In this document: positions 1-32,821 of the stretch, one piece after another
Numbering within the stretch: position 1 is the stretch's first letter
Layout of the letters: every line of letters starts with the position of its first letter
Assembly (NCBI GenBank): GCA_947476195.1
Contig: CANJPT010000051.1
Span: 1-32,821 of the forward strand
Reading direction: 5' to 3'
DNA from: Lewinellaceae bacterium
GTDB lineage: Bacteria; Bacteroidota; Bacteroidia; Chitinophagales; Saprospiraceae
Length of the DNA stretch: 32,821 bases
Made by a program: the position numbers and the translations under genes
The notes under the pieces: generated by a model
What the model was told of the DNA's origin: nothing
Databases searched by the model: none
What the model saw: the letters and a program-made list of their open reading frames with translations, nothing else

Positions 1-1
1 G

Positions 2-133
2 CCATTAAGGTGTGAATATGGCGGTCTAATTTTTCCTTTCTCTGCGTTGTTCGTCGGTTAAAATGTCCCGCATTGCGCCCTTCTCACGCCTTGATAAAGA
101 AAAAATTTGCCTCCCCAATTCATACCTTAATGG
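2..133. repeat. Pair of inverted 16-base repeats framing about 100 bases
   Basis: The arm at 2-17 (CCATTAAGGTGTGAAT) is the reverse complement of the arm at 118-133 with one mismatch. The 100 bases between hold no ORF of note. This could be a small non-autonomous (MITE-like) element or a palindromic intergenic repeat; no flanking target duplication can be checked because the left arm lies at the window edge. Nothing else is recognisable up to position 246. Confidence 0.4.
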
Positions 134-246
134 ACAGGCGCGGCACTAGCGCATCACACCACATTACAGAATTGTGCGAAAAGTAGGGCCTTTACCGGAT
201 TTTAAGGAAAAACTAGTGGAATGAAGATAAAAAGAAAAAACGTGCT

Positions 247-254
247 TACCTTTG
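247..254 (+). promoter_or_regulatory. Bacteroidota-type -7 element TACCTTTG
   Basis: TACCTTTG matches TAnnTTTG, the -7 element of the main Bacteroidota sigma factor. No clear TTG is present at the -33 position. Transcription would start near 260, shortly before the terminator hairpin at 280-310, so most transcripts from it would be very short unless they read through towards rimP. Confidence 0.35.
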
Positions 255-279
255 CCTCACTATACTGAACGTTTATCAC

Positions 280-310
280 GAGAGGGAACCAATGGTTCCC
301 TCTCTTTTTT
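280..310 (+). terminator. Strong intrinsic terminator upstream of rimP
   Basis: A perfect 11-bp stem (GAGAGGGAACC at 280-290 paired with 294-304), a 3-base loop and six T residues at 305-310. It either closes a transcript from the left of the window or acts as an attenuator for rimP-nusA-infB, whose first ATG lies 88 bases downstream. Confidence 0.8.
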
Positions 311-329
311 ACCCCAAAATGAATTTTAT

Positions 330-373
330 TTAATGTGGTCAATTTGTCACATTAAACACATTGACCACATTAA
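330..373. repeat. Palindromic repeat, CACATTGACCACATT family (copy 1)
   Basis: TTAATGTGGTCAAT at 330-343 is perfectly inverted at 360-373, with a 16-base spacer that carries another CACATTAA unit; one further CCACATT follows at about 384-390. It sits between the terminator and the rimP start, so it would be in the leader of any read-through transcript. The same unit recurs near 20850-20976 and 27146-27161. Confidence 0.65.
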
Positions 374-397
374 ATCAAATTATCCACATTTATCAAA

Positions 398-877
398 ATG
401 GAGCTTACTGAACGCATTGGCCAATTACTGGAGGAAAAATACGCCAGCGACGAGATGTTCACCGACTGCTATACAGTCGAAATCGAGCTATTACCAGGCA
501 ACAAGCTTTTCATCTACGCGGACAGCGATTCGGGCCTCAGCCTTCTAAAATGTCAGAAGCTCAGCCGATTCATCGAACATCAGTTGGATGAAAACCTATG
601 GCTGGGTGAAACCTATGGCATCGAAGTGAGCAGCCCAGGTATTGACCGCCCGCTTAAGTTCCCAAGGCAATACCTTAAAAATGTTGGCCGTATGCTGGCG
701 GTGAAATGCACCGATCAGACCGAGCATCTGGCCATCATGAAATCCGCCGATGAAACACAGATCATTCTAACCCAAATTGTAGTAGAAAAAGACGGAAAAA
801 AGAGAATTAAGAAAGAAGTAGAAACCCCAATTCTATACGAACAGATTGAAAAGGCGGTAGTAAAACTACCTTTTTAG
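398..877 (+). CDS. rimP: Ribosome maturation factor RimP
   Basis: RimP binds the 30S subunit during assembly of the 3' domain and helps its maturation; it is cytoplasmic. The 159-residue product has the usual length and shows the family signature YGIEVSSPGIDRPL near residues 73-86, followed by the small C-terminal beta domain. The start at 398 fits the normal N-terminus; in-frame upstream sequence is not RimP-like. It heads the classic rimP-nusA-infB order. There is no Shine-Dalgarno sequence, which is common in Bacteroidota. The 170-base gap to nusA and the repeat just upstream suggest that the three genes are not tightly packed into one operon here, although co-transcription remains likely. 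Confidence 0.95.
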   Translation: MELTERIGQLLEEKYASDEMFTDCYTVEIELLPGNKLFIYADSDSGLSLLKCQKLSRFIEHQLDENLWLGETYGIEVSSPGIDRPLKFPRQYLKNVGRMLAVKCTDQTEHLAIMKSADETQIILTQIVVEKDGKKRIKKEVETPILYEQIEKAVVKLPF

Positions 878-960
878 CTAGCGCGGATGCGTATAAATGC
901 ATGCCAATACTACAATAGTTGTTGATTTTGCAAAAATTATCGTCCATCACGCAGTCCTTA

Positions 961-1005
961 GAGCTTGATCAAAAATTGGGTTTAAGCCTATTCCCAAACA
1001 AGCTC
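961..1005 (+). other. Stem-loop in the rimP-nusA spacer
   Basis: GAGCTTG at 961-967 pairs with CAAGCTC at 999-1005, and inside it TTGGG at 976-980 pairs with CCCAA at 993-997. No T-run follows, so it is not an obvious terminator; it could be a processing or stability element ahead of nusA. Confidence 0.4.
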
Positions 1006-1047
1006 TTGTTCATCACTTATCATTCATCACTCATCCTTAAATAAAGA

Positions 1048-2292
1048 ATGGTCAATTTAATAGATGTCTTTGCAGACTTTAAAACGGGCAAAAACATAGA
1101 TCGGCCCACGATGGTGCGCGTCTTGGAAGACGTATTCCGTACCCTCATAAAAAAGAAGTTTGGTACAGACGAGAACTTCGATGTGATCGTAAACACCAAC
1201 ACCGGTGACCTGGAGATCTGGCGCGTGCGCGAGGTAGTGGCTGATGGTGAGGTGACCAACGAACTCGCTCAGGTAAGTGAAACAGAGGCTTCCGGCATTG
1301 ACGAATCCAACTCCATCGGAGAAGAGTGCTATGAGCAGCTCTCCATTGAGGATTTTGGCCGACGCGCCATCATGGCCGCTCGTCAAACCCTCGTTTCAAG
1401 GGTTATGGAACTTGAAAAAGACGAGATTTTCCGAAAATACTCAGAACGTGTAGGTCAGGTAGTTACAGGAGAGGTGAACCAAATCATGAAAAAAGAAGTC
1501 CTCGTACTCGATGACGACACTGGTAATGAACTGATTCTTCCCCGTACGGAGATGATTCGTGGCGACTTTTATCGCAAAGGAGACGTTGTAAAAGGCATCA
1601 TTAAGCGTGTGGAAATGCGCAATAACGTGCCAATGATCATGCTCAGCCGAATTGACTCCGATTTCCTGGCCAAACTTTTGGAAGCTGAAGTACCCGAGAT
1701 CGAAGATGGCGTAATCGAAATCAAAAACATCGTACGCTTGCCCGGCGAACGTGCCAAAATCGCGGTAGAAAGCCACGATGAACGCATCGACCCAGTAGGT
1801 GCTTGCGTAGGTATGAAAGGTAGCCGTATCCATGGTATTGTGCGTGAACTGCGCAATGAGAACATTGACATCGTCAACTACACGACCAATACAGCACTCT
1901 TCATGCAGCGAAGCCTTACACCGGCTAAGATCACGACCATCGAATTTGACCACGAGGCCAAACGCGCCGCCGTCTATCTCGATGCCGACCAGGTGAGCCT
2001 CGCCATCGGTAAAGCAGGAAGTAATATCAAACTCGCCAGTCGCCTTACAGGCTACGAAATAGATGTATACCGAAACCAGGCCGAATACGAAATTGACGAC
2101 GTAGATCTGGAGGAATTTGGAGATGCTATTGAGCCTTGGGTAATCGAAACCTTCAAGAATATTGGTTGCGATACTGCCCGTCAGGTACTCGAACTCAGTG
2201 CTGACGAACTCATTCGCCGTACTGACCTTGAAGAAGAAACCGTACGCGATGTACTTCGGATCTTAACTGAAGAGTTTGAAGAGGGGAAATAA
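1048..2292 (+). CDS. nusA: Transcription termination/antitermination factor NusA
   Basis: NusA binds RNA polymerase and nascent RNA and modulates pausing, termination and antitermination. The 414-residue protein shows the normal order: an N-terminal polymerase-binding domain (about 1-130), an S1 domain (about 135-200, beginning VGQVVTGEVNQI), KH1 (about 230-300, with VGMKGSRIHGIVREL) and KH2 with the conserved AIGKAGSNIKLASRL. A short acidic helical tail follows (about 350-414, ending EEFEEGK) in place of the two repeats of enterobacterial NusA; short tails are usual in this phylum. The gene lies between rimP and infB as in most bacteria. NusA acts on hairpin-mediated termination, so the palindromes on both sides are possible targets of autogenous control, which is inference only. 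Confidence 0.96.
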   Translation: MVNLIDVFADFKTGKNIDRPTMVRVLEDVFRTLIKKKFGTDENFDVIVNTNTGDLEIWRVREVVADGEVTNELAQVSETEASGIDESNSIGEECYEQLSIEDFGRRAIMAARQTLVSRVMELEKDEIFRKYSERVGQVVTGEVNQIMKKEVLVLDDDTGNELILPRTEMIRGDFYRKGDVVKGIIKRVEMRNNVPMIMLSRIDSDFLAKLLEAEVPEIEDGVIEIKNIVRLPGERAKIAVESHDERIDPVGACVGMKGSRIHGIVRELRNENIDIVNYTTNTALFMQRSLTPAKITTIEFDHEAKRAAVYLDADQVSLAIGKAGSNIKLASRLTGYEIDVYRNQAEYEIDDVDLEEFGDAIEPWVIETFKNIGCDTARQVLELSADELIRRTDLEEETVRDVLRILTEEFEEGK

Positions 2293-2314
2293 GCGATAAA
2301 AGTTGCAAGATTAG

Positions 2315-2368
2315 AGGATCAAGTTGCGAGTTTAAAAGCTCTAACTTGATCCTTTAAACTCGCAACTT
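2315..2368. repeat. Two overlapping, mutually exclusive hairpins (CAAGTTGCAAGTT-type repeat)
   Basis: AGGATCAAGTT (2315-2325) can pair with AACTTGATCCT (2343-2353). Alternatively the 16-base arm at 2321-2336 (AAGTTGCGAGTTTAAA) pairs perfectly with 2353-2368. Both stems use bases 2321-2325, so only one can form. They lie immediately after the nusA stop. A similar CAAGTTG/CAACTTG palindrome occurs at about 23435-23524, so this may be a dispersed repeat and not a dedicated switch. Confidence 0.6.
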
Positions 2369-2392
2369 TAAACTTATAACTTATTTTACCCT

Positions 2393-2419
2393 TTGACATG
2401 CTTTTTAAACGTACTTTTG
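2393..2419 (+). promoter_or_regulatory. Probable promoter for infB
   Basis: TTTGACA (TTG at 2393-2395) lies 16 bases ahead of TACTTTTG (2412-2419), a full TAnnTTTG match. Transcription would begin near 2425, leaving a leader of about 200 bases before the infB ATG. This would give infB its own promoter in addition to any read-through from nusA. Confidence 0.55.
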
Positions 2420-2533
2420 CCCCCGCATTTCAAAATTAAATATTTTTAGTCTTCTAGAACATTCACTAACAGCGGAGAAAAGGCGAATCCCGCGGCGCAA
2501 AAACGGTCAGAATCCAACTTTCCAAACCGCAGC

Positions 2534-2595
2534 GATGATTTGATTTATAAGACCTGTGATCTTTTTCACGCATATCTTATCAATGTTAAATCATC
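2534..2595 (+). other. Long stem-loop in the infB leader
   Basis: GATGATTT (2534-2541) pairs with AAATCATC (2588-2595); inside it ATAAGA (2547-2552) pairs with TCTTAT (2575-2580), and an inner GTGA/TCAC stem closes the tip. It ends 30 bases before the infB start and could affect translation of IF-2. I do not recognise it as a known riboswitch. The leader between 2425 and 2533 contains a GC-rich purine stretch, also unrecognised. Confidence 0.4.
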
Positions 2596-2625
2596 TCTGC
2601 CCCTCTTAGCAGGTAAAATCACCGC

Positions 2626-5600
2626 ATGGCGATTAAATTAATTAAGGTAGCAAAAGAATTCAACGTCGGTCTTCACACCATCGTAGAGACTCTTCATGGA
2701 AAAGGCTTTCCCAATCTGGAGCAAAAGCCAACAACCGACATCACCGACGAGATGCTCGTGGTGCTGAAAAAAGAGTTCCAAAAAGACCTTGATATCAAAC
2801 AGCAGGCCGATCAATTGGCCCGCCCAATGCTCAAAAAGGATCCTGTCGGCCACTCCGAAGGTTCTTCCCATAGCAATCCCTCCGCTTCGCCTTCCAATGC
2901 GCCGCGACCTTCTTTCCTTACGCCTCGTGTGCCAGTTGCCCCTAAGGCTGAGCCACCAGCTTTGCCCAAAAAAGAAGAACCAGAATTTATTCCACGGGAG
3001 CGTCCTGCACCGCTCCGCATAATTGGCAAAATCGATCTCGACGCCCACAAAGCTGCTCCAGCTCCTCCAATCGAAAAGGCTCCTCAACAAGAGGCACCTA
3101 AAAAGGAAGAGCCTAAGCGCGATGCGCCTAAAAGTAAAGCGCCTAAAAAGGAAGAGCCCAAGCGCGATGCGCCTAAACGGGATATGCTTAAACGGGATAT
3201 ACCCGGTGTAGAGGCTAAGCGCACACAAGAGAAACAGCCTCCCAAAGGAGATATGCCTCCAATGATCCCTATTCTGCCTCCATCTCCTCCTAAAAATGTA
3301 GTTGTAGAGACCGAAGCTCCTAAAGACGACATCATCCGAGGCACTGCACCTAACCTTCGAGGCCTAAAAATCTTGGGGCGTATCAACCTGGAAAAACCAC
3401 CAAGTACCAGTAGTAGCAATCGGGGTGGTAGCAACCGGGGTGGTGATAACCGAGGTGGTGATAACCGAGGTGGTGGTAACCGAGGTGGCGACAATCGGGG
3501 TGGCGGCGGCCAACAAGGCAATCGTCCGGGTGGAAATACACAAGGCGGCCAACAACAAGGCAATCGTCCGGGTGGAAATACACAGGGCGGCCAACAACAA
3601 GCCAATCGTCCGGGTGGAAATACACAAGGCGGTGGTACTGGAGGCCAGCAACAAGGGGGTGGAAGCAATGCTGACCGCCTGCGTCGCAAGCGCAAAACAG
3701 TGCCTCAACAGCCCGTTACTGCAGCAAACCTGCAAACAAATATGGCCGCCAATCAGGGCGACAAAAAAGGCCGTGGCCGTACCGATGCAGTTAAGGAAGT
3801 TTCTCAAAAGGACATTGAAAACCAAATCCGCCAAACCATGGCCCGAATGGGCGCTGGTGCGAGCCGAAAGCGGCAAAAAGTACGGCGTGATAAACGAGAT
3901 GTACGGCGCGAACGCGCTGATTTGGCTGCAACGGCCCGTATAGAAGGCGAAAAAGTATTGCAGGTCACAGAGTTTATCTCTGTTTCGGATCTTGCATCAC
4001 TAATGAACCTAAAGCCTTCAGATGTGATTAAGGCGTGTATGTCCCTGGGCATATTTGTGTCTATTAATCAGCGTCTTGACGCAGAAATAATCGAACTTGT
4101 TTCCAACGAATTTGGCCATGAAGTTCAGTTCATTTCTGCTGAAGAACAGGTGGAAGTAGAGGAAGAAGAAGTGGATTCCCCAAGCGATCTTAAGCCGCGT
4201 CAACCTATTGTGACCGTTATGGGTCACGTAGACCACGGTAAAACCTCGCTGCTTGACTTTATCCGTTCTGCCAATGTAGCCGAAGGCGAAGCTGGCGGTA
4301 TTACCCAGCACGTAGGTGCCTATGAAGTGATTGTGCCTGGTCATGAAGACCAAAAAATCACTTTTCTGGATACACCTGGTCACGAAGCCTTTACGGCCAT
4401 GCGTGCACGAGGTGCAAAAGTGACGGACATTGCTATCATCGTGATTGCGGCAGACGACAGTATCATGCCACAAACCAAGGAGGCCATTAGCCACGCACAA
4501 GCGGCGGGGGTCCCCATGATTTTTGCCATCAATAAAATTGACAAAGCCGGCGCCGATCCGGAGCGCATCAAGAATGAACTTGCGCAGATGAATTTCCTTG
4601 TGGAAGAATGGGGTGGGAAATACCAAAGCCAGGACATTTCTGCGAAGCAAGGCTTGAATGTGGACAAGCTCCTCGAAAAAGTGCTTCTAGAAGCAGAGCT
4701 CCTCGAACTCAAAGCAAATCCAGACCGCCGTGCTATCGGAACCATTTTGGAGGCCTCTTTGGAAAAAGGCCAAGGGTATGTTTCCAAAATTCTGATTATT
4801 AACGGCACCATCAATCACGGCGATCCAATCATTGCGGGCGAATTCTCCGGTAAAGTAAAAGCACTCTTTAACGAGCGCGGCAAAAAAATTAAAAGCGCTG
4901 GCCCAGCCCAGCCGGTTATTGTATTGGGTCTTCCCGGTGCACCACAAGCCGGTGAAAAAATCAAAGTCGCCGCCAGTGAAAGCGAAGCAAAAGAGATCGC
5001 TTCAAAACGGAGTCAAATCATGCGTGAGCAGGCTAATAGAGCCAATAAGCGTATTTCGCTCGAAGAAATTGGCCGTCGTCTCGCACTTGGTAGCTTTAAA
5101 GAACTCAAAGTTATCGTTAAAGGTGACGTGGATGGATCTATCGAAGCACTCAGCGATTCGCTTATCAAACTGTCTATCGAGAAAGTACAAGTGTCTGTTA
5201 TACACAAGGCTGTCGGCCAGATTGTGGACTCCGACGTCATGCTCGCCTCTGCTTCCGATGCCATTATCATTGGTTTCCAGGTGCGTCCGTCTATCACTGC
5301 ACGCAAGCTCGCTGAAAAAGAGGGCGTAGAGATCAAACTGTACTCCATTATTTACGAAGCTATAGACGAGGTCAAATCCGCTATCGAGGGGATGTTGGAG
5401 CCAACGAAGGAGGAAGAAATCATGGGGCAGGTCGAGATCCGCGAGGTATACAAAGTCTCGAAGATTGGTACCGTGGCCGGTTGCTTTGTGCAGGACGGCA
5501 AGATCAGTCGCAACCACCACATACGTATCATCCGCGATGGTATTGTGGTGTACCCGACCAATCCGAACCAACACGCCGAACTGGGTTCACTCAAGCGTTT

Positions 5601-5730
5601 CAAAGATGACGCTAAGGAGGTCAAGAATGGTATGGAATGTGGTATCACGATCAAAAACTTCAACGACTTTAAAGTTGGCGATGTGATAGAATCTTACGTA
5701 ATCAATGAGGTGAAAGCTATTTTGAAGTAA
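2626..5730 (+). CDS. infB: Translation initiation factor IF-2
   Basis: IF-2 is the GTPase that brings initiator tRNA to the 30S subunit and promotes 50S joining. The 1034-residue protein begins with an IF2_N domain (about 1-50), then a long disordered linker with Pro/Ala/Lys/Glu repeats (about 85-240, including repeated [10 protein letters not shown] units) and a Gly/Asn/Gln/Arg stretch (about 265-345, built from NRGGD and [13 protein letters not shown] units). A second N-domain segment lies near 445-495. The GTPase domain has G1 GHVDHGKT at 533-540, G3 DTPGHE at 582-587 and G4 NKID at 636-639. Domains II to IV complete the C-terminus. The start is the first ATG, with the typical beginning [15 protein letters not shown]. 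The linker is long even for this factor. It has its own probable promoter and ends at a bidirectional terminator. Confidence 0.97.
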
Positions 5731-5762
5731 AATAGGCATGGGCTTTAGCCCGTGAAAAAATA

Positions 5763-5801
5763 AAAACGGGCGGCCTTGCGTGATGCAGGGTAGCCCGTTT
5801 T
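5763..5801. terminator. Bidirectional terminator between infB and the methyltransferase
   Basis: AAAACGGGC (5763-5771) pairs with GCCCGTTTT (5793-5801), extended inside by CCTTGC/GCAGGG pairing. A-rich and T-rich ends give a U-tract in both directions, which suits the convergent genes on either side. A smaller hairpin at 5737-5754 just before it is followed by A residues and is not counted as a terminator. Confidence 0.75.
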
Positions 5802-5826
5802 GCTTGTGCTATCGCACAGCACAAGT

Positions 5827-6456
5827 TTACAATTTTCCCAAAACAACTACCCCCATACTCCGCAATTCTTCCACCAATACTGTTTTAAATGGCTCCAATA
5901 AACACAACTGGTATTGCCGAAGCAAGGAGTCCAATGCCTCCCTGGTCAATAAAAAGCGGTCGGTACCATCAGGCAGGTGAAAGCGACCATGTCCCAATGG
6001 GATTATTTTATCTGCTAACCCAACGTCAGTGGCCACCCGAATGAAAAGCGACCCGCTTGGCCGAAGTACCCGGATCATTTCGCCGAACATCTGCTCAAAA
6101 TGCGGTTCATTTTCGGCGAAATGCAAAACGGCGCTGGAAATGATATGGTTGAAAAAATCATCCGGAAACGGCAAAGACTCCACAGTGGCAACCTGAAAGC
6201 GATCATTTGGAAGGTACGGATAGGTTTGTTTGAGTACTTCCACGGATTCAGGGTTACGATCCGTTCCATATACCTGAAAGCCTTCCTGTACAAACCAATG
6301 CAGGTTACGGCCGCCGCCTGCACCAGCATCCAGGATCACATCCGAAGGAGCGTAACGGCCCTTCATGATCTGGTCTAACAGGTAGACATCCATGTTGCCG
6401 AGGATGGTAGTTAGCGCATTGGTGTGGTGCATAAAATCAGATTGGGTAACGGACAT
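5827..6456 (-). CDS. Class I SAM-dependent methyltransferase (substrate unknown)
   Basis: A 209-residue cytoplasmic methyltransferase of the Methyltransf_11/UbiE-like fold. The SAM-binding motif I reads ILDAGAGGGRNLHWF near residues 41-55, with an acidic motif II (YGTDRNPESV) that would hold the ribose. The post-motif region FPDDFFNHIISSAVLHFAEN and the LRPSGSLFIRVA strand follow in the usual order. The C-terminal segment after about 155 is likely to shape the substrate pocket, but nothing in it names the substrate. It stands alone on the minus strand, convergent with infB, so context does not help. Family assignment is secure; function beyond methyl transfer is unknown. Confidence 0.85.
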   Translation of the reverse strand: MSVTQSDFMHHTNALTTILGNMDVYLLDQIMKGRYAPSDVILDAGAGGGRNLHWFVQEGFQVYGTDRNPESVEVLKQTYPYLPNDRFQVATVESLPFPDDFFNHIISSAVLHFAENEPHFEQMFGEMIRVLRPSGSLFIRVATDVGLADKIIPLGHGRFHLPDGTDRFLLTREALDSLLRQYQLCLLEPFKTVLVEELRSMGVVVLGKL

Positions 6457-6759
6457 AGGGCAATATCATGCGTTGCATTAGGGTGCGCAATCTTATAAAA
6501 AAAAGCACTTAGAGCATATCCCTAAGGGCTTGGCAAATGCGCAAGATCAATGTCAATTCTCAGAATATCCGGTACCGGGACGGATGTTCGATAAAATATA
6601 GGGTGATTAAAAAACTAACTAACAGTTTAGATTGAGTCTGAAAAATGCTCACTACGAGGAATTTAAATTACTAATTCAAGGAAATATTACCTTTGGACGA
6701 ATTTGTGAATCACACTCTTTTTCACTTAAACAATACTTTTTTTCAAAATCAATAAAATC
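6457..6759. other. AT-rich intergenic stretch without a gene
   Basis: No coding frame, RNA or clear repeat is visible. The only feature I can support is the -7-like element at 6688-6695 that precedes the two small membrane genes. Confidence 0.5.
6688..6695 (+). promoter_or_regulatory. -7 element TACCTTTG ahead of the small membrane genes
   Basis: A full TAnnTTTG match about 65 bases before the ATG at 6760. No TTG lies at the ideal -33 distance, so strength is uncertain. Confidence 0.4.
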
Positions 6760-6945
6760 ATGTTCAGTAAGTTCACCCTAACAGATAAGTTATTATTTGT
6801 CTCTGCTTTTCTCTCACTTATTTTCTCTGAAATACTGTATTTTAAAGGAGAGGCAACCGCTGCCATATTCATTGGTATTTGGGTGCCTTCTATATTGGCT
6901 TTCGGGATTTATTTAAAACTCATAAATATCAGCAAAAATGATTGA
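6760..6945 (+). CDS. Small two-helix membrane protein (unknown function)
   Basis: A 61-residue hydrophobic protein. Two membrane segments are visible, about residues 9-28 (LLFVSAFLSLIFSEILYF) and 33-53 (ATAAIFIGIWVPSILAFGIYL), joined by a short KGEATA turn. The conserved-looking WVPSILAFG motif in helix 2 suggests a real family and not a chance ORF. Its last codons overlap the start of the next small gene, which argues for translational coupling. No function is assigned; small proteins of this shape are often accessory subunits of membrane complexes, but that is inference. Confidence 0.65.
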   Translation: MFSKFTLTDKLLFVSAFLSLIFSEILYFKGEATAAIFIGIWVPSILAFGIYLKLINISKND

Positions 6946-7036
6946 ATTAGTACCCTATTTCGCAGGATTGATCACTTTGTTGTTTGGAGTAGGATTCTAC
7001 GCAGGCCTCCAAGAGTTTAAAAAGAACTTAAAATAA
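6938..7036 (+). CDS. Very small single-helix membrane protein coupled to the preceding gene
   Basis: A 32-residue ORF whose ATG lies inside the last codons of the upstream gene in another frame (the ATG at 6938 precedes the TGA at 6943). It encodes one membrane helix (about residues 4-24, Gly-rich: FAGLITLLFGVGFYAGL) and a short basic tail ending KKNLK. The tight overlap, the clean helix-plus-basic-tail design and the terminator 60 bases downstream support it as a real gene. The function is unknown. Confidence 0.55.
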   Translation: MIELVPYFAGLITLLFGVGFYAGLQEFKKNLK

Positions 7037-7095
7037 CAACTTTTCTGCAAGCCAAACGCTTTCGGGTATTATTGACCCAAAGAAGCAACAGATTT

Positions 7096-7153
7096 AAGCA
7101 ATTAAAACGGCCACAGAATCCCGAAAAGATTTTTGTGGCCGTTTTAATTGCTT
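7096..7153. terminator. Long perfect bidirectional terminator
   Basis: A perfect 20-bp inverted repeat (7096-7115 with 7134-7153; core ACGGCCACA / TGTGGCCGT) around an 18-base loop. AATTAAAA/TTTTAATT flanks give a T-rich tail on both strands. It separates the small membrane genes (+) from the rhodopsin operon (-), whose last gene stops at 7173. Confidence 0.8.
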
Positions 7154-7172
7154 GTAAGAATACTAGAGTTTT

Positions 7173-8114
7173 TCATTCCAAATCTGCTGCTGTATCCAGC
7201 TGCTCCTGCAATGGTTTCTGATTGTAAAAAACAAAAAGTGCAATCAAAAGCACTCCAAAGAACACGGCTGTCAGTGCAAAATATATATTGAAAGGTTTCT
7301 CCGCCGTCAATGCTATACGAACCAAGATGGTAGAAATGACAAAACCTGCATTTCTAAAAATGATGTCGTAGGTGCCAGCATAAATGAAAGACAAGATGAG
7401 CAGGAAGACATCTACAAAGATCATTACGCTAAAAAACTCCTTGTAAAAAACGGTATTAGGATTCGGGAAGTGCCCTCCATGCATACTAACTTCATACAAT
7501 TCAAAGAGCCACCCCGTAAGGCTTGTCACCGAAAGTAAAAGCAGAAGCAGACTCAACACCACTGCTGCAGTCTTCTTGATTCGAATGAACTGATCGCGTC
7601 GGGAGGATGGTTTTAATTGTGGCTTTTGGGTTTTCGCAAATAACCGGTAGTATAAAGTAGTCAGGAAAAAAAGGATCAAAGCCCCGGCCAGGTCCAAACC
7701 GATGGACTTTAAAAAATCAAACGTGTAGATCTCAGACCTGTCCAGATCATAATCCGCAATATCATGGAAGAAACTCCGAATGGTGATCAGGGTAATGATC
7801 TCATATTGCTTACCGATAAAATTGGTGATACTCTTGGGCAAGATCACCACCAGCATCAGTACCTCGTAGAACAGAATGATACTGAATGGCGTATAAATGG
7901 CCTTCAGATAATTGGCTTGAAGTTCAAGCACCTGCATGAGTCCCCAAAAATCGTGTTTGACCAGAAAAATCAGCAGAAGGTGCAGTATAAAACCAAGCAA
8001 TGCAGAACCAATGATCAACCTTTCGACCCGCAAGATATTTTGTTCCTTGAACAATATATCATACCAGCCCGCCAGCGGAATACGAATTTGTGACAACCAG
8101 CTTCCTTTTCCCAT
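7173..8114 (-). CDS. Unrecognised multi-pass membrane protein, third gene of the rhodopsin operon
   Basis: A 313-residue integral membrane protein starting 10 bases after the blh stop, so almost certainly co-transcribed with it. I do not recognise the family. Probable membrane segments lie near residues 34-52, 72-93, 135-158, 183-205, 225-247, 254-271 and 274-297. A soluble loop between the second and third carries KQYEIITLITIRSFFHDIAD (103-122), a mixed charged/aromatic helix that could be a re-entrant or membrane-surface helix. A basic loop (about 160-182, PSSRRDQFIRIKK) probably faces the cytoplasm. The C-terminus is acidic. No catalytic motif, heme ligand pattern or channel signature stands out. 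Possible roles are handling of retinal or carotenoid, rhodopsin assembly, or coupling of light to another process; all are inferred from position only. Confidence 0.75.
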   Translation of the reverse strand: MGKGSWLSQIRIPLAGWYDILFKEQNILRVERLIIGSALLGFILHLLLIFLVKHDFWGLMQVLELQANYLKAIYTPFSIILFYEVLMLVVILPKSITNFIGKQYEIITLITIRSFFHDIADYDLDRSEIYTFDFLKSIGLDLAGALILFFLTTLYYRLFAKTQKPQLKPSSRRDQFIRIKKTAAVVLSLLLLLLSVTSLTGWLFELYEVSMHGGHFPNPNTVFYKEFFSVMIFVDVFLLILSFIYAGTYDIIFRNAGFVISTILVRIALTAEKPFNIYFALTAVFFGVLLIALFVFYNQKPLQEQLDTAADLE

Positions 8115-8124
8115 TAGAATTCGT

Positions 8125-9039
8125 TTATTTATAGCGTTCCTCTACCAAAATAATATGGGGCAAAGTCACACAGGCAATTAAAATAAGAAAAAGACTCAGC
8201 AATGATGCCTCCGGAAACAGAATAGATTGGCCAAAAGCCAAGCCGAGCAGCCCAATAATAGCCAGAAAGGTATATGGGGCAGCCTGATAGTAATAATTTA
8301 TTATTGTAAAATCTGGCCATTGGTGGCGAAAAAAAGATAGCTGGTCAAGCAATGAACTCAAGGAGTGCCAAAGGGTAAAATAAAGGGTAAAACCTACCAG
8401 AAGTGGTGTAAAATAAAACATAACAGATAAAGCAGCCAGCTTTAACACTTCTGAAAGGAGTAAAGGTCGGTCTATTTGACCTGTCAACCGTAATCCGAAA
8501 AGTATCACAACATTTAGCAATAATATCAGCCATTGAATATTGGCCATGATCGTTTCTGACCAGACTGGGAAGTCTCCAATCATTTGCCGCACAATAGGAT
8601 AACCTTCCTTCCAATGCCAGAGTACTGCACCTCCTATGGTAAAAGCACCAAATGCTACATTTAAACCCGACTTAAACCCGGCGGAAAGCGGCAAAGATTG
8701 CCAATTTGATTGGCCAAAGTGATAGGCTGAAATAAGCAAAAAAGAGACCAATGCAATTGTTGGGAATAACAACCAAACTGCCATGTAGCCTAAGACAGCA
8801 ATCATATAAAAGAGGAAAAAACGAAAGACTTGCTTTCGGCTTAATTTAGGACCATATAGGCGCCGAAATAGCAAAAAATCAGTAGCGCCATGTGGAAGTC
8901 CAATGAGCAACACTAATCCAACTAATAATGGATACTGTATTTGTTGCAATAGGTCAGACCAAAACAAACCAACTAACCCAAACGAAATTGTCACCAGCAC
9001 AATGGTTGGGAAAATATTTCTGTTGATAAAATCCACCAT
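8125..9039 (-). CDS. blh: Brp/Blh-family beta-carotene 15,15'-dioxygenase
   Basis: Blh cleaves beta-carotene into two all-trans retinal molecules, supplying the rhodopsin chromophore; it is an iron-dependent integral membrane enzyme. The 304-residue product is strongly hydrophobic and carries the four family histidines in context: LPHGATD (His50), SAYHFGQSNW (His107), LWHSL (His225) and LPHIILVEERY (His295). I chose the ATG at 9039; the longer frame begins with TTG at 9066, which is rare in this phylum and adds only nine residues. It follows the rhodopsin gene with a terminator-like hairpin between them, and the next membrane-protein gene begins 10 bases after its stop. The rhodopsin-blh pairing is a well-known arrangement. 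Confidence 0.93.
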   Translation of the reverse strand: MVDFINRNIFPTIVLVTISFGLVGLFWSDLLQQIQYPLLVGLVLLIGLPHGATDFLLFRRLYGPKLSRKQVFRFFLFYMIAVLGYMAVWLLFPTIALVSFLLISAYHFGQSNWQSLPLSAGFKSGLNVAFGAFTIGGAVLWHWKEGYPIVRQMIGDFPVWSETIMANIQWLILLLNVVILFGLRLTGQIDRPLLLSEVLKLAALSVMFYFTPLLVGFTLYFTLWHSLSSLLDQLSFFRHQWPDFTIINYYYQAAPYTFLAIIGLLGLAFGQSILFPEASLLSLFLILIACVTLPHIILVEERYK

Positions 9040-9093
9040 AACATACCATAATTGCGGTAAAGACAATATTACTTCCTTACTTCTGAAAGAGAG

Positions 9094-9133
9094 AAAAAAC
9101 GGGGCTAATAGTAATCAAATCACTATTAGCCCC
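9094..9133 (-). terminator. Intrinsic terminator between rhodopsin and blh
   Basis: GGGGCTAATAGT (9101-9112) pairs perfectly with ACTATTAGCCCC (9122-9133), with a 9-base loop. Read on the minus strand the stem is followed by GTTTTTT (9100-9094). It starts 24 bases after the rhodopsin stop. Partial read-through would give much rhodopsin mRNA and less blh mRNA. Confidence 0.8.
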
Positions 9134-9157
9134 TAAAGGCAGTTTTGTAGTAAAAAA

Positions 9158-9898
9158 CTATGCGTTACTACGCGAAGAGCTTACTGCAAGGCTGTAAATA
9201 ACCAAGCCGAAGCCAATCTTGTTTACTGCATCACCGATGTTGTAAATAAGATCCATGTTGCGCACATCAATTACACCACGCAACCAGCCATCTGTCTCAA
9301 TGGCCATATAGCCAATCGGATAAATTGCCCAACCAACTAAAACGAACCAGGATAGAGCTTTGAATGCGGCCTGCAATTTTGGATCGTTAGAATTGCCTGC
9401 TAATTTGCGAGCAGAACCCAACCACACCTCATACACGATACCAGCATAACCCACTGTGGAGATAATACCCCAGATCACACTGCTGGAACGGAAGGCTGTT
9501 TCTCCAAGATAACCTGCAACGAGCATCAGTAAAGAATACCCTATCATTTTCCAAAGCAGTTCAATTTTAGCACCAAAAGCTTTGAGAATAAGGTAAAACT
9601 CTACGCACATAAGTGGAACCGTCAGGATCCAGTCAATGTAGCGGAATTGGGTAGGCGATTGACCTGTAGTCAACCACACATCACGCATGTAGAAGTAGTG
9701 AACAGAAGCAATCATGGTGATCAAACCGGCAATAAGTAAAGAGGTCTTCCATTTGCCTTCTACTTGCGAACGCTCGAAGAAGAAAAATACAGATGCCGCA
9801 AACATGGCCATATAGCCAATAAAGAATGTAAATCCAACATAATCGTTGGCTGCAAGGCCAGTGAATAAAAGCACCGGCTGAGTAAAAAAGGAATGCAT
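9158..9898 (-). CDS. Light-driven proton-pump rhodopsin (proteorhodopsin/xanthorhodopsin-like), green type
   Basis: A seven-helix retinal protein of 246 residues that pumps protons out of the cell. Helix C reads FRYIDWILTVPLMCVEFYL and carries Arg86, the counterion Asp89, Thr93 and the proton donor Glu100, i.e. the DTE outward-pump motif. His67 is the counterion partner known from proteorhodopsin. Retinal binds Lys227 in helix G (YNIGDAVNKIGFG), with Asp223 as second counterion. Met97 is at the position equivalent to proteorhodopsin 105, where Met or Leu gives green absorption. Helix E has Gly144 in VIWGIISTVG where bacteriorhodopsin has Trp138 and proteorhodopsin Phe; this glycine forms the carotenoid-binding opening in xanthorhodopsin. 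The start at 9898 gives the normal N-terminus; the longer frame from 9967 adds 23 residues that overlap the likely promoter. It is first in an operon with blh. Confidence 0.96.
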   Translation of the reverse strand: MHSFFTQPVLLFTGLAANDYVGFTFFIGYMAMFAASVFFFFERSQVEGKWKTSLLIAGLITMIASVHYFYMRDVWLTTGQSPTQFRYIDWILTVPLMCVEFYLILKAFGAKIELLWKMIGYSLLMLVAGYLGETAFRSSSVIWGIISTVGYAGIVYEVWLGSARKLAGNSNDPKLQAAFKALSWFVLVGWAIYPIGYMAIETDGWLRGVIDVRNMDLIYNIGDAVNKIGFGLVIYSLAVSSSRSNA

Positions 9899-9936
9899 AA
9901 AATTAAGTTTGGTTAACAGTTGAACATTCAACGTGC

Positions 9937-9967
9937 AAATAAACATGAAGTGCTCGCAGTAAATCAA
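9937..9967 (-). promoter_or_regulatory. Candidate rhodopsin promoter
   Basis: On the minus strand TTG (9967-9965) lies 20 bases ahead of TTTATTTG (9944-9937), one mismatch from TAnnTTTG. A T- and A-rich tract at about 9979-10002 lies just upstream and could act as an UP element. Transcription would start near 9930, about 30 bases before the ATG at 9898. Confidence 0.4.
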
Positions 9968-10018
9968 GCGTTGTTTAACTTTTTTTTATTTTTTTTTAAA
10001 ATACTTAAACACTAATTC

Positions 10019-10043
10019 CAAAAGTAACCTTGCGTGGGGGGGG
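10019..10043 (-). promoter_or_regulatory. Second possible rhodopsin promoter with a homopolymer in the spacer
   Basis: On the minus strand TACTTTTG (10026-10019) is a full TAnnTTTG match. Nine bases upstream of it lies a run of eight C residues (eight G on the plus strand, 10036-10043), inside what would be the -7/-33 spacer. The nearest TTG is 27 bases from the -7 element, longer than usual. Transcription would start near 10012 and give a leader of about 115 bases. Confidence 0.35.
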
Positions 10044-10150
10044 TGAAGCGCTACAAGCTTGAAGGAAGGGGAACAGTGTGTAGCACCCATTTCGAAAAAT
10101 ACTGAATGCCCCAAGAGTGGGTCCACTGTGAATTATACCTAATAGGTTGT

Positions 10151-12613
10151 CTAAAGACGCAACATCTTCAAAGCCCAGACTTTGCCCTCCTGCATAATCC
10201 GCAACCAGTACTCCCCGGGAGTTATTCCCTCCGTCCCGATTGTACACCGTTCTGTACCAGCGGGGTACTTTACTGAACTCACTTGTTGTCCCCATTCATT
10301 TTCCAGCAAAATGACAAACCCTGCCGGCGTGGGCTGTCTAAAATCAACCTGGATCTTACCCCGGAAAGGATTTGGATAGACAAGTGCTCCAAAACAAGCC
10401 TGATCAAAGGTGCCAGAGAACAAAAACTGAATGGTGTCCTGAGTCTCTTGTTCAGGACAACCTATGATATCTGAAGTAGTCAGCGTAACAACATAGGCCC
10501 CCAGGCCAACGTAATGGTGTTGCGGATTTTGCTCCGTGGAAGTATTCCCATCTCCAAAATTCCAGAGGTAGGTGTCCGCGCTATGGTCATTGGGTGTGAA
10601 GGACCAGATTGAACTACTGTCTGCCTGCATGGTACTGAATGAAGCATCGGTGGGTGTAGTAAGCACTACTTGCATGGTTTTGTTGGTGTAACAACCATAG
10701 GCATCTGTTACAAGCAAGGAATATAAGCCATCCTGCGTGAAGGTGATCACGGAGGTATCAGGCCCTGGCTGCCAATTGTAGTTGTATTGCGAACCATTTA
10801 GTGCTGCGGCGTCAAAAATGGTTCCGAAACAAAGAATGGTATCTGTTGGAAGATAAACCGAAGCAATACTCCCCCCTTCGACGGCCAATGTTGCATCGAT
10901 CCAATCCAGGCGCTGTTCGATATAGGATTTCAGGCTGCTAATATGTTCCGGATAAGTCCTGGTACCCAAGGTGCTCCACACCCTGAAGTTACGTTCTTTT
11001 GCTTCGTCTATCTGATCAGTCAAAGAATCTATTAGGCTCAAAAAAGCGCCGGTTTGCAGGGTGTTTTGCCGCAACATGGTCCAGCGACATGCCAGTTGTT
11101 TGCGGTAATCAGGGTCTTCCCACATGCGCGACCACCAGAATGGGAAGGGCCAGTAAGGATGGGTGATCTTCCATACCCAGCCTTCCGTGGTAGCCGGATT
11201 ATTATAGTCCATCGCCCGGTCATAATCCCAGGGAGGACCACATTTTAGCTTGCCGCCATCGGTATCTTTTTCTTTGACAAGATAAGTACTGCGTCCGTAA
11301 CTATCGTAATTGACACTGAATTCATTGACGATAAGAAAGTCAATAAAGGCATCCACATCCAGGTATTGGCGATAACCCGTGTCAGGATCAGCAAAATCTG
11401 GTGCCAAAAGCGCATTTTCCATAGCTTCCACATAAGCACGAATGTAATCGCGCTGCTGTGGCTGAATATCTTCACTTTTAGGATATACGTGTTTAAATTC
11501 AACCGGGGCGCCACAGGTAGCCGAATTAATGGGTGGATAAGGAGAATTCCAATCCCCAGCTACGTTGTTGATATTCATTTCAATGATATAGCCACCGGTC
11601 AGTTCAATACCACTGGTATCACTGGAAGAAAGTTTGGCAATGTCGACCCGATTCTTATCTCTTTTTACTTTTTCCGTCAATATATACAATCCGATATATT
11701 CTCCATCAAGTACGATCTCGCAAGGACGGGTTCTGGGCGCATATCCGCCCATTCGGCGTGCCATTTCGTATGTGATCGAATTTTTAAGCAGCGTAGGATC
11801 AAGGTATTCAGCCTTAAAGATCCAATCACTTTCTTTGGGCATACCTAAAATACTGGTGTCCATTTGATTTCCCAAGCTATCCACGAGCTCAAAATCATAA
11901 TTCTTCTTGGGGTAAAAGGGGCCAGTAAATCCTTGCCATTCCGTCAAAATCCGGCCTTCATAGGCGAATTCGGTTTGATTGGCCGAATTTCGAATGCCGG
12001 GTCCATTATCAATGATCTGCATCAAAACCGGCACTTTCGGATCATCACCAATGGGGTCATTCAGGGTAGTGAAATTGACAATAGGCAAATCACTACCATA
12101 AAAAGCAAAAGGTTTGGCGGGGTTATTCCCAAAGGTGATACCCCAATCGATTAAAAAGCCCTGGTCGGCAAATGGATACGTATCATACAAGATCAGGGTC
12201 CAGATACCATTCGGATCCTGCCCTTTATTTATGTTTCCCAGGAGTCCCATGCATTGAAAGGTGCCTGTAAAGGGGGGAGATGCTGCCGACAGGGAAGGGC
12301 CGCTTCCTTCCAGACAAGTATTGGTAAAATCGTCGCCACCACCGCCTACCCCACCAAACAGCAGAATTATATGTCCATCGGGTGCTTTTAATTTCACGGT
12401 CATATCTTCCGTATAGGTATGGGTCAGGTTGATACAGAACCGCTCCAGACCAAAGGTGGAATCAATTACCCCTGGTAAACCGCTGACAGGTATCTCATAC
12501 TGGACGGTCGTGCCATCATCGGGAATGGGTTGATTGACGGCACTAAAAAAGGTTTGCGCTGAGAGCGACAGACAGGACAACAAAAATAAACTGGTGTAAA
12601 ATGTTTTGTGCAT
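10151..12613 (-). CDS. T9SS-exported CotH-type kinase with P-domain and PKD domain
   Basis: An 820-residue secreted protein. Order: signal peptide (1-20, ending LSAQ); proprotein-convertase P-domain (about 22-162, with TYTEDMTVKLKAPDG and DPNGIWTLILYDTYPFADQG); CotH kinase domain (about 175-575) with GEYIGLYILTEKVKRDKNRV (304-323), GGYIIEMN (340-347) and PPWDYDRAMD (460-469), the acidic site that would bind nucleotide and metal; a Gly/Tyr-rich Ig-like segment (about 585-655); a PKD domain (660-715, YLWNFGDGN); and a T9SS type A sorting domain (744-820, starting VYPNPF). CotH proteins are atypical kinases that phosphorylate secreted proteins. It would be exported across the outer membrane and act at the surface or outside. 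The substrate is unknown. It stands alone between the rhodopsin operon and a lipoprotein gene. Confidence 0.88.
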   Translation of the reverse strand: MHKTFYTSLFLLSCLSLSAQTFFSAVNQPIPDDGTTVQYEIPVSGLPGVIDSTFGLERFCINLTHTYTEDMTVKLKAPDGHIILLFGGVGGGGDDFTNTCLEGSGPSLSAASPPFTGTFQCMGLLGNINKGQDPNGIWTLILYDTYPFADQGFLIDWGITFGNNPAKPFAFYGSDLPIVNFTTLNDPIGDDPKVPVLMQIIDNGPGIRNSANQTEFAYEGRILTEWQGFTGPFYPKKNYDFELVDSLGNQMDTSILGMPKESDWIFKAEYLDPTLLKNSITYEMARRMGGYAPRTRPCEIVLDGEYIGLYILTEKVKRDKNRVDIAKLSSSDTSGIELTGGYIIEMNINNVAGDWNSPYPPINSATCGAPVEFKHVYPKSEDIQPQQRDYIRAYVEAMENALLAPDFADPDTGYRQYLDVDAFIDFLIVNEFSVNYDSYGRSTYLVKEKDTDGGKLKCGPPWDYDRAMDYNNPATTEGWVWKITHPYWPFPFWWSRMWEDPDYRKQLACRWTMLRQNTLQTGAFLSLIDSLTDQIDEAKERNFRVWSTLGTRTYPEHISSLKSYIEQRLDWIDATLAVEGGSIASVYLPTDTILCFGTIFDAAALNGSQYNYNWQPGPDTSVITFTQDGLYSLLVTDAYGCYTNKTMQVVLTTPTDASFSTMQADSSSIWSFTPNDHSADTYLWNFGDGNTSTEQNPQHHYVGLGAYVVTLTTSDIIGCPEQETQDTIQFLFSGTFDQACFGALVYPNPFRGKIQVDFRQPTPAGFVILLENEWGQQVSSVKYPAGTERCTIGTEGITPGEYWLRIMQEGKVWALKMLRL

Positions 12614-13044
12614 CGTAGAGTAAGCTTTGAGTCAGATATATCTTCTTAACCACAAGTGTACGACTACAAATAAATAAGGGCTGAATAAAAAGCGTGGCGA
12701 ACACAAGGACTTATCCATATTCGTACTTTAAAGTTGCTTCTGGCTAGATCCAACATTTTTATATTTCACTTAATGCATAATTTTTACTGCGATCCACCGA
12801 TTGGAATGGTAGTAGCCGTTTTGCCGGTGATCCTGCTTTCTGCCTGGATACCTTGAACGCAATGCTTGCAACGGTATAATTCTTTCCGCTTAAAATCAGT
12901 CAAGCGTTGATGATTTCAATGGTGGCAACCTTTGTTTTTTACCAGTTCCTTGAAGCAATCTTCATACTTTTGAGGGCCTTCAAATTTGGACATTGGAAAA
13001 AAATGCTCCCTGAATTGATTATCAAGCCATATCTAAAGCAAAAC
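12614..13044. other. Intergenic region between divergent genes
   Basis: About 430 bases without a supported gene. A frame opening with TTG at 12907 reads into the lipoprotein gene, but its first 46 residues look unlike a signal sequence and are rejected. A TACTTTTG match (12965-12972, +) is a possible promoter for the lipoprotein; TTTATTTG on the minus strand near 12670 resembles the rhodopsin -7 variant and may serve the CotH gene. Confidence 0.4.
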
Positions 13045-13428
13045 ATGACTACCTACAAAACGATTCTCTCCCTGTTCCTATTTATTTTAACCTTCAATGC
13101 CTGTGGTTTATTAAATGATAAACTAACCGAGAAAGAGGCAAAAAATGCAGGTGCTTATATGCTTACGCTGAAAAATCAGGAACCCGGAAATGGGGATAAA
13201 GTTAAATTTATAAAGTGGAACGGTTTTATCGAATCCGGCGATAACAAAGCAGAACTCTGGGGCGTTTTTCAGTCTCAAAACGACTCAACTTGCGTTATGT
13301 CAGGGGCCTTTAATTTCATGAAGCCCAAAGATGGAGATTGGAGCTTGACAAGCTACTATTTTCACGGCGAAGTTGGGACAACCTGTATCTGGAGTAAAGA
13401 TTTTGCACGATATAAGATTCCGGATTGA
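13045..13428 (+). CDS. Small lipoprotein of unknown function
   Basis: A 127-residue protein. The start at 13045 gives a clean lipoprotein signal: a basic N-terminus, a hydrophobic core and the lipobox FNAC with Cys20, followed by GLLNDKL. The rest is a small soluble domain rich in beta-strand pattern and aromatic residues, with Trp/Gly pairs (IKWNGF, LWGVF) and two later cysteines. I do not recognise the family. It ends 52 bases before the MFS transporter start and could share its transcript. Likely location is the inner leaflet of the outer membrane or the cell surface. Confidence 0.6.
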   Translation: MTTYKTILSLFLFILTFNACGLLNDKLTEKEAKNAGAYMLTLKNQEPGNGDKVKFIKWNGFIESGDNKAELWGVFQSQNDSTCVMSGAFNFMKPKDGDWSLTSYYFHGEVGTTCIWSKDFARYKIPD

Positions 13429-13480
13429 ACTACCTTCCAAGCATAAAGTTTCTTTCTATACCAACCATACCCTATTGTTG

Positions 13481-14830
13481 ATGCAATCTTTTTTCAACAA
13501 ATCTAATACCATTGCCCCTCCGGAATTCAACCGATGGCGCGTACCACCGGCAGCACTGGCCATTCATTTGTGTATCGGACAGATTTATGCCTACAGTGTG
13601 TTTAATAAACCGCTGTCGCAAGCCCTGGGCATTACAAAACCAGTCGAAGGCGATTGGACACTAGTCCAAGTCGGGTACATCTTTTCTATTGCCCTTTTTT
13701 TCCTGGGAGCATCTGCAGCCGTATTTGGCCGTTGGCTGGAGCGAGTCGGGCCGCGTAAAGCGATGTTCGCTTCGGCTTTGTGTTTTTCGGGCGGTTTTTT
13801 ACTTTCTGCGTTGGGTGTTTGGGGACATCAAATCTGGTTACTTTATCTTGGAAATGGTGTTTTAGGGGGAATTGGCCTCGGTTTAGGCTATATTTCTCCC
13901 GTTTCCACGCTTATCAAATGGTTTCCAGACCGCCCGGGTATGGCCACGGGAATGGCCATTATGGGATTTGGAGGGGGCGCCATGATCGCAGCTCCTTTAT
14001 CTATCCGCCTCATGGCCTTTTTTCAATCCCCTGATTCAATCGGCGTAGCAGAGACATTTTTAGTGCTGGGTGGGCTATATCTGGCCTATATGTTATTTGG
14101 TGTACTGACCATTCGGATTCCCGCAGAAGGCTGGCAACCAGCGGGTGTTGGTGACCTGAATAAGCAAAAAAAACCAGTGCTCGGACTGGACGCAGAAGCC
14201 GCGATTCGTACCCCACAATTTTACCTACTGTTTGCCGTGCTCCTACTCAATGTAAGTGCCGGTATCGGGGTGCTGGGACAAGCTTCGGTGATGATCCAGG
14301 AAATGTTTTCAGAAAAAGTGATGGGGGCTGATCGGGCAGTAAGTGCTGTAGCCGCCGGCGGCTTTGTTGGCGTTTTAAGTCTCTTTAATATGGCAGGACG
14401 GTTTTTCTGGTCCTCCCTATCAGACAAGATCGGGCGAAGAAACACCTATACGATCTTTTTCCTTTTGGGTGCCATCCTTTACATCCTTATACCCTTTACT
14501 GGCCGCATGGGCAATATTGTGTTATTCACCGGAGCCTTTTGTCTCATTATGAGCATGTATGGCGGTGGGTTTGCGACTATCCCGGCCTATCTGCGAGACT
14601 TATTTGGTACGAAGGAGGTAGGTGCTATTCATGGTCGACTCCTGTTAGCCTGGAGTATGGCTGCCATACTGGGTCCCCAATTGATCAACAACATTCGGGC
14701 CTACCAGATCGAAACATTGCAGATACCTGCCGCAGAGGCTTATTCCATCACGATGTACCTGATGGCCGGGCTGCTGATCATTGGATTTTTGTGCAATTTG
14801 CTTATTAAACCGCTTCACATAACCAAATAA
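13481..14830 (+). CDS. OFA-family MFS transporter (oxalate/formate or monocarboxylate type), large subunit
   Basis: A 449-residue inner-membrane carrier with about 12 helices. The N-terminal helix AIHLCIGQIYAYSVFNKPLSQALG is typical of the OFA (oxalate:formate antiporter) family, whose members carry oxalate, formate, lactate or related acids. Other marks are GRWLERVGPRKAMFAS (MFS loop 2-3 motif), GLGLGYISPVSTLIKWFPDRPGMATGMA and SDKIGRRNTY (the second loop motif). I use the ATG at 13481 because the 36 extra residues in the longer frame overlap the end of the lipoprotein gene and are not membrane-like. Eight bases after its stop begins a tiny gene matching the companion small subunit of this transporter type. 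The substrate cannot be told from sequence. Confidence 0.85.
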   Translation: MQSFFNKSNTIAPPEFNRWRVPPAALAIHLCIGQIYAYSVFNKPLSQALGITKPVEGDWTLVQVGYIFSIALFFLGASAAVFGRWLERVGPRKAMFASALCFSGGFLLSALGVWGHQIWLLYLGNGVLGGIGLGLGYISPVSTLIKWFPDRPGMATGMAIMGFGGGAMIAAPLSIRLMAFFQSPDSIGVAETFLVLGGLYLAYMLFGVLTIRIPAEGWQPAGVGDLNKQKKPVLGLDAEAAIRTPQFYLLFAVLLLNVSAGIGVLGQASVMIQEMFSEKVMGADRAVSAVAAGGFVGVLSLFNMAGRFFWSSLSDKIGRRNTYTIFFLLGAILYILIPFTGRMGNIVLFTGAFCLIMSMYGGGFATIPAYLRDLFGTKEVGAIHGRLLLAWSMAAILGPQLINNIRAYQIETLQIPAAEAYSITMYLMAGLLIIGFLCNLLIKPLHITK

Positions 14831-14838
14831 TACCCGTC

Positions 14839-14961
14839 ATGAAACAAGTATCACGTGCTTCCATCATTTTGTGGCTATCCTGGGCCTTCGTGGGCCTACC
14901 TACCCTCTGGGGGATCTGGCAAACACTCTACAAAGCGCTGGCATTATTTGGAGCATCTTAG
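14839..14961 (+). CDS. MFS (OFA-type) transporter small subunit
   Basis: A 40-residue single-helix membrane protein starting 8 bases after the transporter stop. The pattern WLSWAFVGLPTLWGIWQTL followed by YKALALFG fits the small companion subunit found next to OFA-family transporters in many bacteria. A basic N-terminus (MKQVSR) precedes the helix, suggesting the N-terminus faces the cytoplasm. It is too short for usual gene finders. It probably stabilises or modulates the large subunit, though this is inferred from the pairing. Confidence 0.75.
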   Translation: MKQVSRASIILWLSWAFVGLPTLWGIWQTLYKALALFGAS

Positions 14962-15117
14962 GAACCCTGCAATAAAATAAAAGGTTCCCTGGAAATGTTT
15001 GCTCGCGTGCCGCACGGTTATTGAAAAACCTCGACTTTTGTGCTCAGTTTTAGTTCACCCCAAAAGAGCCAAAACAATCAAACCCAAATCATTTACCCGC
15101 TTACAGCTACTTTAACT

Positions 15118-15852
15118 ATGAAAAAAATTGGATTATTACTTTGCTTCTCTGTCTTCCTTCTCGGCAAAGCCGAAGCCCAAAAAGGTATCCGTTTTGGATT
15201 TCAATCCAGCCCAACCTGGTCCTGGTTGAAAACCAGCGACCCCAAGATCGAAGGTGTAAGCTCTAACTGGGGCCTCAAGGTCGGTGCCATCTGCGAATAC
15301 TATTTTGAAGAGAATTACGCCTTGACTACCGGACTTGGCTTTGGCCTCAATCAGGGCGGAAGCCTTCAAAATGGCTACCCAGCCTGGAAACCATGGGATA
15401 AAGCAGACTTGGCTGCCATTCCTTCCGATACATTTGGCTTAAACTCTAAGCTTCACTATGGTGTCACTTATGTAGAAATTCCATTCGGTCTGAAAATGCG
15501 GGGAGGATCCAACGAGGATTCACGGGTAAAGTTTTATGCTGAATTGCCCATTTTTACCCTTGGCTTCGTTACCAAAGCCAGTGGTAATATCCTTGGTACC
15601 GCAGACCAAAATCTGAATGATGTCAATATTCGGGAAGAAGTAAAAGGAATCTCGCTCTCCTGGGGCCTGGGCGGGGGCATCGAATATGAACTCGCAACCA
15701 ATACCAGGCTTGTGGCTGGCCTTGCATTTCAAAAGCAGTTCACGGATCTCACCCGGAATGGTTCGGTGGAAGAAAGTCCCAACAAATGGGTCAAGGAAGA
15801 TTCCAAAGGAACATTTGGAAGCATCGCACTCAAAATCGGCGTGTTTTTCTAA
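15118..15852 (+). CDS. Outer-membrane beta-barrel protein
   Basis: A 244-residue protein with a clear signal peptide (MKKIGLLLCFSVFLLGKAEA, cut before Gln21) and then alternating beta-strands with glycine-rich turns typical of the small OmpX/PorT-like barrels of Bacteroidota. Strand-like segments include IRFGFQSSPTWSWLK, ALTTGLGFGLNQGG, YVEIPFGLKMR and the C-terminal GSIALKIGVFF, which ends in Phe as barrels recognised by the Bam complex do. The ATG at 15118 is chosen because the 26 residues before it in frame are not signal-like. A GACTTTTG (one mismatch from TAnnTTTG) lies at 15033-15040. Function beyond a barrel is unknown. Confidence 0.8.
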   Translation: MKKIGLLLCFSVFLLGKAEAQKGIRFGFQSSPTWSWLKTSDPKIEGVSSNWGLKVGAICEYYFEENYALTTGLGFGLNQGGSLQNGYPAWKPWDKADLAAIPSDTFGLNSKLHYGVTYVEIPFGLKMRGGSNEDSRVKFYAELPIFTLGFVTKASGNILGTADQNLNDVNIREEVKGISLSWGLGGGIEYELATNTRLVAGLAFQKQFTDLTRNGSVEESPNKWVKEDSKGTFGSIALKIGVFF

Positions 15853-15939
15853 ATTTGGTGCTGAAATAGGTGCTTAGCGCTTCTACCAATTAGCCCAAAT
15901 TGGCAGGCAAAGGTGCAATCCCCCGATTAATAAAATTAT

Positions 15940-15976
15940 ATAGCAAGCCGTGCTGTTTTACAGCACGGCTTGCTAT
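15940..15976. terminator. Hairpin terminator between convergent genes
   Basis: A perfect 16-bp stem (15940-15955 with 15961-15976; GCAAGCCGTGCTG / CAGCACGGCTTGC) with a 5-base loop. The minus-strand flank is T-rich (ATATAATTTTATT), so it best suits the ArsR-type gene, but it also sits at the right place to stop the barrel gene transcript. Confidence 0.65.
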
Positions 15977-16012
15977 GTATTACACCCATTTAAACATTAA
16001 TAAACGGCAGGT

Positions 16013-16351
16013 TTAAGCAGCAAGTTCTTCCACGAGGGAGAAAATCTGTCCTACACGGCTGCGATTGACAGAATAATAAATAAACTTTCCGTTGCGCTCT
16101 GTCTTAACCACACCAGCACTACGCAAGATGGCAAGGTGCTGGCTTGCCACACTTTGCTCCAGACGGAGTTTTACATAAATTTCAGTAACTGTCATGTGGT
16201 TATTTTCGCCCAAAAGATCGAGCATTTTTTGGCGTAACTTGTGGTTTACTGCACGTAATACCAAAGCTGCCTTACGTAGCTCGACGTAGTCGAGAGACAT
16301 ATCATGTGCCCCATTTTTGGGCGACACACGTTCGATGTTTGCTTTTCCCAT
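16013..16351 (-). CDS. ArsR-type winged-helix transcriptional regulator
   Basis: A 112-residue dimeric DNA-binding regulator. The N-terminal helix (ELRKAALVLRAVNHKLRQKMLDLL, 24-47) is followed by the helix-turn-helix (MTVTEIYVKLRLEQSVASQHLAILRSAGVV, 53-82; recognition helix about 65-77) and the wing (TERNGKFIYYSVN). It contains no cysteine, so the classic Cys metal-sensing sites are absent; it probably senses something else. It stands alone between the barrel gene and tsaB, with AT-rich palindromes upstream that could be its own operator. Family is clear; target and signal unknown. Confidence 0.88.
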   Translation of the reverse strand: MGKANIERVSPKNGAHDMSLDYVELRKAALVLRAVNHKLRQKMLDLLGENNHMTVTEIYVKLRLEQSVASQHLAILRSAGVVKTERNGKFIYYSVNRSRVGQIFSLVEELAA

Positions 16352-16448
16352 ACAAAATGTTTTAAAAAAGGTGAGTGAACCAAGTTTTGACGCATAAAAA
16401 GAGTCAATAATTGTGCCAATTTATGAGGCAAAAAAGTGACATACATTA

Positions 16449-16463
16449 TATTTTTAATATATA
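16449..16463. promoter_or_regulatory. Possible operator for the ArsR-type regulator
   Basis: TATATT-TTT-AATATA is a perfect 6-bp inverted repeat about 100 bases upstream of the regulator start, with a second palindrome ATTATAAT about 10 bases further on. The whole stretch is extremely AT-rich, so chance palindromes are expected. Confidence 0.2.
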
Positions 16464-16530
16464 ACTAAATGAATTATAATATAAAAACAGGCCATAAAAA
16501 TCAATAAATTGAAAAATAAAGTTATTTTAT

Positions 16531-17286
16531 TCAGAATACCAATTTGCTCGACGTAGTGATGTTTGGTGGCTTCATATAGAATGGCTCAAAATAAGCAATA
16601 TCTTGAAAATCAATCTTTTGAAGAAGTTGCTCCCCCAGTGTAGCAAGGTAGCGGGCAGAACATTTTTGCAACCCTGAAAAAACCACCCTTTCTGAATTTC
16701 CACCACTCCTTACTTTTTCAACGCCGTTCCCAGACAAAACAATCCTGTTAATTTCAATGCCAGTTGTATGCGCGAAAACAAAATTTTCAAACGAATTGTT
16801 TTCCAAAATCAGGGGTTGAGCCGCTGCAATTTCCCGCATATCCGCATCATACAATGCCAACCAGATTTCCTGACGCCGGGCGTCCAGCATAGCAGCGAAA
16901 ATACTTGATCCTGAGCTTTGAAGCTTAGCGCCTGAATCGATTATTACCGATTCCAAATTGTCTGTCAACTCCCGGCTTGCCAGCGCCAATGCGAACAGTG
17001 TATCTACGGCAAGGAGCGGTTTGTCCAATGCATAGCAAATCCCTTTCGCCACCGAAGCACCCACCCGCAGCGCGGTGTAAGCACCTGGGCCCCTACTCAG
17101 CGCCACCGCATCAAGTTGGTCAAGTCCTATGCCTGATAGCCTCACGCATTCCTCAATTTGGAGCGTGAGCAGTGCAGCATGACTTTGAGTCTCCAGGTTT
17201 TCAGAAAGAGCGACTACCTTGCCGTCCATACTGATGGCCGCGGAGCAGACTTCGCTGGAAGTTTCAATAAGCAGGATTTTTGCCAT
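16531..17286 (-). CDS. tsaB: tRNA N6-threonylcarbamoyladenosine synthesis protein TsaB
   Basis: TsaB pairs with TsaD to transfer threonylcarbamoyl to A37 of tRNAs that read ANN codons; it is an ASKHA-fold protein with a structural role. The 251-residue product begins MAKILLIETSSEVCSAAIS, with the family segments SHAALL, LDAVALSRGPGAYTALRVG and AKGICYALDKPLLAVDTL. It is slightly longer than E. coli TsaB (about 231). A divergent promoter pair and a long hairpin lie upstream, the hairpin falling in its mRNA leader. TsaD and the other partners are not in this window. Confidence 0.93.
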   Translation of the reverse strand: MAKILLIETSSEVCSAAISMDGKVVALSENLETQSHAALLTLQIEECVRLSGIGLDQLDAVALSRGPGAYTALRVGASVAKGICYALDKPLLAVDTLFALALASRELTDNLESVIIDSGAKLQSSGSSIFAAMLDARRQEIWLALYDADMREIAAAQPLILENNSFENFVFAHTTGIEINRIVLSGNGVEKVRSGGNSERVVFSGLQKCSARYLATLGEQLLQKIDFQDIAYFEPFYMKPPNITTSSKLVF

Positions 17287-17308
17287 CTTGGAAGAATGTT
17301 TTTATCCT

Positions 17309-17378
17309 ATAGTCCACTATAAGGCACAAAGTTGTTTTGCTGAGAAAATCAGTCTACGATGTGCCTTATGTGGACTAT
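17309..17378. other. Large imperfect hairpin in the tsaB leader
   Basis: The arm at 17309-17328 (ATAGTCCACTATAAGGCACA) is the inverse of 17360-17378 with a single extra base, a 19-bp stem around a 31-base loop. It lies between the putative tsaB promoter and its start. The GTGGACTATG and GTGCC words recall the other TGTGG-type palindromes in this window, but it is not a clear copy of that family. Confidence 0.55.
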
Positions 17379-17403
17379 GTAGTATATAAAGAAAATGTGC
17401 CCA

Positions 17404-17411
17404 CAAAAGTA
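17404..17411 (-). promoter_or_regulatory. -7 element TACTTTTG for tsaB
   Basis: CAAAAGTA on the plus strand reads TACTTTTG on the minus strand, a full TAnnTTTG match. Transcription would start near 17397, giving a tsaB leader of about 110 bases that contains the hairpin at 17309-17378. No TTG stands at the best -33 distance. Confidence 0.45.
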
Positions 17412-17425
17412 CGCCCGGCTCGCCC

Positions 17426-17433
17426 TACTTTTG
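17426..17433 (+). promoter_or_regulatory. -7 element TACTTTTG for the DUF4286 gene
   Basis: A full TAnnTTTG match facing right, 14 bases from the mirror-image element for tsaB. Transcription would start near 17440, about 90 bases before the ATG at 17529. No good -33 TTG is visible. Confidence 0.45.
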
Positions 17434-17528
17434 GCCCGATTTTACTTTGGAACATTCCCTCCGCTTTCCCAACAGCCCAAATTGCCGTCTGGAGAAAGCC
17501 AAAACTTGAACTTTATAAATTTTGACCT

Positions 17529-17852
17529 ATGCTCATTTACAATGTAACCGTAACAGTTGACATCGATATACACGAAGACTGGCTCCGTTGGATGCGCGAA
17601 ACGCATATCCCAGACGTGATGATCACCGGCATGTTCATTTCTTACAGAATAAGCCGCCTGATCGGCCACGAACATGAGGAGGTTGAAATCTATTCCATAC
17701 AATATGTAGTGGAAGATATGGACCACCTGATCCGTTATCAAAACGAATTTGGCCCTGAGTTACAAAGCCAGCACAAAGCCCGGTTTGGGGATCAATATGA
17801 CGTATTCCGAACGGTAATGGAAATGATCGAGCATAACGAAGTGATGAAGTAG
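17529..17852 (+). CDS. DUF4286 family protein
   Basis: A 107-residue cytoplasmic protein matching the DUF4286 pattern: MLIYNVTVTVDIDIHEDWLRWM at the start, then HIPDVMITGMF, a variable beta segment and a C-terminal helix (FRTVMEMIE). The strand pattern suggests a small ferredoxin-like (dimeric alpha-beta barrel) fold. The family is common in Bacteroidota and has no known function to my knowledge. It may be co-transcribed with aroA 103 bases downstream, although that could be chance. Confidence 0.8.
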   Translation: MLIYNVTVTVDIDIHEDWLRWMRETHIPDVMITGMFISYRISRLIGHEHEEVEIYSIQYVVEDMDHLIRYQNEFGPELQSQHKARFGDQYDVFRTVMEMIEHNEVMK

Positions 17853-17955
17853 TTGAGGGAAAAAGCCCACAAAAAATATGCTTTACACAGGCTGGTTACC
17901 TGATTTCGAAAATCCTAAAGTCCATGAAATTGAGCTTTAGGAAAGGGGAGAAAAA

Positions 17956-19260
17956 ATGACCCAACGACGCCAAATGACAAAAAATGACAATTTGACCATC
18001 ATCCATCTATCCAAAACCTCCCGTGTTTTACAGGGCACCATCCAGTTGGATGGCTCAAAAAGCATCAGCAATCGTGCCCTCATCGCACTCGCTTTGGCCG
18101 GAGACAAACCCGAAGGCTGGCTTTCTAACTTGTCTACTTCAAAAGACACGCAGACTTTACTACAGCTTTTGGTGCCGGGCGCAACCCAATTTGACACAGG
18201 CGATGCAGGCACAACGTTTCGGTTTATGACGGCTTTTCTCGCCATACAAGCGGGCGAACAAGTGCTTACAGGATCTCCAAGGATGCTCGAACGCCCGGTG
18301 GGACCGCTGGTAGAAGCCTTGCGTGAACTCGGTGCTGACATTGAGTTTTTAGGTAATGCTGGATATCCTCCCTTGAAGATCGGCGAAATGAAACCCCGTA
18401 GCCGCCGTGTTCATGTTTCAGCCAAGGTGAGCAGTCAGTTTCTATCCGCGCTTTTGCTCATCGGGCCTTATTTGCCGGAAGGCCTGGAACTGATACCTGA
18501 AGGTCCGCTGGTATCACGGCCATACCTGGAAATGACCCTGGGACTGATGCGACATTTTGGCGCCACAGTGGAATGGCAGGGCGAGGCGATTGTAGTTGAA
18601 CCCGGATCCTACCATCCGAAACCTTTAGTTGTGGAGGCCGATTGGTCGGCGGCCTCGTACTGGTATGCGATGGCGGCGTTTTCAGAAGACCTGGACCTGA
18701 CCTTACTTGGGCTTCAGGAAGGCAGTTGGCAAGGTGATGCTGAGGTGCCTGAGATGATGCAACGTTTTGGTATTCAATCAATTTTCGGAGAAAACAAAGT
18801 ACACCTGAGCAAAACAGGCGCTACCCCAAGGCCATTTTTTGAAAAGGACTTTTTAGCATGTCCTGACATCGCCCAAACACTCGCAGTAATCTGTGCCGGA
18901 CATGGAACCAACGGAGTTTTTAGCGGATTGGAAACCTTAAGCATTAAAGAAACCGACCGGATTGGCGCCTTAAAGGCCGAATTAGGGAAAGTAGGATGCT
19001 TTTTTACAAAACTACCCGCCCGGTTTTCAAAAAAATGGCCCGATAGGACCTTTTACAGCCTGGAGGAACAGGCAGATCTTTCATCCGTACCTCGTTTTGC
19101 TACCCATGGAGATCACCGAATGGCCATGGCATTTGCAGCATTTGCAATGCTTGCTCCGGTGGAAATTGAAAACCCGGAAGTGGTGTCAAAATCGTACCCG
19201 CAGTTTTGGGAGCATTTGAAACAAATGGGCTTTGATGCAACGTATCTCCGGCATCTATAA
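17956..19260 (+). CDS. aroA: 3-phosphoshikimate 1-carboxyvinyltransferase (EPSP synthase)
   Basis: AroA joins phosphoenolpyruvate to shikimate 3-phosphate, the sixth step of the shikimate pathway to aromatic amino acids. The 434-residue enzyme shows LDGSKSISNRALI (31-43, with Lys35, Ser36 and Arg40), GDAGTTFRF (82-90), KVSSQF (157-162), the catalytic Asp in CPDIAQTLA (Asp304), KETDR (331-335) and GDHRMAM (385-391). The usual GNAGT loop reads GDAGT here, and the residue after Arg in TFRF is Phe, where E. coli has Pro. The start at 17956 follows a purine-rich stretch (AGGAAAGGGGAG); a second ATG at 17974 would also give a complete enzyme. Confidence 0.95.
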   Translation: MTQRRQMTKNDNLTIIHLSKTSRVLQGTIQLDGSKSISNRALIALALAGDKPEGWLSNLSTSKDTQTLLQLLVPGATQFDTGDAGTTFRFMTAFLAIQAGEQVLTGSPRMLERPVGPLVEALRELGADIEFLGNAGYPPLKIGEMKPRSRRVHVSAKVSSQFLSALLLIGPYLPEGLELIPEGPLVSRPYLEMTLGLMRHFGATVEWQGEAIVVEPGSYHPKPLVVEADWSAASYWYAMAAFSEDLDLTLLGLQEGSWQGDAEVPEMMQRFGIQSIFGENKVHLSKTGATPRPFFEKDFLACPDIAQTLAVICAGHGTNGVFSGLETLSIKETDRIGALKAELGKVGCFFTKLPARFSKKWPDRTFYSLEEQADLSSVPRFATHGDHRMAMAFAAFAMLAPVEIENPEVVSKSYPQFWEHLKQMGFDATYLRHL

Positions 19261-19430
19261 TTAAATCATGAACACAGGAAAACTAACCAAACCATTCCAT
19301 CCACCTATATCCGTCAGCTGGTTATAAACCAGGCTGATGTGCTCGAGTATATAGCCGGTACCCGGAAAGATTGGGGATTGGCACAGGATGTCTGGATCCG
19401 GCGAAAGCGGGTTTAGTTTATTCCATTGCC
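19261..19430 (+). other. Short spacer with an open frame continuing aroA past its stop
   Basis: After the aroA TAA the same frame stays open to a TAG at 19414-19416 and encodes a plausible-looking stretch including TYIRQLVINQADVLEYIAG. It has no ATG in frame and is most likely chance or a decayed remnant. An imperfect hairpin (CAGCTGGTT / AACCAGGCTG, about 19315-19336) lies in it, without a T-run. Confidence 0.2.
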
Positions 19431-20840
19431 TTATGGGGCCTTCAAAGGCTTAGTTACCTTCTTTTTCCCAAGGGGCGCTTTTTTCGGAGTCACCGTTTCT
19501 GTCCCGACAATTTCTGTTTGAGGAAGCTCTGCAGCCACCAGATTGGCCGATTCTATCGTCGGAACTTCGTTTATGATCTGCAGCCCAGACCCTTTGGGCA
19601 GCTGCTTACCCAGACCCAACATTTTAAAAATCCAGGCATAAATGGCCGAAAAGAAGGTCTTCTCCACTAAAAAAGTCAGTACAGTCGTAAACACAGTGGT
19701 GCACAAAATAATAGAAAAGACCACGGATTGAATGATTTCCCCGCCTTCTACGCCTTGTTGTACAGGTAGCGATGCAAGGACAGCTGCCCCCAGCCCTTTA
19801 GGGATCATGGTAGCCATATAAGAGGCGTCTTTGAGGGAGGTACTACGCGACACAGAGAGACACACCACAGGAATGCGCACCAGGAATAAAAAGCCGGTGA
19901 TGCCCGCACCCAATAGCATCCATTGCCAATCCTGCAGGCGTACAGAGATACCGATATAGACAAAAAAGAAAGTGCGGAGCAGGAATACCGCTTCGGAAAA
20001 AAAGGCTCGTTCGTGGTCGTTCAAGGAGATCGGTTTGCGCGAAATAGCATTGCGCATGATCGGTGGACCCAGTACATCAATATTGCCTAATGTGATGCCA
20101 AAAGCCAGTGCTGCAATGGGGCCGGAATAGTTGAGCATCTCCACAATCCCGTAAAGAATAAAAACAAAAGCCGGGGTGGTAAAAACCGTATTTTGGAGTG
20201 TGCGCATCTTATTCAGCATAATACTCCAACCAAATGCACCCGCCACACCAAGCATTACGGCAAGAATAAAAGCTGCGATCATCTGACCCGTTACAATCGC
20301 GACATCAAAAGTGCCAATTTTATACGCTGTAAGCAGCGTAAGCGGGACAGCCAGCGTGAAAACATCTGAAAAGGCTGACTCCAACACTAGAATGGTGCGG
20401 GTTCGTTCGCCCATCGGAAACTGCTTTACCAACGTAGTAACCACCGCTGAAGAAGTACCTCCCACAATACTCCCCAGCATCAGAGACCGCAAAATACCCA
20501 GGTCCGTGTAATAGAATGTGATACCTCCCGCAACCAAACAAGTAGCTACGAAGTTGTATGTAGTGATTCGTGCCGTACCGCCAATAGAGTTGATGAGTGG
20601 TTCAAGGCGTTGGTCAATACCACTTTCAAATAGAATGAATACCAGCGTTATAGTCGTAAAAACAGGTCCTAAAGCACCAAATTTTTCGGGTGAGATCACA
20701 TGATATACTGGCCCCAATAATAGCCCTATAATAAAAAGCCATAGCACATCCGGTATCTTCGTGCGCGTAAAAAGCGCGGCAAACCAGTGCGACAAAAAAA
20801 TGGTACAGCCGACAAATACAATCGTGAGCGCAGTAGGCAT
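19431..20840 (-). CDS. Cation/proton antiporter (CPA family)
   Basis: A 469-residue inner-membrane protein with about 12-13 helices that would exchange Na+ or K+ for H+. Helix signatures include IPDVLWLFIIGLLLGP, LVFILFESGID (family position after helix 3), GSIVGGTSSAVV, and ESAFSDVFTLAVPL with Glu154 and Asp159 as probable ion-site residues. The late motif MIPKGLGAAVLASLP is also typical of CPA1 exchangers. After about residue 420 comes a soluble tail of roughly 50 residues that ends in a Lys/Pro-rich segment (PKKAPLGKKKVTKPLKAP); no TrkA-type nucleotide domain is present. It is divergent from the DCC-family gene across a repeat-rich spacer. Confidence 0.85.
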   Translation of the reverse strand: MPTALTIVFVGCTIFLSHWFAALFTRTKIPDVLWLFIIGLLLGPVYHVISPEKFGALGPVFTTITLVFILFESGIDQRLEPLINSIGGTARITTYNFVATCLVAGGITFYYTDLGILRSLMLGSIVGGTSSAVVTTLVKQFPMGERTRTILVLESAFSDVFTLAVPLTLLTAYKIGTFDVAIVTGQMIAAFILAVMLGVAGAFGWSIMLNKMRTLQNTVFTTPAFVFILYGIVEMLNYSGPIAALAFGITLGNIDVLGPPIMRNAISRKPISLNDHERAFFSEAVFLLRTFFFVYIGISVRLQDWQWMLLGAGITGFLFLVRIPVVCLSVSRSTSLKDASYMATMIPKGLGAAVLASLPVQQGVEGGEIIQSVVFSIILCTTVFTTVLTFLVEKTFFSAIYAWIFKMLGLGKQLPKGSGLQIINEVPTIESANLVAAELPQTEIVGTETVTPKKAPLGKKKVTKPLKAP

Positions 20841-20849
20841 TTTTAAAAA

Positions 20850-20976
20850 ATGTGGACAATGTGTTTAATGTGCTTAATGTGGCCAATGGGAGTAATGTGG
20901 TCAATTTTGCCCGGCCGAGCCCAAAAACACATTGGCTACATTTAGCTAATTGACCACATTCCTACAATTAACCACA
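20850..20976. repeat. Cluster of CACATTGACCACATT-family units (copy 2)
   Basis: Left half: AATGTGGACAATGTG, then TTAATGTGCTTAATGTGG and AATGTGGTCAATT (20894-20906). Right half on the opposite orientation: ACACATTGGCTACATT, AATTGACCACATT (20948-20960) and AATTAACCACATT. The pair AATGTGGTCAATT / AATTGACCACATT is a perfect 13-bp inverted repeat around a GC-rich core (GCCCGGCCGAGCCC). It occupies nearly the whole spacer between the divergent antiporter and DCC genes. Confidence 0.7.
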
Positions 20977-21029
20977 TTTAAAGCGGGTGGGCGAAAGTAA
21001 TCAGCCAAAAACAAACTCAATGTAAAATT

Positions 21030-21461
21030 ATGGCGCAAGTACCTAATATCTCCGATCATCAGGCATCCGACCACCCGATTCTCCTTTTCGATGGTGTGTG
21101 TAACTTGTGTAATGCCTCGGTTCAATGGATTCTGAAACGAGATTTGAAGGGACAATTTCGCTTTGCATCCTTGCAATCTGAAATTGGCCAGCAATACTTA
21201 CAAAAATATAGGCTTGAATCTCAGCACTTTGACACGGCCGTGCTGGTCTCTGGTGAACAAATTTTTCTGCGCTCCGATGCCGCCCTGGAAATCCTGCGCC
21301 GAATTGGTGGATTATGGAGCCTACTGTATTTTTTTAAGATCGTGCCGCGCCCCTTGCGCAATGCCGTTTACAATCTGGTTGCACGCAACCGGTATAAATG
21401 GTTTGGGTATAGTGAGGAATGTATGCTACCCAGGACCGAATGGAAAGAGCAGTTTTTATGA
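21030..21461 (+). CDS. DCC-family thiol-disulfide oxidoreductase-like protein (DUF393)
   Basis: A 143-residue protein with the family-defining motif PILLFDGVCNLCNASVQWIL near residues 16-35; the Cys-x-x-Cys pair (CNLC) is the presumed redox centre, after an Asp-Gly-Val start. The central segment FRFASLQSEIGQQYL and the C-terminal YKWFG segment also fit. DCC proteins have a thioredoxin-like fold; their substrates are largely unknown. There is no signal peptide, so it is probably cytoplasmic or membrane-associated. It is transcribed away from the antiporter gene. Confidence 0.88.
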   Translation: MAQVPNISDHQASDHPILLFDGVCNLCNASVQWILKRDLKGQFRFASLQSEIGQQYLQKYRLESQHFDTAVLVSGEQIFLRSDAALEILRRIGGLWSLLYFFKIVPRPLRNAVYNLVARNRYKWFGYSEECMLPRTEWKEQFL

Positions 21462-21647
21462 TCGGACTATTTTTATAACAGTAGTTTTATCCGTTGGACG
21501 TACTCTGCCAACATCTAAAGCATAGCCTTAAACGTATCGCGCCCACTAAAGTTTGAAATATTCCATTCGTGCAATTATAACTTGTGGCCCATTATTTTTA
21601 GCGCTTAATCCATAGCAAATCTCTTTTACCATTTTATCAATTTTACC

Positions 21648-23429
21648 ATGAACAAACTTTTCTCTCTTCGGCGGATATTGGCGATTGTCGCTATGCTTGT
21701 GGCCGCCTTGCTACTTTACCCCATCCTTTTTGGAAAAAAGAAAACCCGCACACCAGAAGAAGTTTTTGTCAGGATTGATTCCGCCCCAAACAATTTCAAC
21801 ACTTTTTTATCAGGAGGACATGCTCCTTCCACATTTGTGTCGCGACAAACATTCCAAACGTTAGGCGACCTCGACCCGAAGACTTTGGAAATTAAACCTT
21901 TGCTTGTGAAGGCTATTCCAACCGTTCGAATGGTCCAGGACGGACCACGCAAAGGTTCATTTGCTTACGACTTTGAAATTAACCCAGAAGCTACCTGGGA
22001 TAATGGCACACCAGTCACGGCCAATGACGTGGCATTCACCCTTAAAATCATCTGTCACCCGGGACTCCCATCTACTTGGCGTGGATATTTAGCTCAATTA
22101 TCCGGGATAGAGATCGATCCTTCCGATTCAAAAAAATTCAGCTTATTTTTTAACAGTTTTTACATGCTTTCTCTCGAAACGCTATGTAACACACCTATTT
22201 ATCCGGCCTATAATTATGACGCCGCCAATAGGCTGACCAATATTCCATTGAGTGATTTTTTAGATACCAGTAAAACGGCTGCCTTGGTTATTGATCCTAA
22301 TTTGAAAGCTTTTGTGGAAGAATTTAGCCAGGCAAAATTTGCCAACGATCCCAATGCTATTTCGGGAAGTGGGCCTTATCGCCTCGAGCTGATGAACGAA
22401 CAGGGAGCTATCATGGTAAAAAAACAAAACTGGTGGGGTGATAACGCAGTCGAGCAGTATCCAATGCTGGCAGCTTTCCCTAAAAAATTGGTCTATAAAG
22501 TAGTAAAAGATGACCTGACCCTGGAAAACATGATCAAAAACGGTGAGTTAGACCTGATCGGTGGGGTCATTAATCCGGCGAAATTTTTGGAAATGAAGGC
22601 CAACGATACCCTGGCTTCCAAATATAATTTCTTAGCCATTGGTACAACCCAATACAACCGTTGGGTGCTCAATCACAGGAACCCCATCCTTGCCGATGTT
22701 CAAGTGCGTCAGGCACTCACCCATATCGTGGATTACGATTATTTTGTAAATCAGGTACAGCGTGGCATGGCAGTGCGAATCGCCGTACCAATGCCCCCTG
22801 ACAGACCCTATTACGCCAAAAACATCCCTTTGCCTGATTTCAACATAGCCAAAGCCAAAGCCATACTTGCGCAGGCCGGATGGACCGACACAGATGGAAA
22901 TGGTATTTTAGACAAGGTAATCAATGGAAAACGCCAACAACTTTCCTTCAAATTGATGGCAGCAATGTCCATTAAAACCAATGAATTATTTGCCAATAGT
23001 TTAAAAGAAACCGCTCGACAAGCAGGTATTGACCTTATACTTGCAAGCGCAGACCTGTCGGTGATGAGCGCAGATACCCGTAGTGGAAATTTCGATAGCG
23101 CTTTGCTGGGCGTCGCGCTTTTCCCGGGACAAGTGGAATATTACCAACGTTTTCACTCGAAAAGTCTGTCCCCTGCAGGCGACAACCGCGCAGGATATAT
23201 CAGTGCAAAAGCAGACAGCCTGATCGAGGCCATCCGTTCGCAGCCCGACGTAGCCAAGCGAAATGATTTGTATCTTCAGGTACAGCAAGTCTTTTACGAT
23301 GAAATACCTGAAATTGTGCTATTCGCACCCACACAGCGTATCATCATCTCCAAAAAATTTGAGCCTGGCTTGGAGAGTGGAAATAGACCTGGATATTACG
23401 AACATTTTGCGCGAATGAAACCAGAATAA
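21648..23429 (+). CDS. ABC transporter substrate-binding protein, oligopeptide type (family 5)
   Basis: A 593-residue periplasm-facing protein of the SBP_bac_5 family, which bind peptides, nickel or other small solutes. Marks are ATWDNGTPVTANDVAFTLK near residues 115-133, SGSGPYRLE, an NRWVLNHRNPILADVQVRQALTHIVDYD segment and a C-terminal EIPEIVLFAPT. The N-terminus has a hydrophobic helix (about 9-27, LAIVAMLVAALLLYPILFG) and a KKK stop, but no lipobox cysteine, so it appears to be an uncleaved membrane-anchored form. No permease or ATPase genes flank it, which is unusual for this family but common in Bacteroidota orphans. Confidence 0.85.
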   Translation: MNKLFSLRRILAIVAMLVAALLLYPILFGKKKTRTPEEVFVRIDSAPNNFNTFLSGGHAPSTFVSRQTFQTLGDLDPKTLEIKPLLVKAIPTVRMVQDGPRKGSFAYDFEINPEATWDNGTPVTANDVAFTLKIICHPGLPSTWRGYLAQLSGIEIDPSDSKKFSLFFNSFYMLSLETLCNTPIYPAYNYDAANRLTNIPLSDFLDTSKTAALVIDPNLKAFVEEFSQAKFANDPNAISGSGPYRLELMNEQGAIMVKKQNWWGDNAVEQYPMLAAFPKKLVYKVVKDDLTLENMIKNGELDLIGGVINPAKFLEMKANDTLASKYNFLAIGTTQYNRWVLNHRNPILADVQVRQALTHIVDYDYFVNQVQRGMAVRIAVPMPPDRPYYAKNIPLPDFNIAKAKAILAQAGWTDTDGNGILDKVINGKRQQLSFKLMAAMSIKTNELFANSLKETARQAGIDLILASADLSVMSADTRSGNFDSALLGVALFPGQVEYYQRFHSKSLSPAGDNRAGYISAKADSLIEAIRSQPDVAKRNDLYLQVQQVFYDEIPEIVLFAPTQRIIISKKFEPGLESGNRPGYYEHFARMKPE

Positions 23430-23434
23430 ACCAT

Positions 23435-23524
23435 AGCAAGTTGAAAGTTAAAGGGGGTAGTTGCAAGTCAAATGTAGCAAGATACCTGTGGGTTCTAAGC
23501 TCTCCCCCTTTTAACTTGCTACTT
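23435..23524. repeat. Palindrome of the CAAGTTG family between convergent genes
   Basis: AGCAAGTTGAAAGTTAAAGG (23435-23454) and the right part, ending CTTTTAACTTGCT (about 23508-23520), are imperfect inverses; the best stem is AGTTAAAGGGGG (23446-23457) with CCCCCTTTTAACT (23504-23516), one base bulged. It resembles the hairpin after nusA and may serve as terminator for the converging genes, although the T-run is short. Confidence 0.5.
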
Positions 23525-23537
23525 CCATATCTAATTG

Positions 23538-26120
23538 CTAATTCTCTTGAATCCCTTGCTCTGCTGTGCCACTTGAACTGGCCGGTGCTTCGCTCAATGT
23601 ACGCAGAGCCTCTCCTGCAAATTCTTTGTCAATTTCCGTTGCAATAAGCAGTTTTCGAGACTCACTTCGCTCGAACTCAGCTTTCACAGTTTTCTTTTTG
23701 CGCTTCATTTCATACTTGTCCAGGTTGCCGACAATGGTGTAATACAAGTTAAAACCACCATTCTTCTCGGGGAGTGGGTCTAAGTCTGAGTCATGCTTTT
23801 TGAGTCGATTGAACAAGACCTGACCAGCATTGACTTTAATTTTATAATCAATATTATTGCTGAAACTATGCTCCCCACTCAGGGTCATGTTGAGTGCATT
23901 ACTTTGGAGAAACATTACAGGCAGAAAGAGCCGTTGATCTTTGATCTCCAGATAGTTTTGCATATCGGTAAACTTTATGCGCCGCAAATCATCGAGATGT
24001 ATGAAAGTGGAAAAGTCCTCGAACATCTTCACATCTACTAATTCGCCGTTGGTTGCCTGCAAATCAGCTAAGGCTCGAAGGCGTTTTATATCAAATTCAC
24101 CTGTACTATTCCAATACGTCCACAGCACCACTCGCCCACTTAATTTGCCGTGCATATTAGCCTCTGTGATGACTTCCTGCCCAAAGTTTTCGCATTGTGC
24201 CAGCATGGTTTGCAAATCCAGGTTTCGGGCGGTAATGCGCATTTTCAGGGAAGGATCGAGATCAAATCGAGCATTGCCATCCAACGCAAGTTCGCCTTGC
24301 ATGGCTACGGTATTTCCCTTGATATTCAAAATGTTGTGGTCAAATTCAAGCCCGCCGACAAAGTTTCTCCCTTCGATCTTTCCATATTTGAACCCCTTAA
24401 TTTGGGCCTCAAACTTTCCTTTAAACTTGTCCATCCTGAGGCTTCTTCCTGCATTTTTATCCATTTTCAACGAATCCAACTGGGCCTCACCTCCAGCTTG
24501 TGCCGCAGTAGTTTGCACCGTAAAGAGGTCTAAAATCTGATCTACATCAAAGTTTTGGGAACGGAGTTTGGCTCCAAATTCAAGGAGCGCCTCCGTCGAA
24601 TTCAGCGAATCTGCGAACAACACGGGAAGCAAATTCTTAGCAGATCCATCCAGCGTCAAATCGCTTTTGCCGGCATGAAACACAAAACTATCCAGCTTGA
24701 ATTCGTTGTCTTGTAATCGCAGGAAGCCCGTCTCTGCATTTAAGGGGATGTTGTTATATGTAATTGAAGCCTTATCAAATTGGATCTCACCTGCGGCATT
24801 CACCTGACTGATTCGATTCATACTTGTCATATCGGCATATCGGCCTTGTACCGTTAAACGATTGAGGCGCACTAATCCGTCGCCTGCCGTGATAAGTTCA
24901 TTGTCGAAAAGACCGTATGCAGCATCGAGCGGCAATACACCATTGGCCGTAAAATCTACGATAGGATCCTCTAACTGATTCACTTTCAATGACATACTTA
25001 ACACCTGTCCGCCAAAATCACCTTTAAAATCGGCCAATTCAAACGCTCCGCTTCCATCTGACTGAGCATTATAGCGGGCCCGAAATGATACATTGCGCAA
25101 GGGGCTTTGAAGCTTTTCTGACGTTACTTTCCCGTCGCGCAGGGCTACCTCGAAACCAATGGCGGGGGTTTCAGTTTTGCTTAACCGGCCTTTTACGGTA
25201 CCGCTACACGAGTAGTTGCCAGAACTCTGGAATTCGCGAAAATATTCGTGATAAGCACCAGGCAGCAGGTTGGCAATCATTGAAATATCGCCCTCCTGAC
25301 TGCTGAGTTTAAAATTCAGGTCGGTCGCATCCTGCTTTGATATGGCCATACCTTCCATGTTGAAAGTATTTCCACCAAGTGTTATTTCTACCTTCTGGAG
25401 GCCATAAATGCCGCGTTTTAGGTCGACAGCCAGCACGGCATCGTAGCTTAGTTTTTCTCCACCGAGGTAGCGGCTACTATCAGAGTCCAGGCGTACAATT
25501 TTGAGAGCTGCCTGGCTTGAGAGCTGGAATTGCTGGGCAGAAAAATTGCCATTTGCACTGGCTTGATCAATGATTATTTCTATGGCCTGCTTCGTGGGAA
25601 CATTTTGGTACAAGATCGTCATATTATGAAGATCAGCCTTTTCCAGAGCCAGCCGAAGCGGGTTTTCGGCAGCGGGTTTGTTTTCGTTTTTTGCCTCCTT
25701 GAAAATATTGGTGTTCGATTTGCCCGACCGATCTACCAGGATACGAATAGCCCCGTCATGGAGATGAGCGGAGTGTATTTTCAGGTCGTTGCCAAACAGG
25801 CTGAATAAGTCAAACCGAAATGAAAGTTCTGCTGCTTTAAGTAGTTCTCTGCCAAAAGCATCTTTAAGTCGCACTTGGCGAAGGTTTATGGAAGCTGAGG
25901 GAAATCCTGACAACAACGATAGGCTGGCATCTCCCACCCTAAGTTCTGTTTTGAGGCTTTTATTGATCTCGGCTACAAGTTGCTGGCTTACCTGCTTATC
26001 AAAAAAAGCGGCTATGACCAGCAGCAAAAGCAGGAGACTGAGTGCAGAAAACAAAAGGCCTAGCAAAATCCGACGCCACCATGGGCGGCGAGGCTTAGGT
26101 ATTGCTGTATTAATTTCCAT
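23538..26120 (-). CDS. AsmA-family protein (inter-membrane bridge-like)
   Basis: An 860-residue protein with an N-terminal membrane anchor (about 16-43, RILLGLLFSALSLLLLLLVI) after a basic Pro/Arg-rich stretch, then a large domain of regular beta-strands of the AsmA/TamB/YhdP repeat type. N-terminal AsmA marks include LRVGDASLSLLSGFPSASINL and DLFSLFGNDLKIHSAHLHDG. AsmA proteins hang in the periplasm and are thought to help lipid or outer-membrane protein traffic between the membranes. The last 50 residues are Lys/Glu-rich and then low-complexity Ser/Ala. The lipoprotein gene begins upstream on the same strand with 164 bases between them, so the two may share a transcript. Confidence 0.85.
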   Translation of the reverse strand: MEINTAIPKPRRPWWRRILLGLLFSALSLLLLLLVIAAFFDKQVSQQLVAEINKSLKTELRVGDASLSLLSGFPSASINLRQVRLKDAFGRELLKAAELSFRFDLFSLFGNDLKIHSAHLHDGAIRILVDRSGKSNTNIFKEAKNENKPAAENPLRLALEKADLHNMTILYQNVPTKQAIEIIIDQASANGNFSAQQFQLSSQAALKIVRLDSDSSRYLGGEKLSYDAVLAVDLKRGIYGLQKVEITLGGNTFNMEGMAISKQDATDLNFKLSSQEGDISMIANLLPGAYHEYFREFQSSGNYSCSGTVKGRLSKTETPAIGFEVALRDGKVTSEKLQSPLRNVSFRARYNAQSDGSGAFELADFKGDFGGQVLSMSLKVNQLEDPIVDFTANGVLPLDAAYGLFDNELITAGDGLVRLNRLTVQGRYADMTSMNRISQVNAAGEIQFDKASITYNNIPLNAETGFLRLQDNEFKLDSFVFHAGKSDLTLDGSAKNLLPVLFADSLNSTEALLEFGAKLRSQNFDVDQILDLFTVQTTAAQAGGEAQLDSLKMDKNAGRSLRMDKFKGKFEAQIKGFKYGKIEGRNFVGGLEFDHNILNIKGNTVAMQGELALDGNARFDLDPSLKMRITARNLDLQTMLAQCENFGQEVITEANMHGKLSGRVVLWTYWNSTGEFDIKRLRALADLQATNGELVDVKMFEDFSTFIHLDDLRRIKFTDMQNYLEIKDQRLFLPVMFLQSNALNMTLSGEHSFSNNIDYKIKVNAGQVLFNRLKKHDSDLDPLPEKNGGFNLYYTIVGNLDKYEMKRKKKTVKAEFERSESRKLLIATEIDKEFAGEALRTLSEAPASSSGTAEQGIQEN

Positions 26121-26284
26121 CGTTTTTAGTTATTCGGTGAAAGTTGAAAGAACGGCGTAAATCGGGCAGCTTGATACTTGCAACTATTTGACTATCAATA
26201 ATATTACAATCGTTTTTTGCCCAAAACAGGTTGTTCGCAAAGCAGTTGAAAAAGAGCGGGGAATATAGTGGTGGGTTCGTGCCA

Positions 26285-26767
26285 TCAAAACAGATCCTTA
26301 CCGGCCAGCTTAAACAGCCCACCCGCGATTTTATTGGCCAGTTCCAGCGCAAAAGCATACTGTTTGTATTTGCGTTTAAATTTTGGCCCTAGATCAATCA
26401 GGTTGTGGATATAGGGTTTTTGTACCGTGCGCACGCCCAATGAAATTTTATCCAGGGTGCCCAGTTTACCCTGCCAGATTTCTGATTCGTGGAGGATCAT
26501 TTCCAACGAAGCACGATTCTGATCGTGGTATTTTTTCACAAACTTCACGCCTTTTACCGGATCTATAAACTTGAGGTCTTCGGTCATGAACCTGACATAG
26601 TCCTGCACGAGTCCATCCAGCTTTTGCTCCGCTGACAGCTTACTATTGGCGAGGCGACTCAGTTCTTTTTGGTGCGCGGAAAGCCAGCGGTTTTGTTTGT
26701 AGGATGCGCAGTTGGAAAGGGAAATCAACAGGCAAAGTGGAGCAGAGAATAAAAGCAGTTTTTTCAT
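26285..26767 (-). CDS. Lipoprotein of unknown function
   Basis: A 160-residue protein with a lipoprotein signal: MKKLLLFSAPLCLLISLSNC with the lipobox cysteine at 20. The mature part is mostly helical, rich in Lys and Leu, with a long amphipathic stretch (LDGLVQDYVRFMTEDLKFIDP) and a hydrophobic C-terminal segment. No known family recognised. It lies upstream of the AsmA-like gene on the same strand, which makes an envelope role likely, and its own upstream region is filled with CTTAGTG-type palindromes. Confidence 0.7.
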   Translation of the reverse strand: MKKLLLFSAPLCLLISLSNCASYKQNRWLSAHQKELSRLANSKLSAEQKLDGLVQDYVRFMTEDLKFIDPVKGVKFVKKYHDQNRASLEMILHESEIWQGKLGTLDKISLGVRTVQKPYIHNLIDLGPKFKRKYKQYAFALELANKIAGGLFKLAGKDLF

Positions 26768-26780
26768 ACAAAGAAATTTA

Positions 26781-26907
26781 ACACGAAGGAACTAAGGGTC
26801 ACAAAGGGAACCCAACCCGAATTCAAACTACCACCTTGAGCCTCCTAAAAGATCTCAAGTTCGGAGCCCCTTAGTGCAACTTAGTCCCTTAGTGTTTTAA
26901 AAAACAC
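26781..26907. repeat. Nested palindromes of CTTAGTG/CTTCGTG words
   Basis: The outer arm ACACGAAGGAACTAAG (26781-26796) is inverted at 26880-26895 with 14 of 16 matches. Inside, CTTGAG (26835-26840) pairs with CTCAAG (26854-26859). A further palindrome GTGTTTT..AAAACAC lies at 26892-26907. The words CTTAGTG, CTTTGTG and CTTCGTG recur within it. It occupies the promoter region of the lipoprotein gene. The rest of 26908-27160 holds a terminator and no gene. Confidence 0.6.
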
Positions 26908-26934
26908 AGTATATATTTTTGCGTCGGGGTGAAA

Positions 26935-26975
26935 TTACAAAAAAGCCCGCAGAGCACTTTTGCTTTGCGGGCTTT
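26935..26975 (-). terminator. Intrinsic terminator for the large T9SS gene
   Basis: AAAGCCCGCA (26942-26951) pairs with TGCGGGCTTT (26966-26975), and the stem extends inward with AGCA/TGCT. On the minus strand the stem is followed by TTTTTTG. It lies about 185 bases after the T9SS protein stop at 27161. Confidence 0.75.
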
Positions 26976-27131
26976 AAATATGGCTTAAAGGCTAAAATTT
27001 ATCGGATTGGGATGGCCTCTGTTTCAATGCAATCGATTGGATAACGTAGTCAAGCGGATTAATGTGAAGAATGCGATTAAATGTACCGGAAGGATTAAAA
27101 TAAAAAACTTAAATCGGTTATGTTCCCGGCA

Positions 27132-27161
27132 CACTGATCACATTCTACACATTGACCACAT
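27132..27161. repeat. CACATTGACCACAT unit (copy 3)
   Basis: CACTGATCACATTCTACACATTGACCACAT sits directly after the stop of the T9SS gene: the word CACATTGACCACAT is at 27148-27161. It matches the right arm of the palindrome before rimP but has no matching left arm here, so it is a half-copy. Confidence 0.5.
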
Positions 27162-30058
27162 CATTTAACAATTATTTTCCCGGAGGCTACCATGCTGCCA
27201 TCAGCGGCAATCTGGTAGATAATTTCTCCAGCCGGGAGTTGGTTTCTGAGCAATCGGAAATTGGATTGATTAAAAGAATGATTAGAAATTAATCGGCCTT
27301 GGATATCATATAGTAGCAGGACATAAGATTTGGCATCTAAGCCTACGACCTTAAAATTAACACTTTCACTGGCGGGGTTTGGGAAAACCTCTACCTCTGC
27401 TCCTTTCACATAGACTTCTTCTGTGTCCGTGTACACTATGAAACTGTCGCACACGGTGTGATAGGTAGTATTAGAAAACGCTGGAGCGTTGAAATCAAAG
27501 TAGATGGCAGCGCTATTGAAGATGATCGTTTCGCATGGCACGTCTGGTTTCTGAGACACGCGAAATTTTACAAAACCTTCACTTGGCACACTGCCACCAG
27601 GGATAAGATTAAGGTTTGAAAGGGTGAACACTACGATGCCATCGCCCAGGATGTCAAATTGATAAGCATGACTCGAAGCGCCCGGGAACACAGTTGCCGG
27701 ATCCAGTGCAGCAGAGAGGGTATCACGGATAACGACCTGCTGCACTGTGTCGGCGCTTGTGTTCTTAAATTGGATTACAAAGTCCAAATCGGTTTGTGGA
27801 CTGACGTAATGAGGCACGCCAAAGCCTTTAGGATGGCCTCTTTTTAGGTAAAGTGGATTAAAATCTGAATCGTTGCTCTCTTGGCAGTCGCTTTCAATGA
27901 ACGCATCTGCGTCATCTTCAGGGAACATGGTATAAAACCCGAGCGATATATCACTCGTGCTGGTATCTGTTTTGCATCCTTCCACCGCAGCAGTTGGGTA
28001 GCTGGTGCCCGGGTAGCCGGGACTTTGTTCGGCAATGATCCGGAAAGTCTTTCCAGTGGCCTCATGTGACCATACGATCTGGCTTTCACCTGCGTCCAAA
28101 TCAAACTTGAAGTCTGGGCTGTTAGGAGGCGTGAGCATAATTAAGTCTTCCGCAATGACATACCCTAATGGACCTCCCATCGCCCCGGTGCCGATGTTTT
28201 CCAGAAGCATTTTGACAGAGTCATTCTCGCAAAATGCCTTGGCCGCAATAATGGCCCCATCCCAGCCTGAGTTATTGCCACAAAACGTATTTGGGCTTAT
28301 CTGAGCAATTACACAGTGCGTTTGACCAGTCTGGGTATCATCACAATTTAGGAAAGCAGTCACTGTAAAGTTTCCACAATCGCCATTGTTGAGGGTTCCA
28401 ATATTGAATCGATAGATATTGTCTCCCAATGGAACCGCATTGATCGAACTTCCTGTGAGTGAAAGAAAGGGATCAAGCGCTACATCTATCAGGGTATTCA
28501 GCGAGGGCACGGTGCCCGAATTACAATAGCGAATATAATAGGTATTGTCTGTACAACGACGAAGCACCGGCGTAGTTACGTCTACTTCATTACGCGCGCA
28601 ATCAAACAAGGTCTTTACCGGTACATTCACATATACCGTATCATAAAAGCTAGATACGTGCAAATTCACTACAGAGTCGCAGGATTTCCAGTATGGATTC
28701 GGTGGGAAAAGGATCAGTTTGTAATTCCCGGTATCTACCTCCACTTTCAAATCACCGTTGGCGTCGGCAACCGTATAGGTCGTATCGTATGGGCTTTCAA
28801 ATCTTACCGCCCAGTTACGCAGTCCCGGCTCATCCTGATCCTTTTGACAATTGGCATTGAAATCCCGGAAGATATTGGCCTGAATATAGCTGGTCAATAC
28901 CGTGCAATTCTGGTCTGCTTTGATCAAATAGGCGTAAGACTCTCCAAAGCTGCCAATAAATTGCTCTGTTGATCCTGCAATAACGGCTCCTCCCCGCACA
29001 GGTAATACATCGAAACCAATATCCAAACCACCTCGTCCTACCACCGATTCACAAATAATCTCTGCGTCCTCAGTCATCTTAATTAAGACCAGATCGTCCA
29101 ATACTACATTGGTTCGAAAACCCGAGACAAAAAGTTTTCCGTTGGATTCTGCCAGGCCGTAAAAATTGTTGTCCTTGAAAAGCTTTTGTAAAAGCGGATC
29201 CGTAGCTCCGTTGCCGTCAACTTTTAGGATAAAGCCTGCGCCTTCAGGAACTGCATTGGTGTATCCGGCCAAAGTCAGGGAGCCATCCGAATTGATTACC
29301 ATGGCTCGAGCTTCATCATCTAAATTGTTGCCTAAGGAACCATTTATGGAATAGGAATTACTCCATATCTGAGCTCCAAATTGATTCAGCCGGATTACTA
29401 AAACATCTTTGTCGTCACTCAAAACAGGCTCAGACTCACCTGCTACTACAAAATCGCCATTTGGGATGGCCACGATTGATTGCGCTCTCCGGCGGTATTC
29501 CAGCGAACCATAAGTGTTCTGCCAGTAGACAGTACCTTCCGGATCGGTCTTCAGTACGAATAAATTTTCTTTATTGCCTGCGTAACTCTGGAAGCCAGAA
29601 AGCACCAGGCTTCCATCCTGGAGTTCCACAAGTGCTCGGGCTTCATCATCCAGACCTCCGCCAAAAGTTTTACTCCAAAGTTTATTGCCAAAGGCATCTG
29701 TTTTAAGTAGATAGATGTCTCGTTTAATTGGGCCATTTCCGTCTATATCCATATACCCTGCAATGGCATAACCGGAGTCTTGAGTCGTTACCACTGCAAA
29801 AGCTTCCGCAGTAGAAGCTGGCCCTGCAGCCATGATTTGCTTGCTCCACTGCATTTTGCCATCCGCATCTGTTTTGATCAGAAAGATCCGGCTGTTGCTG
29901 TTGTAATAGCCAGCCATGATATAGCCGCCATCTGGAGTAGCTGCGAGACTGCGGGCGGCATCCTGTCCACTACCGCCATATATACGTTCCCAGCCTTGTC
30001 CGTTTGCGTGGGCAAGTGACAGGAGTACGAGGGTGAGTATGAAGAGGTACTTTTGCAT
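27161..30058 (-). CDS. Large T9SS-exported beta-propeller-like protein
   Basis: A 965-residue secreted protein. The ATG at 30058 gives a clean signal peptide (MQKYLFILTLVLLSLAHANG); the longer frame adds 30 non-signal residues. Residues about 25-410 hold seven or so repeats of the form GGYIMAGYYNSNSRIFLIK / W..YGG, alternately ending in KTD.GN..W, suggesting a beta-propeller. A SdrD/CNA-B-like domain follows (about 420-490, IFRDFNANCQKDQDEPGLRN), then DUF11-like domains with FVIQFKNTSADTVQQVVIRD, and a T9SS type A sorting domain (about the last 85 residues, starting VFPNPASESVNFKV). The cysteines and Asp/Asn-rich turns fit a calcium-stabilised extracellular adhesin-like protein. The function is unknown. 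Confidence 0.85.
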   Translation of the reverse strand: MQKYLFILTLVLLSLAHANGQGWERIYGGSGQDAARSLAATPDGGYIMAGYYNSNSRIFLIKTDADGKMQWSKQIMAAGPASTAEAFAVVTTQDSGYAIAGYMDIDGNGPIKRDIYLLKTDAFGNKLWSKTFGGGLDDEARALVELQDGSLVLSGFQSYAGNKENLFVLKTDPEGTVYWQNTYGSLEYRRRAQSIVAIPNGDFVVAGESEPVLSDDKDVLVIRLNQFGAQIWSNSYSINGSLGNNLDDEARAMVINSDGSLTLAGYTNAVPEGAGFILKVDGNGATDPLLQKLFKDNNFYGLAESNGKLFVSGFRTNVVLDDLVLIKMTEDAEIICESVVGRGGLDIGFDVLPVRGGAVIAGSTEQFIGSFGESYAYLIKADQNCTVLTSYIQANIFRDFNANCQKDQDEPGLRNWAVRFESPYDTTYTVADANGDLKVEVDTGNYKLILFPPNPYWKSCDSVVNLHVSSFYDTVYVNVPVKTLFDCARNEVDVTTPVLRRCTDNTYYIRYCNSGTVPSLNTLIDVALDPFLSLTGSSINAVPLGDNIYRFNIGTLNNGDCGNFTVTAFLNCDDTQTGQTHCVIAQISPNTFCGNNSGWDGAIIAAKAFCENDSVKMLLENIGTGAMGGPLGYVIAEDLIMLTPPNSPDFKFDLDAGESQIVWSHEATGKTFRIIAEQSPGYPGTSYPTAAVEGCKTDTSTSDISLGFYTMFPEDDADAFIESDCQESNDSDFNPLYLKRGHPKGFGVPHYVSPQTDLDFVIQFKNTSADTVQQVVIRDTLSAALDPATVFPGASSHAYQFDILGDGIVVFTLSNLNLIPGGSVPSEGFVKFRVSQKPDVPCETIIFNSAAIYFDFNAPAFSNTTYHTVCDSFIVYTDTEEVYVKGAEVEVFPNPASESVNFKVVGLDAKSYVLLLYDIQGRLISNHSFNQSNFRLLRNQLPAGEIIYQIAADGSMVASGKIIVK

Positions 30059-30219
30059 GATAGATATGAATACTGGTCGGCGGAAATTTCTTTCGATAGT
30101 ACAAAGGTGAGGGGATGTGACAGGCATCTTAAAGACAAAAATTTGCATTTGTTGATTTTTTTTACGTATTTTATTTTACCTTTCGACCATATTTTAGAGA
30201 TTTTTATCAACTTAATCTG

Positions 30220-30227
30220 CAAAAATA
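30220..30227 (-). promoter_or_regulatory. -7 element TATTTTTG upstream of the T9SS gene
   Basis: CAAAAATA on the plus strand reads TATTTTTG on the minus strand, a full TAnnTTTG match, about 165 bases before the chosen ATG. A nearer CACCTTTG (30109-30102) has one mismatch and would give a shorter leader, so the choice between them is open. Confidence 0.35.
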
Positions 30228-30241
30228 AAGCTAATTTTTGG

Positions 30242-30249
30242 TAGTTTTG
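30242..30249 (+). promoter_or_regulatory. -7 element TAGTTTTG ahead of the helical-repeat gene
   Basis: A full TAnnTTTG match 25 bases before the ATG at 30274, giving a short leader of about 17 bases. No TTG at the ideal distance. Confidence 0.4.
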
Positions 30250-30273
30250 TTGAACAGATAACCGGAAAATAAT

Positions 30274-31686
30274 ATGCAAAAAAGCGTTTTAAGCGAGATC
30301 ATCCGCTCCTTGGAAAAAAAGGAGATCCGAGAGTTGAACAAATGGCTCCAGTCACCAGCACACAATCAACGGCAAGATATCATTAAGTTGTTCGAGTTTT
30401 TGGTAAAAAATCTGCCTAATGGCGACGAAGGGGCAGAAAAAGCAAAGGCATGGAAGGCGATCTTTCCCTCACAGCCTTATGACGACGCATACCTGAGACA
30501 GGTAATGTACTTTTTACTAAAGGCGATTGAAGAATATTTGGTATTTGTGGATATAGCCAATGATAGAGTGCGCTATCAACTTGCATTATCGAGAATTTAC
30601 CGAAAAAGGAAATTGGAAAAGTCCTACAAACAAGCTCATAGGATAGGCATTGAAAGCCTTGAGAGCCAAGCTTTGAGGAATGACTTTTACCTTTTGAACA
30701 CATTCTTCTTTGCCCAAGAAGAGTATGAATATAAAATGAGCGTCACTCAAAATGCTCCTGTAAACTTACAGGAAACCGCAAATGCGTTAGAAAAGTGGTT
30801 TTTGGAAGAGCGACTGAGAATCAGTAAAGATATGATTGCGCACCATCGAATTTATCAAAAAATCAATTATAACCATGGCCTTCTAGAACAGACCCTATCT
30901 TATGTTGAAGAAAATAAAATGCTTTTAGAGCCCGCTATCGCAGTTTATTACTATTCCTATATGGCATTCACTAATCCTACTGAGGAATCGTACTTCGAGC
31001 GATTGGAATTTTTAATACATAATGAAATGGAACATTTTCAGCATTCCGAAGTCCGTACACTGTACCTAGCGGCACTCAACTATTGCGTTCCTAAAATCAA
31101 CCAAGGCAGGCAAGATTTTTACCGCAAGGCCTTTGAGTTATACAAAAAAGGAGTTGAGAGTCGTATTCTAATGGAAAACGGGGCATTGTCTCGGTATACG
31201 TTCCTCAACACCGTTAGTAGTGCATTAAAAACCTTGGAATTCGATTGGGCGGAACAATTTATCAGAGAATTTCAGCCTTTTTTGGAAGACAAACACCGAA
31301 ATGGGACGGTTAATTTTAGCCTCTCAAGGTTATATTTTGAAAAAGGTGATTATGGGAAAGCCCAGCAGTTCCTGACTCAATTTGAATATGATGATATGCT
31401 ACAGAATATAGTGGCCAAAACCATGCTCCTAAAGATTTACTATGAGCGGGACGATTTAGACGCCTTTGAATCACTCCTTGAAAGCATGCGAACTTACCTT
31501 CAGCGCAAAGAAGCACTTGACCCAAGCCGAAAAATGGCTTACAAGAATATGATTAGTGCGATGAAAAAACTACTGCACCTAAATATTTTCTCAAAGCCTC
31601 AGCGAGAAAGCTTTCGGGAGATGGTACAGAAGACAAATCCGCTCATGGAGCGAGATTGGCTTTTGGAGCAAGTAGAAAGAAAGTGA
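30274..31686 (+). CDS. Large helical-repeat (TPR-like) protein of unknown function
   Basis: A 470-residue cytoplasmic protein, almost entirely alpha-helical, with no signal peptide and no recognised enzyme motif. Paired helices with TPR-like spacing are visible near residues 340-400 (LSRLYFEKGDYGKAQQFL, then MLLKIYYERDDLDAFESLLESM). The N-terminus is EIIRSLEKKEIRELNKWLQSPAHNQRQDIIKLFEFL, a conserved-looking helical cap. It is rich in Tyr, Phe and Lys. I do not recognise a family; proteins like this in this group are usually annotated as hypothetical. It is divergent from the T9SS gene and convergent with the small FN3 gene. Confidence 0.7.
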   Translation: MQKSVLSEIIRSLEKKEIRELNKWLQSPAHNQRQDIIKLFEFLVKNLPNGDEGAEKAKAWKAIFPSQPYDDAYLRQVMYFLLKAIEEYLVFVDIANDRVRYQLALSRIYRKRKLEKSYKQAHRIGIESLESQALRNDFYLLNTFFFAQEEYEYKMSVTQNAPVNLQETANALEKWFLEERLRISKDMIAHHRIYQKINYNHGLLEQTLSYVEENKMLLEPAIAVYYYSYMAFTNPTEESYFERLEFLIHNEMEHFQHSEVRTLYLAALNYCVPKINQGRQDFYRKAFELYKKGVESRILMENGALSRYTFLNTVSSALKTLEFDWAEQFIREFQPFLEDKHRNGTVNFSLSRLYFEKGDYGKAQQFLTQFEYDDMLQNIVAKTMLLKIYYERDDLDAFESLLESMRTYLQRKEALDPSRKMAYKNMISAMKKLLHLNIFSKPQRESFREMVQKTNPLMERDWLLEQVERK

Positions 31687-31704
31687 GGCCCTTAAAAGCA
31701 ATTC

Positions 31705-31731
31705 GGTTTTCCGAGCAATACCCGGAAAACC
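31705..31731. terminator. Weak hairpin between convergent genes
   Basis: GGTTTTCCG (31705-31713) pairs perfectly with CGGAAAACC (31723-31731) around a 9-base loop, 20 bases after the helical-repeat gene stop. There is no T-run, so it may stabilise or end transcripts only in part. Confidence 0.4.
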
Positions 31732-31760
31732 TGATTAAACAAAGTATCAGAAGATTGAGA

Positions 31761-32099
31761 TCACATGAGGACTTCTTCCGTAATGACATACCCAGCTTTT
31801 TCTACGCTAAAGCGGTAGGAATCACCTGTGGTCAGATTGCTCACAGCAGCAACGGTGTTAGGGGTAGAGAATTGTTGCTCTATCTGACTTGTCGTCAGGT
31901 TTAGAACCGTGACCGTGTAATCGCCTGATCCAGACCACCCACTCCAAGAGAGCCCGACAGAGCTTGAGGAGGTTTTAGTTACGGTAAGTCCTGAAACTAG
32001 AACCTGTTTAGGTTCTGCCGAGCGAGCGGCAGTGGCAAGAAATCCAATCGCTGTAAACAAGGTAGCAGCAAAAAGATACGATTTGAGTTGATTGAACAT
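31761..32099 (-). CDS. Small secreted fibronectin type III domain protein
   Basis: A 112-residue protein. A signal peptide (1-28: MFNQLKSYLFAATLFTAIGFLATAARS) is followed by one fibronectin type III fold: VSGLTVTKTSSSSVGLSWSG, then GDYTVTVLNLTT and VSNLTTGDSYRFSVEKAGY. The Trp, Tyr and Leu-Thr-Thr-Gly pattern is typical. It has neither a T9SS sorting domain nor a lipobox, so it would be periplasmic or released. It has a good promoter and a hairpin in its leader. Role unknown. Confidence 0.7.
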   Translation of the reverse strand: MFNQLKSYLFAATLFTAIGFLATAARSAEPKQVLVSGLTVTKTSSSSVGLSWSGWSGSGDYTVTVLNLTTSQIEQQFSTPNTVAAVSNLTTGDSYRFSVEKAGYVITEEVLM

Positions 32100-32134
32100 A
32101 AATAATCGGTTTAAGTATGAAAAAAATATTGTTG

Positions 32135-32153
32135 AAAAAACCCTTAGTAAGGG
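32135..32153 (-). other. Short palindrome with T-run at the start of the FN3 transcript
   Basis: CCCTTACTAAGGG followed by TTTTTT on the minus strand (32153-32135). It looks like a small terminator but lies only about 10 bases after the predicted transcription start, too early for normal termination; a stabilising 5' stem-loop is as likely. Confidence 0.4.
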
Positions 32154-32166
32154 TCAAATGAGATAC

Positions 32167-32196
32167 CAAAACTAAGTGGATTCAACTCCTTAGCAA
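32167..32196 (-). promoter_or_regulatory. Good Bacteroidota promoter for the FN3 protein gene
   Basis: On the minus strand TTTTTTG (TTG at 32196-32194) is followed by 19 bases and then TAGTTTTG (32174-32167), a full match to TTG-N19-TAnnTTTG. Transcription would start near 32160, about 60 bases before the ATG. Confidence 0.6.
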
Positions 32197-32525
32197 AAAA
32201 TTACTACCCCACTCGCAGAAAGGGATTGGTTTATGAAACAACTGGATCGAAAGTGATGGTCCGGCGACGCAACCACTCCCTCCACTTTGTCCTTTTTTAA
32301 GCTTAATCGAGATCCCTCTTGACGGAAAATCACTTTGCAAGCTACCCGACAAATCTTTTTTTTATAAAATATTACTTTTTTACCACATAAAATAATCAAC
32401 AAAATGCGGTAGATTAAATTTGCAATAAACTTTTTTATTGCCTATTTAATGAGCTTTTTTCACCTTTTTTTATTGATTATTGGTATTAATTGCAGGTAAT
32501 TGTACTTAATATTTTTCAACAAATG
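32197..32525. other. AT-rich region without a supported gene
   Basis: A 70-codon frame on the minus strand (32402-32190) has no family features and contradicts the promoter at 32167-32196, so it is not called. Nothing else was recognised. Confidence 0.5.
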
Positions 32526-32539
32526 TACTTTTGTGTCTT

Positions 32540-32712
32540 TTGATTGTGCTGGAAATTATTGCATTTTTGTGTTGTCAATTAAATTAAACGGTAGGAAAGT
32601 CAAAACAAACGGCATGAGTGCCAAATTTTATTGACCACTGATTTTAAAACTTTTCATGAGATTATATACGGAAAATCCGAACGCGGCGCAAACGAGCGCC
32701 GCGTTTTTTTTT
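32540..32712 (+). ncRNA. Candidate small RNA with its own promoter and terminator
   Basis: TACTTTTG at 32526-32533, with TTG 23 bases ahead (32500-32502), predicts a start near 32540. The strong terminator at 32681-32712 would end the RNA after about 170 bases. No good reading frame lies between, apart from ORFs of under 25 codons, one of which (32656-32730) runs through the terminator itself. A GGCATGAGTGCC hairpin lies in the middle. Not recognised as 6S, SRP, tmRNA or RNase P RNA. Confidence 0.35.
32681..32712 (+). terminator. Strong intrinsic terminator
   Basis: ACGCGGCGC (32681-32689) pairs perfectly with GCGCCGCGT (32696-32704) around a 6-base loop, followed by a run of nine T. The GC-rich stem and T-run face right, so a plus-strand transcript must end here although no plus-strand gene precedes it within 1 kb. 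Confidence 0.85.
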
Positions 32713-32821
32713 GCCCAAAAACCAAATTGACATTTCAGTCATTACCAGGTATCCTGACACTGCTTATTGAGTTGGCCTGTCGCAACGCAGGTGTAGCGTT
32801 GACAACTTTGACTGGGCTGGA
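32713..32821. other. Right-edge sequence, no gene assigned
   Basis: Open frames run off the edge on both strands, but all are under 35 codons inside the window. I cannot tell whether a gene end lies here. Confidence 0.3.

Follow-up and report, generated by a model that had tools for sequence, protein, structure and literature searches.

Does the rhodopsin encoded by this Lewinellaceae bacterium capture light with retinal alone, or does it also hold a carotenoid that could act as an antenna? In the window, by which we mean the whole 32,821-nucleotide stretch analyzed here, which is contig 51 of the genome assembly, a rhodopsin gene lies at 9158..9898 on the minus strand. An ungapped alignment of helix E had led to the original prediction that residue 144, a glycine, occupies the position of Trp138 in bacteriorhodopsin (BR), and that the pump may therefore use a carotenoid antenna as xanthorhodopsin (XR) and Gloeobacter rhodopsin (GR) do; it named no strand for the gene.

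The gene is an intact reading frame of 246 codons, and a profile search with PF01036 identifies it as a rhodopsin (147 bits, E 6.9e-43); it is the sole match to this family in the 4.76 Mb assembly (224 contigs, 97.1% complete). Alignment places Asp89, Thr93 and Glu100, together with Met97 at the spectral-tuning position, in the helix C stretch encoded at 9599..9634 (minus strand), and the retinal-binding Lys227 at 9218..9220 (minus strand). His67 and Asp223 are also present, and from this set of residues the protein would be expected to pump protons outward. The pump is probably green-absorbing, as methionine at the tuning position presumably indicates in proteorhodopsins. The closest named relatives among the best 80 of 518 stretches are metagenome-assembled genomes of Saprospirales/Saprospiraceae, one of which (L002) encodes a 97% identical protein. 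With a dN/dS of 0.02–0.05 against three relatives, at a dS near saturation, the gene is under strong purifying selection.

Directly downstream of the rhodopsin gene lies blh (8125..9066, minus strand; start codon uncertain), which encodes a retinal-producing member of the beta-carotene 15,15’-dioxygenase family (PF15461, E 8.1e-49; TIGR03753, 171 bits against a cut-off of 95). Among the best 80 of 518 relatives, blh is directly downstream on the same strand in 57, differently arranged in 7, and missing from the stretch examined in 16. The two genes are separated by a terminator-like hairpin at 9101..9133 (minus strand), a 15-pair stem followed by a T-run (-23.2 kcal/mol, z -4.7), which may keep blh expression below that of the rhodopsin. 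As a conserved feature the hairpin was rejected, a perfect stem with a T tail being found in only 4 of the 26 loci checked, and no RNA family in the window reached its gathering score.

The descent of the rhodopsin is distinct from that of the known antenna-bearing pumps. In a maximum likelihood tree of 48 rows, drawn with a midpoint root, it falls within a 36-row side that also holds the three proteorhodopsin references (support 97/91), most forks inside this side being open, while XR, GR and Kin4B8 stand on the other branch (90/95) together with NTQ and NDQ pumps of the Saprospiraceae family. Sequence identity follows the same division, with 60% to PDB chain 9jov, 47% to green proteorhodopsin (GPR), 44% to the blue proteorhodopsin 4jq6, and 29–32% to XR, Kin4B8 and GR. 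Because of this placement and these identities, the protein is a fenestrated proteorhodopsin and not a xanthorhodopsin by descent, a possibility that the tree contradicts; what it shares with xanthorhodopsin is the site, not close ancestry.

That site begins with Gly144, whose GGT codon lies at 9467..9469 (minus strand). A MAFFT alignment of the reference chains and 80 relatives contains no gap within helix E, which bears out the equivalence of Gly144 and BR Trp138. XR Gly156 and GR Gly178 share the column, and classic proteorhodopsin has phenylalanine (GPR 8cqc, Phe153), both as predicted; the column also contains Kin4B8 Gly153, 9jov Gly142 and 4jq6 Trp134. The BR and XR reference sequences match PDB chains over their full length. 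Glycine is present at position 144 in 80/80 relatives, which are 56–97% identical and were selected by similarity as the best 80 of 518 stretches, and it is encoded by four different codons (GGT 48, GGA 16, GGC 14, GGG 2). Given this conservation, the variety of codons, and the strong purifying selection on the gene, the glycine is not there by chance.

In a second survey, of 398 genomes from the same family, a PF01036 match was found in 100 and was over the cut-off in 98. We read 106 matches, omitting the window’s own, four with in-frame stops, and three below the cut-off; at least 13 contigs (including L009/G147) have equal lengths in this survey and the set of 80 relatives, and the two overlap and are not independent. 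Among these matches, the pumps with the Asp-Thr-Glu (DTE) motif have glycine at the fenestration in 86 of 87 readable cases, with one alanine and two further sequences that end before the site. Glycine is likewise present in the Na+- and Cl--type pumps of the family (NDQ 4/4, NTQ 6/6), in all three proteins with the DTK motif, and in one fragment, and the three DSS proteins all have tyrosine. The fenestration glycine is thus constrained, yet it is the rule in this branch, and because it is nearly universal in the clade it does not single out the window’s pump. The trait is already known and usual in Bacteroidota proteorhodopsins; published work reports that, within one subtree, every Bacteroidota proteorhodopsin has the glycine.

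Several other rhodopsins in the survey depart from the common pattern. One protein (L163, genome G094, gene at 358–1089) is the sole DTE pump read with alanine at the fenestration, preceded by methionine rather than tryptophan, and is a natural variant that bears on the size limit of the opening. A separate branch of the family (L208, L209 and L210) has Asp-Thr-Lys in place of Asp-Thr-Glu and serine at the His67 column and keeps the fenestration glycine. The distant Asp-Ser-Ser rhodopsins (L141, L113 and L139), with their tyrosine, are alone among the surveyed motif groups in having a bulky residue at this position. Several genomes of genus g7 have 3 to 5 rhodopsin matches; in one genome (G371), two of the five matches adjoin each other and may be fragments of a single disrupted copy.

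How much of the remaining pocket is present? According to PMC12308411, the primary criterion for a carotenoid site is the glycine and the second is a conserved tyrosine (XR Tyr207, Kin4B8 Tyr204) shared by all known carotenoid binders; polar residues at Kin4B8 positions 208/209 are given as a likely mark of the binders of 3-hydroxy carotenoids (S-Y in Kin4B8, T-D in KR1, T-E in EinA29G6, with M-A in XR and M-L in GR). The helix F tyrosine is Tyr197 (9308..9310, minus strand; BR Trp189), which is followed by Met198 to give the same Tyr-Met pair as KR1 and XR. It is weak and non-discriminating evidence, because GPR and 4jq6, both without the opening, share the tyrosine. The polar positions align with Glu201-Thr202 (9293..9298, minus strand), in a register made uncertain by an adjoining one-residue insertion; if the insertion is placed otherwise, the counterparts become Thr202 and Asp203, so that the pair is polar in both registers. 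In most fenestrated relatives the polar pair is missing, proline occupying position 201 in 56 and glycine position 202 in 62 of the best 80 of 518. The insertion forms part of an Ile-Glu-Thr-Asp-Gly sequence (9287–9301, minus strand) where helix F ends, close to the position presumed for the carotenoid ring. This sequence is a lineage trait, found in 18 of those 80 relatives and, by genus, in 11 of the 12 rhodopsin carriers of the window’s own genus (the window included) and three members of another.

On helix E, Ser147-Thr148 (9455..9460, minus strand) corresponds to GR Ser181/Thr182 and, for the threonine, to Kin4B8 Thr157, and is invariant in 80/80 relatives (best 80 of 518). Mutations of GR Thr179, Thr182, Phe185, Pro226 and Ile227 are reported to affect carotenoid binding and G178W to abolish it (PMC9151804), as a bulkier residue does in Kin4B8 (PMC12308411). 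In the window rhodopsin those five GR positions read Ile145, Thr148, Tyr151, Pro194 and Ile195, and the Kin4B8 ring-B partners Asn188 and Tyr191 are replaced by Ala181 and Trp184. Tyr151 is the only residue in the compared helix E and F columns that is bulkier than in the XR-type binders, which have phenylalanine, and 9jov likewise has tyrosine. Carotenoid binding by the window rhodopsin is likely. Gly153 was considered as a second opening and rejected, as simple helical geometry would turn it away from Gly144; the position is glycine in 25 and tyrosine in 50 of the best 80 of 518 relatives.

Among solved structures, the nearest chains are those of PDB entries 9jov and 9jou (“Proteorhodopsin”), which share the glycine but differ in having Gly rather than Thr at 148 and Trp rather than Gly at 153; we take them to come from the 2025 work on marine Bacteroidota. 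The nearest characterized case known to us is KR1, a flavobacterial proteorhodopsin from Dokdonia eikasta (BAN14807). It is likewise a proton pump of the Bacteroidota proteorhodopsin family with Tyr-Met on helix F and a polar pocket floor, and is reported to bind the 3-hydroxy xanthophylls lutein and zeaxanthin at a site said to be similar to that of Kin4B8 (PMC12308411). As given in a table row of that source, the KR1 pocket reads Y-M-T-D, with Thr-Asp at the floor, whereas the window rhodopsin has Glu-Thr and the nearby insertion. Kin4B8 (7ytb, 8i2z) and Salinibacter xanthorhodopsin (3ddl) share the glycine, Thr148 and Tyr197 columns but lie on the opposite side of the rhodopsin tree at about 30% identity, and the carotenoid used by XR is a keto carotenoid (PMC13093654, PMC12308411). 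GPR (8cqc) resembles the window rhodopsin in its Asp-Thr-Glu motif, its side of the tree, its 47% identity and its tyrosine at 197, but differs in having phenylalanine at the fenestration and glycine in place of Ser147.

The genome has candidate genes for making a suitable ligand. A crtI gene (NF058655, 757 bits, cut-off 640) lies with crtB on contig C24, a crtD gene (NF042421, 556 bits, cut-off 500) lies with cruF and a CrtA-like gene on C1, and the lycopene cyclase gene crtY is on C109. Of the carotenoid genes found, crtI and crtD alone pass an NCBIfam equivalog cut-off; crtB (PF00494), crtY (PF05834) and cruF (PF04240) are above their Pfam cut-offs and below the NCBIfam equivalog cut-offs, and the CrtA-like gene does not reach its NCBIfam cut-off. 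A 168-residue hydroxylase on C92 was identified with a protein query of the genome and is 38% identical (E 1.7e-25) to WP_008108032, which is annotated as a “sterol desaturase family protein” and adjoins crtB in a crt cluster on a Pantoea plasmid. We call it CrtZ-like because of this identity to a crt-cluster hydroxylase and its histidine-rich motifs; it matched no NCBIfam model. The absence of CrtZ had been considered, since PF04116 gave eight matches that were all longer hydroxylases and, by eye, unlike CrtZ, and was rejected once the protein query found the gene; the PF04116 result reflects limited sensitivity, because even a control hydroxylase, at 35 bits, barely exceeds the cut-off of 31. 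Cytochrome P450 was also rejected as an alternative hydroxylase, with no match in the genome, and no CrtW-like ketolase was recognized among the genome’s five FA_desaturase matches, one of which matched no NCBIfam model.

In Nonlabens spongiae, enzymes of the same kinds are reported to produce myxol, and zeaxanthin is a second pigment (PMC11855829); the gene set found here fits a 3-hydroxylated carotenoid of the myxol or zeaxanthin type. That study reports a single carotenoid cluster, whereas here the genes are on four contigs (C24, C109, C1 and C92; L083, L092, L103 and L106), none of them the rhodopsin’s. CrtZ is present in 331 of the 398 family genomes, comprising 94 of 100 with a rhodopsin and 237 of 298 without one (Fisher p 6e-4, kinship ignored). 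As a telling partner of the rhodopsin it was rejected, being too common in genomes that have no rhodopsin; its presence permits the carotenoid idea and does not prove it.

We consider it probable, judging from the residues and genes described above, that the locus encodes a proton-pumping proteorhodopsin with a 3-hydroxylated carotenoid at the Gly144 opening, where the carotenoid would act as an antenna, as an aid to the photocycle or stability, or as both. Retinal would be supplied by the adjacent blh, and its isomerization by light would drive outward proton transport. With glycine at position 144, the protein would be open between helices E and F beside the retinal ring. A carotenoid of the cell's own making (myxol or zeaxanthin) would most likely lie across these two helices and insert its ring there, where Tyr197 and the polar residues Glu201 and Thr202 would hold it. 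The bound molecule would then serve as an auxiliary pigment, transferring energy to retinal, making the pump faster and more stable, or doing both. The sequence supports a carotenoid site, with Gly144, Ser147, Thr148, the polar Glu201/Thr202 and candidate genes for hydroxylated carotenoids, but the glycine does not by itself imply an antenna. In the sodium pump DDR2, which also has this glycine, salinixanthin binds and raises thermal stability, but no energy transfer was detected (PMC10026069), so that an antenna cannot be inferred from the glycine alone.

For energy transfer from carotenoid to retinal, taken by itself, we judge the case to be about evenly balanced. A carotenoid might instead bind and speed the photocycle or stabilize the protein with little or no transfer, and this we regard as a real possibility, a little short of an even one. 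The title of a 2025 Nature Microbiology study of marine Bacteroidota by Fujiwara et al. reportedly describes the bound carotenoid as accelerating the photocycle, which favors such a role. The behavior of DDR2 points the same way, as does the stability of GR, which is improved by the bound carotenoid and by G178W alike (PMC9151804), and Kin4B8 is reported to bind salinixanthin without transfer (PMC13093654). However, energy transfer is stated for the complex of astaxanthin with KR1, itself a Bacteroidota proteorhodopsin, and reaches up to about 50% in Kin4B8 (PMC12308411).

Alternatively, the glycine may simply have been inherited in this branch, the site being empty or filled with lipid and retinal being the sole pigment, which we think rather unlikely. 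Its near universality regardless of pump type would fit, as the glycine is common to XR-type references, Na+/Cl--type pumps of the family, and Bacteroidota proteorhodopsins. Yet the invariance of Gly144, Ser147 and Thr148 in 80/80 relatives (best 80 of 518) suggests constraint, the genome carries candidate genes for hydroxylated carotenoids, and the site can evidently close, with Phe in GPR and Trp in 4jq6. It is very improbable that the protein is a true xanthorhodopsin-type pump using a 4-keto carotenoid: although it shares both the fenestration glycine and the Tyr-Met pair (197–198) with XR, it groups with the proteorhodopsins (97/91), is 29–32% identical to XR, Kin4B8 and GR as against 60% to 9jov, has a polar rather than a hydrophobic pocket floor, and lacks a recognized CrtW-like ketolase among the five FA_desaturase matches.

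These comparisons extend an established fenestration idea to Saprospiraceae-like genomes, in which the glycine is the normal state of the proteorhodopsins, and the same genome pairs a fenestrated proteorhodopsin with a myxol/zeaxanthin-type gene set. If the carotenoid is an antenna, these bacteria would use blue-green light beyond the absorption of retinal.

The less expected lead, and the one most worth following, is a membrane protein without a known family, encoded next in the locus. This undescribed 313-residue protein (7173..8114, minus strand) starts 10 bases downstream of blh. A simple hydropathy count finds seven hydrophobic stretches, and the protein probably has seven helices. Its conserved features include the motifs AxYTPFS and KQxEI and the residues Glu31, His45, Arg113, Asp118, Asp141, Lys180, Trp202, Asp235, Arg254 and Asn255. 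Searches gave weak Pfam matches only (the best to ActD, E 0.007, in 2/9 members) and no NCBIfam or PDB match, and no mention of a counterpart was found in the portions of the literature searched. One homologue, 28% identical, is on a Hymenobacter plasmid, with no rhodopsin annotated within the 16.7 kb seen.

Within the family, the 313-residue protein is strongly co-inherited with rhodopsin. At E≤1e-10 it is found in 63 of 398 genomes, and in 46 of these a rhodopsin accompanies it (odds ratio 15, p 3e-19, kinship ignored). At E≤1e-36, a threshold of ortholog-level similarity picked after the list was seen, it is found in 48 of 398 genomes, and 44 of these are among the 98 that carry a rhodopsin (odds ratio 60, p 2e-26, kinship ignored); only 2 of the 15 genomes with weaker matches, between the two thresholds, have one. 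At the stricter threshold the protein occurs in 23 genera, all among the 43 rhodopsin-bearing genera of 112 (hypergeometric p 2e-12), and in the window’s own genus it is present in 6 of 12 rhodopsin carriers versus 2 of 19 non-carriers (p 0.03). A neighboring methyltransferase (5827–6456), used as a control at E≤1e-30, shows the background level, with 12 of 49 genomes having rhodopsin (odds ratio 0.99, p 1). The link does not look strict, as no match to the protein at E≤1e-36 is found in 54 of the 98 genomes that carry a rhodopsin.

We tentatively suggest that the 313-residue protein may be a dedicated third part of the light system and a partner of the fenestrated proteorhodopsin, possibly one that delivers retinal or carotenoid, assists assembly, or uses the proton gradient. 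If true, this would add a new component to a system for which rhodopsin and retinal synthesis are usually considered sufficient. The gene is usually apart from the rhodopsin gene, the two having been seen together in two loci (L009 and L022) of the sets of 80 and 106, which overlap and consist mostly of short stretches. By coordinates it is 3–4 kb from the rhodopsin gene in genomes G147 (on a contig equal in length to that of L009) and G025, and in L022 it adjoins a Blh gene.
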